Origin: Streptomyces clavuligerus
Lineage (GTDB): Bacteria > Actinomycetota > Actinomycetes > Streptomycetales > Streptomycetaceae
DNA: 64,000 nt
Assembly (NCBI RefSeq): GCF_005519465.1
Contig: NZ_CP027858.1
Location: forward strand, 6,435,001 to 6,499,000
Direction of reading: 5' to 3'
In this document: positions 1-64,000 of the stretch, piece by piece
Numbering within the stretch: the first letter of the stretch is position 1
Layout of the letters: each line of letters opens with the position of its first letter
Notes under the pieces: generated by a model
What the model saw: the letters and a program-made list of their open reading frames with translations, nothing else
What the model was told of the DNA's origin: nothing
The model's database searches: none
Program-made: the position numbers and the translations under genes

Positions 1-2
1 CG

Positions 3-515
3 GGACGGAGGACGGCCGCCCTGCCCACCACCGAGGTGGGCGGGGCGGCGTTCGCCCGGCTCCTCGACGGGCTGGCCCGACAGGCCCCCGACCTCTTCGC
101 CGAGGTACGCGACCGGCTCACAGGACCGAAGGCCACCGCCCTGGTCCGGGCCGCGGAGAAGGCGGGCGACGGCCCGCCGCCGGTCCTGCTGCACGGCGAC
201 TTCTCCCTGCGCAACACCGCCCGGGACCGGACCGGGCGCCCGGTGGTCTTCGACTTCGAACGCGCGGAACACGGGCCGCCCGAGTACGACCTGCAACGCA
301 TCTGGGGCGGTGACCTGGCCGCCATCCCCGGGGGCCAGGTCCTCTTCACCGCCGCCTACCGGGCGGCCCGTGCGGAGGACCCCGGCCCCCTGGACCGATC
401 CCTGCTCGACTACGCGCGGCTCGCCTGCGCCATCACCACACTCACCGCCGCGCGCCGCACACAGGACACACAGTTCGAGTCGGAGGGGCGCAAGATCCTA
501 GAGGGACTGACATGA
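3..515 (+). CDS. APH-like phosphotransferase, 3' part (5' end outside window)
   Basis: C-terminal part of an aminoglycoside/choline phosphotransferase (APH) fold protein. The reading frame is open to the left edge without a credible start, so the true start lies outside the window; an internal GTG exists at 36. The Brenner-like catalytic motif is visible as LLHGDFSLRN (catalytic Asp and the following Asn), and the metal-binding DFE-type motif as VVFDFERAEHGPPEYDL. These are the hallmarks of small-molecule kinases using ATP; the substrate cannot be read from the sequence. The stop overlaps the next start (ATGA), so this gene is translationally coupled to the HPr-kinase-like gene that follows. 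Confidence 0.8.
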   Translation, partial: GRRTAALPTTEVGGAAFARLLDGLARQAPDLFAEVRDRLTGPKATALVRAAEKAGDGPPPVLLHGDFSLRNTARDRTGRPVVFDFERAEHGPPEYDLQRIWGGDLAAIPGGQVLFTAAYRAARAEDPGPLDRSLLDYARLACAITTLTAARRTQDTQFESEGRKILEGLT

Positions 516-1564
516 CGACGCCCACACCGCCCCTGCTGCTCGCCGTTCCCTCCGCCGACATCACCTTCGCCGTGTACGCGGAGCCCCGCGTGGCCGAGAT
601 ACTGCGACGGATCACCGCCCCCTTCTATCAGCCGGTGAACGAACCGCTTGGCCGGATCTGGACGCTGAACCTCGTGTCGGAGAGCCGGATTCCGGACAGT
701 GGGCCCACCGGCGGCGGACGGAAGGGCGGCGGACAGAACGGGTACGGACCCGCCGACGGCAGGCAGGACGGGGGCGGCGAACCCGATCACGACATCGCGT
801 TCCACCCGGACGACCGCGTCCTCACCGTCACCGCCCCGCTGCCGCGGTGGCTGCCCCTGCTCGCCCTGCGGTGCACCCGGGCCGTGGCACGGGCACTCGC
901 CGTCACGGCCGGGGCGGTGCCGCTGCACGGGGCGGGGGTCGAGCTGGCCGGGGTGGGGCTGGTGCTGGTCGGCGGCAAACGGGCGGGCAAGACCACCGCC
1001 GCCCTGTCGCTGGTGCGCTCCTCCGGGGCCGCCCTCGTCTCCAACGACGACGTGCTGCTCCACGCGAGCGGGGACCGCTGGCGGATGGTGGGCGGGCCCC
1101 GCTCCATGGGGGTGCGCACCGACTCGCTGGAAGAGCACCGTCCGTCGCTGTACCCGGCCGCGCTGCGGTTCGCCGCCCGCTCATATCCGGCCAACCGGCC
1201 CGACAAGATGTTCCTGTTCCCGGAGAGTGTGATCGCGCTCGGGGGCGCGGTCCGGGCCACCGGCCCGGCCCATGTGGTCGTCGAGCTGGTGCACCGGCCC
1301 GGGGGGCCGGCCTGGCACGAGGAGCTGTCCGGAGCGCAGGCGGCCGCCCTGCTCCGCCGCTGTCTGGAGACCGCGGCCGACCGCCACCGCCCGGAGCTGG
1401 TGGCGGCGCTCGGCACCCCTGCCCCGGCCCTCTCCGACCGTGATCTGGCCTCTCTGGTGGGCTCGTTGAGCTTCCACCGGTTCAGCCATCCCTCGGCCGG
1501 CTGGGTGGACGCCTTCCTGGGCTTCGCACGGGAACGGGTGGGCCTCGCGGGGCGCGTGCGCTGA
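512..1564 (+). CDS. HPr kinase-like P-loop protein
   Basis: 350-residue protein with a P-loop resembling the kinase core of HPr kinase/phosphorylase. It shows AVPLHGAGVEL, then LVGGKRAGKTTAAL (Walker A, about residue 155) and a following SNDDVLL acidic motif, in the order seen in HprK-type kinases. The N-terminal ~90 residues are unlike HprK and contain a Gly-rich hydrophilic stretch (about residues 65-92). Stand-alone HprK-like proteins in actinobacteria often sit in peptide or small-molecule modification loci, and here the partner is an APH-like kinase overlapping it by four bases. Function beyond nucleotide binding or kinase activity is inference. Confidence 0.75.
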   Translation: MTTPTPPLLLAVPSADITFAVYAEPRVAEILRRITAPFYQPVNEPLGRIWTLNLVSESRIPDSGPTGGGRKGGGQNGYGPADGRQDGGGEPDHDIAFHPDDRVLTVTAPLPRWLPLLALRCTRAVARALAVTAGAVPLHGAGVELAGVGLVLVGGKRAGKTTAALSLVRSSGAALVSNDDVLLHASGDRWRMVGGPRSMGVRTDSLEEHRPSLYPAALRFAARSYPANRPDKMFLFPESVIALGGAVRATGPAHVVVELVHRPGGPAWHEELSGAQAAALLRRCLETAADRHRPELVAALGTPAPALSDRDLASLVGSLSFHRFSHPSAGWVDAFLGFARERVGLAGRVR

Positions 1565-1570
1565 GGAACG

Positions 1571-1616
1571 GGTGGGCCGGGCCCGTCTCCGCGTACGGCG
1601 GCGGACCCGGCCCACC
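1571..1616. terminator. Candidate bidirectional terminator hairpin
   Basis: A perfect 11-bp inverted repeat (GGTGGGCCGGG at 1571-1581, CCCGGCCCACC at 1606-1616) lies between the convergent ends of the HPr-kinase-like gene and the pyrophosphatase-like gene. There is no U-tract, as is usual for Streptomyces terminators. Confidence 0.5.
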
Positions 1617-1654
1617 GGGCTGCCGCGGAACGGACACGGCCGTGCCGCCGGGGA

Positions 1655-2056
1655 TCAGACCGGCGGCATGTCGTCCCGTCGCACCAGCAGACCGCCGATG
1701 CCCAGGACCTCGTCCAGCAGCCATCGGATGCGGTCGATCTCGTCCTCGGTGCAATCGAGGAGGACCTTCACTTCGACATCCCGCTTCACCAGGTCCGCGG
1801 TGAGGAATACACCGACCACGCCCGCGCCCCGGGCGCTGCCCCGGAACACGTCCACGCCCTCCCCGTCGCCGCTCGTCGTGCCGTCCAGATAGCCGTAGTC
1901 CACCGGATAGACCGCCTGCGGCACCCGGGGATGGCGGCTGTCCCGGGGACGGTCCACGACAAGACGCGCGGAGTCGCACAGGTCGTCGAGATGGGTGAAG
2001 TACCGCTGTCCTCGCGGTGCGCTGCCGGAAGAAGAGGTCCCGGAAGAAGAGGTCAT
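1655..2056 (-). CDS. Inorganic pyrophosphatase-like protein (degenerate)
   Basis: 133-residue protein with the core of family I soluble inorganic pyrophosphatase: VYPVDYGYLDGTTSGDGEGVDVF corresponds in pieces to the family's YPxDYGY and DGDPxD motifs. The middle acidic residue is changed (D-G-E-G-V-D). The protein is about 40 residues shorter than bacterial enzymes. It lacks the usual N-terminal Lys/Glu substrate-binding part and the later D-x4-D-x-K metal/phosphate motif in recognisable form. It may be a pyrophosphatase-fold protein with another role, or poorly active. The N-terminus is Ser/Gly-rich, and the ribosome site upstream of the ATG is weak. Confidence 0.65.
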   Translation of the reverse strand: MTSSSGTSSSGSAPRGQRYFTHLDDLCDSARLVVDRPRDSRHPRVPQAVYPVDYGYLDGTTSGDGEGVDVFRGSARGAGVVGVFLTADLVKRDVEVKVLLDCTEDEIDRIRWLLDEVLGIGGLLVRRDDMPPV

Positions 2057-2191
2057 GGAAGGGATCGTGCCACGCCGGACGGTCCCGCTCCGGTCGCACC
2101 CGGCCGACCGGGGCCGGCCCGTCTCCCCGCACGGGCCCGGTGCACGGAGCCACGGCTGTCCCCGGTACCGCGGGCCGGAGCGCGCGGCGGG

Positions 2192-2740
2192 TCAGCAGCC
2201 GTCGACGGTGCCGGGTGTGCCGGGCGTGCAGGGCTTCCCGGTGCTCCCGGGGCACTCGATGGCCCCGGGGGTCCCGGCCGCCGCCCGGTGGGAGACATTG
2301 GAGGTCAACTGCCGCAGGATTCTCTTGGCCTCGTCCAGATCCTGGGACGGAAGCGCCATCGCGTGGGACATGGCGCCCGGCACCGCCAGCGCCCGCCGGC
2401 GCAGCTCCGTCCCCTGCTCGGTGAGGCTGACATGCACGGTCCGCTCGTCGTCGGCACACCGTTCCCTGCGCACCAGTTGGGCGGCTCCCAGACGCTTGAT
2501 CAGCGGGGTGAGCGTGCCGTAGTCGAGTTGGAGCGTGGTGCCGATGTCCTTGATCGGTACGGTGCCGTGCTCCCACAGGACCATCATGACCAGGTACTGA
2601 GGGTAGGTCAGCCCCAGCTCCTCCAGCAGCGGGCGATAGCGTTGCGTCACCGCGCGCGAGGCCGCGTACAGGGCGAAGCACAGTTGGTCGTCCAGCGAGG
2701 CGGACTCCCCACCCGGCTCCCGTGTGTCCTCCGGGGTCAT
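2192..2740 (-). CDS. ohrR: OhrR-type MarR-family peroxide sensor
   Basis: MarR-family winged-helix repressor of the OhrR type, which senses organic hydroperoxides by oxidation of an N-terminal cysteine. The signature LCFALYAASRAVTQRYRPLL followed by LGLTYPQYLVMMVLWE contains that reactive Cys. The wing region DDERTVHVSLTEQG is also present. I chose the ATG at 2740 because it is preceded by GGAGGG at 7 bases; an upstream in-frame ATG at 2767 would add nine residues. The C-terminus has an unusual Pro/Gly-rich tail with three extra cysteines (about the last 22 residues). No ohr peroxidase gene is adjacent, so the regulated target lies elsewhere or is not ohr. Confidence 0.82.
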   Translation of the reverse strand: MTPEDTREPGGESASLDDQLCFALYAASRAVTQRYRPLLEELGLTYPQYLVMMVLWEHGTVPIKDIGTTLQLDYGTLTPLIKRLGAAQLVRRERCADDERTVHVSLTEQGTELRRRALAVPGAMSHAMALPSQDLDEAKRILRQLTSNVSHRAAAGTPGAIECPGSTGKPCTPGTPGTVDGC

Positions 2741-2812
2741 TTCCCTGCCCTCCGCTTGCGCACCCATCCGACGAGGCTACCTTTCCGATCAGGCAACCTC
2801 AACGCCTGCGTT

Positions 2813-2831
2813 TTACTTGTGCACCAGGTAA
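2813..2831. promoter_or_regulatory. ohrR: Candidate OhrR operator
   Basis: Imperfect palindrome TTACTTG-TGCAC-CAGGTAA (arms match at 6 of 7 positions) upstream of the leftward MarR gene, in a locally AT-richer stretch. Size and position fit an autoregulatory MarR-family operator. The assignment is inference. Confidence 0.4.
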
Positions 2832-3316
2832 TCGGGTAATAGTCTTCTGGTTCGATGGAGCCCGGAGGGTTCCCTTGAGCGGGGGAGTCGCGATGTCAGT
2901 CACCTGCGAGCCGATGTCGGTCACCTGTGCGTACGGACCGGCCGTACCGGCGTCCGAGCGTGCCCCGGCGCGGGCCGCCGCGGCATAGACCGCCCGCCCC
3001 GTGCGGGTCGCGTCCCCTGTCGGTGTACAGGTGTACAGCGGGTGCGCGCGGGGCAAGGGGCCGGGTTCCGCCGGACGGCGGCCCATCCCGCCGTCGTCCC
3101 CACCGGGGGCGGCGGTCGCGCCGCCTCTCCTGCCCGCAGCGTCACCCCTGTGTCCGTGCCCCGCGCCGCCTCCGGGCGACGTCCTGGGCAGTGCAGCGGA
3201 CATGTCACTCAGCGGATGGTGGCCCTGTCCGAAAACCACCCCCCGCGGGAACGCGCACCCGCGCCGTGGTCTCCACCCCACCAGTGACGCGTCTGCGACA
3301 GAGAGAAGGCAGTCCC
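2832..3316. other. Intergenic region with 21-bp-spaced direct repeats
   Basis: No credible gene is seen between the OhrR operator region and the PAS-LuxR gene. The stretch holds two near-identical copies of CGATGTC(A/G)GTCACCTG at 2891-2906 and 2912-2927. They are spaced exactly 21 bp, two helical turns, and are described under findings. A GTGTACAG doublet lies near 3023-3038. Confidence 0.5.
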
Positions 3317-4048
3317 ATGACCGTCGACCACCGTGCCGACTCCTCACCCTGCGCCGGCAGGAACCCCGTGCGCCCCCGGCGCTCCGGGGACCGGCCGTGC
3401 GCCTGTACCGCGAGCCTGGACGCCGCCCTGACCGTCACCGCCGCCGACGCCGATTTCTACACCTGGTTCAACCGCGGTTCGGCGGACACCTGCGGCCACA
3501 GCCTCTACGAACTGCTCCACCCCGGCGCGCCCGCCCTCCTCGGCCACCACTTCGCCCGCCTCGCCCAAGGGCACAGCGCCCGCTTCACCGAGCCCGTCCT
3601 CGCCCTGCGCACCCCCGACGAACTCCTCCCCGGACAGCTCACCGGCACCGCCGTGCACCCGCCGTCCGGCCCGGTCGGCTATGTCGTCACCTTCACCCCC
3701 GACCGGGTCCTGCGCCCCGGCACCGCCCGCCGCCGGGCCCACCATCTCTCCCCGACGGGCGCCCGCATCCTCGAAGGCATCGCCGCCGGAGCCTCCACCG
3801 ATCAGCTCGCCTCCCGGCTCTGTCTCAGCCGTCAGGGCGTCGTCTACCACGTCACCGGCATGATGCGGGCCCTCGACGCCCCCAACCGGGCCGCCCTGGT
3901 GGCCCGGGCCCAGTTCCTCGGTCTGCTCACCGTCGGCACCTGGCCGCCGCGCGTCGTCCCCGAATGCGTGCATGAGACAGGCCACCGCCGCCAGGCTCAG
4001 GGGGGAAGGCCGCACGACGGCGCCATCGGCGGCAGACCGGGCCGTTGA
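3317..4048 (+). CDS. PAS-LuxR transcriptional regulator
   Basis: 243-residue regulator with an N-terminal PAS-like sensor (about residues 30-130; YELLHPGAPALLGHHFARLAQGH is typical of the Streptomyces PAS-LuxR family) and a C-terminal LuxR helix-turn-helix (LSPTGARILEGIAAGAST through LSRQGVVYHVTGMMRALDAPNRAALVARA). Regulators of this architecture (PimM type) commonly control secondary metabolism. The ATG at 3317 is preceded by AGAAGG. An open frame continues upstream, but that part has the composition of a non-coding shadow. The signal sensed is unknown. Confidence 0.78.
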   Translation: MTVDHRADSSPCAGRNPVRPRRSGDRPCACTASLDAALTVTAADADFYTWFNRGSADTCGHSLYELLHPGAPALLGHHFARLAQGHSARFTEPVLALRTPDELLPGQLTGTAVHPPSGPVGYVVTFTPDRVLRPGTARRRAHHLSPTGARILEGIAAGASTDQLASRLCLSRQGVVYHVTGMMRALDAPNRAALVARAQFLGLLTVGTWPPRVVPECVHETGHRRQAQGGRPHDGAIGGRPGR

Positions 4049-4164
4049 CGACGGCCGTGTGCGGGCGGACGGCCGGACCTCGCCCAAGTCGCCCGAAGCG
4101 GTCCGGGATATCCCGGATAAAACCGGATGACTTACTCGGTGGGTCCTGTGTACGGTCACCCGAC

Positions 4165-4671
4165 GTGGAACCCCTTACCGAGAAACAGATACGCCGCTCT
4201 CTGATCAACTGTTCCAAGGGAGAGGCGAACCGCGTGCGGCTGCCCGCCGGATTCGCCGAGCTGGACTGGGACGACCTGGACTTCCTCGGCTGGATCGACC
4301 CCGGGGCCCCGCTGCGGGCGGTGCTCGTGGCGCCCGGGGCGGACGGACCCACCGGGATCGTGCTGCGGGCCCCGGCCGTCACCAGGGTCGGTGCCGTGCG
4401 CTCCAGCCTCTGCTCCGTCTGTCTGACCGGCCACGCCGCGTCGGGCGTCACCCTGCTCGTGGCACCGCTGGCGGGCCCCCGGGGCCGTGAGGGGGACTCC
4501 GCCGGCCTCTATATCTGCTCCGACCTGGCCTGCTCGCTCTATCTGCGCGGCAAGCGGCAGCCCGCGCTGCGCACCGTCCGGCAGGAGGAGTCGCTCACGG
4601 TGGAGGAGCGCGGCGCCCGGGCGATGGGGAACCTGGGCGCCTTCCTGGCGAGGATCGCGGGCACCGTCTGA
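4165..4671 (+). CDS. FBP-domain (EF-G-binding, treble-clef zinc finger) protein
   Basis: About 168 residues matching the actinobacterial FBP family, whose C-terminal zinc finger resembles that of FusB-type elongation factor G-binding proteins. Visible family features are the opening EPLTEKQIRRSLINCSKGEA, the WDDLDFLGW motif, and the paired cysteines CSVC and YICSDLACSLYLRGK that would hold zinc. The GTG at 4165 puts the start directly before this conserved opening. The frame is open further upstream, but no better in-frame start was seen. Likely a ribosome or EF-G associated factor; a role in fusidic acid tolerance is family knowledge, not shown here. Confidence 0.75.
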   Translation: MEPLTEKQIRRSLINCSKGEANRVRLPAGFAELDWDDLDFLGWIDPGAPLRAVLVAPGADGPTGIVLRAPAVTRVGAVRSSLCSVCLTGHAASGVTLLVAPLAGPRGREGDSAGLYICSDLACSLYLRGKRQPALRTVRQEESLTVEERGARAMGNLGAFLARIAGTV

Positions 4672-4696
4672 CCGCCGCCCCGGTCCGGCCGCGCCA

Positions 4697-4738
4697 CCCG
4701 CCCGGGAGAGCCACGGGAGAACCGGAGTCCCGGGCGGG
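4697..4738. terminator. Bidirectional terminator hairpin
   Basis: Perfect 11-bp stem (CCCGCCCGGGA at 4697-4707 and TCCCGGGCGGG at 4728-4738) with a 20-base loop, in the 79 bp between two convergent genes. Confidence 0.65.
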
Positions 4739-4750
4739 AGCGGGGGAGGG

Positions 4751-5962
4751 TCAGCCGACGGCGGGAGCGCCGCGCAGATGTGCCTCGACGAGATCCATCC
4801 CGAGCACGGCACCCCCGCTGTCGCGCACCGACGCGCGCAGCTCCGCCCGCCGTGCCCGCATGGCCGGGTCCGCTGCCACCCGTTCGACCGCCGACCGCAG
4901 GACGTCGGCGCTGAGCCCGTCCCAGGACAGCCGTTCGCCGAGGCCCAGCTCCCGGAGCCGGTCCGCGTTGACCGCCTGCTCACCGGTGAACGGCAGGGCG
5001 ACCGTGCCGACCCCCTGGTACAGCGCCTCCGCCACCGAGTTCATCCCCGCGTGGGTGATGAACGCGGTCGCCCGGCCGAGCACGGCGAGCTGGGGGAAGC
5101 GCTGCCGCACGGTGACGGTCGGCGGCAGCGGACCCAGCCCGGCGGGGTCCGTTCCGCCGACCGTCATGGCGACCTCCCAGCGGCCGTCCGCGAAGGCATC
5201 CGCGCAGACGCGGTAGAAACCGGAGCTTCCGGTGAGCGCGGAGCCCAGGGACACATACACCAGCGGAAGCCCTGGATGCCGCGGTGACCAGGTCCCCGAC
5301 TCCGCCCGTTCTCTGTCGCCCAGGGTGGGCCCGATGAACCGGGATTCCGGCCCGAAGCTCTCCACGGCGGGCTGGAAGGCCCGGGGCACGAAGATCAGGT
5401 TCAGGTCGTCGGCGTTCTCGTCCAGCACATCGGCCAGGGTGAGCGGGAACCCGGTCCGCCCGGTGAACTCCGCGCAGTCGGCCGCGAGCGGCTCCAGCGC
5501 GGGATGCCCCGGCCGGAGGCCGTCCGTCGTGCGTACGTTCAGCGAGTAGGTCCGGCTCGACGCGAGATACGGGACACAGCGCACCGAGGGGAGCCCCAGC
5601 GACCGGGCGGTCAGCCGGCCGGGCCAGTTGGTGGAGTCGTAGACGATCACGTCCGGCGGGTCGGCGGCACAGTGCCGGTGCAGTGCCTCCTGGGCGGCGG
5701 CCATGGCGGCGGTGTAGTGCCGCGCCCAGACGCCCATGGCGGCCGGTCCGCCGATCGGGCCGCTCACCGGCGCGGCCTCGAACGGCGGCGGACCGGGCAG
5801 CTCCACCCACCGGGCGCCGGTGGCGGCCACCTCCGCGGCGTGGTCCGCGCAGGTGGCGAACTCCACCCGGTGGCCGCGTCGGACGGCCTCCTCGGCCAGC
5901 GGCAGCATGGGATTGATGTGCCCTTGCCCGATCAGGACGACGAAGAGCAGACGCAGGGACAT
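4751..5962 (-). CDS. MGT-type macrolide glycosyltransferase (GT1 family)
   Basis: 403-residue GT-B fold glycosyltransferase. The N-terminal acceptor half begins RLLFVVLIGQGHINPMLPLA, and the C-terminal nucleotide-sugar half holds FPQLAVLGRATAFITHAGMNS-VAEAL followed by GVGTVALPFTGEQAVNADRL. This matches the macrolide-inactivating MGT/OleD group, which transfers a sugar from a UDP-sugar to hydroxyls of macrolides and other lipophilic acceptors in the cytoplasm. The conserved His near the N-terminus (GHINP) would be the catalytic base. The gene stands alone, convergent with the FBP gene. It may be a resistance or xenobiotic glycosylation enzyme, not a pathway enzyme. Confidence 0.88.
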   Translation of the reverse strand: MSLRLLFVVLIGQGHINPMLPLAEEAVRRGHRVEFATCADHAAEVAATGARWVELPGPPPFEAAPVSGPIGGPAAMGVWARHYTAAMAAAQEALHRHCAADPPDVIVYDSTNWPGRLTARSLGLPSVRCVPYLASSRTYSLNVRTTDGLRPGHPALEPLAADCAEFTGRTGFPLTLADVLDENADDLNLIFVPRAFQPAVESFGPESRFIGPTLGDRERAESGTWSPRHPGLPLVYVSLGSALTGSSGFYRVCADAFADGRWEVAMTVGGTDPAGLGPLPPTVTVRQRFPQLAVLGRATAFITHAGMNSVAEALYQGVGTVALPFTGEQAVNADRLRELGLGERLSWDGLSADVLRSAVERVAADPAMRARRAELRASVRDSGGAVLGMDLVEAHLRGAPAVG

Positions 5963-6049
5963 GGAACGACCGTATCCCCGCCGGGGACATCGGTCACCCC
6001 GTTTCCGCCCGCGCTCCGCCGGGGCGGGCCGAAGTCAATTCCCTTGGTG

Positions 6050-6265
6050 TCAGAGGGCGTTGATGTGGAAGACGCCGCACTGCGCGGACGGCGACAGGGA
6101 GATCCCTCCGGCGTTGCACCCCGCGACCACGTCGGGGCTCTGCTCGGTGGTGATGATGAGATCGCCGAACTCGATCGTGGACGCGGCGGACGCGGCGGGT
6201 GCGGCGCCGAGCAGCAGCCCGGCGGCGGCCAGGGCGAGCGCGGCGAGGGCGGTACGGATGCGCAT
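6050..6265 (-). CDS. Small secreted protein, function unknown
   Basis: 71-residue protein with a clear Sec signal peptide (MRIRTALAALALAAAGLLLG, then an Ala-rich cleavage region APAASA) and a mature part of about 45 residues containing two cysteines, probably a disulfide. The ATG at 6265 is preceded by AAGGAA. The mature part resembles the short secreted peptides common in Streptomyces, but I recognise no family. It lies just upstream of the divergent glycosyltransferase promoter side and has no operon partner. Confidence 0.65.
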   Translation of the reverse strand: MRIRTALAALALAAAGLLLGAAPAASAASTIEFGDLIITTEQSPDVVAGCNAGGISLSPSAQCGVFHINAL

Positions 6266-6500
6266 GTCGTTCCTTGGGGAGAGGGATGGGCCGTCCGGGG
6301 GCGGGTGATCCGACGATCGGACCGTATGTCCGACAGGTGGGGGCGCGGACCTGCCGCGCCCGGCCCGCACCCGATCGGATCAGCGGCCTTCACCGGACCG
6401 GCCGCCGGGCCCCGCGCCGGGGGCGTGCCGCGAGCCGGTCCGGCGGCTCAGGAGGAGAGCCCCGGGAAGTGGACCCCGCCGACCGGTTCCGCGCACTTGC

Positions 6501-6528
6501 CCCGGACGGTCCACCCCGGACGGTCCAC
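6501..6528. promoter_or_regulatory. Tandem GGACGGTCC palindromes upstream of the stress protein gene
   Basis: Two perfect adjacent copies of CCCGGACGGTCCAC (6501-6514 and 6515-6528), each containing the palindrome GGAC-G-GTCC. They lie about 155 bp upstream of the universal stress protein start. The GGAC/GTCC half-sites recall DevR/DosR (OsdR) boxes, and a DevR-type regulator is encoded 6 kb away. The assignment is inference. Confidence 0.4.
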
Positions 6529-6640
6529 GTCGGCCGGGGCCGTCCGGCGGTCGGCGGGAGGAGGGCGGTGTCCCACCCGAACGGCGCAGCGGGCCCGGTG
6601 GCCCCGCGCACGGGGGAGGAGGGCGCCCCATGCTGGACGG

Positions 6641-6658
6641 GGGACCGTACCGGCTCCC
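6641..6658. promoter_or_regulatory. DevR-box-like inverted repeat before the stress protein gene
   Basis: GGGACCGTACCGGCTCCC is an imperfect inverted repeat of GGGA(C/G) half-sites, similar in layout to the GGGAC-type half-sites of mycobacterial DosR boxes. It ends 23 bp before the ATG of the universal stress protein. Confidence 0.35.
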
Positions 6659-6681
6659 CACGGTTCCAGGAGGTGCGCGCC

Positions 6682-7632
6682 ATGTCCCGCAGCGTCGCCG
6701 TCGGGCTCGACGGCTCTCCGGAGAGTCTGGCCGCAGCGGCGTGGGCGGCCGAGGAGGCCCGGCTGCGCGGGCTGCCGCTGAGGCTGGTCAGTGTCTGGGA
6801 GTCGGTGCCGCTGCTCCAGGTGCCCTTCATGGGCGCCGAGACCCGGCGGGAGGAGTCGGAGCAACTGCCGCAGGACACCGCCGCCGAGCTGCGCGCCCGC
6901 CACCCCGGCCTCGATGTCGTCTGGGAGCAGTTGACCGGCCGTCCGGGCGAGTTGCTGCCCGAGGCGGCGGCGGAGGCCGAGTTGCTGGTGCTCGGCTCCC
7001 GGGGGCTCAGCGGTATCGGCGGTTTCCTGCTCGGCTCGGTGGGCCAGCAGGTGGTCGCCCGCGCCGGGCGCCCCGTGGTCCTGGTGCGGGCGGCGGCCGA
7101 TGGGCACACCGGGCGCACCGGGCCCGCGGAGCGGGACGGAGCCACCGCGGGGCGGGGCGAGGCGGCCGAGGGCCGTGGCGGTGCCGTCGCGGGCCCTGGC
7201 GGGGCCGTGGTGCTGGGTCTCGACGCCAACGCCCCGGACGACGGGCCGATCATGTTCGCCTTCGAGGCCGCCGCCCGCCGTGGGACGGCCCTGCGGGTGG
7301 TCCACGGCTGGAGCCTGCCACCGTACTTCGCCTATGGGCTGCCCCCGGACCCGGAGCTGAACGAGGAACTGGGCCGCGCCGAATCCGCCGTCCTCCAGGA
7401 GGCGTTGCGCCCCTGGCGGCAGAAGTACCCCCCGGTCGAGGTGATCGCCGACGCGCTGCCCGGCAAGGCCGCGGACCTCCTGGTCTCGGCGGCCCGGGAG
7501 ACGGACGCGGCGCTCCTCGTCGTCGGCCGCCGCATCCGGCGGGCCACGCGCTTCGGCGGACGGATCGGCTCCGTCACCCACGCCGTCCTGCACCACTCCA
7601 CCGTTCCGGTGGCGGTCGTTCCGCACCCCTGA
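6682..7632 (+). CDS. Tandem universal stress protein
   Basis: 316-residue protein with two universal stress protein domains (about residues 1-140 and 170-316). The first has the ATP-binding signature GSRGLSGIGGFLLGSVGQQV (G-x2-G-x9-GS). The second ends GRRIRRATRFGGRIGSVTHAV, a related but altered form. A Gly/Arg/Ala-rich linker (about residues 142-170) joins them. The ATG at 6682 follows a strong AGGAGGTG. In actinobacteria such tandem proteins are classic members of the DosR/DevR (OsdR) hypoxia/NO regulon, which fits the devRS pair in this window and the operator-like repeats upstream. Confidence 0.88.
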   Translation: MSRSVAVGLDGSPESLAAAAWAAEEARLRGLPLRLVSVWESVPLLQVPFMGAETRREESEQLPQDTAAELRARHPGLDVVWEQLTGRPGELLPEAAAEAELLVLGSRGLSGIGGFLLGSVGQQVVARAGRPVVLVRAAADGHTGRTGPAERDGATAGRGEAAEGRGGAVAGPGGAVVLGLDANAPDDGPIMFAFEAAARRGTALRVVHGWSLPPYFAYGLPPDPELNEELGRAESAVLQEALRPWRQKYPPVEVIADALPGKAADLLVSAARETDAALLVVGRRIRRATRFGGRIGSVTHAVLHHSTVPVAVVPHP

Positions 7633-7915
7633 ACCCGGCGGGAACGCGGCGGGGCGGGTGCCCTGTGTCACATCGCCCCGCGGGAGTCATACGAGTATCC
7701 CAAGAGTGCTGGCCGGATTGAACCGCACCCATGGCCCAGCCGTTCTCGTCACTGAACTGCACAGTCGCTGTGCGTAGTTGAATATTCCATAAAGCGAGAT
7801 TAAGTTTAAGTCAAAGTGGAATCAAGATGAACCTTTGGTGAAGAGATAGCCGTACTACTAGACATAGTGAGGCGCACAGAAAGCCTCAGCCCTCCTCAGC
7901 ATCGGAGGTCGGCAT
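7633..7915. promoter_or_regulatory. AT-rich promoter region of the DUF6328 gene
   Basis: 283 bp without a gene. Positions about 7770-7870 are strikingly AT-rich for this chromosome (runs such as GAATATTCCATAAAG and TTAAGTTTAAGTC), indicating a promoter and upstream element. The strong ribosome site GGAGGT lies at 7904-7909, just before the ATG at 7916. I could not assign -35/-10 elements with confidence. Confidence 0.5.
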
Positions 7916-8704
7916 ATGTCCGACAGTGACGGGGTCTTTGTCTCGCGTGAAGCGATCCGGGACGCCCTCCCGAACGGTTCGTTCATCTACCGCAAGCCGC
8001 TGGTCGCCCAGTGGGAGAAAGTGCCGGTCAAGGGAGGGAAGCCCCAGCTCGTGGCGCGCTGGGACACCGCCGGGGCGCGGCGGCAGGCAGGCCGTTCCGT
8101 GCTGATCCCCCATCAGCAGGTCGAAACCCTCGGGGACGAGCGGCTCAGAGTGCGAGGTCTGGTGCGGGTGCCGGGCCGTCCCGGGGGCGCCGGAGCCGTC
8201 GCGGTGCCCGGACTGCGGGAGGCGGCACCGACGTCCGTCCAGGCTCCGGCGGAGCAGGAGACCAGCACCCAGGCGTACGCCGAGATCCTTCAGGAGGTCC
8301 GGGTCGCCCAGACCGCCCTCCAGTTCCTTCTGGGCTTCCTCATGGCGGTGTCGGTCACCCCGCGCTTCGCCGGGTTCGACCTCTCCGACCGGGTCATCTA
8401 TGTGGCCTCCCTGGTGCTGGCGCTGGGGTCCTTCGGGCTCCTCACCGCACCCGCCCCTTTCCACCGGCTGATCTCCGACCCGCGGCGCAAGCACCGTCTG
8501 GTCAAGGTGTCGGGGCAACTGGCGCTGTGGGGCCTGGTGCTGCTGATGCTCGCGCTGAGCTGCGCGGTACTGCTGGTGCTCAGCGTGGTGATGCACACGA
8601 TGCTCGCCGCCCTCCTGTCCGCCGGAATCCTCTGCTGGCTCTTCGGATTCTGGTTCTGCATGCCGCTGCGCGACCGGCTGCGCGACCGGCGCCACCACTC
8701 GTGA
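7916..8704 (+). CDS. DUF6328-type membrane protein with extra N-terminal domain
   Basis: 262 residues. The C-terminal ~150 residues match the actinobacterial DUF6328 membrane family: EILQEVRVAQTALQFLLGFLM, then three further hydrophobic segments (about residues 163-180, 200-222, 224-245) and a basic tail. The N-terminal ~110 residues (FIYRKPLVAQWEKVPVKGGK through the Ala/Pro-rich segment) are soluble and not part of the usual ~160-residue family members, so this looks like a fusion or an extended variant. Function unknown. Confidence 0.65.
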   Translation: MSDSDGVFVSREAIRDALPNGSFIYRKPLVAQWEKVPVKGGKPQLVARWDTAGARRQAGRSVLIPHQQVETLGDERLRVRGLVRVPGRPGGAGAVAVPGLREAAPTSVQAPAEQETSTQAYAEILQEVRVAQTALQFLLGFLMAVSVTPRFAGFDLSDRVIYVASLVLALGSFGLLTAPAPFHRLISDPRRKHRLVKVSGQLALWGLVLLMLALSCAVLLVLSVVMHTMLAALLSAGILCWLFGFWFCMPLRDRLRDRRHHS

Positions 8705-8858
8705 TCCGTCGGCGGCCGGGCGGCTTCCGGAGCGTGTGTCGGCCAACGGCGGGGAGGGTCCCGGGAGTCGACGGGGCCTCAGTGGCCGGAAGTGGAGTCA
8801 CCGCGACGCAGGGCACCGCCGCCGGACCGGCGGCCGGGTCCGGGCAGCGGTGGGGGCG

Positions 8859-9983
8859 TCAGTCGAGACCGGCTCCGGCGCGGAGCCTGGCGAGCCTGGC
8901 GAGTCCACCGTCCTCCCGCAGCCTCCTGGTGGTGAGGCGCTCCGGATAACAGCGCATGAGCATGCTGGTGACATGAGTGCCGTAATGGACCCGTCGATCC
9001 TCGTCGGTCGCGAGCGGGTCACGGTCGCCGCGGGTGTGCCGCAGCGGCTGGACGAGGGCCTGGAAATTGGGCTCGTGGATGTAGGAGATGACATGGCGAT
9101 CGTGGTCGGCGAGCTGGACCCGATGGGGAGTCGACGGCAGATGACCGCTGGTCAGAAGGTGGAGGACAGGACCGGGGAGCACGGTGAGCGCACTGGGAAC
9201 AGGAGGTGTCAGAGTCCACTCGGCAGAACTTCCGGGTTCGTGGGGGCCCGTGGTGTGCGGGGGTTTTCCGGCCGCCGGAGGCCGTACCCAGATACCACCG
9301 GCGTCGTCCTGGGCCGTGATGGTCAGCAGGCCGTGGTCGAGAGGGGAGCCGATGCCCGGGTCCGCCGCGGAGCGGCGGCCGTAGCCGAAGCCGGTACCGG
9401 AGTCGGAGCCGACGCCGGGTCCGGGGCCGTAACCCGCCACGCTGTGGACAGGAGGGAAGCGCAGTACCCGCATGTGGTGCCAGCCGTCGTGGGTGAGGGC
9501 GTTGAGGGCTGAGGGGTCCTCAAGTCCGAGCCCGAGCGCGATCAGTGCCAGCAGCCGTTCGCCCTGGGACTCCACGTCCGTCAGCAGGGCGCGCATGGAC
9601 CTCCGGTAGGAGGCCCCCGGCCACGGCACCGGGCCGTGGCAGGGCCAGCGGGACAGGGCGCGCTGGTCGTCGGCGGGTACGTCCTTGCCGACGGCGAAGG
9701 TCTCCGGCAGACCTCGGGCCGATGGTGCCGGTTCCTCGTCCGGCGCGATGTAGCCGCTGTAGGTGAGGTCATTGACATGCCGTTTCTTGTAGGCGAGGGG
9801 GTGATGGAAGAACCGCCTGCTCTCCCGCAGGGCCGCTGCCACGAGGACCCGCTGGGCCGGTGAGATGGCCAGGCGGAAGACCCCATGGGTGAGCCATGCG
9901 TCGATCAGCGCCGTGCCCAGCGCCCGATCGGCGGACGCCCCGGTGATGGCGTCCGGAAGCTCAAAGACGGGTAAAACGGACAT
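8859..9983 (-). CDS. Ethylene-forming-enzyme-like 2-oxoglutarate oxygenase with altered iron site
   Basis: 374-residue homologue of the Pseudomonas 2-oxoglutarate/arginine-dependent ethylene-forming enzyme. Shared landmarks, judged from memory of that sequence, include NDLTYSGY, RWPCHGPVPWP, DGWHHMRVLRFPP, TAQDD-GG, STPH, HEPNF and MRCYPER. The distal iron His (H287) and the 2-oxoglutarate Arg (R296) are kept. The proximal HTD motif reads P214-L215-D216 followed by His217, so the first iron ligand His is replaced by Pro. A Gly/Ser/Pro-rich insert of about 28 residues (181-208) sits just before it. The ATG follows GAGGAGAG. It may be a non-ethylene-forming oxygenase, or catalytically dead. Confidence 0.85.
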   Translation of the reverse strand: MSVLPVFELPDAITGASADRALGTALIDAWLTHGVFRLAISPAQRVLVAAALRESRRFFHHPLAYKKRHVNDLTYSGYIAPDEEPAPSARGLPETFAVGKDVPADDQRALSRWPCHGPVPWPGASYRRSMRALLTDVESQGERLLALIALGLGLEDPSALNALTHDGWHHMRVLRFPPVHSVAGYGPGPGVGSDSGTGFGYGRRSAADPGIGSPLDHGLLTITAQDDAGGIWVRPPAAGKPPHTTGPHEPGSSAEWTLTPPVPSALTVLPGPVLHLLTSGHLPSTPHRVQLADHDRHVISYIHEPNFQALVQPLRHTRGDRDPLATDEDRRVHYGTHVTSMLMRCYPERLTTRRLREDGGLARLARLRAGAGLD

Positions 9984-10131
9984 TCGACTCTCTCCTCAGC
10001 GGTGAAAGTGCCGCTCAGTCATGGGATGGGGGCCGGGTGTGACGCCCGGGTATCCGTTTCCACGGACGCGGGTGCCGTTCGGGTCAATGGGTGGGGCCGA
10101 AGGTCCCGGCCGGTCCGGCCTCGCGACTTTT

Positions 10132-10154
10132 AAGTGGTATCTAAGATTCGCATT
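10132..10154. promoter_or_regulatory. nsrR: NsrR box upstream of nsrR-hmp
   Basis: An 11-1-11 imperfect inverted repeat with arms AAGTGGTATCT and AGATTCGCATT around a central A (7 of 11 positions pair). It ends 16 bp before the nsrR GTG in an AT-rich patch. Layout and composition fit the NsrR operators known from Streptomyces nsrR and hmp promoters, implying autoregulation. Confidence 0.7.
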
Positions 10155-10170
10155 AACCTAAGGTGGCGTT

Positions 10171-10623
10171 GTGCGACTGACCAAAGGCACCGACCTGGCG
10201 CTGCGGATCGCGATGCGACTCGCGGTGCACGACGACGAACCCGCCCCGACCACCCGCGAGGTGGCCGCCGCGGTCGGCGTCCCCCACAGCCACGCGGCGA
10301 AGGTCGTCACCCGGCTCCAGCACCTCGGCGTCGTGGAAGCGCGGCGCGGACGCGGGGGCGGACTGGCGCTCACGACCGCCGGGCGCACCGGGTCGATCGG
10401 ACGGCTCGTCCGCGAACTGGAGGGCACCGGCGACGTCGTCGGCTGCGAGGACGCCCCGCCCTGCCCGCTGCGCTCCGCTTGCCGGCTCCGCTCCGTGCTG
10501 CGCACCGCGCAGGAGGCGTTCTACACGGCGCTCGACCCGTACACCGTCGACGACCTGGTGGCATCGCCGACCGGTCCGGTGCTGCTCGGTCTGCCGCTGG
10601 GGCCACCGGGCCCGGGCTCCTGA
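10171..10623 (+). CDS. nsrR: NsrR, Rrf2-family iron-sulfur NO sensor
   Basis: 150-residue Rrf2-family repressor. The N-terminal winged helix begins MRLTKGTDLALRIAMRLAVH. The [4Fe-4S] ligand pattern C92-x5-C98-x5-C104 (GCEDAPPCPLRSAC) and Asp8 match the ligands reported for Streptomyces NsrR within one residue number. NO nitrosylates the cluster and releases DNA, derepressing hmp. The GTG at 10171 sits just after an NsrR-box-like repeat. It is followed by hmp at 150 bp, probably in one transcript. Confidence 0.93.
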   Translation: MRLTKGTDLALRIAMRLAVHDDEPAPTTREVAAAVGVPHSHAAKVVTRLQHLGVVEARRGRGGGLALTTAGRTGSIGRLVRELEGTGDVVGCEDAPPCPLRSACRLRSVLRTAQEAFYTALDPYTVDDLVASPTGPVLLGLPLGPPGPGS

Positions 10624-10773
10624 TACCGCACGGCCGCCCCGCGCCGTCCCGTCCCGCCCTCCCGTGTCACCCCGTCCCGCCGTCCCGCCGTCCACGCCGT
10701 CATCCGCCCCCGCCACCCGCCACCGCCACTGTCACCCGTACCTCGCTTCCGCACCCGACCTGGGAGTCCGACG

Positions 10774-11976
10774 ATGCTGTCCGAGAAATCCGCCGGAACG
10801 ATCCGCGCCACGCTGCCCGCCGTGGGCGCCGCCATCGGAACGATCACCACGAACTTCTACGACCGGCTCTTCACCGCCCATCCGGAGCTGCTGCGGGACC
10901 TGTTCAACCGGGGCAACCAGGCCACCGGGGAGCAGCAGCGGGCCCTGGCGGGCTCCATCGCCGCGTTCGCCGGAGCCCTCGTCGACCACCCCGGCACCCG
11001 GCCGGACACCCTGCTGAGCAGGATCGCGCACAAGCACGCCTCCCTCGGCGTCACCCGTGAGCAGTACACGGTCGTGCACACCCACCTCTTCGCGGCCATC
11101 GCCGACGTCCTCGGCGAGGCCGTCACCGAGGAGGTCGCCGCCGCCTGGGACGAGGTCTACTGGCTGATGGCGAACGCCCTGATCGCCCTGGAGGAACGGC
11201 TCTGCGCCCAGGCCGGGACCGGGACCACCCTGCGCGACCATGTCGTCGTCGCCCGCCGCGCGGAGACCGACGAGGTCACCACCTTCCTCGTCCGCCCCGC
11301 CGACGGCACGCCCCCGCCGCCCTTCCGGCCCGGCCAGTACGTCTCCGTCCAGGTCGAACTCCCCGACGGGGCACGCCAGATACGCCAGTACACCCTCTCC
11401 GGGGAGCCCGCCGACGCGCTCCAGTTCAGTGTGAAGCGGACCCCGGGCACCCCGGGCGGCGCCCCCGGCGGGGAGGTCTCCCACCATCTCCACGACCGGG
11501 TGCGGGAGGGCGATGTGCTGCGCGTCGGCGCGCCCTTCGGGGATGTCGTCCTCGCGGACGGTGACGGTCCGCTGCTGCTGGCCTCGGCCGGGATCGGCTG
11601 CACACCCATGGCCGCCATGCTCGGCCGGCTGGCCGCCGAGGGCTCACCGCGCCCGGTCACCGTCGTCCACGCCGACCGCTCCCCGGACAGCCACGCGTTC
11701 CGGGACGCCCTCGAACGGCAGGTCGCCGCGCTGCCCGCCGCGACCGCGCATGTCTGGTACGAGCGGCCCGGCGCCGACCGGCCCACCGGACCCACCGTGC
11801 GCACCGGGCACGCGGACCTCGCCGGACTCCCGCTGGAGCCCGGCACCACCGCGTACCTCTGCGGTCCGCTGCCCTTCCTGCGCGCGATGCGCACCCAGTT
11901 GCTCGAACGGGGTGTGCCCGCCGCCGATATCCACTACGAGGTCTTCGGCCCGGATCTCTGGCTCGGCCAGGACTGA
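10774..11976 (+). CDS. hmp: Flavohemoglobin, nitric oxide dioxygenase
   Basis: 400-residue Hmp. It has a globin domain (about 1-137) with Tyr29 in NFYDRLF and the proximal His in IAHKHASLGV. The FAD-binding domain carries RQYTLSG, and the NAD(P)H domain carries ASAGIGCTPM and YLCGP. It converts NO and O2 to nitrate in the cytoplasm. The family's usual length and all three domains are intact. A GGGAG ribosome site precedes the ATG. Being directly downstream of nsrR makes this a self-contained NO-responsive module. Confidence 0.96.
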   Translation: MLSEKSAGTIRATLPAVGAAIGTITTNFYDRLFTAHPELLRDLFNRGNQATGEQQRALAGSIAAFAGALVDHPGTRPDTLLSRIAHKHASLGVTREQYTVVHTHLFAAIADVLGEAVTEEVAAAWDEVYWLMANALIALEERLCAQAGTGTTLRDHVVVARRAETDEVTTFLVRPADGTPPPPFRPGQYVSVQVELPDGARQIRQYTLSGEPADALQFSVKRTPGTPGGAPGGEVSHHLHDRVREGDVLRVGAPFGDVVLADGDGPLLLASAGIGCTPMAAMLGRLAAEGSPRPVTVVHADRSPDSHAFRDALERQVAALPAATAHVWYERPGADRPTGPTVRTGHADLAGLPLEPGTTAYLCGPLPFLRAMRTQLLERGVPAADIHYEVFGPDLWLGQD

Positions 11977-12112
11977 GCCCCGGAGCCGTCGATATCGTCG
12001 GTGCTGTCGGTGAAACGATTCTCCGCCCGCCGGTGCGGTAGCGCCCCGGCGGCCGGGGCCGCCCGGCAGGGTGTCGGGAGGCCCCGCCGGACGGCCCCCG
12101 CGACCGGGCCCG

Positions 12113-12790
12113 TCACCCCGGCAGCCGGAACTGGGTGGCGAGCACCGCGGCCTGGATGCGGCGCTCCACACCCAGCTTCGCCAGCAGCCGTGAGATGTGG
12201 TTCTTGACCGTCTTCTCCGCGAGGTAGAGCCGCGCGCCGATCTGGCGGTTCGTCAGCCCCTCGCCTATCAGCTCCAGGATCTCCCGCTCCCGCTCCGTCA
12301 GCCCGCCCAGCCGGTCGGCCTCCGGGTCCGGAGTCCGCGGGGCCCGCAGACTGTTCATCAGCCGCGCGGTCGTGGCGGGGTCCAGCATCGACTGGCCGGA
12401 CGCCACCGTCCGCACGGCCGCCACCAGGTCCGACCCCTTGATCTGCTTGAGGACGTACCCCGAGGCGCCCGCCATGATGGCGTCCAGCAGGGCGTCGTCG
12501 TCGTCGAACGACGTGAGCATCAGACAGGCCAGCCCCGGCATCCGCGAGCGCAGTTCACGGCAGACGGTGATGCCGTCCCCGTCGGGCAGCCGGATGTCCA
12601 GCACGGCCACATCGGGGCGGAGCGCGGGACCCCGTACCAGCGCCTGTTCACCGGAGCCGGCCTCCCCGACCACGTCGATGTCCGGCTCGGAGTCGAGCAG
12701 ATCGCGCACCCCCCGCCGGACGACCTCGTGGTCGTCGAGCAGGAAGACCCGGATCGGGCGCTGCGGGCTGAAGACGGGGGTCGAGGTCAC
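12113..12790 (-). CDS. devR: DevR/OsdR-type response regulator
   Basis: 225-residue NarL/FixJ response regulator. The receiver domain has the acidic pair in [11 protein letters not shown], phospho-acceptor Asp65 ([13 protein letters not shown]), MLTSFDDDD and LKQIKGSDL. The C-terminal LuxR helix-turn-helix reads [20 protein letters not shown] then [21 protein letters not shown]. The motif set is typical of DevR/DosR (OsdR in Streptomyces), controlling hypoxia, NO and dormancy genes. The matching sensor kinase lies 0.85 kb away, divergently, with a cyclic-nucleotide-binding gene between them. The universal stress protein in this window is a plausible target. Confidence 0.88.
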
Positions 12791-12993
12791 GTCGGTGGCT
12801 CCCTGGTTCTCGGTGGTTCCTCATCGAGGGTGCCGCCCGCCCGCCCCGGGCGACAGGGGCCGAACGTCCCCTGCCGCCCGGGTGCGCCGCCCGGGCCCCC
12901 ACGCCCGGGTTCCCCCGTGCCCCGGGTCCACTCGTCCCGGGGCCTTTCGCCGTCCCGGCCCCCACGCCGGGACGGACGCGATGGACGGACGTG

Positions 12994-13440
12994 CTACCGC
13001 GGCGCGGTCACGCCCGGGGAGGCGTACAGATCCAGCAGCCGGGCCCTGGACGCCTGGAGACGGTGGGCCAGGACGGAGCCCACCCATCCGCTCACCGCGT
13101 GACCGAACCACGGGTCCGCCTCGCACAGCCGCCGCGCCTCGGCCGCGTCGAACTCCAGCGCCCGTACCGGAGTCATTGCCTCTGCCCCTGTCCGGCAGGG
13201 GGACGGCGGGAACATCCAGGACCAGCCCACCAGTTCCCCGTGGGCGAGGGACTCGATCACCCGCGGGCGGCGCCCGGGTATCCGGATGTCGAGGGTCACC
13301 AGACCGGTTCTGATGATCCAGAACGCCGCCGGGATCTCCCCCTCCTCGAAGAGCCTGGCCCCCTGCTCGAAGGAGACCTCCCGCGCGCTGTGCAGCAGCC
13401 GCCCCCGGTGCTCCGCCGACAGAGCGTTCAGCGTCCTCAT
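12994..13440 (-). CDS. Cyclic nucleotide-binding (Crp-type sensor) domain protein
   Basis: 148-residue single-domain protein with the cNMP-binding fold: LNALSAEHRGRLLHSAREVSFEQGARLFEEGEIPAAFWIIRTGLV, then PRVIESLAHGELVGWSWMF, and a C-terminal helix. There is no helix-turn-helix. The sugar/phosphate pocket normally reads GE-x-S/A-x-RA; here it reads GELVGWSWM, so cyclic nucleotide binding is doubtful and another ligand is possible. Its position between devR and devS suggests a role in redox or hypoxia signalling. I chose the ATG at 13440; a long open frame further upstream is a shadow of devS. Confidence 0.72.
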   Translation of the reverse strand: MRTLNALSAEHRGRLLHSAREVSFEQGARLFEEGEIPAAFWIIRTGLVTLDIRIPGRRPRVIESLAHGELVGWSWMFPPSPCRTGAEAMTPVRALEFDAAEARRLCEADPWFGHAVSGWVGSVLAHRLQASRARLLDLYASPGVTAPR

Positions 13441-13590
13441 ACCGCTCACCGTCCCCTGGTCAGGTCGTGTGTCAGGCCGTGTGCAAGAGGATCGGCGCTT
13501 CCGCGGTCCCTTCCCCAGGGGCCGGGCGGGGGCGTACCGCGCGCCGAACGGCCCTGCCGGAGTGCCGTGTTCCGGGAAGCGGTACGGTGA

Positions 13591-15456
<1,866 letters not shown>

Positions 15457-15544
15457 CGCCCGTCCCCTCCTGTCCCTTCCCGTCCCTTCCCGCCCCCTTC
15501 TCATCCCCTTGTGCGGCCGGGCGGGGCCGGACCGGCCACCGGGG

Positions 15545-17599
15545 TCAGCCGGTGACGGTCGCGGGGTCGCTCACCCCCGGCGTGCCGTTCTCCAGATGAC
15601 CGGCGAAGCGCCGCAGAAAACGGCTGTCGTCGCTGGAGACCACCGTCAGGTCGTACCAGCGCCTGCGCCCCCGCAGCTCCACCGTGTGCCGGAGCTGCCC
15701 GCCCGGCCGTACCGTGAACGTGCGCCTGCCGCCGCCGTACGCGTTGGTGAGCGTCAGCCGACAGGTGGTGTCGGTGGGGTTGGTCATGGTCAGCTCGACC
15801 CCCCGCTTCGCCGCGTGACGGGCGGTCACCTCGGGGCCGGGTGCGGTGTTCTGCCCCCGGAAGGTGCGCAGGAAGCCGTTGGGCCCGTACACGGTGAGGT
15901 CGTAGACGCCCTGTGAGTGGACCGAGTTCCAGGTGTCGGACAGCCGGCCCCCGGCGGGGGTCGTATAGGTCCATGGGCCGTCGCCGCGGTTCGCGGAGGT
16001 CACCAGGAAGCAGGCCCCGGCCCGCGGTCCGCCGCTGAAGGTCAGCGTGAAGCGGCCCGTCTCCGGTACGGAGGCCCCGTCCACCAGCGGCGCGTACGGC
16101 AGCGGACGGGCCGGGCGGGAACCCCGTTCCTGCACCGGCATCCGGGGGTCCGCGGGCGGCACCGGAACGACATCGGGGTGCCGCTCGCCGTCCGGCGGCT
16201 CATAGGCGTCGGTCGCGGGCAGTCCCACCGGCCGCGGCTTGCGCAGGGAGAAGTCGAACGCCGAGGTCAGATCGCCGCAGACGGCCCGCCGCCAGGGTGA
16301 GATCTGTGGCTCGGCCACCCCGAACCGCGCCTCCATGAAACGGATCAGCGAGGTGTGGTCGAAGGTCTCCGAGCAGACATATCCGCCGGTGCTCCACGGC
16401 GAGACCACCAGCGTGGGCACGCGCGGCCCCAGCCCGTAGGGGCCCGCGCCGTACGCGCCGTTGCCCGGGAAGTGGTCGAGCGAGCTGTCCACACCCGAGC
16501 GCCCCTGCGCGGCGGAGGCCGGGGGGAAGGGCGGCGGTACGTGGTCGAAGTACCCGTCGTTCTCGTCGTAGGTGAGGAACAGCGCCGTTCTGGCCCAGAC
16601 CGCGGGGTCGGCGGTGAGCGCGTCCAGCACCCGCGCGATGTACCAGGCGCCGTAGTTCGTGGGCCAGTTCGGATGCTCGGAGAACGCCTCCGGCGCCGTG
16701 ATCCAGGAGATCTGCGGCAGGGTGCCGCCCACGACATCGGCCCGGAGCCGGTCGAAGTAGCCCTCGCCGCGGCGCGCGTCCGTGCCGGTGCGGGCCTTGT
16801 CGTGGAGGGGGTCGCCGGGGCGGGCGTCGCGGTAGCGGTTGAAGTACAGCAGCGAGTTGTCGCCGTAGTTGCCCCGGTAGGCGTCCCGGATCCAGCCCCA
16901 GCGCCCGGCCGCGTCCAGACCGTCCCCGATGTCCTGGTAGATCTTCCAGGAGATCCCGGCCCGCTCCAGCCGCTCGGGGTATGTCGTCCAGTCGTACCCG
17001 ACCTCCTCGTTGCCGAGCACCGGGCCGCCGCCCGCGCCGTCGTTGCCGGTGTGCCCCGTCCACATGTAGTAGCGGTTGGGGTCGGTCGCGCCGATGAACG
17101 AGCAGTGGTACGCGTCGCACACGGTGAACGCGTCCGCGAGGGCGTAGTGGAACGGGATGTCGTCGCGGGTCAGATGGGCCATCGTCCCCGCCGACTTCGC
17201 CGGGAGCCAGCGGTCGTACTTCCCGTTGTTCCAGGCCGCGTGGCCGTCGGACCAGTAATGGCGGAGACCGGCGAGGAACTGCATCCCGAGGTCGTCGAGG
17301 TCCGGACGGTACGGCAGCACCTCCCGCGCGCCGTCCGACTGGTGCCAGACGGACATGCCGGAGTCCAGGATGTACGGCCGGGGATCACCGAAGCCCCGTA
17401 CGCCCCGGAGTGCCCCGAAATAATGGTCGAAGGAGCGGTTCTCCTGCATCAGGACGACGATGTGCTCGACGTCCTCGATGGTGCCGTGCCGGCGGTTCGC
17501 CGGGAGGGCCGCGGCGCGTTCGACGCTGCTGGAGAGCGCCGCGTGGCCCGCGGTCGCACCCGCGATCTGGAGGAACCGGCGGCGGTTGACATCAGCCAT
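15545..17599 (-). CDS. Secreted phosphocholine-specific phospholipase C
   Basis: 684-residue phosphoesterase of the acid-phosphatase-like phospholipase C family. A Tat signal is evident at the N-terminus (NRRRFLQIAGATAG). The catalytic metal centre begins with VEHIVVLMQENRSFDHYFG, followed by DDIPFHYALADAFTVCDAYHCS, ATDPNRYYMWTG, TYDENDGYFDHV and a SPWSTGGYV region. Two copies of the C-terminal bacterial phospholipase C domain follow (about 480-570 and 580-680). It hydrolyses phosphatidylcholine-type lipids or phosphodiesters outside the cell, probably for phosphate scavenging. It is convergent with devS. Confidence 0.93.
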   Translation of the reverse strand: MADVNRRRFLQIAGATAGHAALSSSVERAAALPANRRHGTIEDVEHIVVLMQENRSFDHYFGALRGVRGFGDPRPYILDSGMSVWHQSDGAREVLPYRPDLDDLGMQFLAGLRHYWSDGHAAWNNGKYDRWLPAKSAGTMAHLTRDDIPFHYALADAFTVCDAYHCSFIGATDPNRYYMWTGHTGNDGAGGGPVLGNEEVGYDWTTYPERLERAGISWKIYQDIGDGLDAAGRWGWIRDAYRGNYGDNSLLYFNRYRDARPGDPLHDKARTGTDARRGEGYFDRLRADVVGGTLPQISWITAPEAFSEHPNWPTNYGAWYIARVLDALTADPAVWARTALFLTYDENDGYFDHVPPPFPPASAAQGRSGVDSSLDHFPGNGAYGAGPYGLGPRVPTLVVSPWSTGGYVCSETFDHTSLIRFMEARFGVAEPQISPWRRAVCGDLTSAFDFSLRKPRPVGLPATDAYEPPDGERHPDVVPVPPADPRMPVQERGSRPARPLPYAPLVDGASVPETGRFTLTFSGGPRAGACFLVTSANRGDGPWTYTTPAGGRLSDTWNSVHSQGVYDLTVYGPNGFLRTFRGQNTAPGPEVTARHAAKRGVELTMTNPTDTTCRLTLTNAYGGGRRTFTVRPGGQLRHTVELRGRRRWYDLTVVSSDDSRFLRRFAGHLENGTPGVSDPATVTG

Positions 17600-17846
17600 G
17601 GGGTTCGGACCTCGGAGGGTGAAGGGGGATGGGGCGGACAGCGTGCCGATGGAGTGTCCGAGAGGAGCGAACGCGGTGGAAGGGGCGGCGGGGGGACCGG
17701 GCCGTGAAGTGGCGCGGTACGCACGGCGAACAGCCGCGCCGGGACCGGCGCGCGCGGACGTGCGGCGGAGCCCGGCCCGTCCGTCCGCCCGGGGCGCCCC
17801 GGTGTGCTCCGGCGGTCCGGCGGGGGCCGCGCGGTACGGGGCCGGG

Positions 17847-18680
17847 TCAGGGGAAGTACTGGCGCGGTGTCAGACCGACGATCCGGTGGAACGCGGCCAC
17901 GAAGGAGCTGGCCGAGCCGTAGCCCACCCGGCGGGCCACGGCCTCGATCGGCAGCTCGCTCGCCAGCAGGGGCATCGCCGCCTGCATCCGCAGCCGCTCC
18001 CGCCATTGGCCGAAAGTCAGCCCGGTCTCGGCGATGAACAGCCGGGCGAGGGTACGGGCGCTCGCGCCGACCTGGCTGCCCCAGGCGGGCAGCCCCCGGT
18101 TGTCCCGGGGGTCGCCCGCGAGGGCCCGGGCCACCGCCCGTGCCCGGGGGTCCTGCGGCTCTGCCGCCGCGACGGAGATGACCGGCAGCGGAACCAGGAC
18201 GTCCAGGACCACCTCCTCGGCCCGGCGGCGCGCGTCCGGGGTGAGGCCGGGCCGCCCCAGATGGTCGATCAGCGCGCTGAGCAGGGGCTCCACCCGTACC
18301 GCCGTGGGGTCGCGCCAGGTGCCCGGACCGGTGGTCGTCAGCGGGTCGGCGGCGAGGTCGACGACGGGCCCGGATATCCGGGCCGCCGCCACCGCCGTGG
18401 GCGCGGGCGGTGCTGCCGGTGCTGATGGTGCTGCCGGTGTCGTCAGGACGGCGGTCGCGTGCGGGACCCCGGCGGGAATCCACAGCGCGGTCGACGGGGG
18501 CAGCAGCCACGCCCCCGCTCCCGTCCTGACGGCGAGCAGCCCACCGGGCACCCGGGCCAGGAGGTGGCGCGGATGGCGGCGCGTGGGCTGCCAGACGCCC
18601 TCGGGCAGGGTGAACGCGCCGACGATGATCGCCGCCCCCGGGCCGCGGTCGCGCGGGTACGGACGGCCGTTCTGCGACAT
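17847..18680 (-). CDS. AraC-family regulator with cupin sensor
   Basis: 277 residues: an N-terminal cupin-like half (PGAAIIVGAFTLPEGVWQPTRRHPRHLL to TALWIPAGVPHATAV), an Ala/Pro-rich linker around residues 90-105, and a C-terminal AraC double helix-turn-helix ending EAVARRVGYGSASSFVAAFHRIVGLTPRQYFP. This is the NimR/YdeO-like class that usually controls an adjacent efflux or metabolic gene, but no divergent transporter sits next to it. The ATG at 18680 starts directly at the conserved region. Confidence 0.83.
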   Translation of the reverse strand: MSQNGRPYPRDRGPGAAIIVGAFTLPEGVWQPTRRHPRHLLARVPGGLLAVRTGAGAWLLPPSTALWIPAGVPHATAVLTTPAAPSAPAAPPAPTAVAAARISGPVVDLAADPLTTTGPGTWRDPTAVRVEPLLSALIDHLGRPGLTPDARRRAEEVVLDVLVPLPVISVAAAEPQDPRARAVARALAGDPRDNRGLPAWGSQVGASARTLARLFIAETGLTFGQWRERLRMQAAMPLLASELPIEAVARRVGYGSASSFVAAFHRIVGLTPRQYFP

Positions 18681-19503
18681 GAGTCGGCAGCGTAGCCCCA
18701 GAAGGGCCGGAACGGAGCCGTCTTGCCGCTGGCCCATGCCAAGGGCAAGGTCTGCGCCCGGCCCTCCAGCCGGGGGCGACCGGTCCTCGGACTCCGTACG
18801 CACCACGATCCCCGGGTGAATCGGCCACCCCACCGCCCGGCCGCCACCGTCGGTTTGGGCCCGATCGGGTGACACGGGGGACGGATGATCCCGCAGCAGG
18901 GCCATCGGGGCCGCGGGCGCGGGCGGGCCCGTACCGGGTCCTGCGGGCGCGTTTCCCGTCGTCCGGGCGGCGCGGTGGCCCGGGGCGGCCGGGTCCCCGG
19001 CGGATGGTGAACGGGCGCCAGCGCCGCCGGGACGTTCCTCCGGGGCCGCGCCCGGGGCCGGTGCAGGGGCGTTCCTGCCTGCGGACGGGTTTGTTCCGGT
19101 GGTTGTGGTGCCGTTGTCGTCCGGGGTGCGGGGGTGGCCGGTGGCCGACGGGTCATGGGGCCGGTGCAGGGGGCCCGGCCTGCCGAGGGGCGCTCCGGCG
19201 GCTCCGGTGCCGTCGTCGCGGGGTGCCGGGGCGGGTGGGCCGGGGCCCTGGCGGGTCGTGGGACCGGTGTGGGGAGTCCGGCCTGCCGAGGGGCGTTCCG
19301 GCGGCTCCGGTGCCGTTCGGGTGTCACGGTGCGGTGCGGTGTGCCCGTGCCCGTGCCGGGGGAGGGGGCGATGAGGGGTGTCGCCTCGGGCGGTGGCCGG
19401 ATGTCGATGCCGCCGGGGGCGGTCGCGCCGGTGCGGGCGGAGCGGTGCCGCCGTCGTCCGGGGCGCGCGGGCCGGGTCCCGGTGGCGGTCGGTGTCCGGG
19501 GCG
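18681..19503. other. Non-coding GC-rich region with ~104-bp degenerate repeats
   Basis: 823 bp with no credible gene on either strand. It contains a 39-bp block at 19175-19213 repeated at 19278-19316 with one mismatch. The block lies inside a larger unit with a period of about 103-104 bp, of which a weaker third copy is seen around 19050-19110. Composition is strongly Gly/Pro-codon-like in all frames. Confidence 0.5.
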
Positions 19504-20574
19504 TCAGGGGGCGGTGCCCGGGCCCGGGGCGCGGGTCCAGGCGAGCAGGTCGTCCGCGCTCCAGGTGTTGACGACCCGTTCCGGCGGCACCCCGGCGCGT
19601 TCCGCGCGGTCGCAGCCGAGGAGCTGCCAGTCGAGCTGCCCGGGCGCGTGCGCGTCGGTGTCGACGGCGATGTGGACACCCGCGTCGACAGCGGCCCGCA
19701 GCAGCCGCATCGGCGGGTCCAGGCGCTCGGGCCTGCTGTTGATCTCCACCGCCGTGCCGTGCGCGGCACACGCCGCGAAGACGCGCTCCGCGTCGAACCG
19801 CGACTCCGGGCGCGGCCCGGCGGTCCGGGACCGCCCCCGGCCGGACGTCCGCCGCCCGATCAGCAGCCGACCGGTGCAGTGGCCGAGGATGTCGACCAGC
19901 GGATTGGCGACCGCCGCCACCATCCGGCGGGTCATCGCCGCCGCCTCCATCCGCAGTTCGGAGTGGACCGACGCGACCACCACGTCCAGCCGGTCCAGCA
20001 ACTCCGGCTCCTGGTCGAGCGAACCGTCCGGCAGGATGTCGCACTCGATGCCGGTCAGCAGCCGGAACGGCGCCCACCCCCGGTTGAGCCGCGCGACCGC
20101 GTCGAGCTGCTCCCGCAGCCGTTTCGCCGTCAGCCCCCGGGCCACCGTCAGCCGCGGCGAGTGGTCCGTGAGCACCGCCCACTCGTGCCCCAGGGCGATC
20201 GCCGTCCGGCCCATCTCCTCGATCGGGCTGCCCCCGTCCGACCAGTCCGAGTGGAGATGGCAGTCGCCGCGCAGCAGCGCCCGCAGCGCCTGCCCGGCCC
20301 CGGGGTGCGGACCGGACTCCGCCGCCTCCTGCTCCAGCCGGCGCAGATACTCCGGCACCTGCCCGGCGAGCGCTTCCCGCACCACCGCCGCGGTCTTCGG
20401 GCCGACCCCCTTGATCCGCTCCAGCGCACCGGAGGCGGCACGCTCGTCCAACTCGTCGGCGGACAGCGCGGCGAGCGCGGCGGACGCGGTGCGGAAGGCC
20501 CGTACCCGGTAGGGCTCCGCGAGGGAGCGCTCCAGCAGGAAGGCGATCCGGTCCAGTGCCGCCACCGGCTCCAT
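19504..20574 (-). CDS. PHP-domain phosphoesterase with helix-hairpin-helix N-terminus
   Basis: 356-residue protein resembling the C-terminal half of bacterial DNA polymerase X. An N-terminal HhH part (LSADELDERAASGALERIKGVGPKTAAVVREAL) is followed by a PHP domain with metal motifs DCHLHSDWSDG, LTDHSPR, GIECDI, VVASVHS, DILGHC and NSRP through DTDAHAP. The nucleotidyl transferase palm is absent, so polymerase activity is not expected. PHP metals suggest exonuclease or phosphoesterase activity. The ATG at 20574 follows GGGAAGGGAG. Confidence 0.85.
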   Translation of the reverse strand: MEPVAALDRIAFLLERSLAEPYRVRAFRTASAALAALSADELDERAASGALERIKGVGPKTAAVVREALAGQVPEYLRRLEQEAAESGPHPGAGQALRALLRGDCHLHSDWSDGGSPIEEMGRTAIALGHEWAVLTDHSPRLTVARGLTAKRLREQLDAVARLNRGWAPFRLLTGIECDILPDGSLDQEPELLDRLDVVVASVHSELRMEAAAMTRRMVAAVANPLVDILGHCTGRLLIGRRTSGRGRSRTAGPRPESRFDAERVFAACAAHGTAVEINSRPERLDPPMRLLRAAVDAGVHIAVDTDAHAPGQLDWQLLGCDRAERAGVPPERVVNTWSADDLLAWTRAPGPGTAP

Positions 20575-20882
20575 CCCGTGCTCCCTTCCCGGCGACCCGG
20601 GACGGCCCGTGCCGGGTCCGGCGGCCGCCGCTCCCACTGTCGCCCGCCCGGCCGGGGACGGCACGCCGGGGGCGGCACCCGGAGCCACCGGGTCGGGGTC
20701 CGGAGGCACATCGGAGGCGCACCGGACACGCGCCCTGCGCACACCCCGGCGGGTGCCCGCCGCCGGACGCGGGAAGCGGCCCCGGGGGAGCGGGCTTAGA
20801 CTCAAGCCGCTGGAGGGCCGGAACGCGGTGGTCCCCGCCGCCGCTCCGGCCCTGGGTCGCCCGGAAACGGACGGGGGCGGCA
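20575..20882. other. Divergent promoter region, PHP gene / exporter gene
   Basis: 308 bp between two divergent genes. I see no gene, clear operator or recognisable promoter boxes in it. Confidence 0.4.
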
Positions 20883-22139
20883 GTGCCCGATGCGCGACGG
20901 CGGCAGGCCGTACGCTCGACGGCCTGGTTGATCAGGCGGTACGCCCGCGAGCCCGCCGTCGTCCAGACACTGCGCGCGACCGCCGCCGCGACCCTCGCCT
21001 ATGCCGCCGCCCTCTGGCTGAGCGAGGAACCCGCCCCGCTCACCGCGCCCCTGACCGCCCTGCTCGTCGTCCAGGTGACGCTCTACTCCACCCTCACCAC
21101 CAGCGTGCGACGGGTGAACGCGGTGGTCGCGGGCGTGCTCATCGCCAGCGCGTTCAGCCTCTGGGTGGGCCTGTCCTGGTGGAGCCTCGGGCTGATCATC
21201 CTGGCCTCGCTGACCGTGGGCTATCTGGTGCGGGTGGGTGAGTTCGTCCCCGAGGTCGCGATCAGCGCCATGCTCGTCCTCGGTGTCACCCGGGTGGCGG
21301 ACACCGCCTGGGACCGGGTCCTGGAGACCCTGATCGGCGCGGCGGTGGGGCTGCTCTTCAATGTGCTGCTGCCGCCGGTGTGGGTGGGCGACGCGGAGGA
21401 ATCCATCGACGAGCTGTCCCGGCGGATGCGCCGGCTGCTGCTGGACATGGGCGAGGGTCTGAGCGCCCCCGCCTCCGTGACCAGGTCCGCCGTACGGCTG
21501 CACGAGGCCCGCCGCCTCGACAACGACATCGCCCAGGTGGACGCCTCCCTGCAACAGGCCGAGGACAGCCTCCGGCTCAATCCGCGGGTACGGGAGGCGC
21601 TGCTCAACCGGGTGGTGCTGCGGACCGGCCTGGACACCCTGGAGATCTGCGCGGTGGTGCTGCGGGTGATGGCCCGTACCCTGACCGATCTCGCCACGGC
21701 CCGCGAGGGCGGGCGGCTCTTCCCGGACGAGGTCTCCCGCGCCCTCGACGAGCTGTTCGCCCGGACCTCGGACGCGCTGGTGAGCTTCGCCGTCCTGGTC
21801 ACCAGCGAGGTCAGCGAGAGCGCGCGGGAGGCGGAACAGCGGCTGGCCGAGGGGCTCGCCGCCGCCGCGGCGGCCCGGGAGCGGGCGGCCGGGCTGCTGC
21901 TCGCCCGGGTGCACCGCGATCCGCGCCACTGGCAGTTGGAGGGCGCGCTGCTGGCGGAGGCCGATCGCGTCCTGGCGGAGCTGGACCCGGAGCACCGCAG
22001 CCGACGGCTGCTGGAGGAGCTGGACCGGGGCGTCCGCGAGCAGCGGGAGAAGCATCCGCATCTGGACGGTCTGCGCCAGTGGGCGCGGAGCAGGCGGCGC
22101 GTGCCGCACGGACGGCGGGCGCGGGCGCGGGACCGCTGA
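20883..22139 (+). CDS. Aromatic acid exporter family membrane protein (FUSC-like)
   Basis: 418-residue inner membrane protein. About six N-terminal hydrophobic segments (residues ~20-165, including AAATLAYAAALWLS, PLTALLVVQVTLYSTL, LIILASLTVGYLVRVGEF and a glycine-rich GAAVGLLFNVLLPPVWVG) are followed by a long cytosolic helical domain. That domain has heptad-like stretches (SIDELSRRMRRLLLDMGEGL, EAEQRLAEGLAAAAAARERA). This matches the aromatic acid exporter/FUSC family. GTG at 20883 is chosen because the preceding frame has non-coding composition. Substrate unknown. Confidence 0.8.
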   Translation: MPDARRRQAVRSTAWLIRRYAREPAVVQTLRATAAATLAYAAALWLSEEPAPLTAPLTALLVVQVTLYSTLTTSVRRVNAVVAGVLIASAFSLWVGLSWWSLGLIILASLTVGYLVRVGEFVPEVAISAMLVLGVTRVADTAWDRVLETLIGAAVGLLFNVLLPPVWVGDAEESIDELSRRMRRLLLDMGEGLSAPASVTRSAVRLHEARRLDNDIAQVDASLQQAEDSLRLNPRVREALLNRVVLRTGLDTLEICAVVLRVMARTLTDLATAREGGRLFPDEVSRALDELFARTSDALVSFAVLVTSEVSESAREAEQRLAEGLAAAAAARERAAGLLLARVHRDPRHWQLEGALLAEADRVLAELDPEHRSRRLLEELDRGVREQREKHPHLDGLRQWARSRRRVPHGRRARARDR

Positions 22140-22526
22140 TGCCACCGCGCGCCCGCGACAGCGCACGCCGGAGTGGGTCAGTCTGACGGCACCGCTCCGG
22201 GCGCGCCGTGGCGCGCTGAGGGGGCGGATACCAGGAACACGCCGTTCCGTCCGGTTGGATCGTGACGGTCCGCCGCTGTGCCCGCCGGGCCGGGCGCGGG
22301 CCCGCCGCCGTGCCCGTTCCGCCGCCACCCCGACCGTTCCACCGGCGCACGGCCCCTTGGTTCCACCGGCTTCCGGTCGTCGTTCCCGGCCACCGGCTGT
22401 CCGGCGGCCGGGAAACCGGCCGCCGTGGCGCCGCCGCCCGTGAGCGGCCGTCCGCGCCGCGCCGTGCCGTGCTCGGTGCCGTGCCGCGTCCAGTCGCCCC
22501 GGCCCGGCACCGAACCGACGATCCGC
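22140..22526. other. Intergenic, no feature recognised
   Basis: Roughly 390 bp downstream of the exporter gene. High-GC sequence with short inverted repeats but no reading frame of coding character and no recognisable promoter. Confidence 0.4.
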
Positions 22527-22574
22527 CGTCAGCCCGTCAGCCCGTCAGCCCGTCAGCCCGTCAGCCCGTCAGCC
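22527..22574. repeat. Six-copy octamer tandem repeat before an MFS gene
   Basis: Six perfect copies of CGTCAGCC in tandem. A partial copy at 22579-22584 merges into the AGGAGG ribosome site of the downstream transporter gene. Confidence 0.95.
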
Positions 22575-22593
22575 GTTCCGTCAGGAGGCTTGC

Positions 22594-24180
22594 ATGACCC
22601 GTAGGAGCAGCTCTCGTCCCGATCCTGTCGCCTTCTCCACCGTCACCACCACGATCCCCGCCCGGCTCGACCGTCTCCCCTGGTCACGCTGGCACTGGAC
22701 CGTCGTCGTCGGGCTGGGGGCCGTCTGGATACTCGACGGTCTGGAGGTCACCGTCGTCGGCAGTGTCGCGAGCCGTCTGGCCGAGGAGGGCAGCGGACTG
22801 CCGATCACGGTCGCCCAGGTCACCGGGACCGCCGCCGCCCTCTATGTGGCCGGGGCCTGTCTGGGGGCGCTCTTCTTCGGCAGACTCACCGACCGCCACG
22901 GCCGCACCGGGCTCTTCCTCGTCACCCTGGCGGTCTATGTCATGTCCACCGCGCTCAGCGCCGCGTCCGTCTCCGTCTGGTGGTTCTTCCTCTTCCGCTT
23001 CCTGGCCGGATTCGGGATCGGCGGCGAGTACGCGGCCGTCAACTCCGCCATCGACGAGCTGATCCCCAGCCGCTACCGGGGCCGGGTCGACCTGGTCGTC
23101 AACGGCAGCTACTGGATCGGGGCGATGGGCGGCGCGCTGCTCTCGGTGGTGGCGCTGGACACCCGTCTGCTCCCCCGTGATCTGGGCTGGCGGCTGACCT
23201 TCGCCGTCGGTGTGGTGCTGGGCCTGGCCGTTCTGCTGGTGCGCCGCAGGCTGCCGGAGAGCCCGCGCTGGCTGCTGATCCACGGCCGGGAACGGGAGGC
23301 GGAGCGGCTGGTGGACGCGATCGAACGGCGGGTGGAGCGGCAGACGGGACGGGCCCTGTCCCCGGTGGCGAAGGAGATCACGGTCCGTCAGCGGCCCGGC
23401 GTCGGCTTCCTGGAGATCGCCCGGACGCTCTTCACCGTCTACCCCCGGCGGGCGGTGCTCGGCTTCGCGCTCTTCATCGGCGGCGCCTTCCTCTACAACG
23501 CCATCACCTTCGGCTTCGGTTCCATCCTGGTGGAGTTCTTCGGGGTCGACAGCGGCGCCACCGGCTACTGGTTCGCGGTCGTCGCGTTCGGCAACTTCCT
23601 CGGTCCGCTGCTGCTCGGTCCGCTGTTCGACACCTGGGGCAGGCGCCCGATGATCGCCGGGACCTATGTCCTCTCCGGGGTGCTGCTCTTCCTCACGGCG
23701 TGGGTCTTCGGCGCGGGGCTGCTCGACGCCACCACGATGACCATGTGCTGGGCGGTGGTGCTCTTCTTCGCGTCCGCCGGGGTCAGCTCCGCGTATCTGA
23801 CCGTGAGCGAGATCTTCCCGATGGAGACCCGGGCGATGTCCATCGCCTTCTTCTACGCCCTCGGCACGGCGGCGGGCGGCATCTCCGGGCCGCTGGTCTT
23901 CGCCGACCTCACATCGAGCGGACGGGTGGACGACGCCGTCCTCGCGTTCTGTGTCGGCGCGGCGCTGATGGTGCTCGCGGGGCTGGTCGCCGCGGTCTTC
24001 GCGGTCCCCGCCGAACGGCGCTCCCTGGAGGACATCGCGGCCCCGCTCTCGGCGCTGGACCCGGGCGCCCCCGCCGGGCCGGGCCGGTCCGGCGGACGAG
24101 ACGGCTCCGGGGCGCCCGGGGAGGCCGGTGAGGGGGAGTACGGCGATCCTGGTGAGAGGTCCGGTATCCCCGGGGGCTGA
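22594..24180 (+). CDS. MFS transporter (sugar porter-like)
   Basis: 528-residue transporter with 12 predicted membrane segments. MFS signatures follow TM2 (FFGRLTDRHGRTGLFLV) and TM8 (LLGPLFDTWGRRPMIAGTY). The PESPRWLLIHGREREAERLV motif after TM6 and the RYRGRVDLVVNGSYWIGAMGGAL segment place it in the sugar/metabolite:H+ symporter branch. The charged C-terminal tail is Gly/Pro-rich and extended. A strong AGGAGG ribosome site lies directly after the octamer repeat. Substrate not predictable. Confidence 0.88.
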   Translation: MTRRSSSRPDPVAFSTVTTTIPARLDRLPWSRWHWTVVVGLGAVWILDGLEVTVVGSVASRLAEEGSGLPITVAQVTGTAAALYVAGACLGALFFGRLTDRHGRTGLFLVTLAVYVMSTALSAASVSVWWFFLFRFLAGFGIGGEYAAVNSAIDELIPSRYRGRVDLVVNGSYWIGAMGGALLSVVALDTRLLPRDLGWRLTFAVGVVLGLAVLLVRRRLPESPRWLLIHGREREAERLVDAIERRVERQTGRALSPVAKEITVRQRPGVGFLEIARTLFTVYPRRAVLGFALFIGGAFLYNAITFGFGSILVEFFGVDSGATGYWFAVVAFGNFLGPLLLGPLFDTWGRRPMIAGTYVLSGVLLFLTAWVFGAGLLDATTMTMCWAVVLFFASAGVSSAYLTVSEIFPMETRAMSIAFFYALGTAAGGISGPLVFADLTSSGRVDDAVLAFCVGAALMVLAGLVAAVFAVPAERRSLEDIAAPLSALDPGAPAGPGRSGGRDGSGAPGEAGEGEYGDPGERSGIPGG

Positions 24181-24447
24181 CACTCCGTCGCCGCACCGGG
24201 CGGGTGCGATCCGCAGGCGATCCGTACATGTGTACGAAAAAGGTGGCCCCCGGAGCGTTTCGCCGCGGTCCGGGCGGGCACTGTCGGGACATCCGGCGCC
24301 CGGGGTGCCGGAGCGGGTGCCCCGGACGGCTCCGGGTCCGGCGCCGCGCGGGACACGGGAGACGGGGCGCGGGACACAGGACACAGGACACGGGATACGG
24401 GGCGCGGCGCGAGGGCGCCGACAGCCACCGGTACAGCGGAGGAGCGG

Positions 24448-24888
24448 ATGGGCGCAGGACTCCGACGGCAGGGCCAGACACGACGGCTGGGGCTGTCCGG
24501 CGGCCGTGGCGTGGTCGCCCGCTGCCGTGACTTCACCGCCCGGGCCCTCGCCGACTGGGGCTGGGCGCAGGGCGGCCGGGAGAGCACCGACGATGTGCTG
24601 CTGATCGTCTCGGAACTGGTCACCAACGCCTGTCTGCACGCGGGCGGCCCCACCGAACTGGCCCTGCGCCACCGCCCCGGGCTGCTGCGGATCGAGGTCG
24701 CCGACGCCGACCCCGCGCCCCCGGCGCCCCGGCCCCGGGAGGTCTCGCTCCCCGGCGGCCACGGTCTGGTGGTGCTGGACCGGCTGTCGCTGCGCTGGGG
24801 CTCGGAACCCCGGGGCGCGGGCAAGGTGGTGTGGGCGGAGGTGGCCCCGCCGCCGGGCCGCCCCGCCCCGGGCCGGCCGGGAGCCTGA
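24448..24888 (+). CDS. RsbW-like ATP-binding protein (anti-sigma type)
   Basis: 146-residue GHKL/HATPase protein. It has the N-box VSELVTNACLHAGGPTELAL, the D-box IEVADADP and the G-box GGHGLVVLDRLSLRWG. The Streptomyces family of small HATPase proteins includes anti-sigma factors and orphan regulators working with SpoIIE phosphatases and anti-anti-sigma factors. A SigB-family sigma gene and a SpoIIE-type phosphatase lie within 8 kb, though no direct link is shown. GGAGGAG precedes the ATG. The upstream region holds degenerate GGACAC repeats. Confidence 0.83.
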   Translation: MGAGLRRQGQTRRLGLSGGRGVVARCRDFTARALADWGWAQGGRESTDDVLLIVSELVTNACLHAGGPTELALRHRPGLLRIEVADADPAPPAPRPREVSLPGGHGLVVLDRLSLRWGSEPRGAGKVVWAEVAPPPGRPAPGRPGA

Positions 24889-24997
24889 CGCGCGCGCCCG
24901 GCGGCAGTCCGGAGTCCGGCGGTCCGGGTCTCCGCGCGGCCCGGGTCTCCGCGCGGTGGTGCGGGTCTCCGCGCGGCCCGGGGTCCGCCGGAGCGGG

Positions 24998-25537
24998 TCA
25001 CCAGGTGGCGAAGGACTCCGCGGCGACGGAGACCGCGCCCACCACCGCTCCGTACCCGGGGATCATCAGCAGCGGCCAGGGGACGGGCCGCGGGGCGAGC
25101 ACCCGCCAGTGGAAGGCGTAGTCGCGGTACTCCGGCATCCCCTCGGTTCCCGGCGGCACCATGAAGCGCGGCTGCACCGTGCAGAACAACCACCAGTCGA
25201 GAATCACCAGATCGGTGAGGGCCAGCACCAGGAAGCCGGTCGCCCCGAGCGCGAACGGCGGCCAGAAGCCCAGCGTCCCGGCGTCCCGGGCATGCAGTTC
25301 GAGTACCCCCGCGGTCGGGACGCCGATCAGCGACACCGCGTTGAGCAGGCCCATCACCCCGGCCGTGCGTTTGCCGCGTTCGCTCTGCGGTCCGTGCCGA
25401 TCGCGGATCGCGGCGGGATAGTCATGGATCAGCGAGTCCCGCGCGACGAGCAGTCCGCCGATGACCACGGCGACGAAGAGCGTGGTCAGGACGAGCGCGT
25501 AGAGGAGTCCGACGGTTGCCACTTCCGACCAGTCCAT
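24998..25537 (-). CDS. Integral membrane protein, unknown function
   Basis: 179 residues with about four to five hydrophobic segments: LLYALVLTTLFVAVVIGGLLV, a segment around VMGLLNAVSLIGVPTAGVL, LGATGFLVLALTDLVILDWW and a C-terminal PLLMIPGYGAVVGAVSVA. A charged loop HDYPAAIRDRHGPQSERGKR lies between the first two. I do not recognise the family with certainty. It stands alone between non-related genes. Confidence 0.65.
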   Translation of the reverse strand: MDWSEVATVGLLYALVLTTLFVAVVIGGLLVARDSLIHDYPAAIRDRHGPQSERGKRTAGVMGLLNAVSLIGVPTAGVLELHARDAGTLGFWPPFALGATGFLVLALTDLVILDWWLFCTVQPRFMVPPGTEGMPEYRDYAFHWRVLAPRPVPWPLLMIPGYGAVVGAVSVAAESFATW

Positions 25538-25601
25538 GACAACAAAGGGTAACCGGGAAGATCGGGAACGGAGGGGCGATTCACAGGAGCACAGGGGGCG
25601 T

Positions 25602-26408
25602 TCAGCGGCTGATCAGAGTGAAGAGCGCGCCGTCGGGGTCGCTGACGGACGCTTCGTCCCGGCCGTCGGCCGTCGTGTGCCGCCCCAGCAGGGTGCCGCC
25701 GTGGTCCTCGGCCGCGCGGACGGTGCGGTCCACGTCGGCCACGGGGAAGTGCACGTCCCAGCGGGGCCGGTGCACCGGGTCGGGCGCCGCGCCGCGCGCG
25801 CCGGAGCTGAGCCGGGCGAGCACATGGCCCTGGCTGATCAGGACGACCTCGTCGTTCTCGTAACTCACATCGCAGGCGCCGGGGCGCTCGGTCGCCCAGT
25901 CCAGCACCTCGCCGTAGAAGATCGCCGCGTCGAAGGCGTTGCGGGTGCGCAGCAGCAGCCACGCGGGCGCGTCGCGGTGGCCGGACTGCCAGTCGGGGAT
26001 CAGCGCGCCCTCCCAGATGCCGAAGACCGCGCCGTCCCGGTCGGCGGCGAGCGCGCCCCGCCCCAGGGTGAAGGCGAGCGGGCCCACCGCGACGGTGCCG
26101 CTGCGCTCGCGGATACGGCCGGCCGCCACGTCCGCGTCGGCGATGGCGAAGTACGGGGTCCAGGCCACGGCCACCTGAAGGGTGCGGGCCAGTGCCCCGA
26201 TGCCCGCCACCGGTGCCCCGTCCAGCAGGGCCACGCTGAATCCCTCGCCCAGCTCGCCCGGACGGAAGTCCCACCCCAGCACCGAGCCGTAGAAGTCCTG
26301 CGACGCGGTGAGGTCCCGGGCCATGAGGCTGACCCAGCACGGTGCCCCGGCCACCTCCGCGCTCGGCGTCATGCCCGGCACCGCGGCCGGACCGGTCGTC
26401 TCGTTCAT
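25602..26408 (-). CDS. Two-domain VOC (glyoxalase/bleomycin-resistance fold) protein
   Basis: 268 residues with two tandem VOC domains: APCWVSLMARDLTASQDFYGSVLGWDF opens the first and PAWLLLRTRNAFDAAIFYGEVLDW the second. Each ends with an FTL-type strand. The family includes metal-dependent lyases and drug-binding proteins. Such two-domain proteins are common in Streptomyces and mostly uncharacterised. The ATG at 26408 is adopted; upstream in-frame sequence is Arg/Ala shadow. Confidence 0.82.
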   Translation of the reverse strand: MNETTGPAAVPGMTPSAEVAGAPCWVSLMARDLTASQDFYGSVLGWDFRPGELGEGFSVALLDGAPVAGIGALARTLQVAVAWTPYFAIADADVAAGRIRERSGTVAVGPLAFTLGRGALAADRDGAVFGIWEGALIPDWQSGHRDAPAWLLLRTRNAFDAAIFYGEVLDWATERPGACDVSYENDEVVLISQGHVLARLSSGARGAAPDPVHRPRWDVHFPVADVDRTVRAAEDHGGTLLGRHTTADGRDEASVSDPDGALFTLISR

Positions 26409-26704
26409 CGCATCGCACCCATGTCCGCACCCGGGGGTGCATCTGTGCCGTGCCCGCGGCGTGCGCGCGGCCGTGGGGGCAGCCGGACGCGCGCCCGCGC
26501 TGCTGCCCTTGTCCTGCATCCTGCCCTCGGTCCGGGCTCCACGCGACTCACGCCCGGCGCGCCGGGCGCCCGCGGGCGGGGCGCCGGGCCGGGGGCCGAG
26601 TTGCACACGGCCGTGGGGGAGGGCCGGATGGTGCGGACGGCGTGGGTACCCGCCGGGGGAGGGCACGGGACGGGAGCGCACGGGACGGAAGGAGATCGGC
26701 CGCC

Positions 26705-26956
26705 ATGACGGAGCCCGAGAACCAGCACAGGGGCGTCGAGGCCGCCCGCCTCGGCGAACACGACCTGATCAAGGAGCTGGAGAACATCCACCGCAGTCGG
26801 CACGACACCCTGCTGCACGGCTCCCCCGCCGCCCTCGCCGCGCACACCACCCGGATGGCCGAGCTGGAGGAGGAGTATTTGCGCCGCCATCCGGAACGCC
26901 CCGTGTCGGCGGGGCGGACCCGGGAGGGCGCCCGCGCGCGGGCCCCTCAGGAGTAA
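26705..26956 (+). CDS. Small DUF6158-type protein
   Basis: 83-residue acidic/basic helical protein (VEAARLGEHDLIKELENIHRSRHDTLLHGSPAALAAHTTRMAELEEEYLRRHPER in overlapping pieces). It matches a short actinobacterial family, DUF6158, often found next to stress genes. GAAGGAG precedes the ATG. No catalytic motif is seen. The C-terminal tail is low-complexity. Confidence 0.72.
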   Translation: MTEPENQHRGVEAARLGEHDLIKELENIHRSRHDTLLHGSPAALAAHTTRMAELEEEYLRRHPERPVSAGRTREGARARAPQE

Positions 26957-27430
26957 TCCCGTCCGGCCCGGCGGCCGGACCTCCGCGGCGGGTGCCCGCT
27001 GATGCCGGTGCCGGCCGGTCCCGGCCCGGTGTCGGCCCGGTGTCGGCCGGTCCCCGCGGTGCCCGTACCGAGCGGTGCCCGCGCGAGGGCGTGCCGGAGC
27101 CAGCAGAATGGAGAGAGGGGCGTCCGGCCCCGGGCGGGGTTTGCCCTCGCGGCACGGGGGCAGGCGCGGGGCCACGAGCCCGAGCGCGGCCGGTGGCGAC
27201 GGCCCCGGAAGGAACTCCGTCCCCGCTGCCTCGAACGGGTCCCCCGGCCCCGTGCGGCACGCGGAGCACAGTGGGGCGAACGAGGCCCATGAGCACAGGC
27301 ACAGAACGAGGCCCCTGAGCACAGGGTGAGCACCCGGGGCAGACGAGACGAGCACACGGGGACCGGAGCGGGGGACCACCGGCCCGCAGGCGCTGTCCAG
27401 CCGTCCACACCGCAGAGGGGTGGCGCGCAG
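26957..27430. other. Intergenic region before the sigma factor gene, with a 26-bp-period direct repeat
   Basis: 474 bp without a credible gene. Two 21-bp copies beginning AACGAGGCCC lie at 27279-27299 and 27305-27325 with one mismatch (A versus C at the eleventh base). They are about 105-150 bp before the sigma factor start and could be regulatory. Confidence 0.45.
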
Positions 27431-28264
27431 ATGCGCACACCGACAAGCACCGCACACACCGCCGACCGCGTCCGGAGCCCGGCGCGCGGCGCGCGGCATC
27501 CCCACGACGACGCACCCGACACCGCCGCCGCCTTCGCCCGGCTGGCCCGGCTCCCCGACGGACCCGAGCGCGAGGCGCTGCGCCAAGAGCTGGTGAACGC
27601 CTGGCTGCCCATGTCCGAGCGGCTGGCCCGCCGTTTCCGGGACCGGGGCGAGAGTCTGGAGGATCTGCGGCAGGTGGCCGCGCTCGGGCTGGTCAAGGCG
27701 GTCGACCGCTATGACCCGGCGCGTGGCTGCGCCTTCGCCAGCTTCGCCGTGCCCACCATCACCGGCGAGGTCAAACGCCACTTCCGCGACCACATGTGGA
27801 CCCTGCATGTACCCCGGCGCGTGCAGGACCAGCGCAACCGGGTGCGCGCCGCCCAACAGGAACTGGCGCAGACGGTGACGGGCCGGGCACCCACCGAGGC
27901 GGAGATCGCCGAACGGGCCGGGCTGACCCCCGCCCAGACCCGGGAGGGCCTGGCCGCGATCGGCTCGTACCGCACCCTCTCCCTGGACGCCGAGGCACCC
28001 GGCGACGGCGACGGGTGCACCATGGCGGACGCGCTGGGCGGGCCCGATCCCGCGCTGGACGTCGTCATCGACCGGGAGGCCGTCCGGCCCCGGCTGCGTG
28101 AACTCCCCGAACGGGAGCGCAGGATTCTGTACATGCGGTTCTTCCGCGGGATGACGCAGAGCCGGATAGCCGAGGACCTGGGCATCTCGCAGATGCATGT
28201 CTCCCGGCTGATCAGCCACTCCTGCGACCGGCTCCGCCAGGAGATCATGCGGGACGCCGTCTGA
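27431..28264 (+). CDS. SigB/SigF/SigG-family RNA polymerase sigma factor
   Basis: 277-residue group 3 sigma factor. Region 2 reads DLRQVAALGLVKAVDRYDPARG then FASFAVPTITGEVKRHFRDHMW. Region 3 begins VPRRVQDQRNRVRAAQQELAQT. Region 4 reads LPERERRILYMRFFRGMTQS then IAEDLGISQMHVSRLISHSC. It would direct RNA polymerase to stress or sporulation genes and is normally held by an RsbW-type anti-sigma; a HATPase gene of that kind is 2.5 kb upstream. The ATG at 27431 follows AGAGGGG; a GTG at 27326 is an alternative. Confidence 0.9.
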   Translation: MRTPTSTAHTADRVRSPARGARHPHDDAPDTAAAFARLARLPDGPEREALRQELVNAWLPMSERLARRFRDRGESLEDLRQVAALGLVKAVDRYDPARGCAFASFAVPTITGEVKRHFRDHMWTLHVPRRVQDQRNRVRAAQQELAQTVTGRAPTEAEIAERAGLTPAQTREGLAAIGSYRTLSLDAEAPGDGDGCTMADALGGPDPALDVVIDREAVRPRLRELPERERRILYMRFFRGMTQSRIAEDLGISQMHVSRLISHSCDRLRQEIMRDAV

Positions 28265-28310
28265 GCCCTCACGCTCCCCGCCGCCGGTGAGCCGACAAGC
28301 GGCCGCCGCC

Positions 28311-28412
28311 GTTCCGTCGTTCCGTCGTTCCGTCGTTCCGTCGTGCGGTCGTGCGGTCGTTCCGTCGTGCTGTGTGCTGTGTGCTGTGTGCGGTGTGCTG
28401 TGTGCTGTGCGC
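28311..28412. repeat. Abutting short tandem repeats (8-bp then 7-bp units)
   Basis: About seven copies of GTTCCGTC or its variant GTGCGGTC (28311-28367) run directly into about six copies of TGTGTGC-type units (28368-28412). They lie downstream of the sigma factor gene. Confidence 0.9.
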
Positions 28413-28917
28413 CGGTGTCCGGCACGGGGCCGGTCTTCGGGCGCGACGGCTCCGGGGGCACCGATCGACGCCGTCCCCGGCGGCGGCCGTCGGGAAGTGC
28501 GCGGTCCGCCGGGTTTCGGCCAGACGGCGGACCAGCCGCCGCCGTGGGCTCCCAGTGGAGAGCCGGCCCGGGCTCCGTCTGCCGCCGCCCGGCGGTCCGG
28601 TCGACGGTTCTCCCGTCCGGCGCGACGGCTCCGTCCCTCTGCCGACTCGCTCCATGGCTCGTTCCCGTCGCTCGGCCCGCGCTGTCGGACGGTGCTCCCC
28701 GCCCCCGGAAGCGCCGGGCGCGGTACCCCTGAGGACAGGGGCATGGACCCCGCACCGGACGCCCCCTCCCCTCTCCGCTCAACGCCGCCGCAGCCGGTAC
28801 CCGCGTGTCCGGGCCGCCCTCTGGTGCGGGGCGCGCCGGGGCCGGGATGCTGGGGCGGAGGGGGCCACCGCCCTCTGGTTCTGTCATGCCCTCGACCATC
28901 CAGGATCGGGAGAATCC
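28413..28917. other. Intergenic, upstream of the phosphodiester glycosidase gene
   Basis: About 505 bp after the tandem repeats with no reading frame of coding character. I see no recognisable promoter or operator. The GGGAG ribosome site of the next gene lies at 28908-28912. Confidence 0.4.
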
Positions 28918-31900
28918 GTGCGCAGAGACCGCCCCACGCCATGGCGGGCCCCCTGGGGACCCCGTGCCGCCCTGTTGACCGCCGCCCTCTCCGCCCTTCT
29001 CGTCGGACTCGTCCCCCCGGCCGCCGCCACGGGCTCCGGGCAGGAGACCGACCCCCGCCCCGCGCACCCCGCCGAGGTGCTGCGGCCCGTCGCGCCCCCG
29101 CCGCCCGGCGCACCCCGGCAGCACACCCCCGGCAGCGGGCCCGCGGCGGCGGACGGCGCCCGGGGGGTCGTGGACGGCGACGGCATCGAGACCGCGCGCA
29201 GCTCCCGCCCCGTCGCCCCCGGGGTGCGTCTCACCTCGTTCGACCGTCTGGAATCGGACAAGTGGCTGCGTGTCGCGAGCCTCTCCGTCGACCTCGACGG
29301 CAGCGGCGCGGCGGCCGACTATCTCTTCCCCGGCAAGGTCGCCGCCCGCGACACCGTCTCCGCGCTCGCCGCCCGGCACGACCCCGGACCCGGCCGCCGT
29401 ACCGTCGCCGCCCTCAACGGCGACTTCTTCGACATCAACCAGACCGGCGCGCCCCAGGGCCCCGGCATCAAGGACGGCGAGGTCACCCACTCGCCCGCCG
29501 CGGGCGCCCACCGGGCCATCGGCATCGGCCCCGAGGGCGCGGGCCGCATCCTGCGTCTCTACTTCGACGGCACCCTGACGCTGCCCTCCGGGCCGTACCC
29601 GCTCACCGCCTACAACGCCGCCAACGTGCCCGCCGGAGGCATCGGCGCCTACACCCCCGCCTGGGGCACCGCCGACCGCGCCCTGACCGTGGACAGCGCC
29701 CGCCCGGTGGCCGAGGCGGTCGTCCGCGACGGGGCCGTGGTCTCCGTCGCGGACCGCCCCGGCGGCGGCCCCGTCCCCGACGGCACCACCGTGCTGGTGG
29801 GGCGGGAGGCCGGAGCCGCCCGGCTCGCCGCGCTGCGCCCCGGGGACCGGGTGGCCATGGAGTACCGCCCGCGCACCGACGGCGGACCGGTGCCCCGTAC
29901 GGCCGTCGGCGGGCGCGAACTCCTCGTCGTCGACGGTGTACCGCAGAACCACGAGGGCCAGAGCAACAACACCGCCGCGCCGCGCACCGCCGTCGGCTTC
30001 TCCCGCGACGGCCGCGCCCTGCAGATCCTCACCGTCGACGGCCGCCAGGCCGACAGCGGCGGTGTCACCCTCACCGAGCTGGGGGCGATGATGCGGCGCG
30101 CGGGCTCCCACAACGCCCTCAACCTGGACGGCGGCGGCTCCGCCACCCTGGTCGCCCGCACCCCCGGCAGCGACGCCCTCCAGGTCGAGAACAGCCCGTC
30201 CGACGGCAGCGAACGCACCGTCCCCAACGGGCTCGCGCTCACCGCGCCCGACGGCAGCGGACGCCTGGCCGGGTACTGGGTGACCACCCGCACCCCCGCG
30301 TCCGGCGCCCCCACCGCCGACCCGGTCCGGGGCGGCCGGCCCGAACGGGTCTTCCCCGGTCTCACCCGGCGGCTCGCCGCCGCCGGGTACGACGAGACCT
30401 GGGGCCCGGCCGCCGGAGCCCCGCGCTGGCGCTCCCTGCGGCCGTCGGCGGGGCGCGTGGACGCCGACGGCGTCTTCCGGGCGCGGCGCGGCGGCACGGC
30501 CGTCGTCACCGCCGAACGGGCCCGCGCCCGGGGCCGGATCGAACTGGCCGTCCTCGACGACCTCGCCCGCATCGCCCCCACCACCCGGCACATCGGCCTC
30601 GCGGGCGCGGGCTCCACGGCCGGGTTCGGCATCGTCGGCTTCGACGCCCACGGCACCAGCGCCCCGGTCGAACCCGCCGATGTCCGGCTGGACTACGACC
30701 CGGAACTCCTCGACGTCCGCGACGACGGGAAGGGCTCCTTCACCGTCACCGCGCGGACCCCGGGCGGCGCCGGGCGGATCACGGCGCGGGTCCGGGGGGC
30801 GACCACCGTGCTCGCCGTCGCCACCGGCCTCGCCCACCGGCCCGTCACCGACTTCGACGACGCCGGAACCTGGACCTTCTCCCAGGCGCGCGCGGACGGC
30901 GCGGTCGCCGCCACCCCCGCCGGACACCCCGGCACCGGCCTGGAGCTGACGTACGACTTCACCCGCTCCACCGCCACCCGCGCCGCCTACGCCGCCCCGC
31001 CCTGGCCGATCGCCGTGCCGGGCGCGCCCCGCTCGTTCACGCTCTGGGTCGACGGGGACGGACGGGGCGCCTGGCCGACACTCCACCTCACGGACGCGGC
31101 AGGCTCCGACCTGCTGCTGCGCGGCCCCTACCTCACCTGGACGGGGTGGCGGCAGATCACCTTCACGGTGCCGCAGGGGGCACCCGTACCGCTCGCCGTG
31201 CACCGGTTCTATCTCGCCGAGACCGCGGCGGCCCGCCAGTACACCGGCCGTATCACCGTCGACACCCTGGTGGCGCAGGTACCGCCCGCCGTGGAACTGC
31301 CCGCGCCGCCCCGCGTCCCCGACCGGCTCATCGCCACGGGGGCGGCCGTCGCCGACCGGGACTGGCGGTTCGCGGTGCTGTCCGACGCGCAGTTCGTCGC
31401 CCGCGACCCCGACAGCGCGATCGTCCGCCAGGCACGGCGCACCCTGCGCGAGATCAGGGCCGCCCGCCCGGAGCTGCTGCTGGTGAACGGGGACCTCGTG
31501 GACGAGGGCAGCCCCGCCGACCTGGCCTTCGCCCGGCGGGTGCTCACCGAGGAACTGGGGACGGAGGTGCCCTGGATCTACATCCCCGGCAACCACGAGG
31601 TCATGGGCGGGCGGATCGACGACTTCGTCAGCGAGTTCGGGCCCGCGCACCGCGCCTTCGACCACCGGGGCACCCGGGTGCTCACCCTGGACACCTCCCG
31701 GCTGACCCTGCGGGGCGGCGGCCTCGCCCAGATCGCGGCGGTACGGGAGCGGCTGGACGCGGCGGCGGCCGACCCGGCGATCGGCTCGGTGCTGGTGGTG
31801 CAGCACGTCCCGCCGCGCGACCCGACCCCGCAGCAGGGCAGCATGCTCGGCGACCGCAAGGAGGCGGCGCTGCTCGAACGGTGGCTGACCGAATTCCGTC

Positions 31901-32547
31901 GGACCACCGGCAAGGGAGCGGCGTTCATCGGCGCGCATGTGGGGGTCTTCCACGCCGAACGCGTGGACGGCGTGCCCTATCTGATCAACGGCAACTCCGG
32001 GAAGAACCCGTCCGCCCCCGCGCACGAGGGCGGCTTCACCGGCTGGTCCCTGGTGGGCGTGGACGAGGTCGGCCCCGCCGAACGGGCCGCCGCCCGGCAC
32101 CGCCCCTGGCGCGGCGGCCCGGACTGGATCTCCGTCCAGACCCGCGCCCACACCGACGGCCTCACCCTGCGCGCGCCGGAGTCGCTGCCGCCCGGCCGGT
32201 CCGAGGACGTCCGCGCCACCGTGCTCCAAGGGGTACGGGAGGTTCCGGTGGCGTTCCCGGTGAGCGCGGACTGGACGGGTTCCCGGGGCCTCCACATCGG
32301 GCCGCCCACCGCCGCCCGCCCCCGCCACACCGCCTCCTTCGACCCGGTTACCGGCCGCCTCACCGCGCTGCGCCCGGGGACCGTGACCCTCACCGTCACG
32401 GTCGGCGGCCTCGCCCGCTCCACCCGGGTCCTCGTCCCGGCACCGGCACCCGAGCCCCGGGCGGACGCCGTACGGCCCGCCGCCCGCGGCGCCCTCGCCG
32501 TGCGAGAAGGCGCGTCACCCGGCAGCCTGGGGGTGAGCCCCTGGTGA
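28918..32547 (+). CDS. Secreted phosphodiester glycosidase / calcineurin-like metallophosphatase fusion
   Basis: 1209-residue exported protein. The N-terminus has a signal peptide (RAALLTAALSALLVGLV, PPAAA cleavage region). A phosphodiester glycosidase (NAGPA-type) domain follows, with LNGDFFDINQTGAPQGPGI and NLDGGGSATLV (to about residue 450). Bacterial Ig-like/beta segments come next, then a calcineurin-like phosphatase (about 815-1040) with GDLVDEGS, GNHEVMGGR, QHVPPRDP and GAHVGVFH. The first metallophosphatase motif reads LSDAQF, so the usual D-x-H His is Gln. It may remodel phosphodiester-linked glycans such as teichoic acids outside the cell. GTG at 28918 follows GGGAG. The stop lies 15 bp before the next gene. 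Confidence 0.87.
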   Translation: MRRDRPTPWRAPWGPRAALLTAALSALLVGLVPPAAATGSGQETDPRPAHPAEVLRPVAPPPPGAPRQHTPGSGPAAADGARGVVDGDGIETARSSRPVAPGVRLTSFDRLESDKWLRVASLSVDLDGSGAAADYLFPGKVAARDTVSALAARHDPGPGRRTVAALNGDFFDINQTGAPQGPGIKDGEVTHSPAAGAHRAIGIGPEGAGRILRLYFDGTLTLPSGPYPLTAYNAANVPAGGIGAYTPAWGTADRALTVDSARPVAEAVVRDGAVVSVADRPGGGPVPDGTTVLVGREAGAARLAALRPGDRVAMEYRPRTDGGPVPRTAVGGRELLVVDGVPQNHEGQSNNTAAPRTAVGFSRDGRALQILTVDGRQADSGGVTLTELGAMMRRAGSHNALNLDGGGSATLVARTPGSDALQVENSPSDGSERTVPNGLALTAPDGSGRLAGYWVTTRTPASGAPTADPVRGGRPERVFPGLTRRLAAAGYDETWGPAAGAPRWRSLRPSAGRVDADGVFRARRGGTAVVTAERARARGRIELAVLDDLARIAPTTRHIGLAGAGSTAGFGIVGFDAHGTSAPVEPADVRLDYDPELLDVRDDGKGSFTVTARTPGGAGRITARVRGATTVLAVATGLAHRPVTDFDDAGTWTFSQARADGAVAATPAGHPGTGLELTYDFTRSTATRAAYAAPPWPIAVPGAPRSFTLWVDGDGRGAWPTLHLTDAAGSDLLLRGPYLTWTGWRQITFTVPQGAPVPLAVHRFYLAETAAARQYTGRITVDTLVAQVPPAVELPAPPRVPDRLIATGAAVADRDWRFAVLSDAQFVARDPDSAIVRQARRTLREIRAARPELLLVNGDLVDEGSPADLAFARRVLTEELGTEVPWIYIPGNHEVMGGRIDDFVSEFGPAHRAFDHRGTRVLTLDTSRLTLRGGGLAQIAAVRERLDAAAADPAIGSVLVVQHVPPRDPTPQQGSMLGDRKEAALLERWLTEFRRTTGKGAAFIGAHVGVFHAERVDGVPYLINGNSGKNPSAPAHEGGFTGWSLVGVDEVGPAERAAARHRPWRGGPDWISVQTRAHTDGLTLRAPESLPPGRSEDVRATVLQGVREVPVAFPVSADWTGSRGLHIGPPTAARPRHTASFDPVTGRLTALRPGTVTLTVTVGGLARSTRVLVPAPAPEPRADAVRPAARGALAVREGASPGSLGVSPW

Positions 32548-32562
32548 GGAGGTGGTTACGGG

Positions 32563-35500
32563 ATGGGCGGGCCGCAAGCCTCCGGCGGGGGGAGGACGGG
32601 GGAGCAGGCCGAGGCGCTGAGACCGCTGCTCGCGCTCGCGCTGGCGGACATGATGAAGGACTCCCACGCCCACTCCGGAGCCCTCTACCTCCTGACCACG
32701 GACCGGGGCCACCCGACCGCGACCCCGACCCCGACCGTCCCGGCCTGTGTCCCGGGGGAGCCCCCGGGACACGGCGGACCCGCGGGGGAGCCCCCCGCTG
32801 ACGGCAGGGCTTGTGGTGCGAAGGGCCCCGACGGTGCTGCCCGTTCCGGTCGCGGGGAGGTCACAGGACCCGCGGGCCCTGTGGGGAACACGGGCGGGGG
32901 AGCGTCTCCCGGCGTCTCGGGGCAGGACCCCGCCGCCCGCGCGGGTACCGCCGGCCGGGCGGGGGATGCCGTCGGGGAGGAGCCCTCCGGCGGCGGTACG
33001 GGGTGGCTGCGGTCTGCGGAGGGCACCCGTCCGGGGGAGTCCGCCGCCGGTGGTGTGCGTTCCGGTGAGGAGGAGCCCCCGGGGCCTGGCGCGGGATGCC
33101 ACGGACTTGCGGACGCCGCCCGCCCGGAGGAACCCGCCGGGGAGCGGCCTTCCGGTGGTGGTGCGGGGGTTTCCGGGGAGGGTTCCGCCGTTCGCGCGGG
33201 TACCGCTGGCCGGGCGGTGCCCGGGGCTCCGGGCAGCGGGGTCGGGGAGGAGTCGTCCGGGGGCGGCGCGGGGCACGGCGGGCCCGCGGAGGGCAGCCGC
33301 GCGGAGCAGCCCTTTGCCGACGGCAGGGGTTCCGGTGCGAAGGGCCCCGGCGGTGCTGCGCGTTCCGGCTGCGGGGAGGTCACGGGACCCGCGGGCCCTG
33401 TGGGGAACACGGGCGGGGGAACGTCTCCCGGCGTCCAGGGGGAGGGCTCCGTCACCCGCGCGGGGCGCCGAGGGCCCGCGGAGGGCACCCGTCCGGGGGA
33501 GTCCACCTCCAGTGGTACGCGTCCCGGTGAGGAGGAGCCCCCCGGGCACGGCACCGGGCACCAGGGGTCTGCGGAGGGCACCCGTCCGGAGGAACCCCCC
33601 GGCGGCGGCACGGGACGCCAGGCGCCCAGGGAAGCCACACATCCCCCCGAGCCCGCCGCAGGCGCCACCGCTCCGGTGCTCGACATGGTCGTCAAGGCCG
33701 GGCTCCCCCGCGCCTTCTCCACGCCCTGGGAACGGATCTCGCTCGCCTCCCCGCTGCCCGTCGCGGACGCGGTCCGCGAGCGGCGCCTCGTCTGGGTCGC
33801 CGACGAGGAGGAGATGGCCCGCCGCTACCCCCGGATCGCCGTCGCCCTCCCCTACCAGTACCGGTTCGCCGCCCTCCCGGTCGCCACCGACGGGAAGATC
33901 TACGGCGCGGCCTATCTCACCTGGCCCGTCTCCCACCCGCCCGAACTGTCCCCGACCGAACGCGAACTCCTCACCGCCGCCTGCGAACGCCTCGCCCACC
34001 GGCTGCGCCGCTCCGCCGCCACCGGGGTCGTCGTCGCCGAGCCCGACTTCCTCGGCGCGCCCCCGGCGGGACCGGAGGGCGCGGACGGCGCGTCCCTCGC
34101 CCAGCGCGCGCTCGACCGGTTCTCCGAGGGCGTCTGCGCCCTCGATGTGAACAGCCGGGTCGTCTGCGCCAACGCCGCCACCGGCGACCTCGTCGGCATC
34201 CCCGCCGCGGACCTCGTCGGCCGGGTGCTGTGGACCTCCGTGCCGTGGCTGAACGACCCCGTGTACGAGGACCGCTACCGGGCCGCGCTGATGAGCCAGC
34301 GGACCACGTCGTTCACCGCGCTCCGCCCGCCCCGCGACTGGCTCGACTTCCGGCTGCACCCGGGCCGGGACGGCGTCACCGCCCACATCACCCGCGCCGC
34401 CTCGGCCGTACCCGCCGCCGCCACCGGCACCGGGAACCCCGCGGAACGCCACCCGGCCCGGCTCGTCACCATCGCCCACATCGCCAATCTGGCCATCGCG
34501 CTCACCGAGGCCGTCGGCGTGTCCGACGTGGTCGACCTGGTCGCCGACGAGATCATGCCCTCCCTCGGCGGCAGTGCCCTGGTGCTCCTCGGCTCCGAGA
34601 ACGGACGGCTCCGGGTCCTGGGGCAGCGCGGCTACGTGGACCGCGGTCTGGTGGAACGCTTCGACGGCGTACCGCTGACCGCGCCGATCCCCGGCGCCCA
34701 GGCCCTGATCACGGGGGTGCCCTCGTTCTTCGAGTCCCAGGAGGAGCTGGAACGGGTCTACCCCGAGCGCCACACCACCCCCGACGGCCTCCGCGCCTGG
34801 GCGTATCTCCCGCTGATCGCCTCGGGGCGGCCCGTCGGCACCTGTGTCCTCGGCTTCGCCCGCGAGCACCGGTTCTCCACCGACGAACGGTCCGTCCTCA
34901 CCAGCCTCGGCGGCCTCATCGCCCAGGCCCTGGAGCGGGCCCGTCTGTACGACACCAAACACCGGCTCGCCCACGGCCTCCAGTCCGCGCTGCTGCCCAG
35001 CTCGCTTCCCGCGATCGACGGCCTCCAGACCGCCGCGCGCTATCTGGCGGGCACCCAGGGCATGGACATCGGCGGCGACTTCTACGACCTCGTCCCCGCG
35101 GGCCGCAGCGCCGCCGCCGTCATCGGGGACATCCAGGGCCACAACGTCACCGCCGCCGCCCTGATGGGCCAGGTCCGTACGGCCGTCCGCGCCTATGTCG
35201 CGGTGGGCCAGCCGCCGGGGCAGGTGATGGAGTCGACCAACCGGCTGCTGATCGATCTCAAGGCGGACCTCCTCGCCTCCTGCGTCCACCTCCACCTCGA
35301 CCTCGCGGGCCGCGCCGCGCACATCGCCCGCGCCGGGCACCCCCAGCCGCTGCTGCGCGAACCCGACGGCACCGTCCGGGCGCTGGACCTGACCGGCGGA
35401 CCGCTGCTGGGGGTCGACGCGGGCGCCGTCTACCCCACCACCTGGCTGCCGCTGGCCCCCGGCTCCGTGCTCGCCCTCTACACCGACGGCCTGGTGGAGA

Positions 35501-35670
35501 ACCCCGGCATCGACATCGACGACGCGCTCGCCGGACTCGCCCGCAGGCTCGGCACCGCCGACCCCGACGGCCCCCTGGAGGAGCTGGCCGACCTCCTCAT
35601 CGGTCCACCGGGCACCCGCGACCGGCGCGGCGACGACATCGCGCTCCTGCTGCTGCGCCCCACCGGCTGA
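32563..35670 (+). CDS. SpoIIE-type PP2C phosphatase with GAF/PAS sensors and giant low-complexity insertion
   Basis: 1035 residues. Domain order: a first GAF-like domain split by an insertion (residues ~1-46 and ~372-480), a PAS-like part (~500-610), a second GAF (~640-780) and a SpoIIE/PP2C phosphatase (~800-1035) with GGDFYDLVPAG, GDIQGHNVTAAALMG, LYTDGLVE and RRGDDIALLLLR. It would dephosphorylate an anti-anti-sigma factor. Residues ~47-371 are a Gly/Pro/Glu-rich stretch inserted right after GALYLL, with a 173-residue internal duplication (see findings). AGGAGG precedes the ATG, and the gene follows the glycosidase by 15 bp. Confidence 0.88.
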   Translation: MGGPQASGGGRTGEQAEALRPLLALALADMMKDSHAHSGALYLLTTDRGHPTATPTPTVPACVPGEPPGHGGPAGEPPADGRACGAKGPDGAARSGRGEVTGPAGPVGNTGGGASPGVSGQDPAARAGTAGRAGDAVGEEPSGGGTGWLRSAEGTRPGESAAGGVRSGEEEPPGPGAGCHGLADAARPEEPAGERPSGGGAGVSGEGSAVRAGTAGRAVPGAPGSGVGEESSGGGAGHGGPAEGSRAEQPFADGRGSGAKGPGGAARSGCGEVTGPAGPVGNTGGGTSPGVQGEGSVTRAGRRGPAEGTRPGESTSSGTRPGEEEPPGHGTGHQGSAEGTRPEEPPGGGTGRQAPREATHPPEPAAGATAPVLDMVVKAGLPRAFSTPWERISLASPLPVADAVRERRLVWVADEEEMARRYPRIAVALPYQYRFAALPVATDGKIYGAAYLTWPVSHPPELSPTERELLTAACERLAHRLRRSAATGVVVAEPDFLGAPPAGPEGADGASLAQRALDRFSEGVCALDVNSRVVCANAATGDLVGIPAADLVGRVLWTSVPWLNDPVYEDRYRAALMSQRTTSFTALRPPRDWLDFRLHPGRDGVTAHITRAASAVPAAATGTGNPAERHPARLVTIAHIANLAIALTEAVGVSDVVDLVADEIMPSLGGSALVLLGSENGRLRVLGQRGYVDRGLVERFDGVPLTAPIPGAQALITGVPSFFESQEELERVYPERHTTPDGLRAWAYLPLIASGRPVGTCVLGFAREHRFSTDERSVLTSLGGLIAQALERARLYDTKHRLAHGLQSALLPSSLPAIDGLQTAARYLAGTQGMDIGGDFYDLVPAGRSAAAVIGDIQGHNVTAAALMGQVRTAVRAYVAVGQPPGQVMESTNRLLIDLKADLLASCVHLHLDLAGRAAHIARAGHPQPLLREPDGTVRALDLTGGPLLGVDAGAVYPTTWLPLAPGSVLALYTDGLVENPGIDIDDALAGLARRLGTADPDGPLEELADLLIGPPGTRDRRGDDIALLLLRPTG
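32701..33675 (+). repeat. Low-complexity coding insertion with 519-bp duplication
   Basis: In-frame Gly/Glu/Pro-rich sequence inside the SpoIIE phosphatase gene. A block around 32800-32930 recurs around 33319-33449, offset by 519 bp (173 codons). Shorter segments such as EGTRPGES and GEEEPPG also recur. Confidence 0.85.
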
Positions 35671-35831
35671 CCACACCCCCTCGCACGCCCCGCCCGACGG
35701 CGCCTCCCGGGATCGGCCGACCGGCGCCCCCGGACCCTGCCTCTTCCGGATTCTTGCAACACGTTCTACCGTGTGCGCCGCGCCGCCGGGGACGCGGCCG
35801 GGGCGCCCGACCGCAGGACCCTGGAGGGGCC

Positions 35832-37022
35832 GTGCATCTCGCCTACACGCCTGAACAGCAGCGACTGCGCGCGGAACTGCGCGCCTACTTCGCCGGCCTG
35901 GTGCCGGACAACGCCTACGCCCGCCACGCCGACCCCGCCGAACAGAAGCGCTTCTACCGGGCGACGCTGCGCACACTCGGCGCCGACGGCTGGCTCGGCG
36001 TCGGCTGGCCCGTGGAGTACGGGGGGCGCGGACTGAGCCCGATGGAGCAGTTCGTCTTCTTCGACGAGGCGGCCCAGGCGGGTGTGCCACTGCCGCTGAT
36101 GACGCTCAACACCGTCGGCCCCACACTGATGCGCTACGGCACCGAGGAACAGAAGGCGTACTTCCTGCCGAGAATCCTCTCCGGGGAGATCGACTTCGCG
36201 ATCGGCTACAGCGAGCCCGGCGCGGGCACGGATCTGGCGGCGCTCACCACCCGGGCCGTCCGCGAAGGAGACCTGGAGACCGGGCACTACCTCGTCGACG
36301 GACAGAAGATCTGGACCACCAACGGCGACACGGCCGACTGGGTCTGGCTCGCCGTGCGCACCGACCCGAAGGCCCCGCCGCACCAGGGGATCACCCTGCT
36401 CCTGGTGCCGACCTCCGACCCCGGCTACTCCTCGACCCTGATCAGGACGATCGCCTCGCACGACACCACCGCGAGCTACTACGACGGCATCAGGGTCCCC
36501 GCCTCCCGCCGCGTCGGCGAGGAGAACAGGGGCTGGCGCCTGATCACCAATCAGCTCAACCACGAACGGGTCACCCTCGCCGCCCATGGCACTGTCGCGA
36601 TCCGCGCCCTCGCGGACGTCCAGCGCTGGGCGGCCGGGACGGAACTCGCCGACGGCCGCCGCGTCATCGACCTCGGCTGGGTCCGCGGAAGGCTCGCCCG
36701 CGCCCATGCCCGCCTCGACGCGATGAAGCTGCTGAACTGGCAGATGGTCCACGCCGTCCAGGACTCCACCCTCACCCCGCAGGACGCCTCCGCCGTCAAG
36801 GTGTACGGCTCCGAGGCCCGCCGCGATGTGTACGCCTGGCTCCTGGAGATCACCGCGGCGGCGGGCCCGCTCAAGGAGGGCTCCGCCGGAGCGGTGCTCC
36901 ACGGAGAGCTGGAACGCGGCTACCGCTCAGCCGTGATCTTCACCTTCGGCGGCGGGAACAACGAGATCCAACGGGAGATCATCGCCTGGATCGGCCTCGG
37001 CATGCCCCGCGTCCGTCGCTGA
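35832..37022 (+). CDS. Acyl-CoA dehydrogenase
   Basis: 396-residue flavoenzyme of the FadE type. It has the N-terminal helical domain, WPVEYGGRGLSPMEQFVFFDE, the beta-domain FAD motif IGYSEPGAGTDLAAL with QKIWTTNGDTADW, and a C-terminal helical domain ending FTFGGGNNEIQREIIAWIGLG. It oxidises an acyl-CoA at C2-C3 and passes electrons to ETF. The sequence style resembles the FadE17/ChsE-like branch that handles unusual or branched substrates. GTG at 35832 follows GGAGGGG. It is convergent with the 37-48 kb cluster, and membership of that cluster is not supported. Confidence 0.9.
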   Translation: MHLAYTPEQQRLRAELRAYFAGLVPDNAYARHADPAEQKRFYRATLRTLGADGWLGVGWPVEYGGRGLSPMEQFVFFDEAAQAGVPLPLMTLNTVGPTLMRYGTEEQKAYFLPRILSGEIDFAIGYSEPGAGTDLAALTTRAVREGDLETGHYLVDGQKIWTTNGDTADWVWLAVRTDPKAPPHQGITLLLVPTSDPGYSSTLIRTIASHDTTASYYDGIRVPASRRVGEENRGWRLITNQLNHERVTLAAHGTVAIRALADVQRWAAGTELADGRRVIDLGWVRGRLARAHARLDAMKLLNWQMVHAVQDSTLTPQDASAVKVYGSEARRDVYAWLLEITAAAGPLKEGSAGAVLHGELERGYRSAVIFTFGGGNNEIQREIIAWIGLGMPRVRR

Positions 37023-37079
37023 CGGCTTGACGGCTGACGGCTGACCGCTGACAGGACGGTCGGCCGGTCGGGCGGGCGG

Positions 37080-38552
37080 TCACACCCAGCCGTGGATGAG
37101 GGTCGCCGCCTCGTCGAAGCCGATGCGTTCCGTGAGCCGTTCCTCCTTCGGGATGTAGGAGTGCGAGAACAGGCTGTAGACCCCACTCGAACCGACCGAC
37201 AGCAGATCCTTGAGCGGAGCGTTCAGCACGGTCTTCATATAGCTCTCGGACATACCGCCCCCGCTGAAGACATCGGCCGCGTAGAGCGTCCGTACCGCGT
37301 CCCCCGAACGCCCGAAGAACATCGGCGTTCCCGCGATCAGGCCCGCCGTGTCGACCTGTGCGACCCGGGCCGCCTCGGCGGGGTGCCCATGCCGGTCGAG
37401 AAGCGCGGTCCAGCCGTCCCTCAGCTGGGTGGTGTAGACGAGCGAACCCGGCCCCACCAGGGGCTTGACCCCCGCGTACAGCAGGACGCTCATACACAGC
37501 GCGACCGACGGGATGATCTCCTCGCGTTCCAGGTGGTCCCGGACGGCGGCGGGCTCCAGGGGCACGGTGAGGTGCCGGAAGCGCGGGTCCGCCGGTACCA
37601 GCTCCGACCCCTCGGCATAGAGGCGGAGGAGCCGGGGCCGGCCGGGGTACTTGCGCCAGAAGAAGTGGGTGCCCTTGTCGGCGGCCTCGTCCCAGGCGAC
37701 CACGACGCCCCGGAAGGCGTCCAGGACCTGCTGCCGGAACCCGGGGTCGAAGAGCGCGGCGGAGAGGAAGTTCTCCTCCGTGAGCAGTTCGAGAAGGCAC
37801 TCCCGGGCCACGTCCTCGGAGTTGGCGTAGAGCAACTCCGGGATGTCCCGGCGGAGTTCCCGGGCGAACAGCAGGGGCCAGGTGTGCCGCAGCGCGACGG
37901 CGAGCTGGTCGCGGTGACGGTCGGTGTGCGGGTGGTCGAGACCGTTGAGGAACCCCTGGTACTCGATCAGGAAGTCCTGGTCGTCGGGGGTGAAGCGGTC
38001 CCAGCGCCGGAGCGTGCGGAGCCGTTCCACGAAGTCGAAGGAGCGGACGCCCGTGTAGTACATCGCGTCACGGTGTTCCTTCGCCCGGAAGTAGGGGATC
38101 GTCTCCCCGCGGAACTGGAAGCCGTTGCGCATGTAATGGTTGCTCGGTGGCACATTGCTGCACGAGAACGTCACGATCGGCCGCCGGTCGCCGCCCCCCA
38201 CCAGCCGGTCCGCGTTGGCGATGATGTTGGTCCCCAGCAGCAGCGGATGGTTGAGGAGCTGATGGTGGTCCACGATGTTGATCGCGCGCACATCACGCGC
38301 GTCCACGGAGAGCCCCGCGGCGGCGGGCCCGAACGCCTGCCGCAGCACCCGCCGGACGGCGCGCGCGACGCCTTCCTGCCGCTCGGCGTGGACCGGGTCC
38401 ACCCAGGTCGGCTGGAGCCCCGCCGCGTACTCGCCCAGGGGCCTGTCGATCTCGAAGTACGGTGCCATGCTGGGCACGTACCGCCGGATCTGCCCCACGA
38501 TGGCGTCGAGGCTCGCCCTGATCCGTTCTTCGTCCATGTCCGCCTTCGTCAT
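37080..38552 (-). CDS. Unrecognised 490-residue protein of the hypEF cluster
   Basis: I do not recognise this protein. It is soluble, without signal peptide or membrane segments, and has the codon use of its neighbours. Possible functional segments are INIVDHHQLLNHPLLLGTNI (residues ~90-110, His-His and Asn rich), VTFSCSNVPPSNHYMRNGFQ (~128-147, one Cys) and FFGRSGDAVRTLYAADVFSG (~405-425). The start at 38552 has only a weak ribosome site and lies inside a 17-bp tandem repeat following hypF, suggesting coupling to it. It is the last gene of the leftward operon after the oxidase, hypE and hypF. It is probably a biosynthetic enzyme; this is inference from context only. Confidence 0.7.
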   Translation of the reverse strand: MTKADMDEERIRASLDAIVGQIRRYVPSMAPYFEIDRPLGEYAAGLQPTWVDPVHAERQEGVARAVRRVLRQAFGPAAAGLSVDARDVRAINIVDHHQLLNHPLLLGTNIIANADRLVGGGDRRPIVTFSCSNVPPSNHYMRNGFQFRGETIPYFRAKEHRDAMYYTGVRSFDFVERLRTLRRWDRFTPDDQDFLIEYQGFLNGLDHPHTDRHRDQLAVALRHTWPLLFARELRRDIPELLYANSEDVARECLLELLTEENFLSAALFDPGFRQQVLDAFRGVVVAWDEAADKGTHFFWRKYPGRPRLLRLYAEGSELVPADPRFRHLTVPLEPAAVRDHLEREEIIPSVALCMSVLLYAGVKPLVGPGSLVYTTQLRDGWTALLDRHGHPAEAARVAQVDTAGLIAGTPMFFGRSGDAVRTLYAADVFSGGGMSESYMKTVLNAPLKDLLSVGSSGVYSLFSHSYIPKEERLTERIGFDEAATLIHGWV

Positions 38553-38620
38553 CGCTCGGGGTCCGTCATCGCTCGGCCCTCGTCATCGCTCGGGCTCCGT
38601 CATCGGCCGGCCGTCGTCAT
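38547..38620. repeat. Five-copy 17-bp tandem repeat bridging hypF stop and next start
   Basis: CGTCAT recurs at 38547, 38564, 38581, 38598 and 38615, exactly every 17 bp, with related flanks (ATCGCTCGG). The hypF stop codon and the next gene's ATG both lie inside repeat units. Each unit places an ATG on the minus strand in a different frame. Confidence 0.9.
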
Positions 38621-40926
38621 CCGCCGACCCGGGCCGCGGCGACCATGGCCTGTCCCACGGAGAGCCCGCCGTCATTGGTGGGGATACGGCTGTGGGTGTA
38701 CACCCCGAGTCCGGCCCGGGTCAGCTCCTCCTCGACCCTGACCAGCAGATGCTGATTGAGGAACACACCGCCGCTGAGGACGGTGTCCGTCACCCCGCTG
38801 GAGTGCGACAGCCGCAGACAGACCTCCACCACCGCGCGCACCACACTCTCGTGGAACGTCCGGCTCACCCGCGCCGCGGAGCCGCCGGGGCCGGAGAGGT
38901 CCGACACCATCCCCTCCAGCCAGGGGCCGTGGTCGATGACGAGCCGGTCGTCCTCCTCCCGCAGCCGCACCGGCCAGGGCTCCACCGGGGTGTGGTCCCA
39001 GGCGATGAGCTGCTCCAGCTCGATGGCGGCCTGTCCCTCGTACCCCACCCGCCCGCACACGCCGAGCAGGGCGGAGCAGGCGTCGAACAGCCGTCCCATG
39101 CTGGAGGTCTCCGGCGCGTTCACCCCACGCGTGGCCATCTTCATCAGGACGCCGACCTCGAACGGGTCCCGCCGCCGCAGGAGGTCGAGCGGCAGGGTCG
39201 CGGCGTCGGCGCCGAAGTGCTGCGCCAGCAGGCCGATGGCGACCCGGTCGGGCTCCCGTACGGCCTTGTCGCCGCCCGGCAGCCGGAAGCGTGCCAGATG
39301 CGCCTTCCGCTCAAAGCCGCGGTAGTCGCCGATCAGGAACTCGCCTCCCCAGATGGTGCCGTCGGTGCCGTAGCCGGTGCCGTCGAAGACGACTCCTATC
39401 ACGGGCCGGTCCAGTCCGTTGTCCGCCATGCAGGAGGCCATATGGGCATGGTGGTGCTGGACTCCCACCAGCCGCACGTCCTGGCAGGAGGCGGCGTAGC
39501 GGGTGCTGTGGAAGTCGGGATGCAGATCGTGGGCGACATACCGCGGCGTCACACCGAAGACGGAGCGCAGATGCGCGATCGTGTCGGCGAAGAACCGCTG
39601 GTTGCCGAGGGACTTGAGGTCGCCGATGTGCTGGCTGACATAGAGGTTGTCGCCGCTGCCGAGACACACGGTGTTCTTGAGTTCCGCGCCGAGCGCCAGG
39701 ACGGGCGGCACCGGGAAGGGGGCCGGTACCGGGTCGGGGACATAGCCGCGGGCCCGCCGGACGAAGGTGACCTTCGGTTCGACCGTGCTGTGCACGACCC
39801 GGGCGATCGAGTCGTCCACCCGCATATGGATCTCGCGGTCGTGCACCAGGAAGGCGTCGGCCAGGCCCCGCAGTCCGCGCAGCGCCTCCTCCTCGGTACG
39901 GGCCATCGGCTCGTCCGGCGCGTTGGCGCTGGTCGCGATCAGGACCGGGCCGGCGGCGGCGAGGAGGAGATGCTGGAGGGGCGTGGCCGGCAGCATGAGC
40001 CCCAGCGTGGCGGAGCCCGGCGCGACACCGGGCGCGAGCGAGCTGTCCGGCCGGGCCCGGAGCAGCACGATCGGGCGTCCGGGGGACTCCAGGAGGCGCC
40101 GCTCCCGGTCGTCGAGCACGGTGTACTCCGCGGCGGTCGCGCTGTCCCGTACGAGCAGCGCGAACGGCTTGCTGCTGCGCTCCTTGCGCGCCCGCAGCTC
40201 GGCTGTCGCGGCGGGGCTGCGCGGATCGGCCATGAGCTGGTAGCCGCCGAGTGCCTTGACCGCCAGGATGTGCCCGTCCCGCAGCAGGCCGGCGGCGGTG
40301 GCCACGGGGTCGGCGGTACCGGCGTCGGAGCCGTCCGGCAGCAGCAGCCGGACCTGCGGGCCGCAGGACCAGCAGGCGGTGGGCTGGGCGTGGAAGCGCC
40401 GGTCCGCGGGGGACTCGTACTCGGCCCGGCACTCCGGGCACATGGCGAAGTCCGCCATGGTGGTCTTCGGGCGGTCGTAGGGGAGTCCGCGGATGATGCT
40501 GTACCGCGGTCCGCAGTCGGTGCAGTTGAGCAGGGGGTAGCGGTGGCGCCGGTCGGCCGGGTCGAAGAGTTCCCTGGCGCAGTCGGCGCACACATGGCTG
40601 TCCGGAGTGACCAGGGCTCCGGCCCCGCTCTCCGCTGTGCTGTGCCGGACGGTGAAGGAGGAGGTCCAGTCGCGCACCGGCTCCTCGGCGACCACGGCGC
40701 AGGTGTCGACGCGGGCCAGTCCGGGCAGCCGCTTCAGCAGCGCCTCGCCGAACAGGTCGGCCGCCTCCCGCGGTCCCTCGACGCAGATCGTGACGCCCCG
40801 GGCGTCGTTGCGCACCCAGCCACCCAGCAGATGCTGGGTGGCCAGGCGGTACACATGGGGCCGGAAGCCCACGCCCTGCACGAAGCCCGTCACCTCGACG
40901 GTTCTGCGGACGGCGTCGGACGTCAT
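38617..40926 (-). CDS. hypF: HypF-type carbamoyltransferase, orphan
   Basis: 769-residue complete HypF. It has an N-terminal acylphosphatase domain (VTGFVQGVGFRPHVYRLA) and two zinc fingers (CADC...CTDC and CPEC...CWSC). A YrdC-like nucleotide-binding domain contains KPFALLVRD and SANAPDEPMA. The C-terminal Kae1-like carbamoyltransferase domain has VQHHHAHMASCMADNG, DGTGYGTDGTIWGGEFL and LSGGVFLNQHL. HypF converts carbamoyl phosphate and ATP into carbamoyl-AMP and transfers the carbamoyl group to the C-terminal Cys of HypE. Its ATG overlaps the hypE stop by one base (TGATG). No hydrogenase or hypA-D genes are nearby, which is the key oddity. Confidence 0.94.
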   Translation of the reverse strand: MTSDAVRRTVEVTGFVQGVGFRPHVYRLATQHLLGGWVRNDARGVTICVEGPREAADLFGEALLKRLPGLARVDTCAVVAEEPVRDWTSSFTVRHSTAESGAGALVTPDSHVCADCARELFDPADRRHRYPLLNCTDCGPRYSIIRGLPYDRPKTTMADFAMCPECRAEYESPADRRFHAQPTACWSCGPQVRLLLPDGSDAGTADPVATAAGLLRDGHILAVKALGGYQLMADPRSPAATAELRARKERSSKPFALLVRDSATAAEYTVLDDRERRLLESPGRPIVLLRARPDSSLAPGVAPGSATLGLMLPATPLQHLLLAAAGPVLIATSANAPDEPMARTEEEALRGLRGLADAFLVHDREIHMRVDDSIARVVHSTVEPKVTFVRRARGYVPDPVPAPFPVPPVLALGAELKNTVCLGSGDNLYVSQHIGDLKSLGNQRFFADTIAHLRSVFGVTPRYVAHDLHPDFHSTRYAASCQDVRLVGVQHHHAHMASCMADNGLDRPVIGVVFDGTGYGTDGTIWGGEFLIGDYRGFERKAHLARFRLPGGDKAVREPDRVAIGLLAQHFGADAATLPLDLLRRRDPFEVGVLMKMATRGVNAPETSSMGRLFDACSALLGVCGRVGYEGQAAIELEQLIAWDHTPVEPWPVRLREEDDRLVIDHGPWLEGMVSDLSGPGGSAARVSRTFHESVVRAVVEVCLRLSHSSGVTDTVLSGGVFLNQHLLVRVEEELTRAGLGVYTHSRIPTNDGGLSVGQAMVAAARVGG

Positions 40927-41948
40927 CAGCAGAGCCTCGGCAACTGGGCCCCGTACAGCAGCTCGACGGTGGAGACGCGGCCGTCCGCGCCGGTCATCCG
41001 GACGGTACCGGCCCCACCGGCGTCCGCACCGGCGACAACCTCCCCGACCACCGCGGCCCGCGCGCACTCCGGATGGGCGTGCAGGGCCTTGAGGGCGGCC
41101 TCCGTCTCCTCGGCCGCGACGACCAGACAGAGATTGCCCTCGTTGGCCAGGTACATCACGTCCACACCGAGCATGTCCGCCGCCATGGCCGTCTCCGGCC
41201 GGATCGGCAGAACCGATGCGTCCAGCTCGATGGCGACGGCCGACGCCTGGGCGAACTCGTTGACGACCGTGCCGAGTCCGCCGCGGGTGATGTCCCGGAT
41301 GCAGCGCACCCCGTCCCCGCAGATGTCGAGGACGTCCGCGATGACATGGCTGAGCACCGCGCAGTCGCTGTGGACGCGCTGCTCGAACCCCAGCCCCTCG
41401 CGCAGCGAGAGGATATGGATGCTGTGGTCGCCGAGGAAGCCCGTGACGATGACCCGGTCACCGGCCCTCAGCGCCCGGCTGGAGAGGGTGAACGGACGCT
41501 CCAGCACCCCCACACCCGTGGTGTTGAGGAAGATCCCGTCCGCCTCCCCGCGCCGGACGACCTTGGTGTCACCGGCCACGATCTTCACCTCCGCGGCGAT
41601 GGCGGCATCCCTGACGGAGCGCAGGACACGGCGGAGGTCCGCCAGCGCGAAACCCTCCTCCAGCACGACGGCCAGGGTGAGATAGAGCGGCCGGGCACCG
41701 CTCACCGCGAGGTCGTTGACCGTACCGGCGACGGCGATCTTGCCGATGTCGCCGTTGCCGAAGAAGACCGGGTCGACCACGAACGAGTCGGTCGTCATCG
41801 CGATGCGCGGGCCGGGAAGCTCCAGCAGCGCGCTGTCCTCCATCTCACCGATATAGGTGTCACCGAGTATCCCGGCGATGGTCCCGGAGATGAGCTCCTG
41901 GCTCATCCCGCCACCGGCTCCATGGTCAAGGACGACCTTGTCTGTCAC
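40926..41948 (-). CDS. hypE: HypE-type carbamoyl dehydratase (thiocyanate-forming), orphan
   Basis: 340-residue PurM/SelD-fold ATPase. It shows VLDHGAGGGMSQELI, the ATP site TDSFVVDPVFFGNGDIGKIAVAGTVNDLAVSGA (in parts), VAGDTKVV, RDITRGGLGTVVNE and the diagnostic C-terminal Cys in PRLC. In hydrogenase maturation this Cys accepts a carbamoyl group from HypF, and HypE dehydrates it with ATP to an S-cyano (thiocyanate) form. All these features are intact, so carbamoyl-to-cyano chemistry is expected. GTG at 41948 follows AGGAGAGG. It is coupled to hypF and 36 bp after the oxidase gene. Confidence 0.94.
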   Translation of the reverse strand: MTDKVVLDHGAGGGMSQELISGTIAGILGDTYIGEMEDSALLELPGPRIAMTTDSFVVDPVFFGNGDIGKIAVAGTVNDLAVSGARPLYLTLAVVLEEGFALADLRRVLRSVRDAAIAAEVKIVAGDTKVVRRGEADGIFLNTTGVGVLERPFTLSSRALRAGDRVIVTGFLGDHSIHILSLREGLGFEQRVHSDCAVLSHVIADVLDICGDGVRCIRDITRGGLGTVVNEFAQASAVAIELDASVLPIRPETAMAADMLGVDVMYLANEGNLCLVVAAEETEAALKALHAHPECARAAVVGEVVAGADAGGAGTVRMTGADGRVSTVELLYGAQLPRLC

Positions 41949-41984
41949 GTGCCAACCTCTCCTGCTCGCGGCGTTGTGGTCTGG

Positions 41985-42701
41985 TCAGGCGGCGGTGCCC
42001 GCGGGCTCGGCGAGGGCCTTGCCGAGCAGGGCGTCCCACCAGACCTCCATGATCTGGATCGCGTCCAGACCGCCCTGGCGGACCACCTCCCGGTCGATCG
42101 CCTCGCCCTCGGTGAACGTGGCACCGGTCTGGTCGAGGTCCACGAACGCGGCCAGGCCGTCCTTGTGGCCCTGCTCCACCCCGTCCTCCAGGTGGATGTC
42201 GTGGAAGCGCTTGATCAGGCTGCCCTCGTAGGGGAAGCCCCGGCGGTCGGAGATCTCGCGGCAGATCTCGAAGAGGACCTCGTGTTCAAAGATGGCGGCC
42301 GTCTCCGTCGCGTACAGCGCGCCGAGCGCGCGCGACGGGTCCGGGGCACACAGCGCCTCGACCTCCGCCAGGAAGGCGGTGGTGGCCGGGAACTCCACCC
42401 GCTGGTCCATATCGGTACCGACATTCAGCATGCCCTGTTTGTACATCGGGGCGTGGCCGTCCTCCTCGTCCACGTTCCGCTGGAGCTCCACCGAGACGCC
42501 GGGCTCCGCGAGCGTCCTGGTGCACTCCACGGCGGCCTGGAGCAGACCGCAGTTCGCGAAGGAGAACTGGTAGTGCTCCATGACCAGCCACTCCAGCGAC
42601 TCCGTGCTCGCGGTGGGCAGTTCCTTCAGGAGCTTGCTCTTCACCGCGCTGGTGAACGCGTCGTTCCGTTCGTCGATCTGCACCGAAAGACGCTCGGTCA
42701 T
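41985..42701 (-). CDS. Heme-oxygenase-like di-iron oxidase candidate (HDO superfamily)
   Basis: 238-residue all-helical protein resembling the TenA/CADD-like heme-oxygenase fold. Candidate metal ligands in the expected order are Glu42/His43 (VMEHYQFSF), Glu80-x2-His83 (DEEDGHAPMY), Glu133/Glu139 (TETAAIFEHE) and His167/His170 with His179 (RFHDIHLEDGVEQGHKDGL). Members of this superfamily oxidise amino acids or amines (N-oxygenation, C-C cleavage, nitrile formation) using a labile di-iron site. AGAGG precedes the ATG. First gene of the leftward operon; it faces the isochorismatase-fold gene across a palindrome-rich region. Confidence 0.8.
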   Translation of the reverse strand: MTERLSVQIDERNDAFTSAVKSKLLKELPTASTESLEWLVMEHYQFSFANCGLLQAAVECTRTLAEPGVSVELQRNVDEEDGHAPMYKQGMLNVGTDMDQRVEFPATTAFLAEVEALCAPDPSRALGALYATETAAIFEHEVLFEICREISDRRGFPYEGSLIKRFHDIHLEDGVEQGHKDGLAAFVDLDQTGATFTEGEAIDREVVRQGGLDAIQIMEVWWDALLGKALAEPAGTAA

Positions 42702-42816
42702 GGCATACCTCTGCTTTCTCGCTGGCACGAAGGATGGAGCAGGGCGTCAACTGGCCCGTTCTCAGCGCCGGATGGGCCAGCCGACTCGGGTCGGGCTCCG
42801 GCGTCCAGGAGACTAG

Positions 42817-42828
42817 TTATACGCATGA
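42817..42828. promoter_or_regulatory. Operator-like half-palindrome near the leftward promoter
   Basis: TTATACGCATGA, an imperfect copy of the perfect palindrome at 42895-42906; the two share ATACG(C/T)ATGAC as a direct repeat 78 bp apart. It overlaps a TATAAC sequence on the minus strand, about 115 bp before the oxidase start. Confidence 0.5.
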
Positions 42829-42845
42829 CAATCTGACAAGCACTC

Positions 42846-42870
42846 AAAGTCCCTTGTCTGCAAGGACTTT
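42846..42870. promoter_or_regulatory. Inverted repeat at the centre of the divergent region
   Basis: AAAGTCCCTTG, loop TCTG, CAAGGACTTT: a 10-bp stem with one bulged C, midway between the two operator-like sites. It could be a regulator site or a hairpin. Confidence 0.5.
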
Positions 42871-42884
42871 CAGGGGGAGACCCG

Positions 42885-42913
42885 TTGCAGTCCTTCATAC
42901 GTATGACTAATGT
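42885..42913 (+). promoter_or_regulatory. Promoter of the rightward operon with embedded palindrome
   Basis: TTGCAG (42885-42890), a 17-bp spacer, then TAATGT (42908-42913) form a housekeeping-type promoter. The perfect 12-bp palindrome TCATACGTATGA (42895-42906) lies within the spacer, an ideal position for repression. Confidence 0.55.
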
Positions 42914-42968
42914 CCTGGGCGTCGGGTGCCCCGCCCTGGCGCCCCCCGGACTTCACAACGGAAGTGAC

Positions 42969-43553
42969 ATGTCCCGATACGCGGTCCTGACCAACGACCT
43001 CCAGCGCGACCTGGTCGACAAGAACGAACAGCGCAAGGCCAACGTGGAACGGATGACTCCGGACTTTCTGCGCTTCCTCTCGGAGCTGCGGGAACTGGCG
43101 GTCCCGGTCATCCACCTCCAGCTCATCTATGACGAGGGCGACAAGAAGCTCGAACTCCACGACGGCCGCATCCCGGTGCTGAGAGGCACGCCCGGGGCGG
43201 AGCTGCTGCCGGAGTTCGTCCACCCCTCGGACGTCGTCATGGAGAAGAAGAAGGACAGCGGCTTCTTCGAGACAAAGCTCCACGAGTACCTGGAGGAGCA
43301 CGCGATCGACACCCTGATCATCACCGGGATGCAGGCCCAGGTCTGCATCCAGACCACCGCCGCCGACGCGCACTTCCGCGGCTACAACGTGGTCGTCCCC
43401 TCCGACGGCGTCGTCTCGACGCGGGACGAGGACCGGGTCAGGGCGCTGGAGTGGCTCGCCTCGTACTGCGCGGTGGTGACCCCGATGGCCGATGTGGTCG
43501 CCCGTGTCCGGGACGGGGCCGGGTTCGACTTCTCCGTCCAGGCACTGCCGTAG
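42969..43553 (+). CDS. Isochorismatase-family cysteine hydrolase
   Basis: 194-residue hydrolase of the isochorismatase/nicotinamidase fold. The catalytic triad is visible: Asp10 (LTNDLQRDLV), the Lys cluster 93-95 (VVMEKKKDSGFF) and Cys126 (GMQAQVCIQTTAADA). Members hydrolyse amides, ureido groups (ureidoacrylate, N-carbamoyl compounds) or the vinyl ether of isochorismate; the substrate is not predictable. ATG at 42969 follows CGGAAG; an open frame to 42885 is non-coding leader. First gene of the rightward operon, 32 bp before the ureohydrolase. Confidence 0.88.
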   Translation: MSRYAVLTNDLQRDLVDKNEQRKANVERMTPDFLRFLSELRELAVPVIHLQLIYDEGDKKLELHDGRIPVLRGTPGAELLPEFVHPSDVVMEKKKDSGFFETKLHEYLEEHAIDTLIITGMQAQVCIQTTAADAHFRGYNVVVPSDGVVSTRDEDRVRALEWLASYCAVVTPMADVVARVRDGAGFDFSVQALP

Positions 43554-43585
43554 CCGGGCCGGGACCACAGGGGAGAGGAACCTCA

Positions 43586-44500
43586 GTGCAGGAGCTGACG
43601 GAGCCGGGCGCCCGGGCCTGGAACGGCCTCGCCGTTCCGCGCGGCGCGGCGGAACAGCCGGACGTGGTCGTCATCGGGGTGCCCTTCGAGGGCGGCGCGG
43701 GCGGCGCGGGCGGCGCCTCGCTGGGCCCCGGCCGGGTGCGCGAGCTGTCGAACCGGCTGAAGACGACCGACCGGCGCGGCCGGGACGCCTCCCGGCTGCG
43801 CCTGCTCGACCGGGGGGACGTGGAGACCTGGCGCTTCGACCTGCCCCGGACGATCGACCATGTCCGGGAGGTCTACCGGTCGGTGTTCGACGAGGTCACC
43901 GCACCCGTGCTGACCTTCGGCGGCGACCACTCGCTCACCTACCCGATCGTCTGCTCCGCCGCCCGGGGCCGGGATCTGGGGCTGGTCTGGTTCGACGCCC
44001 ACCCGGATGTCCTCGACGGCTACCAGGGCTCCACCATCTCCCACGGCTCCCCGCTGCGGCGGATCGTCGAGGAGGGTGCCGTCGCCCCGGAGAACGTGCT
44101 GCTCGTCGGCACCCGCGCCTATGACGCGGGCGAGGTCGACTTCATCCGCGCGAACGGCATCAACGAGGTGCCCGCGGCGGCCTTCACGGACGACCCGGCC
44201 GGGGCCCGGCAGAGGTATCTGCGGCAGCTCGCGGAGATCTCCGGGCGCGTCGGCGCGTTCTATGTCACGGTCGACATCGATGTCCTGGACGCCTCCTGCG
44301 TCCCCGGCACCGGCACCCCGGTGGCGGGCGGGATCGGCAGCGGCGAGCTGCTGGGTCTGCTGGAGGGGCTTCCGGAGCCCGTACTCGCCTATGACATCGT
44401 GGAGTTCGCACCGAGCCATGACGTCGGCGGCATGACCGGGCACGCCGTCATGGCGATCACCACCGCCTTCCTGGCCCGTATCGCCGCCGCACGCGACTGA
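43586..44500 (+). CDS. Agmatinase/arginase-family ureohydrolase
   Basis: 304-residue binuclear manganese hydrolase. Metal motifs are complete: [21 protein letters not shown] and [17 protein letters not shown]. The motif [14 protein letters not shown] is agmatinase-like rather than arginase-like. The family removes urea from guanidino compounds (agmatine, guanidinobutyrate, guanidinopropionate, proclavaminate precursors), so a guanidino, amidino or formimino substrate is expected in the pathway. GTG at 43586 follows GGGGAGAGGAA. It is 46 bp before the ATP-grasp gene. Confidence 0.9.
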
Positions 44501-44546
44501 CCCGCGGCAGCCGTACGGGCCGCACGACCCTCTCAAGGAGATCACC

Positions 44547-45854
44547 ATGGCTCCCTCCGGTGCGGCCGGGCCGCCCGCCTTCATCCTCTTCACGGACCTC
44601 CCGAAGGCCGGGGCCTATCTGGAGGCCATCGCCGCGCGCGGGCTGCGGAGCCTGGTCGTCACCGGGCCGCCCCAGTGGCCGCTGGAGGAGGTCGCGGTCT
44701 CCTATGTCGGCAGGCCGGGGCACCCCTTCGAGGCGGTGGAGCGGCTGGAGTTCCTCGCGGCCGGCGACCTCGCCGGGATTCTCCGCCAGGTCGTCGCGTG
44801 GGCCGCCGAGTACGACATCAGAGGAGTCTTCGCCTCGTCCGAGACCTTCGTGGAGCCCGGCTGGCAGACCGCCGACCTCCTCGGGCTCCCCGGTGTCGGG
44901 CCCCGGGCCGCGCGCGTCTGCCGGAACAAGCACCTCCAGCGGCTTTATCTGGCCGAGTGGAGCCCCGTCTCGGTGCTCTCCAGCGGCTCCCGCGAGACGG
45001 TCCTGACGGCCCTCGCCGACCGCTACCCCCTCATCTCCAAGCCGCTCGACCTCTATTGCAGCATCGGGGTCCGGGTGATCAGGGACCAGGAGGCCCTGGC
45101 GGCGCACCTCGACGAGGTGGCGCCGGAATCGCCGGTCCTCCTGGAACAGCGGGTGTCCGGACGCGAGTTCAGCGTGGAGACCATCGTCGCGGACGGTGTC
45201 CCGGTCTTCTCCGGGGTCACCCAGAAGTCGACCAACGAGGAGGAGGGGGACTTCTTCGTCGAGATGGGTCACACCCTGCCCGCCTGCAACCTCACCGAGG
45301 ACGAGGCCGGGCGGCTGAAGGAGGCCCAGGCGGCGGTGCTGGCCCGGCTCGGCTTCGGCACGGGCATGGCCCACGGCGAGTACCGCGTCCTCGCGGACGG
45401 CCGGATCGCGCTGATGGAGATCGCGGCCCGCCCGCCGGGCGACGGGATACTCCACCTCTACGAACTGGCCACCGGCGCCTCGATCGAGGCATCCGTGGTG
45501 GACGCGGCGCTCGGCCTGCCCGTGCGGCACCCGGAACCCCGCCGCTGGGCCCGGCAGATCTACTTCGACCACGCCCCGGGGAAGCTGGACGGCGTCGCCG
45601 TCGACGGCCACGCCGGGGTGGACCCCTTCTGGGTGGTGGACCACGGCCTGTGGCCCGCGGTCGAGCCCGCCGGTCCCGAGGCGCCGCCCGGCCTGAGGAA
45701 GGTCCTCGTGCTCAAGGCGCGCGGCGCCGGACTGGGGCCGCTGTCCGACTCCTTCGGCCGGGCCGTCACCGCGCTGTTCGACGCCCCCGACCCCCGGCGG
45801 CTGGAGCAGTACGACGCGACGGTCCGTGAAGCCGTCCGTATCACCGTCAGTTAG
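44547..45854 (+). CDS. ATP-grasp ligase
   Basis: 435-residue ATP-grasp enzyme of the biotin-carboxylase-like type. It has ADLLGLPGVGPRAARVCRNKHLQR, nucleotide-binding PLISKPLDLYCSIGVRVI, LLEQRVSGREFSVETIV, and metal-binding GEYRVLADGRIALMEIAARPPGDGI. Such enzymes activate a carboxylate as acyl phosphate and join it to an amine, often forming dipeptides or amides in antibiotic pathways. AAGGAG precedes the ATG. The end is close to the exporter gene, fitting a biosynthesis-plus-export operon. Confidence 0.88.
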   Translation: MAPSGAAGPPAFILFTDLPKAGAYLEAIAARGLRSLVVTGPPQWPLEEVAVSYVGRPGHPFEAVERLEFLAAGDLAGILRQVVAWAAEYDIRGVFASSETFVEPGWQTADLLGLPGVGPRAARVCRNKHLQRLYLAEWSPVSVLSSGSRETVLTALADRYPLISKPLDLYCSIGVRVIRDQEALAAHLDEVAPESPVLLEQRVSGREFSVETIVADGVPVFSGVTQKSTNEEEGDFFVEMGHTLPACNLTEDEAGRLKEAQAAVLARLGFGTGMAHGEYRVLADGRIALMEIAARPPGDGILHLYELATGASIEASVVDAALGLPVRHPEPRRWARQIYFDHAPGKLDGVAVDGHAGVDPFWVVDHGLWPAVEPAGPEAPPGLRKVLVLKARGAGLGPLSDSFGRAVTALFDAPDPRRLEQYDATVREAVRITVS

Positions 45855-45909
45855 CACACCCGTCGGCGCGAGCCGTCCGACGCGGCCGGAGCAGGGAGAA
45901 GACGCACCC

Positions 45910-47229
45910 GTGGGACAAGGGCCCAGCACGACGCAGGGCGAGGAGAGCGCCACCCCACCGCCGAGGGCCGGGTGGGCGCTGCTCCGGCGCGCACTGAGAC
46001 GTTTCCCGAAGTCCCGGGCGGGCCGGGTCTTCGTCCTCATCGCGTTCGTGGACGCCTTCGGCCGGGGCTTCTTCCTCGCCGGTTCGACGCTCTTCTACAC
46101 CCAGGTGATCGGGCTCAGCACCGCGCAGGTCGGCCTCGGGCTCTCGATCGCCGGGCTCTTCGGGGTCGCCTGCGCCATCCCGACCGGATGGCTGGCGGAC
46201 CGGTTCGGCGACGGCCCGGTCCTGATCGCGCTCCAGCTCTGGCGCGCCGCGGCCTTCCTCGTCTACCCCTTCGTGGACGACTTCCGGATGTTCCTGGTGG
46301 TCGCCTGCTTCGTCGGCGCGGTGGAGCAGGCCGTCGGGCCGATCATCCAGTCGGTGGCCGGAGCGACGGCCGAGGAGGGCTCGCGCGTCGGCGCCATGGC
46401 CCTCATCGCGGTGGCGCGGAATTCCGCCTACGCGCTTTCCGCCGTGATTGCCACGGTGGTCATCACCATGGCCGACTCCCGTACCTATGTCGGCTTCGTC
46501 CTGGCCAACGCGGCGGCGTTCCTGGTGACCGCCGCACTGCTGACCCGGCTCAGGCTCCCGCGCCGGGGGACGGGCGGGGACGGGCGGTCCGGGCCCCGGG
46601 GCGCCAAGCTGCTGCCGTTCAAGAACGCGCGGTTCCTGCTGCTCTCGCTGGCCAATGGAATTCTCTATCTGCATGTCCCGATCCTGTCGGTGGCGTTCCC
46701 GCTCTGGATCGTCACCCACACCGAGGCGCCGCGCGGCCTGGTCGGCGCCGCCCTGGTGGTGAACACCGTGCTCGCGGTCTCGCTCCAGGTGCGGCTCAGC
46801 AAGGGCGGCGACGACATGGCGCACGCCGGTCGCAAACAGCGGGCCGCGGGACTGGCGCTGGCCCTTTTCTGCGCCCTGACGGCGGTGACCGGACCGGCGG
46901 ACGCGCTGACGGCCGGAGCGCTGCTCCTGCTCGCCGCCGTACCGCTCACCCTGGGTGAACTGTGGCAGTCGGCCGGTGGCTGGGGCATCTCCTACGGTCT
47001 CGCCCCCGAGGAGCAGCGCACGTACTACCTGAGCGTCTATCAACTGGGGGCCACGGGCATGACGGTGGCGGGCCCGGCGCTGCTCACCATCGCCGTCGTC
47101 GACACGGGTGCCACCGGCTGGCTCGCCCTCGGTGCCGTGTTCGCCGTCACCGGCCTGGTGGTGCCGCTGCTGGCGCGGGCGGTCGGGTCCCAGGACCCGG
47201 TTCCGGCGGGGTCCGGGCCGGGCGACTGA
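45910..47229 (+). CDS. MFS exporter of the hypEF cluster
   Basis: 439-residue major facilitator with about 12 membrane segments. It starts with a basic cytosolic stretch (RRALRRFPKSRAGR) and TM1 FVLIAFVDAFGRGFFLAGST. The MFS loop is IPTGWLADRFGDGPVLIAL. The C-terminal half includes LPFKNARFLLLSLANGILYL. It resembles small-molecule efflux transporters. I chose GTG at 45910 (GGGAGAAG upstream); GTG at 45826, overlapping the ATP-grasp gene, is an alternative. It is a likely self-protection or product exporter for the cluster. Confidence 0.85.
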   Translation: MGQGPSTTQGEESATPPPRAGWALLRRALRRFPKSRAGRVFVLIAFVDAFGRGFFLAGSTLFYTQVIGLSTAQVGLGLSIAGLFGVACAIPTGWLADRFGDGPVLIALQLWRAAAFLVYPFVDDFRMFLVVACFVGAVEQAVGPIIQSVAGATAEEGSRVGAMALIAVARNSAYALSAVIATVVITMADSRTYVGFVLANAAAFLVTAALLTRLRLPRRGTGGDGRSGPRGAKLLPFKNARFLLLSLANGILYLHVPILSVAFPLWIVTHTEAPRGLVGAALVVNTVLAVSLQVRLSKGGDDMAHAGRKQRAAGLALALFCALTAVTGPADALTAGALLLLAAVPLTLGELWQSAGGWGISYGLAPEEQRTYYLSVYQLGATGMTVAGPALLTIAVVDTGATGWLALGAVFAVTGLVVPLLARAVGSQDPVPAGSGPGD

Positions 47230-47414
47230 CCCCGGCCGCGACACCTGTGATGCTCCGTCAGGTCCCGTGCGAAATGGCCGGTGATACGGGGGAGGCGATT
47301 TCCGTCCGGCCGGTACGGTACACAGATGGATGGCCGTGAAATGCAGAGAACCAGAATGGCGCCGCGGGCGAAGGAGAGGGAAAGCACAAAGGATTTCGGG
47401 CGACAGGCGGATAC

Positions 47415-48422
47415 ATGAATGGAAACGATCAGCTTCGCACCATAACGTCCAATGATGTAGCGCGCGTGGCAGATGTGTCCCAATCAACGGTTTCGCTGGT
47501 CCTCAACGGCAAATGGCAGGGCAGGATTCGCGAGGAGACCGCGCGGCGTGTGATGGCGACCGCCCACGATCTGGGGTACCGGATCAACCAGTCCGCCCGG
47601 AGTCTGCGGCTCGGGAGTACGGGCACGGTGCTCCTGGTCGTCCCGACCCTGGTCAACCCGGCCTTCGCCGCCGTCCACGCGGGCGCGGCCCGTGTCGGCG
47701 CGCAGAACGGCCTGGGTGTCGTGGTCTTCCCCCTCAGCGCGGAGGACGGCTTCGGCCCGTTCCCCGCGCCCCGGCAGGCGCTCGACGGAGTCATCGCCTG
47801 CTCGCTGTCGGCGGAGGTCGTCTCCGGTCTGCGGGGCGGGCTCCCGCTGGTCGTCCTGGACGACGCCCCCACCCCCGGCACCCCGGCCGTCACCATGGAC
47901 ACCGGCGGCGGGATGGCGAAGGCGCTGGCCCATCTGACCGAGCTGGGGCACCGGCGCATCATGCATCTGCGGGCCCGGCGCCGCGCCTGGACCCTCGCCC
48001 GGCGGGCGGAGGTGTTCGACCAGTGCACCCTCAGCCATCCGCAGGTGAGAGCGGATCATCTGGTGTGCTCCTTCCTCCCGGCCGAGGTCCGGGAACGGAT
48101 GGTCGAGGTGCTGTCAGCCTCCCCCCGCCCGACGGCTGTCATCTGCGACGACGACAACATGGCCATGGGGGTCTACGCCGCCGCCAGGGCGCTGGATCTG
48201 AGCATCGGCGAGGATCTCTCCGTCGTCGGCTTCAACGATCTGCCCGTGGCGGCCCTGTCCTCGCCGCCCCTCACCACCGTCCGGCTGCCCCTCGGGGAAC
48301 TGGGCTCCCGCGGGATGCGGGCCCTGCTCGACCTGCGCAACGGAACGGTGAACGAGCCGGTCTCGCTCCTGACCGAACTCATCGTGCGCTCCTCCGTCGG
48401 CCGGGTGTCCGAGGACATCTGA
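47415..48422 (+). CDS. LacI-family transcriptional regulator
   Basis: 335-residue regulator with an N-terminal LacI helix-turn-helix and hinge (SNDVARVADVSQSTVSLVLN then IREETARRVMATAHDLGYRI NQSARSLRLG) and a periplasmic-binding-protein-like sensor (GTVLLVVPTLVNPAFAAVHAG to DLSVVGFNDLPVAALSSPPLTTVR). It is at the end of the rightward operon after a 185-bp AT-richer gap and may have its own promoter. It is the natural candidate to bind the palindromes at 42817-42906. The effector is unknown, possibly a pathway intermediate. Confidence 0.92.
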   Translation: MNGNDQLRTITSNDVARVADVSQSTVSLVLNGKWQGRIREETARRVMATAHDLGYRINQSARSLRLGSTGTVLLVVPTLVNPAFAAVHAGAARVGAQNGLGVVVFPLSAEDGFGPFPAPRQALDGVIACSLSAEVVSGLRGGLPLVVLDDAPTPGTPAVTMDTGGGMAKALAHLTELGHRRIMHLRARRRAWTLARRAEVFDQCTLSHPQVRADHLVCSFLPAEVRERMVEVLSASPRPTAVICDDDNMAMGVYAAARALDLSIGEDLSVVGFNDLPVAALSSPPLTTVRLPLGELGSRGMRALLDLRNGTVNEPVSLLTELIVRSSVGRVSEDI

Positions 48423-48453
48423 GCGCTGTCCCGCGCTCCCCTCCGGGGCCTGT

Positions 48454-48486
48454 CCGGCGCCCGGGGGGAGCCGCGCGGGGCGCCGG
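48454..48486. terminator. Candidate terminator after the LacI gene
   Basis: 9-bp stem CCGGCGCCC (48454-48462) with GGGCGCCGG (48478-48486) and a 15-base loop, 31 bp after the stop codon. It marks the right end of the 37-48 kb cluster. Confidence 0.5.
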
Positions 48487-48958
48487 GCCGCAGCGGTCGC
48501 GGCCGTGCGCCCCTCCAGCGCGGCACCATGGCCCGCTCGGCCCGAAGGCGCCGTCCGGCAGACAGCCGCGGTGCCGCTCGGCCGCTCGCCGAACCGTCGG
48601 GCACCGGCGCGGACCGCCGCCGGGAGCACCCCGTACACCCCCCGTCCCAGCAGTGCGTTCACCCCGCGCGGGCAGGTTTCGACGGCCGGGCTCCCCCAGG
48701 GGCCCCGGCTCCGCGCGGCGCTCGCTGCGGTTGTGACACGTACGGCGGGGCCGGACGGTTCACCGCCGACCGCTCGACCACTCATCCGTGCGCTGAGCGG
48801 TCGCTCAGTACCGTTCGACCGCTGACCGACGGGGCCCGTCAACTCCGCCACCCGGCGGATATTCCGTACCCGGCCCCGGCCGCAGGCTTGCCGGACCCAG
48901 TAAAGCGACCGGCAACTGACCGGCCGTACAGTCCGAACGCCAGACGAGGAGCGCAGCC
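48487..48958. other. Intergenic region before the ECF sigma gene
   Basis: About 470 bp with no credible gene. It contains a compact palindrome CTGAGCG-GT-CGCTCAG at 48793-48808 (7-bp perfect arms, 2-bp centre), of the size of a TetR-family operator. The GAGGAGC ribosome site of the next gene lies at its right end. Confidence 0.45.
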
Positions 48959-49513
48959 GTGACCGCACCGGCCCCCGGCAAGGCCGCACCCCACGCCCCC
49001 GCCCGCGCCACCGAGGAAGAGCTGGCCCAGCTCCAGCGCGAGCACGGCCGGGCCGTGTTCGGCTTTCTGCTGGGACTGACCTACGGCGACACCCAGCGCG
49101 CCGAGGACCTGTTGCAGGAGACGATGATCCGGGCCTGGCGCCACCCCGAGGCCCTGCACACCCGGCACGAGTCGATGCGTCCCTGGCTCTTCACCGTGGC
49201 GCGCCGGCTCGCCATCGACGCCCGCCGCGCCCGGCTCTCCCGCGCCCGGGAGGCGGTGCACGGCACCGAGAACACCCTCATCCCCGCGGACGACCCGATC
49301 GAGCCCTCCATCCAGGCGCTCGACATACGCGCCGCGCTGGCCCGGCTCACCGACGACCACCGCGCCGTGCTCCAGCAGGTCTACTTCCGCGGACTCTCCG
49401 TCAACGAGGCCGCCGCCGCCCTCGGTATCCCGCCCGGGACGGTGAAGTCCCGTACCTACTACGCGCTGCGCTCGCTCCGCGGGGTCCTCAGGGCGTACGG
49501 CACACTCGACTGA
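48959..49513 (+). CDS. ECF-type RNA polymerase sigma factor
   Basis: 184-residue extracytoplasmic function sigma factor. Region 2 reads GDTQRAEDLLQETMIRAWRHP then MRPWLFTVARRLAIDARRAR. Region 4 reads LARLTDDHRAVLQQVYFRGL then SVNEAAAALGIPPGTVKSRT. The style is that of ECF factors paired with a zinc-finger anti-sigma. A zf-HC2-like gene is found at 56184, unusually 6.7 kb away with two LAL genes between. GTG at 48959 follows GAGGAGC. Confidence 0.9.
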   Translation: MTAPAPGKAAPHAPARATEEELAQLQREHGRAVFGFLLGLTYGDTQRAEDLLQETMIRAWRHPEALHTRHESMRPWLFTVARRLAIDARRARLSRAREAVHGTENTLIPADDPIEPSIQALDIRAALARLTDDHRAVLQQVYFRGLSVNEAAAALGIPPGTVKSRTYYALRSLRGVLRAYGTLD

Positions 49514-49704
49514 GCCCGGCCACGGAACGGCGTTTTCCGGGCGACGCGGCCGCACACCGCGACCACCCGCTGAACCCCGGCACCCACCGGCACGTTGTCG
49601 ACTGCACAGTGAGGGGAACCGGCGCCGCGGCGGCACAGCACACCACTGCTCCGCCGCCGTACGGCCGCCCCCGTCCGACACCGCCGCGGTGAGGAGCGCT
49701 TCCG

Positions 49705-52700
49705 GTGGCACAGCACAACGGGGAACCCGTCCGCGCCGGACGGGAGGACCAGTTCCAGCGCGTGCGCGAACTGCTCAAGAACGCCGCCGCGGGACACGGC
49801 GCGAGCCTGCTCGTCGACGGAGAGCCCGGCTCCGGCAAGAGCACGCTGCTCGGCCTTGTCGCGGAGGAGGCCACCCGGCTGCGCTGCCGGGTGTTCGCCG
49901 GAGCGGCCCGGGAGACCGGCCCCGCCCCGCTGGGCGCCCTCCTCGACTGTCTGGAACCCGACCTGCCCACCGAGGACATCCGCCGCGCCGCCCAGGGCGG
50001 CGGCCCCCCGGCCGGTGCCGTCCGCCGCTTCTTCGCGCTGATCGCCCAGGTCTGCCGTACCGCCCCCGTCGTCCTGGTCCTGGACAACCTCCACCAGGCC
50101 GACGACGCCAGCCAACTGGTGTGGCGGCGGCTCACCGAGGCCGCAGCGCGCAGGCCCCTGCTGCTCGTCGCCGCCACCCGCGGCGCCCCCGGCGCCCCGC
50201 TGCCCCCCGCCGCGGCCCGTGCCGCCGCCGACGCCGGTGCCGCCCGGCTCACCCTGGCGCCGCTCGGCCTCTGCGAGACCGCCCGCCACGCCGAACGCGT
50301 CCTCGGCGCACCGCCGGGACCCCGGCTGCTGCGCCGCCTCGGCGACACCGGGGGCAACGCGCGCCACCTCGGCACCCTCCTCGCCGCCCTCGCCGGGGCC
50401 GGGGCCGTACGAGTCACCGCCGACACCGCCGAACTCGACCCCGCGGGCGCCCCGGACACCCCCGGCCTGCTGGGCGCCACCCCCCTGGAGCCACGGCCCG
50501 GCGCCCCGGACCGTACCGCCCCCGACCGTTCCGCCCCGGGCCGGGCGGCCGACGACGGGCACCTCGCCCACGGCCCCCCGTACCCGCTGCCGCCCGCGCT
50601 CGCCGCGGCCCTCACCGACCGGCTCGGCCCGCTCTCCCCGGACGCCCGCACCCTGGTGCGCGTCGCCGCCCTCCTCGACGCCCCCTTCCCCCGCACGGAA
50701 CTCGCCGTCGCCCTCGACCGCGCCCCCGAGGCACCGCTCCCCGCCCTCGGCGAGGCCCTCGCCGCCGGAGTCGTCGAGGAGACCGAACCCCCGCAGCACC
50801 GGCTGCGCTTCCGGGACGAACTCACCCGCCAGGCCGTGTGGACCGGGGTCCCCGCCACCGTCCGCGCCGCCCTCCACGGCCGGACCGCCCGCTCCCTCGC
50901 CGCCCTCGGCGCCCCCGCGCACCGCGTCGCCGCCCATCTGCTGCCCGCCGACCGGACCGGCGACGACTGGGCCACCGACTGGCTGCTGCGCCATCTCGGC
51001 GAACTCCTGCGCCACCACCCCCGGGCCGTCGTCGGCCTCGCCGCGCGCCACCTCCACCGGGTGCCGCCCGAGGACCCCGGCCACGCCCGGCTCCAGGACG
51101 CCGCCGCCCACGCCGCGTATCTGCTCGGCCTGCCCGACGCCGTGACCCGGGCCCGGGAGCTGTACGACCGCGCCGCCGACCCCGCGCGCCGCTCCCGGCT
51201 CGGCTTCCTCACCGCCCTCGCCCTGCTCCAGGACGGCCGCCCCGCCCAGGCCCACCCCCTCGTGGACGAGGCCCTCGCCGTCCACGCCCTCCCCGGCCGC
51301 CCCGCGCGGACCGCCCGCTTCCTCGCCCTGCGCGCCGCCCTGCTCTGCGGGGGCCGCCGTCTCGACGAGGCCCGGACCCTCGCCGACCAGGCCCTGGAGC
51401 GCTCACTCGCCGTACGGGCCCCCGTCGCCGAGGCGTACGCCCGTTCCGTCCGCGCCCAGTTGCTCACCCACGCGGGCGACCACCCGGCGGCGCTGCGGGA
51501 GTCCGTCCGCGCCCGCACCGCCGCCCGGCGGCGCGCGGAGACCCGCGACATCCAGCTCGTCCAGACCCTCCTCGGCGCCCATCTCCTCGGGGTGCACGAC
51601 CGCGACGGCGAGGCCCGCGCCCTGCTGGAGGAGGCCAGGGCGCTCGCCGACAGCACCGGTTCGCCCGCCCGGAAGGCATGGGCGCACACCGTCTCCGCGC
51701 GCTTCCACTACCGCGCCGGGCACTGGGACGAGGCCCTCGACGACCTCGACCTCGGACGCTCGCTGCCCGCCCCCTGGCAGCCCTCCCCGCCGTACGGGCT
51801 CGACGCCGTGATCCTCGTCGGCCGGGACCGCCGCGACGCGGCCAGGGCCGCGCTCACCGCCGCCCGCGCCGCCGCGCCCGCCGGGACCGACCCCGGCTAT
51901 CTCCCGCTCGCCGAGGCCCTGCTCGCCGAACGCGACGGCGACCCGCACGGCGCGCTCGCCGCCCTCCGGGACGCGCTGTGCGAGGAGCCCCCCGGCCGCT
52001 GGAGCCACCGGGCCTTCTGGCTCCCCGACACCGTCAGGATCGCCCTCGCCCTCGGCGACCGGACGCTGGCGGCCACCGCAGTGACCCTCGCCGGGGCCCT
52101 GGCGGACACCGCGCCGGGCGAACGGGGCCCCCGCGCGCTCGCCCAGCGCTGCCGGGGCCTCGCCGAGGGCGAACCCGGGGCGCTGCGCGCCGCCGCCGAC
52201 CACTACCAGCGCCAGGGCATGCGGCTCTGTCTCGCCCGCACCCAGGAGGACCTCGCCGCCGTGCTGGCCGCGCAGGGCGACACCGACGGGGCCCGCCGCG
52301 GCCTCAACCACGCCGTCGACCTCTACCAGCTTCTCGCCGCCCACTGGTACACCGCCCGCGCCGACGCCCGGCTGCGTGCCCTCGGGGTCCGCCGCGGCCC
52401 CCGGGGCGCCCGGGGCCGCCCCCGCACCGGCTGGGACGCCCTCACCCCCACCGAACTGAAGGTCGCGCTCCTCGTCGCCGAAGGCCGCTCCAACCCCGAG
52501 GCCGCCGCCGAACTGCTGCTCTCCCCGCGCACCGTCCAGACCCATGTCTCGCACATCCTCACCAAGCTCGGCGCCCGCACCCGTATCGACATCGGCAGGG
52601 AAGCGGGCCGCCGACGGCCGCTGAACGGACCGGCGGCCCCGCCCCGCGGGGCCGCCCCGGCCCCCGCGCCCGCCACCGGAAAGGAGACCGACGACCGTGA

Positions 52701-52878
52701 AGGCCGTGACGACGGGGAGGGCCCGCGGCGACGACGGCGTCTGGACCGGCAGAGCCCCCGAGACACAGCGGTTGAGCCGGTACATCGCGGAACTGGCGAG
52801 CGGCCGGGGGCACTCCGTGCTGATCGAGGGCGAACCCGGCATCGGGAGGACCGCGCTGCTCCACCGGGCCCGGCTTGA
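49705..52878 (+). CDS. LAL-family (large ATP-binding LuxR) regulator, first of tandem pair
   Basis: 1057-residue STAND-type regulator. It has an AAA/NACHT-like ATPase with Walker A GEPGSGKSTLL (about residues 39-49) and Walker B VVLVLDNLHQADD. A long Ala/Leu-rich TPR-like helical region follows, then a C-terminal LuxR helix-turn-helix LTPTELKVALLVAEGRSNPE then SPRTVQTHVSHILTKLGA (about residues 913-957). After that, ~100 residues of Arg/Pro-rich sequence run on, the last 60 codons overlapping the next gene by 182 bp. That tail is atypical and may come from a lost stop. The LAL class commonly activates secondary metabolism. GAGGAG precedes the GTG. Confidence 0.88.
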   Translation: MAQHNGEPVRAGREDQFQRVRELLKNAAAGHGASLLVDGEPGSGKSTLLGLVAEEATRLRCRVFAGAARETGPAPLGALLDCLEPDLPTEDIRRAAQGGGPPAGAVRRFFALIAQVCRTAPVVLVLDNLHQADDASQLVWRRLTEAAARRPLLLVAATRGAPGAPLPPAAARAAADAGAARLTLAPLGLCETARHAERVLGAPPGPRLLRRLGDTGGNARHLGTLLAALAGAGAVRVTADTAELDPAGAPDTPGLLGATPLEPRPGAPDRTAPDRSAPGRAADDGHLAHGPPYPLPPALAAALTDRLGPLSPDARTLVRVAALLDAPFPRTELAVALDRAPEAPLPALGEALAAGVVEETEPPQHRLRFRDELTRQAVWTGVPATVRAALHGRTARSLAALGAPAHRVAAHLLPADRTGDDWATDWLLRHLGELLRHHPRAVVGLAARHLHRVPPEDPGHARLQDAAAHAAYLLGLPDAVTRARELYDRAADPARRSRLGFLTALALLQDGRPAQAHPLVDEALAVHALPGRPARTARFLALRAALLCGGRRLDEARTLADQALERSLAVRAPVAEAYARSVRAQLLTHAGDHPAALRESVRARTAARRRAETRDIQLVQTLLGAHLLGVHDRDGEARALLEEARALADSTGSPARKAWAHTVSARFHYRAGHWDEALDDLDLGRSLPAPWQPSPPYGLDAVILVGRDRRDAARAALTAARAAAPAGTDPGYLPLAEALLAERDGDPHGALAALRDALCEEPPGRWSHRAFWLPDTVRIALALGDRTLAATAVTLAGALADTAPGERGPRALAQRCRGLAEGEPGALRAAADHYQRQGMRLCLARTQEDLAAVLAAQGDTDGARRGLNHAVDLYQLLAAHWYTARADARLRALGVRRGPRGARGRPRTGWDALTPTELKVALLVAEGRSNPEAAAELLLSPRTVQTHVSHILTKLGARTRIDIGREAGRRRPLNGPAAPPRGAAPAPAPATGKETDDREGRDDGEGPRRRRRLDRQSPRDTAVEPVHRGTGERPGALRADRGRTRHREDRAAPPGPA

Positions 52879-55729
52879 GGCCCGGCGGACCGGCCGCACC
52901 ACCCTCGCCGCGACGGCCGAGGACGGGCACACCCCCCTGCGCCCCGTCCTCGAAGCCCTCGCCCGGCCCGGACCCGTCCGCCCCGTGCTGCGCGCCCTCG
53001 CGGCCGGACTGCTCCGCGGCCCCCAGCCCCGTATCCCCGCCACCGCCGCCGGGGAACCCGATCCCGCCCTCGCCGAACGGGTCCTCGACCTGATCCGCCG
53101 GGTCACCGACGAGGGACCGCTGGCCCTTCTCCTCGACGACCTCCACCGCGCCGACCCCACCACCCTGCTGCTGTGGCAGCGGCTCGCCCGGCGCACCGCC
53201 CGGCTGCCCCTGCTGCTCGTCGCCACCGCACGCCGCCTCCCCGGCCCCGGCGGCCCCGGTGGATTCGCCGGCCTCCGGCGCGACCTCCTCGACGCGGGAA
53301 CCACCCTGCTCACCCTGGCCCCGCTCGCCGACGACGAGGCCCGCGCGCTCGTCGGCGCCCTCACCGGCGCCCCGCCCGGCCCCGAACTCCGCGAACGGAT
53401 CGACCGGGCGGGCGGCAACCCCCACTGGATACGGACGCTGCTCCCCCCCGACCGCACGGAACGGAACCCGGCCCCTCCGACCCCCCTGGCCCCTCCGACC
53501 CTTCCTAACCCTCCGGTTCCTCCGGCTCTCCCGGGCCCCGCGGCCCGTCCGGCCGACCCGCCCACCGGCACCGGCTCAGGCTCCGGCGGCAGCTCCGGCA
53601 GCTCCGGCAGCTCCGGCAGCTCCGGCAGCTCCGGCAGCGGCGGCTCCGGTCCCGCTGCCGCCACCGGCCTCGCCGCCGTCGCCGACGGTCTCGTCGACGG
53701 CGCGACCCGGGACACCCTGCGCACCGCCGCCCTCCTCGGCCCCGCCTTCACCGCCGCCGAACTCGCCGCCGTCACCGGACGGCCACCGCTCGACCTGCTG
53801 GACCCCCTCGACGACGCCCTCGCCGCCGGAGTCCTCGTCGACACCGGCGACCACCTCCGCTTCCGCCTCCCCGCGCTCGCCGAGGCCCTGCGCGCCACCG
53901 TCCCCGCCCCCGAGCGCGCCGAACACCACCGCGCCGCCGCCCACGCCCTGGCCGCGGCGGGCGCGGACCTCGAACGCGTCGCCGGACAACTGCTCCCGAT
54001 CGCCGGAACCCTCACCGCCGACCGGGACGGCTGGGCCTTCGACTGGCTCGCGGGCGCCGCGCCCCACCTCGCCGAACAGGCCCCCGGCAGCGCCGTCGGC
54101 CTGCTGCGCCGCTGTCTGGCCCGGCTCCCCGCCGACGACCCCCGGCACGCCGCCCTCAAGGAACACCTCGCCCACGCCGCCCTGTTGCTGCGCGGCCCCG
54201 CGAGCACCGCGACCCTGCGCGGACTCCTGGACGAGACCACCGCACCCGAGGCCCGCGTCCAGCTCACCGCCGCGCTCGCCCACGGCCTGTACGTCCAGGG
54301 CCGCTGGGCCGACGCCCTCGCCGCCCTCGACCGGGCCGAGCGCACCGGAGCCGCCGACGCCGCCTGGGCCCCGCTCTTCCAGGGGCTGCGCGCCACGATC
54401 CACCACGGCGCCGGTCACAGCGAGCGGTGCGCGGTCCTCGCCCGGCAGGTCATCGCCGACGCCCGGTCCGGACGGCACCCCTTCGGCGAGGCATACGGGC
54501 GGCACGCCCTGTCCTGCGCCCTGCTGCGGGACCGGCGCACCGAGGCGGCCCTCGCCGAGAACACCCTCGCCCTGCGCGCCGCCGCACGGGTGGACCGGAC
54601 CGGCGCCCGCTGGCTCACCTGCACCCTCACCGACCTCCGCGTCACCATGCTGCTCTACCGGGCGGTCATGCTCGGCCTGGTCGACCGGCCCGAGGAGGCG
54701 CGGTCCGCGCTCGACCGGGCCCGGGACGAGACGGCCGGCCGGGCCACCGCCGATCAGCTCGGCGGCATCACCGTGACCGCCGCGCTCCTCGACTACACCA
54801 CCGGCCGCTGGGACGACGCCCTCGCCCGGCTGGACCGGCAGCCCGACCCCGTCGACCCCTGGCTCCCCTCCCTCCGCCACAGCGTCGCCGCCCTCGTCCA
54901 CGGCCACCGCGACCGGGGCGCCGACGCCCGGGCCCACTGCGAGGCCGCCGCCGGGCGGACCACCCCCTGCGGCTCGCACAGCAACCGCGGGGGCTATCCC
55001 CTCATGGCCCGCGCGCTGCTGGCGGAGCGGTCCGGCCGCCCGCACGAGGCGCTGGCGGTCCTGCTCCCCACCCTCGACCCCGGCTACGCCCGCGACCTGG
55101 ACCAGCGCTTCCAGTGGATGCCCGACATCGTGCGGCTCGCCCTGCGCACCGGGGACGGGGCCACCGCGCGCGCCGCCGCCGTCATCAGCGCCGGGGAGGC
55201 CGACCGCGAACACCACCCGGCGCGGACCGCCGCCGCCGCACGCTGCCGGGGGCTCGTGGACGCCGACCCCGGCCCGCTCGCCGAGGCCGTCGCCTACTAC
55301 CGCGGGGTCGCCCGCCCGCTCGACCTCGGCCAGGCCCTGGAGGACGGCGCGGCCGTCCGGGCCGCGCTCGGCGAACCGGCGGCGGCCAGGGAACTGCTGC
55401 AACAGGCCCTGGAACGGTACGCGCGGCTCGGCGCGGCCTGGGACGCCCGGCGCGCCGTCGGGCGGCTGCGGGCCCTGGGCGTCCGTACGGGCCCCCGGGC
55501 CGCCCGGAACGGACGCCCGTCCACCGGCTGGGCCGCCCTCACCCCCGCCGAGCTGAGAGTGGCCCACCGGGTGGCCCAGGGCCGCTCCAACCCCGAGATC
55601 GCGGCGGAGCTGTTCCTCTCGCCGCGCACCGTCCAGACCCATGTCTCCAGCATCCTCACCAAACTCGGCGCCCGCTCCCGTACCGAGGTGGCCCGCCAGG
55701 CCGCCGAACGCTCCTCCCAGCACCCCTGA
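52697..55729 (+). CDS. LAL-family regulator, second of tandem pair, altered Walker A
   Basis: 1010-residue paralogue of the preceding gene. The P-loop reads GEPGIGRTALL, with Arg in place of the usual Walker A Lys. Walker B is LALLLDDLHRADP. A Ser/Gly repeat linker (about residues 293-315, six SGS-type units encoded by 9-bp repeats) separates the ATPase from the helical region. The C-terminal LuxR motif is LTPAELRVAHRVAQGRSNPE then SPRTVQTHVSSILTKLGA. GTG at 52697 is supported by GGAAAGGAG, so the 182-bp overlap with the upstream gene is real in this sequence. ATP hydrolysis may be impaired. Confidence 0.87.
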   Translation: MKAVTTGRARGDDGVWTGRAPETQRLSRYIAELASGRGHSVLIEGEPGIGRTALLHRARLEARRTGRTTLAATAEDGHTPLRPVLEALARPGPVRPVLRALAAGLLRGPQPRIPATAAGEPDPALAERVLDLIRRVTDEGPLALLLDDLHRADPTTLLLWQRLARRTARLPLLLVATARRLPGPGGPGGFAGLRRDLLDAGTTLLTLAPLADDEARALVGALTGAPPGPELRERIDRAGGNPHWIRTLLPPDRTERNPAPPTPLAPPTLPNPPVPPALPGPAARPADPPTGTGSGSGGSSGSSGSSGSSGSSGSGGSGPAAATGLAAVADGLVDGATRDTLRTAALLGPAFTAAELAAVTGRPPLDLLDPLDDALAAGVLVDTGDHLRFRLPALAEALRATVPAPERAEHHRAAAHALAAAGADLERVAGQLLPIAGTLTADRDGWAFDWLAGAAPHLAEQAPGSAVGLLRRCLARLPADDPRHAALKEHLAHAALLLRGPASTATLRGLLDETTAPEARVQLTAALAHGLYVQGRWADALAALDRAERTGAADAAWAPLFQGLRATIHHGAGHSERCAVLARQVIADARSGRHPFGEAYGRHALSCALLRDRRTEAALAENTLALRAAARVDRTGARWLTCTLTDLRVTMLLYRAVMLGLVDRPEEARSALDRARDETAGRATADQLGGITVTAALLDYTTGRWDDALARLDRQPDPVDPWLPSLRHSVAALVHGHRDRGADARAHCEAAAGRTTPCGSHSNRGGYPLMARALLAERSGRPHEALAVLLPTLDPGYARDLDQRFQWMPDIVRLALRTGDGATARAAAVISAGEADREHHPARTAAAARCRGLVDADPGPLAEAVAYYRGVARPLDLGQALEDGAAVRAALGEPAAARELLQQALERYARLGAAWDARRAVGRLRALGVRTGPRAARNGRPSTGWAALTPAELRVAHRVAQGRSNPEIAAELFLSPRTVQTHVSSILTKLGARSRTEVARQAAERSSQHP
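53574..53640 (+). repeat. 9-bp tandem repeat encoding a Ser-Gly linker
   Basis: AGCTCCGGC-type nonamers repeated about six times, in frame, inside the second LAL gene. Confidence 0.9.
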
Positions 55730-55873
55730 CCGACCGGCCCGGCCGGACCGCACGACCCCGCCCGGAGCGGTCGGCGCGTACGTCGCGAGGGGGGCGCGCG
55801 GCCGTGAACCCGCGCCCCCGTCACGCCGTGCTCCGGAGGGAGAGTTCCATCTCCTGACCTGTGAGGATTCCGC

Positions 55874-56044
55874 ATGGCACCGCACGATCCCCAGAGCCCG
55901 TACGGCCCCGCGCACCCGCCGACGGGCGCGCCGGACACCGCCATCGGCGGCGGCGCCACGCCCACCGGCCCCAGGGCCCCCAGAGGTACGGCCCGTACCT
56001 CCTGTCGACTGACGGCGCACGAGGGGGGCCGGGCCGACGGGTGA
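55874..56044 (+). CDS. Possible 56-residue Pro/Gly-rich peptide or gene remnant
   Basis: A short frame beginning MAPHDPQSPYGPAHPPTGAP, with GAGGA before its ATG. The composition recalls the Pro-rich N-termini of Streptomyces membrane proteins, but the frame ends after 56 residues without a membrane segment. It may be a remnant of such a gene or chance. The rest of the 55730-56183 gap shows nothing else. Confidence 0.25.
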   Translation: MAPHDPQSPYGPAHPPTGAPDTAIGGGATPTGPRAPRGTARTSCRLTAHEGGRADG

Positions 56045-56183
56045 GCGGGAGACCGGTGCCGACGGCGACACGCCGACGGCCCTTTCGGCCCTTGTTGTTG
56101 TGCGGCACCTGTCCGCAGAATGGCCCCGGGGGCGGGCCGGAGGATGGCTCCGGTGCGCCGGAGCACACGAATCGGGGGCCTGC

Positions 56184-56453
56184 GTGACTGAGCCGCACCG
56201 GGCGGAAGCCCATGTGAAGCTGTTGCTGGGGGCGTATGTGCTCGACGCGCTCACTCCGGAGGAGGACCGGGTGGTGGCGGCCCATGTCCAGTGGTGCGCC
56301 GACTGCCGCGCCGAATACCTCGAACTGGCCGAACTGCCGATGCTGCTCGCCGCCTTCGGCGGGGCGGGCCCGGTGATTCCGCCACCGCTGCCACCCGCGG
56401 CCCGGGACGACGGACCGGGCCCGGAGGACCGGGGCCCCGGCCCGTTCGCCTAG
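56184..56453 (+). CDS. Zinc-finger (zf-HC2) anti-sigma-like protein
   Basis: 89-residue protein with the anti-sigma zinc-binding motif H-x3-C-x2-C (AAHVQWCADCRAEYLELAEL) preceded by the conserved KLLLGAYVLDALTPEEDRVV. There is no membrane segment, so it would be a soluble, possibly redox-sensitive, anti-sigma domain. The C-terminus is Pro/Gly-rich. It is a plausible partner of the ECF sigma factor at 48959. GTG at 56184 is preceded by GGGGG. Confidence 0.8.
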   Translation: MTEPHRAEAHVKLLLGAYVLDALTPEEDRVVAAHVQWCADCRAEYLELAELPMLLAAFGGAGPVIPPPLPPAARDDGPGPEDRGPGPFA

Positions 56454-57325
56454 GGAGCGGCGTCCGGACCGGGCCGGATCGGGCCGGATCGGGCAGCGGG
56501 TCCGGCCGGGGGCGGTTCCCGCTCGCGGGGGAGGGCGTCCCGCGGTGGGGCCCCGCGCCGTGCCGGGGTGTCTCCCGAGCCGCCGGGCCCGGGGGGAGCG
56601 CGGTGCCGGGCACCCGGGCCCGGCAGGATCGGAGCAACACCCCCGGCCGCTCGTCGGCGTCCACCGTCCCGGGGCCCGGGACGCGCCCTGCGCACCCGGA
56701 GCGCATGCCCCGGCCCCGGACGGCTCTTCCGGTCCGGCGCCCGGCCGTGCCCAGGGGCCGGGTTCCGTATCCGGCCGGTGCGTCCTGCGGATACGGGAGC
56801 GCGGGGCGCCGTTCCGCCACGAGGGCTTCGGACAGGGGTCTGCCGCCCGGGAGCGCCCGGGGCGTCCTCGTCCGCCGGAGCCCGTGCCCCGCTCGGGTCC
56901 GGTCGCCGGCGGGGCCGCGGCAGCCGGTGCCTCCCCTGGTGCCGCGCCGGGCGCTGATCCCCCGGCGGTCCCTTCGGACCACGGACGGCACATGTCGTCG
57001 GCAGGGCGCCGTCCTCCCGGCAGGCGGTCCGGCGGGGGTGTCTCCCGGGCTTCTGGGCCCGGGGAGGGCCGTGCCGGGGCACCCGGACGGACAGGGCGCC
57101 GACGACCCGGCCCCCGACCCCTCCGCGGTGCCCGGGGCTCAGGGCCCGTGAGCGCGGGGGCGCTTTCCGGCCGTCGGCGTGCGTGGCTCACATCCGTGCG
57201 TCGGCGGGTCGCCGGTGCGGCGGCGGGCGGTTCCCGGCGGTCCTTTCCGGCCACGGCCGGGACTCCCCGGTGCGCGGTACGGGGCGCCGCCCCCTCCCGG
57301 CGGCGCCCCGTGTTCCGTGCGGGGG
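56454..57325. other. Long GC-rich intergenic region
   Basis: 872 bp with open frames on both strands but none with coding character: Arg/Pro/Gly/Ala only, no conserved motif. I see no repeat, RNA gene or clear regulatory site. It may be decayed sequence. Confidence 0.4.
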
Positions 57326-59299
57326 TCAGGCACCGTGGCTGACGGGGCGGGCCGGGACCGTGAGGTGTTTCTCCGCCGGGACCGGCCGCACCCACAGGGT
57401 CCGCAGGCTGCCCGCCCGGATCAGCGCGGTGGCGTCCCCCGGCAGCAGCGGCAGCGTCCGCAGCGCGTCGGCGGGCAGCCCGTACGCCTCGGCGAGCTGA
57501 CGCGCGAGCGGCGGGGCGAGCCGGGGGGCGAGGACGGCGTCGTACCGGCCGAGGGCGCGGGCGCCGCCGGGGGCGCGGTGGTGCAGGCTGATCCCGATCT
57601 GCCAGGCGCCGAGATCGGGCCGGGGCGCGCCGCAGCTCCCGGTGAACTCGTCGACGACCACCACCGGCCGCAGCGGACCGCCGGGCGGGGGAGTCGCGCC
57701 GCCCGGCAGCCCCACCACCAGCCGGGCCGGATCGGCGCCGGACGTCCGCAGCAGCCGGGCCCACACCTGCGGATGGGGCGAGCGCACATGCACCTCGGCC
57801 CCCGCCGTCAGCAGCCGGAAGACCAGCAGCGCGGCCCGTTCGTGCGGCACCAGCACCCCCAGCCGCAGGGGTTCGCGGCGCAGCAGCTCCACGGGGCTCG
57901 GCCGCCCGTCCCGATCGGTGCCGAGGACGACCCCCGCGGCCCGGGCCGCCGGTCCGGCGGGCACCGCGCACCGGAGCGGCCGTCCGGTGGACAGCCCCAG
58001 GGGGAGGGTGGCGAGCAGCCCGGCGGCGTGTCCGCCGTCCAGGCGCTCCAGGCACCAGGTCCGGCCACCGGACACGAGGTCCGCGGGGAACGGCGCGTCG
58101 GCGGTCCCCGGGGTGCCGGGGTCGTCCGCGACGGTCGTGACCCGCACCGCCGCCGTCCACAGCGCGGGCCCGGTGAGGGTCACCGCCAGGGCGGTCGCCC
58201 GGACGGGAAGCTCCGTCAGCAGCTCCAGCAGCGCGGTGAGTCCGGCCCCGCCGGGTTCCTGGAGGCGGTACGTGACATGGCGCACGCCCGCGGCCCGCAC
58301 CCCGTACCGGGACTCGGTGACGCCCGCGGGCCCGGCGGCCCGCGCGGCGATCCGCTCCCCGCCCGGGTCGCCGTCGCAGCACGCGGCGGACGGGGCCGGG
58401 TGACCGGTCCACGGGTACGGGGCCGCCGGACCGCCCTCCGGGTCGGGCCCCTCCGGCACCGGCGGCAGCCCGGCGGCCTCCGCCAGCGCCTCGGTGGCCT
58501 CGGCCGCGTCCAGGACCCTCGCCCCGAACCCGGCCCGCTCCAGGACGGTCACGGCGGCCGACGCGGCCCGGCGCAGCGCCCGCAGGGCCCCCGGCTCGTC
58601 GCAGCCCCGGGACGCGAGGTCCCCGGGGCCCGGCGCCCCGCCCAGCCGCAGGGCGACCCAGGTCTGCCGGAGCAGCGGCAGGGGTTCCGTGTTGAGCTGC
58701 CGGTACGCGGTGGCGCACAGCCCGGACGCCGCGTCCGCCCCACCGGGTGCGGTGACGCCGTGGACCAGGAGCTGCACCGACTCCAGGGCGACACCGTCCA
58801 GCCGGAGGAGCCCGCCGAGTCCGCGCAGCGGCAGCCGCCGCCCGGCACCCCGTTCCACGGCGATCAGACAGACCCAGGCCCGGCCGTCGTGCACGGCGCC
58901 CAGCCGCCCCCGGCCCCGCCCCTCGGCCCGGTGCACCTCCAGCTCCGGCAGCAGCTCCCGCAGCGGGGCGAGCGGTCCGGCGGGCCGCGCGCCGCCCGGC
59001 CGTCCGCGGTGGCGCAGCGGAGCCCCCAGCAGCTCGCACAGCCGCCGCCACCGCGGCCGTACCGTGACCGTCACGCCGAGGACGAGGGCGGCGAGCAGCG
59101 CGCCGCCCCGTACCGGGCCGGAGCCGAGCGCCGCCGCGGCGGTCAGCGCCCCGCTCGCCTCCCACAGGAGCAGGCGGGTGAGCGGAACACCCGACACCGG
59201 TCTGCGGCGGTGCCGCCTGCCGATGAGATGCCGCAGCGCACCGGCGGGCCGCGGTGCCGCGGGGGAGTCGTTCGCCGGTCGAGGCGCCGTCACGGTCAT
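57326..59299 (-). CDS. eccE: EccE-like type VII secretion protein, orphan
   Basis: 657-residue protein resembling Streptomyces EccE. Two adjacent N-terminal hydrophobic segments (about residues 45-85: LLLWEASGALTAAAALGSG, ALLAALVLGVTVTV) are followed by a large soluble domain with the PLRGLGGLLRLDGVALESVQLLV and YRQLNTEPLPLLRQTWVALRL segments typical of the family. EccE sits at the periphery of the ESX membrane complex. No eccB, eccC, eccD, mycP or esx genes are in the window. ATG at 59299. It is divergent from the permease gene. Confidence 0.75.
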   Translation of the reverse strand: MTVTAPRPANDSPAAPRPAGALRHLIGRRHRRRPVSGVPLTRLLLWEASGALTAAAALGSGPVRGGALLAALVLGVTVTVRPRWRRLCELLGAPLRHRGRPGGARPAGPLAPLRELLPELEVHRAEGRGRGRLGAVHDGRAWVCLIAVERGAGRRLPLRGLGGLLRLDGVALESVQLLVHGVTAPGGADAASGLCATAYRQLNTEPLPLLRQTWVALRLGGAPGPGDLASRGCDEPGALRALRRAASAAVTVLERAGFGARVLDAAEATEALAEAAGLPPVPEGPDPEGGPAAPYPWTGHPAPSAACCDGDPGGERIAARAAGPAGVTESRYGVRAAGVRHVTYRLQEPGGAGLTALLELLTELPVRATALAVTLTGPALWTAAVRVTTVADDPGTPGTADAPFPADLVSGGRTWCLERLDGGHAAGLLATLPLGLSTGRPLRCAVPAGPAARAAGVVLGTDRDGRPSPVELLRREPLRLGVLVPHERAALLVFRLLTAGAEVHVRSPHPQVWARLLRTSGADPARLVVGLPGGATPPPGGPLRPVVVVDEFTGSCGAPRPDLGAWQIGISLHHRAPGGARALGRYDAVLAPRLAPPLARQLAEAYGLPADALRTLPLLPGDATALIRAGSLRTLWVRPVPAEKHLTVPARPVSHGA

Positions 59300-59614
59300 G
59301 GTGGTCGTGTGTCCCTTCGGTGCGGCGTGGGCCGCTGCCGTCCGGGCCGGGCCCCTGCCGGACCGGCCCCCGGGCGCGTGCCGGGTCTGACGGACAACAC
59401 GGACGGGAGCCGCCTTCCGCTCAATTTTTCGGCCGCCCGGCCCATACGCCCGGTGGCGCACCGCGTCCCGCCGGGCACCGCGCCCTGTCCCGCCGTCCCC
59501 GGTCGCCGCCGTGCGGGACGGCGACCGGGGACGGTCCGGGGCGCGGCGGCGCCGGGCCGGCGCGTGCGGCGTGTCGGCCCCCGGACGGTCGCCTCCCCCC
59601 GGGAGGATGCGGGC
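59300..59614. other. Divergent promoter region, eccE-like / permease
   Basis: 315 bp. A short AT-richer patch (CTCAATTTTTCGG) near 59420-59432 may belong to a promoter. No gene is seen. Confidence 0.4.
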
Positions 59615-60856
59615 GTGTTCCCCGCCCTCGCCCATGCGCTGGCCCTCGCCGGGGCCATGGCCTGGGAGATCACCTGGGCCCTGATCCTCGGCTTCGCCCT
59701 CTCCGCCGTGGTGCAGGCGCTGGTGCGCAGATCCACCGTGGTGTCCCTGCTGGGCGACGACCGGCCGCGGACGCTCGCCGTGGCCGCCGCCCTCGGGGCC
59801 GCCTCCTCGTCCTGCTCGTACGCCGCCGTCGCGCTCGCCCGTTCCCTCGTCCGCAAGGGCGCGGACTTCACCGCGGCGATCGCCTTCCAGATCGCCTCCA
59901 CCAACCTGGTCGTCGAACTCGGAGTGATCCTCGCGCTGCTGATGGGCTGGCAGTTCACGCTCGCCGAGTTCATCGGCGGACCGGTCATGATCGCCGTACT
60001 CGCGGTGCTGTTCCGCCGGCTGCTCGACGACGGCTCGCTGCGCGCGGCGCGGCGGCAGGCGGACCGGGGCCTCGCCGGGTCCATGGAGGGCCACGCGGCC
60101 ATGGACATGTCCCTGCCGTCCACCGGCCCCTTCGCACGGCGGCTGCTCTCCCCGGCGGGGTACACCGCGGTCTCCCGGGTCTTCGTGATGGAGTGGGCGG
60201 CGGTCCTGCGGGACCTGGTGCTGGGGCTGCTGATCGCCGGCGCCGTCGCCGCCTGGGTGCCGGACTCCTTCTGGCAGGGCTTCTTCTTCACCGGCCATCC
60301 GCTCGCCGAGAAGGTGTGGGGCCCGCTGATCGGCCCGGTGGTGGCCGTCGCCTCGTTCGTCTGCTCGATCGGCAACGTGCCGCTCGCGGTGGTGCTCTGG
60401 CAGGGCGGCATCAGCTTCGGCGGGGTGATCGCCTTCCTCTTCGCCGATCTGCTGATCCTGCCCGTCCTGAACATCTACCGCCGCTACTACGGCGCGCGGA
60501 TGGCGCTCTTCCTGGCGGCCACGCTCTACGCGGCGGCGGTCGTCGCCGGGTACACGGTCGAGCTGCTCCTCGGCGCGCTCGGCCTGATCCCGGACCGGGC
60601 CGGGGCCGTGCTGCCGCGGACCGGCGTCACCTGGAACGACACCACCGTCCTCAACCTGGTCTTCCTGGCCCTGGCGGCGGCGCTGCTGGTGCGCTTCCTC
60701 CGTACCGGCGGGGCGGCGATGCTGCGGATGATGGGGGGACCTCCGGGACCTCCGGGACCTCCGGGACCTCCGGGACCTCCGGAGCCTCCGGCGTCCCCCC
60801 GGCCCCCGGGGCCGTCGGGGCCCGCTGGATCTTCCGGGACCTCCCCGGGCGCCTGA
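59615..60856 (+). CDS. DUF318/ArsP_1-type permease with collagen-like tail
   Basis: 413-residue membrane protein with about eight segments in two halves. Each half carries the permease signature: GAASSSCSYAAVALARSLVRKGADFTAAIAF and VCSIGNVPLAVVLWQGGISFGGVIAF. It belongs to the predicted permease (PF03773, ArsP-like) family; the substrate could be an organoarsenical or another small molecule. The extreme C-terminus has five or more GPP triplets (PPGPPGPPGPPGPP) and a Pro/Gly/Ser tail. GTG at 59615 follows GGGAGG. Confidence 0.83.
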   Translation: MFPALAHALALAGAMAWEITWALILGFALSAVVQALVRRSTVVSLLGDDRPRTLAVAAALGAASSSCSYAAVALARSLVRKGADFTAAIAFQIASTNLVVELGVILALLMGWQFTLAEFIGGPVMIAVLAVLFRRLLDDGSLRAARRQADRGLAGSMEGHAAMDMSLPSTGPFARRLLSPAGYTAVSRVFVMEWAAVLRDLVLGLLIAGAVAAWVPDSFWQGFFFTGHPLAEKVWGPLIGPVVAVASFVCSIGNVPLAVVLWQGGISFGGVIAFLFADLLILPVLNIYRRYYGARMALFLAATLYAAAVVAGYTVELLLGALGLIPDRAGAVLPRTGVTWNDTTVLNLVFLALAAALLVRFLRTGGAAMLRMMGGPPGPPGPPGPPGPPEPPASPRPPGPSGPAGSSGTSPGA

Positions 60857-60973
60857 GCGCCCGTACCTTCCGTACGGCGAGGGGTTGACGACGGCCGCGC
60901 CGCCGGGCAGCGTCCGGGGAACACCTGTCCGATGCAGCGTGCCGGGCAGGGCCGTCCGAGGGGGGAGCCGCCC

Positions 60974-61963
60974 ATGCCCACGGCAGACGACCGGAAACCG
61001 CCGACGCCGCGCTCACCGGGGGCCGGGGAGCGGCCCGACCCGGGCCTCTTCGGCCCCGACTCCGTCATCTGGCAGATGCACGGCGACCCGATGATGTGGA
61101 TCGCCGGGGTCCGCGCCCTCTACCTCCAGGCGCTGCACCCGCGCGCCGTCCGGGGCATCCTGGAGTTCTCCGACTTCCGCCATGACGCCTGGGGCAGGCT
61201 CATGCGCACGGCCCAGTTCGTCGGGATCGTCACCTACGGCACCACCGAGGCCGCCGAACGCGCCGCCGCCAAGGTCCGGGGCATCCACGCCCGGCTCAAG
61301 GCCACCGACCCGGCGACCGGCGAACGCTACGGCGTCGACGAACCCGAGCTGCTGCTCTGGGTGCACTGCGCCGAGGTCGACTCCTACCTCCATGTCCTGC
61401 GCCGCTCCGGCTTCCCGATCGGCGCCGCCCTGGCCGACCGCTGCGTCCGCGAACACCGCGAACGCGCCCGGCTGGTCGGGCTCGACCCCGAGCGGGTGCC
61501 CGCCACCACCGCCGGGCTGGCGGCCTACTTCGAGCGGGTCCGCCCGCTGCTGACCGCGGGCCCCGACGCCCGCGCCGTCGAGGACTTCCTGCGCCGTCCC
61601 CCCGTCCCCGCGCCGCTCGTCCCCGCCCGCGCGCTGCTGTGGCGCAGGATCAGCGCCCTCGCCTACGCCTCCCTGCCCCCGTACGCCCATGAGCTGTACG
61701 GGCGGCCCGCGCCCGCGCCCGAACGCGTCACCCGCGGACTCGTCGGCACCGGCAGAGTGCTGCGCGCGGTGCCCGCGGGGCTGCGCTGGCGGGTGCCGCC
61801 GGGCCAGATCGTGGGCGCGATGGCCCGTCTCGGCCCCGGCGCCCGCCCCACCCCGTACAAACTGCGCGACCCCGGGGCCATACTGGACCCACCGGAGAGA
61901 GCGGGGCACGGCGACGGGGGCGGCAGCGCGCGATGGGGGACACGGGGACGCGGACCGGGCTGA
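60974..61963 (+). CDS. Oxygenase MpaB-family (DUF2236) protein
   Basis: 329-residue helical protein of the MpaB/latex-clearing-protein fold. It has DSVIWQMHGDPMMWIAGVRALYLQALHPRAVRGI (in parts), FVGIVTYGTTEAAERAAAKVRGIH and LLLWVHCAEVDSYLHVLRRSG. The conserved His residues could bind heme b, as in the family. The substrate is unknown; related proteins act as oxygenases in mycophenolic acid and rubber degradation. ATG follows GGGGGGAG. Its 3' end overlaps the kinase start by 31 bp. Confidence 0.85.
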   Translation: MPTADDRKPPTPRSPGAGERPDPGLFGPDSVIWQMHGDPMMWIAGVRALYLQALHPRAVRGILEFSDFRHDAWGRLMRTAQFVGIVTYGTTEAAERAAAKVRGIHARLKATDPATGERYGVDEPELLLWVHCAEVDSYLHVLRRSGFPIGAALADRCVREHRERARLVGLDPERVPATTAGLAAYFERVRPLLTAGPDARAVEDFLRRPPVPAPLVPARALLWRRISALAYASLPPYAHELYGRPAPAPERVTRGLVGTGRVLRAVPAGLRWRVPPGQIVGAMARLGPGARPTPYKLRDPGAILDPPERAGHGDGGGSARWGTRGRGPG

Positions 61964-64000
61964 TCCAGGGCCGGTACCGACTGGTCGAGGTCATCGGCCG
62001 GGGCGGCATGGGCGAGGTCTGGCGCGCCGTGGACGAGGCACTGGGGCGGAGCGTCGCGGTCAAGTGCCTCAAACCGATGGGGCCGTCCCAGCACGACGCC
62101 GGGTTCACCACGGTACTGAGGGAACGGTTCCGCCGTGAGGCCCGTGTCGCCGCGGCCCTCCAGCACCGCGGCGTGACCGTCGTCCACGACTTCGGCGAGT
62201 ACGAGGGCGTGCTCTATCTCGTCATGGAACTGCTGGAGGGCCGCAACCTCAGCCAGCTCCTGGAGGACAACGGCCGCCGTCCGCTGCCCGTCGCCGAGAT
62301 CGTCGACATCGCCGGACAGGTCGCCGACGCCCTCGCGTACACCCATGGCCGGGGCATCGTCCACCGCGATCTGAAACCCGCCAACATCATGCGGCTCGAC
62401 GACGGCACGGTGAAGATCTGCGACTTCGGCATCGCCCGGCTCGGCCAGGGCATGGGCATCTCCTCCCGGCTCACCGGCGTGGGCGTCGCCATGGGCACCC
62501 CGCACTACATGTCCCCCGAACAGATCGGCGGCGGGGAGGTCGACCACCGCAGCGACCTCTACTCGCTGGGGTGCGTGCTCTACGAGATCGCCACCGGCGC
62601 GCCGCCCTTCGACCACGAGGACGCCTGGGCCGTCCTCGTCGGGCACCGGGACACCGTGCCGCAGCCGCTCCGTGCCCACCGGGGGGACATCCCCGGCGCC
62701 TTCGAGCGGATCGTGCTCGACCTGCTCGCCAAGTCCCCCGGGGAGCGCCCCGCCGACGCCGGGGAGCTGCGGCGGCGCATCGTGCCCGCGGGCGCCCCCG
62801 GGAGCGGGCGCGCGGCCCCCGCCGCCGTGCCGCTGCCGCCGTGGACCCGGGGCATGACCGCGGGCCGCCCGGCCCCCGCTGCCGGGCTGCGCCTTGCCCT
62901 GCCCGACCACACCGCCGGGCTGACCGCCGAGTGGACGACCACCGCCGACCCGCGCGGCGCGCTGCCGCGCCCGGCGGCGGCCCCGGCGCGCCCCGCCCCG
63001 CCGGCGGAGCTGCTCTCCCAGCTCGCGGGGCGGCACAACGCGGGGCTGAGCCTCGGCAGGCTGGGCCGCTGGGAGGAGGCGGGCGAGGTCCACCGCGCGG
63101 TCGCCGCCGAGCGGGGGCACGCCCTCGGCCCCGACCACCCCGACACGCTCGCCAGCCGGTACGAGATCGGTTTCAGCCTCAGCAGGACCGGGCGGGCCGA
63201 GGACGCGCTGCGGGAGTTCCGCCGGGTCGCCGAGGGCCGGGAGCGCACCCTCGGCGCGGACCACCCCGACACGCTGGCCGCCCGGCAGGAGACCGCCTAC
63301 GTCCTCGGCCAGCTCGGACGGCACTTCGAGGCCAACGACGTCTACACGGCCGTGCTCGCCGCCCGGGAGCGGACCATGGGCGCCGGGCACCCCGACACCC
63401 TGCGCTGCCGCCACAACCTCGCCTTCAACCTCAGCAGACTGGGCCGTCTTGAGGACTCCCACCGGATGGCGGGCGACGTGGCCTCGGCCCGCGCGGCGGT
63501 GCTGGGCGCCGAGCACCCGGACACCCTCGTCACCCGGTACGAGGTGGCCTACGCCCTGGGGCGGCTCGGCCGCTGGACGGAGGCGCTGGAGACCTACCGG
63601 GACGTGGCCGGGGCCCGGGGGCGCGCCCTCGGCCCCGACCACCCCGACACGCTCGCGGCCCGCTACGAGGTCGGCATCAGCCTGGGACGGCTCGGCCGGG
63701 GCGCGGAGGCGCTGGAGCTGTACCGGGAGCTGGCGGCGGACCGGGTCCGGGTGGCGGGGCCCGAGGACCCGGAGACCCTGCGCGCCCGCCACGGCATCGG
63801 GGTCAACCTGGGCAGGCTCGGCCGCTGGGACGAGGCCCTGGCCCAGGCCCGCGAGGTGAGCGCGGTGCGCGCCCGGGTGCTGGGCGAGGACCACCCCGAC
63901 ACCCTGGTCAGCCGACGGGAGGTCGCGGTGGGCCTGGGCTGGCTCGGCCGCTGGGACGAGGCGCTGACCGTCTACCGGGAGGTGGCCGCGGGCCGGGAGC
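61933..64000 (+). CDS. Serine/threonine protein kinase with C-terminal TPR repeats (3' end outside window)
   Basis: At least 689 residues, running off the right edge. The kinase domain (about 12-280) has glycine loop IGRGGMGEVW, VAVKCLKP (ATP Lys), IVHRDLKPANIM, ICDFGIARL and MSPEQIGGGEVDHRSDLYSLGCVLYE. A Pro/Ala linker follows. Then come at least seven 42-residue TPR-type repeats of the pattern HPDTL-x-(9-12)-LGRLGRW-x-EAL. No transmembrane segment is seen. The ATG at 61933 overlaps the oxygenase gene. It is a cytoplasmic signalling kinase with a protein-interaction scaffold. Confidence 0.93.
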   Translation, partial: MGDTGTRTGLIQGRYRLVEVIGRGGMGEVWRAVDEALGRSVAVKCLKPMGPSQHDAGFTTVLRERFRREARVAAALQHRGVTVVHDFGEYEGVLYLVMELLEGRNLSQLLEDNGRRPLPVAEIVDIAGQVADALAYTHGRGIVHRDLKPANIMRLDDGTVKICDFGIARLGQGMGISSRLTGVGVAMGTPHYMSPEQIGGGEVDHRSDLYSLGCVLYEIATGAPPFDHEDAWAVLVGHRDTVPQPLRAHRGDIPGAFERIVLDLLAKSPGERPADAGELRRRIVPAGAPGSGRAAPAAVPLPPWTRGMTAGRPAPAAGLRLALPDHTAGLTAEWTTTADPRGALPRPAAAPARPAPPAELLSQLAGRHNAGLSLGRLGRWEEAGEVHRAVAAERGHALGPDHPDTLASRYEIGFSLSRTGRAEDALREFRRVAEGRERTLGADHPDTLAARQETAYVLGQLGRHFEANDVYTAVLAARERTMGAGHPDTLRCRHNLAFNLSRLGRLEDSHRMAGDVASARAAVLGAEHPDTLVTRYEVAYALGRLGRWTEALETYRDVAGARGRALGPDHPDTLAARYEVGISLGRLGRGAEALELYRELAADRVRVAGPEDPETLRARHGIGVNLGRLGRWDEALAQAREVSAVRARVLGEDHPDTLVSRREVAVGLGWLGRWDEALTVYREVAAGRE

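Follow-up and report, generated by a model that had tools for sequence, protein, structure and literature searches.

A HypF-HypE pair in Streptomyces clavuligerus that stands beside an isochorismatase-fold hydrolase probably drives a small-molecule gene cluster, in which carbamoyl phosphate would be converted to a protein thiocyanate and the cyano group placed on a small molecule. To our knowledge, the chemistry of HypE and HypF is known from hydrogenase maturation only, where the cyano group of HypE is passed to iron on HypCD. The proposal of the initial annotation that this chemistry was recruited from hydrogenase into a biosynthetic cluster is supported by ten further loci and by a separate HypE clade.

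The cluster lies in the 64-kb stretch of DNA that we analysed (the window), in which an operon of U490, HypF, HypE and HOx faces a divergent operon of isochorismatase, ureohydrolase, ATP-grasp ligase, MFS transporter and LacI regulator. Open frames for all nine genes were found at the coordinates given earlier or very close to them, and family matches bear out the previous isochorismatase, arginase-family, ATP-grasp, MFS and LacI assignments. Set against the copy annotated in S. clavuligerus F1D35, the isochorismatase and the oxidase likely start at 42969 and 42701, respectively. The features are as follows:

37080..38552, minus strand: U490, 490 aa, BshC / class-I lysyl-tRNA-synthetase-like predicted fold, possible ligase
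38617..40926, minus strand: HypF paralogue, carbamoyltransferase, with acylphosphatase, zinc-finger, YrdC and Kae1-like domains in order
40926..41948, minus strand: HypE paralogue, carbamoyl dehydratase, C-terminal PRLC
41985..42701, minus strand: HOx, CADD-like heme-oxygenase-fold oxidase (DUF3865); the open frame reaches 42728
42814..42831, divergent promoter: operator-like palindrome, copy 1, 2 mismatches to TAGTCATACGCATGACTA
42892..42909, divergent promoter: operator-like palindrome, copy 2, 4 mismatches
42969..43553, plus strand: isochorismatase-fold cysteine hydrolase, the cassette partner; open frame from 42885
43586..44500, plus strand: ureohydrolase, with 3-guanidinopropionase and proclavaminate amidinohydrolase as relatives
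44547..45854, plus strand: ATP-grasp ligase, amino-acid-ligase-like, present in 2 of 5 clusters
45826..47229, plus strand: MFS transporter, present in 5 of 5 clusters
47415..48422, plus strand: LacI-family regulator, present in 4 of 5 clusters

Both HypF (TIGR00143, 735.6 bits against a cut-off of 466.1) and HypE (TIGR02124, 401.8 bits against 251.6) exceed their family cut-offs and are complete, as had been claimed, including the terminal Cys of HypE, whose tail reads ...LPRLC. All eight zinc-finger Cys of HypF are invariant across the 15 cassette HypF sequences, and the cluster HypE keeps the equivalents of E. coli D83, K133, E272 and C336, the first three of which we take to be the catalytic residues. 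Judged by sequence, the two proteins would have the activities of their families; the conserved HypE residues are compatible with cyanation but do not prove it.

The description of the pair as an orphan holds locally but not genome-wide. Another hypABFCDE set (locus L005) lies at ~6,285-6,292 kb, ~190 kb from the cluster, with hypA slightly under its cut-off, and the gene for a [NiFe]-hydrogenase large subunit stands beside it at ~6,296-6,298 kb. Since this second set, which holds hypA, hypB and hypC outside the window, is near the hydrogenase gene, the cluster pair is a paralogue. The pair is not the only hypEF of the genome, and in view of the separate set we reject it as the hydrogenase's own copy. 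The earlier statement that hydrogenase and HypD are absent within the window is also borne out, as every genome match over cut-off lies outside, including both stretches of the large subunit over the Pfam cut-off. No HypC/HypD scaffold was found with the pair at the locus; the single HypD match of the genome, ~190 kb away, adjoins the other HypE.

A search for hypE-hypF pairs away from hypD, as suggested by the initial annotation, was run in 50 genomes, which were chosen and are not a random sample. It revealed, in other members of Streptomyces, a further ten HypE genes that exceed the cut-off and lie apart from hypD; all ten have HypF and an isochorismatase alongside and no HypD within about 20 kb around. 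These loci add two contexts to that of the window: one with NRPS genes and one with ATP-grasp and aminotransferase genes (L064-L066, L068-L070). The NRPS type carries a threonine-transaldolase-like enzyme and the ATP-grasp type a diaminobutyrate-transaminase-like enzyme. Eight HypE-like places away from HypD fell under the cut-off and were excluded from the cassette count; the two of these proteins that were read have lost the Cys, and the checked dehydratase residues too. No hydrogenase over cut-off was found in 4 of the 8 genomes checked that carry HypE away from hypD, and three cassette genomes (G087, G209, G278) have neither a HypD nor a hydrogenase match over cut-off.

The isochorismatase, which had not been singled out before, is the constant partner of HypE and HypF across these contexts. 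Its sequence matches the isochorismatase fold family, and D38, K121 and C154 (numbered from 42885), presumably the Asp/Lys/Cys triad, are invariant in 15 of 15 sequences. Among solved structures an uncharacterised isochorismatase hydrolase ranks first and an N-carbamoylsarcosine amidase-related protein second, and a weak biuret amidohydrolase match falls far under its cut-off. The cassette isochorismatase occurs in 2 of 276 genomes of the class, both Streptomyces, and is rare outside Streptomyces in our samples.

We compared the 15 cassette HypE sequences (5 clusters and 10 further loci) with 45 hypD-linked HypE in a tree, in which the two groups split with a support of 100/100. The tail is PRLC in 15/15 of the former and PRIC in 45/45 of the latter. 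The alignment has 67 invariant columns common to both groups, including those of E. coli D83, K133, E272 and C336, and six fixed differences between them, three of which lie in the C-terminal tail.

The cluster type of the window is itself rare. U490 is present in 5 of 392 Streptomyces genomes, and strong HOx matches (>= 398 bits) occur in the same five. A further 6 genomes gave weak oxidase matches (26-60 bits), which we did not take for orthologues. Synteny with the cluster of the window extends to all four other clusters, so that the conservation of the neighbours with hypEF held in 4/4, and U490, HypF, HypE, HOx, isochorismatase, ureohydrolase and MFS transporter are present in 5/5. Co-occurrence with hypEF, for which a test on four neighbours had been suggested, was found for the oxidase, U490 and the ureohydrolase (5/5) but not for the ATP-grasp ligase, which at 2/5 is ruled out as a core gene and does not define the cluster. 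Beyond U490 and LacI, no flanks common to the loci were seen in a screen of frames filtered by codon composition. Across the Actinomycetota, U490 was found in 1 of 396 genomes, that of the window; it occurs in 2 of 100 relatives, and an initial scan of genome contigs gave one relative. Among plasmids, one record matched U490 and four matched the oxidase, of which three fell under 60% identity. The viral contigs and phages searched held no U490 relatives, and the viral contigs no oxidase relatives. U490 homologues also occur in several Patescibacteria lineages, which counts against the cluster reading.

The oxidase scores 30.1 bits with Pfam DUF3865, just under the cut-off of 31.6, and its predicted fold is CADD-like, of the seven-helix heme-oxygenase type, in agreement with its earlier assignment. 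Residues E88, H92, E142, H176, H179, E185 and H188, among others, are invariant across 33 sequences and include candidates for a 3His/3carboxylate ligand set. U490 matched neither Pfam nor NCBIfam at E <= 0.001 and had no informative hit among PDB sequences; its sequence profile against PDB sequences likewise gave nothing useful and did not find BshC, and plain Foldseek against the PDB gave nothing at E <= 0.001. Its predicted fold, by VIA-align alone, resembles BshC and the class-I LysRS catalytic domain, so that the former label "unrecognised" no longer applies. This gives a structural assignment to a conserved family that extends to the Patescibacteria; the NIxDHHQ motif of U490 is invariant and possibly HIGH-like.

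The ureohydrolase has an arginase-family domain, with the metal motifs GGDHS, DAHxD and DxD in its translation. We set aside a DcsB-like hydroxyarginine hydrolysis in view of the top scores of guanidinopropionase and proclavaminate amidinohydrolase, DcsB itself being outside the comparison. No clavulanic-acid genes are among the annotated neighbours in the S. clavuligerus F1D35 copy. The palindrome pair occurs in the divergent promoter of the four clusters with lacI (the window, L015, L016, L018) and is absent from that of the one cluster without it, which suggests that LacI binds the palindromes and controls both operons.

Based on these findings, we propose that HypF would use carbamoyl phosphate and ATP to carbamoylate the C-terminal Cys of HypE, which with ATP would dehydrate it to HypE-S-CN. 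Beyond this intermediate, cyano transfer, the later steps and the product are our inference; the product classes put forward in the initial annotation (nitrile, cyanamide, thiocyanate, guanidine or metal complex) all stand as candidates. The isochorismatase-fold enzyme, most likely via its invariant Cys, may relay or direct the electrophilic cyano group to an amino-acid-derived nucleophile. The oxidase may prepare or finish the amino-acid-derived substrate, to which the BshC/class-I-aaRS-like U490 could form an amide or similar bond; the ureohydrolase would cleave off an amidino group, in clusters with the ATP-grasp ligase this enzyme could add an amino acid, and the MFS transporter would export the product, with both operons under LacI control. 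More tentatively, and with somewhat less than even confidence, we consider HypF, HypE and isochorismatase to be a portable cyanation cassette in at least three natural-product pathways, giving nitrile, cyanamide, cyclic guanidine or aminooxazoline groups, the last two if a nearby amine or hydroxyl then closes the ring. The diaminobutyrate-transaminase-like and threonine-transaldolase-like enzymes could provide suitable nucleophiles.

Other explanations of the same genes appear less probable. The foremost, which we regard as unlikely, is that carbamoyl and not cyano is delivered, with HypE as a thiocarbamate carrier and the isochorismatase-fold enzyme passing or trimming a carbamoyl on the product; the weak matches of the latter to carbamoyl-hydrolase relatives (biuret amidohydrolase, N-carbamoylsarcosine amidase-related) would fit. 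TobZ is a small-molecule O-carbamoyltransferase related to the HypF transferase domains. GdmN is another. Such relatives are described in passages of PMC6022934, according to which, however, O-carbamoyltransferases have the reverse of the HypF domain order seen in the cluster. Such delivery would have no need for HypE, and the checked dehydratase residues are kept in 15/15 cassette HypE, whereas the two Cys-less HypE-like proteins have lost them. As a point against our own reading, the isochorismatase may simply be a usual amidase whose substrate the pathways share.

HypE supplies CN to iron in its known role, as stated in a passage of PMC12134894, and it might cyanate a metal centre, either the predicted metal-binding site of the oxidase (dimetal) or a site in U490 with its invariant His, to form a non-hydrogenase Fe-CN cofactor. 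We hold this to be improbable: no HypD scaffold was found nearby, none of the five U490 genomes is among those of the ten other loci, and the four NRPS-type loci have no labelled match to the window oxidase in a labelling that is non-exhaustive for such folds. Little probability also attaches to an operon for the breakdown or detoxification of an uncommon nitrogen compound, in which HypEF would make or dispose of cyanide-like groups. LacI-type control and two hydrolases fit this role, but HypEF spend ATP and carbamoyl phosphate, and the cassette stands elsewhere beside NRPS and ATP-grasp genes. That the pair is a redundant second copy for hydrogenase maturation is very improbable, although both proteins are full-length with active-site residues present, given the hydrogenase's own adjoining hyp set, the separate clade and fixed differences of the cluster HypE, and cassettes in genomes that lack HypD and show no hydrogenase match over cut-off. 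Our preferred reading, cyanation of a small molecule, would if true extend HypE/HypF chemistry to small molecules and add a new way of making C-N triple bonds, with a genome-mining handle in HypE ending PRLC, hypD not nearby and an isochorismatase next door.

In a full-text literature search, with subscription papers mostly outside it, hypE/hypF in a biosynthetic-type cluster turned up only in the passage of PMC7794033 on a decRiPPter candidate family (2020), a Streptomyces cluster in which hypE and hypF accompany an ATP-grasp gene and the other hyp genes are absent, for which its authors propose a "novel function". As described there, the family appears to resemble our ATP-grasp/aminotransferase type and not that of the window; the isochorismatase, U490 and the heme-oxygenase-fold enzyme go unmentioned in that passage. 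The HypE loci beyond the U490 type, with HypF and isochorismatase in two other contexts, are new here.

Compared with known systems, the cluster pair shares with HypF-HypE of hydrogenase maturation the enzyme families, domain order, checked residues and C-terminal Cys of HypE, and differs in having no adjoining HypD, PRLC instead of PRIC and an isochorismatase as constant neighbour. HOx shares its predicted fold, and perhaps its metal-ligand residues, with heme-oxygenase-like dimetal oxidases (CADD, UndA, BesC, AetD, MboA), its closest solved structure being an uncharacterised Nostoc CADD-like protein at 23% identity. The ureohydrolase is by sequence a predicted homologue of proclavaminate amidinohydrolase and 3-guanidinopropionase, its best solved relatives. 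U490 has the predicted fold of BshC (the bacillithiol cysteine-adding enzyme), class-I LysRS and MshC, but is 8% identical to BshC and has conserved motifs of its own.

The HypF/HypE pair of the window (6,474-6,477 kb) is not the sole hypEF copy serving a hydrogenase, the case that the initial annotation had named as speaking against its reading. A second set at ~6,285-6,292 kb comprises hypB, hypF, hypC, hypD and hypE, all over cut-off, with hypA slightly under it (83.7 vs 88.1 bits), and a [NiFe]-hydrogenase large-subunit match lies at 6,296-6,298 kb. This separate set and the large-subunit match rule out the window pair as the hydrogenase copy; the whole genome holds a single HypD match.

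The window cluster is a unit. The 490-residue protein with a BshC/class-I-aaRS-like predicted fold (U490) was detected in 5 of 392 Streptomyces genomes, and strong matches to the heme-oxygenase-fold oxidase (398-405 bits) are confined to the same five, with weak ones (26-60 bits) in six others. In all four non-window clusters compared (L009, also labelled L017; L015; L016; L018), U490, HypF, HypE, oxidase, isochorismatase, ureohydrolase and MFS are present in identical arrangement, so that the neighbours proposed to stay with hypEF do so. The expected co-occurrence holds for oxidase, U490 and ureohydrolase in 5/5 clusters and fails for ATP-grasp, found only in the window and L009. The lacI gene lies beyond MFS in the window vs beyond U490 in L015, L016 and L018, with no LacI match in L009, and L016 has an extra nitroreductase-family gene between ureohydrolase and MFS. 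No genes outside the cluster were found in common between loci. Linkage is again suggested by nine U490/oxidase pairs in the protein database, which agree in the exact size of their longest contig.

In this genome the cluster lies ~265 kb from one end of a 6.75-Mb contig, and in S. clavuligerus F1D35 on a 278-kb linear plasmid record. U490 appears split in the F1D35 record (L019:20001-21472, NZ_CP065243.1), where it is annotated as two neighbouring hypothetical proteins and matches in two pieces.

Both operons are predicted to be under shared regulation. The divergent oxidase/isochorismatase promoter of the window, L015, L016 and L018 carries a near-palindrome twice (consensus TAGTCATACGCATGACTA), a presence that is partly circular as the motif was derived from these same promoters. 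The window copies, its sole matches across 64 kb, are:
42814-42831, near-palindrome
42892-42909, near-palindrome
Allowing up to 5 mismatches, no copy occurs in L009 (without lacI), the ten loci of other type described below or the genome's other hyp set; the agreement with lacI absence is not circular and concerns a single locus, L009.

Of 333 Streptomyces genomes, 192 have HypE, and its places were compared with those of HypD in 50 (a selection from the 192 with at least two matches or weaker scores, to which G349 was added). Fifteen HypE places over cut-off lie apart from HypD: five belong to the window-type clusters and ten to other loci. Eight further HypE-like places, likewise apart from HypD, fall below cut-off and were left out of the count. 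HypF and isochorismatase adjoin HypE in 10/10 of the other loci, with best-segment identities to the window of 51-57% (isochorismatase), 53-55% (HypE) and 47-50% (HypF), and HypD has no match in 14/14 stretches of ~19-21 kb surrounding the non-window cassettes. By these sequence comparisons, HypF-HypE-isochorismatase would be a reusable cassette, whose other contexts are:
L062, L063, L067, L071: NRPS type, amid NRPS genes (L062 and L067 checked at domain level)
L064-L066, L068-L070: ATP-grasp/aminotransferase type (families checked on L068)

NRPS-type loci carry a PLP enzyme, the L067 copy resembling fluorothreonine transaldolase and SHMT below cut-offs. On L067, with L088 and L089, TauD dioxygenase, fatty-acid-desaturase and PLP-decarboxylase genes lie inside ~20 kb of the NRPS-type cassette. 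In the six-locus type, as checked on L068, the cassette stands alongside a diaminobutyrate-transaminase-like enzyme, MFS, an M20 peptidase, an MboA-like protein of the heme-oxygenase fold and a protein that is ATP-grasp-like by weak NCBIfam matches; a further ATP-grasp family (checked on L066) occurs in 4/6 stretches, some of which are cut at their ends. The mangotoxin pathway uses MboA as its acetylenase (PMC13185094). A 2020 report describes a Streptomyces cluster that combines an ATP-grasp gene with hypE and hypF, for which it proposes a novel function (PMC7794033); that cluster is probably of the six-locus type. After the aminotransferase, L068:14745-15455 encodes a 236-aa protein without a match in Pfam or NCBIfam, whose family occurs in 6/6 of these loci.

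The cassette also appears independent of hydrogenase. Among 8 of the 15 cassette genomes checked, a large subunit over the Pfam cut-off is present in four (G000, G045, G282, G294) and absent in four (G087, G209, G278, G349), with a 22-bit match below cut-off in G209 and G278. HypD has no match in G087, G209 or G278. On a further contig, G349 retains a HypE accompanied by a partial HypD, and its missing hydrogenase may be an assembly gap, which makes the point slightly weaker.

HypF carbamoylates the HypE Cys, and HypE dehydrates the product to a thiocyanate or isothiocyanate, as described in PMC12134894, PMC4506123 and PMC6022934. The HypE thiocyanate would act as an electrophilic CN donor, and the isochorismatase, with its nucleophilic Cys, would be the best candidate to relay CN or to catalyse a step that the three pathways share. 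Pathway-specific enzymes, in the window cluster the oxidase, U490 and ureohydrolase, would supply the nucleophile. Other possible readings are that the cassette has a carbamoyl-only role, that it makes an Fe-CN protein cofactor, or that the cluster is catabolic.

Homologues of U490 occur in several Patescibacteria lineages (e.g. P0159, P0168, P0207); these genomes are reduced, which makes a natural-product role there unlikely. Legionella gratiana has an annotated DUF3865 oxidase relative at 50% identity (P0143).

Cassette HypE forms a separate lineage. The maximum-likelihood tree we built covers 60 Streptomyces HypE, 15 from cassettes and 45 others that are not a random draw (the 30 best-scoring of the survey, 14 chosen from the 50-genome comparison and the genome's own, L005). 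A branch with 100/100 support parts the two groups, although long branches meet there (1.24 and 0.81 changes per column either side of the midpoint). The split is strengthened because HypD adjoins all 45 non-cassette HypE (44/44 tested together, and L005) and none was found around the cassettes. Across all 60, 67 columns are invariant, among them those matching E. coli D83, K133, E272 and C336, the positions followed as active-site residues. Also invariant in 15/15 cassettes are the HypF zinc-finger Cys and isochorismatase D38, K121 and C154 (counted from the open frame at 42885). Of the eight below-cut-off HypE-like places apart from HypD, two (L086:1-1901, L087:1-1901) encode proteins in which the C-terminal Cys and the counterparts of D83, K133 and E272 are missing; these are probably another AIRS-fold enzyme. 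The groups differ at six fixed columns, including three in the C-terminal tail; one difference replaces the Cys at E. coli C259 by Ala in cassette HypE. The invariant residues, their loss in the Cys-less relatives and the changed tail thus suggest that the cyanation machinery is retained and the partner-meeting tail altered. The C-terminus reads PRLC in 15/15 cassette proteins and PRIC in 45/45 others; E. coli HypE ends in PRIC, like the HypD-linked proteins and unlike those of the cassettes.
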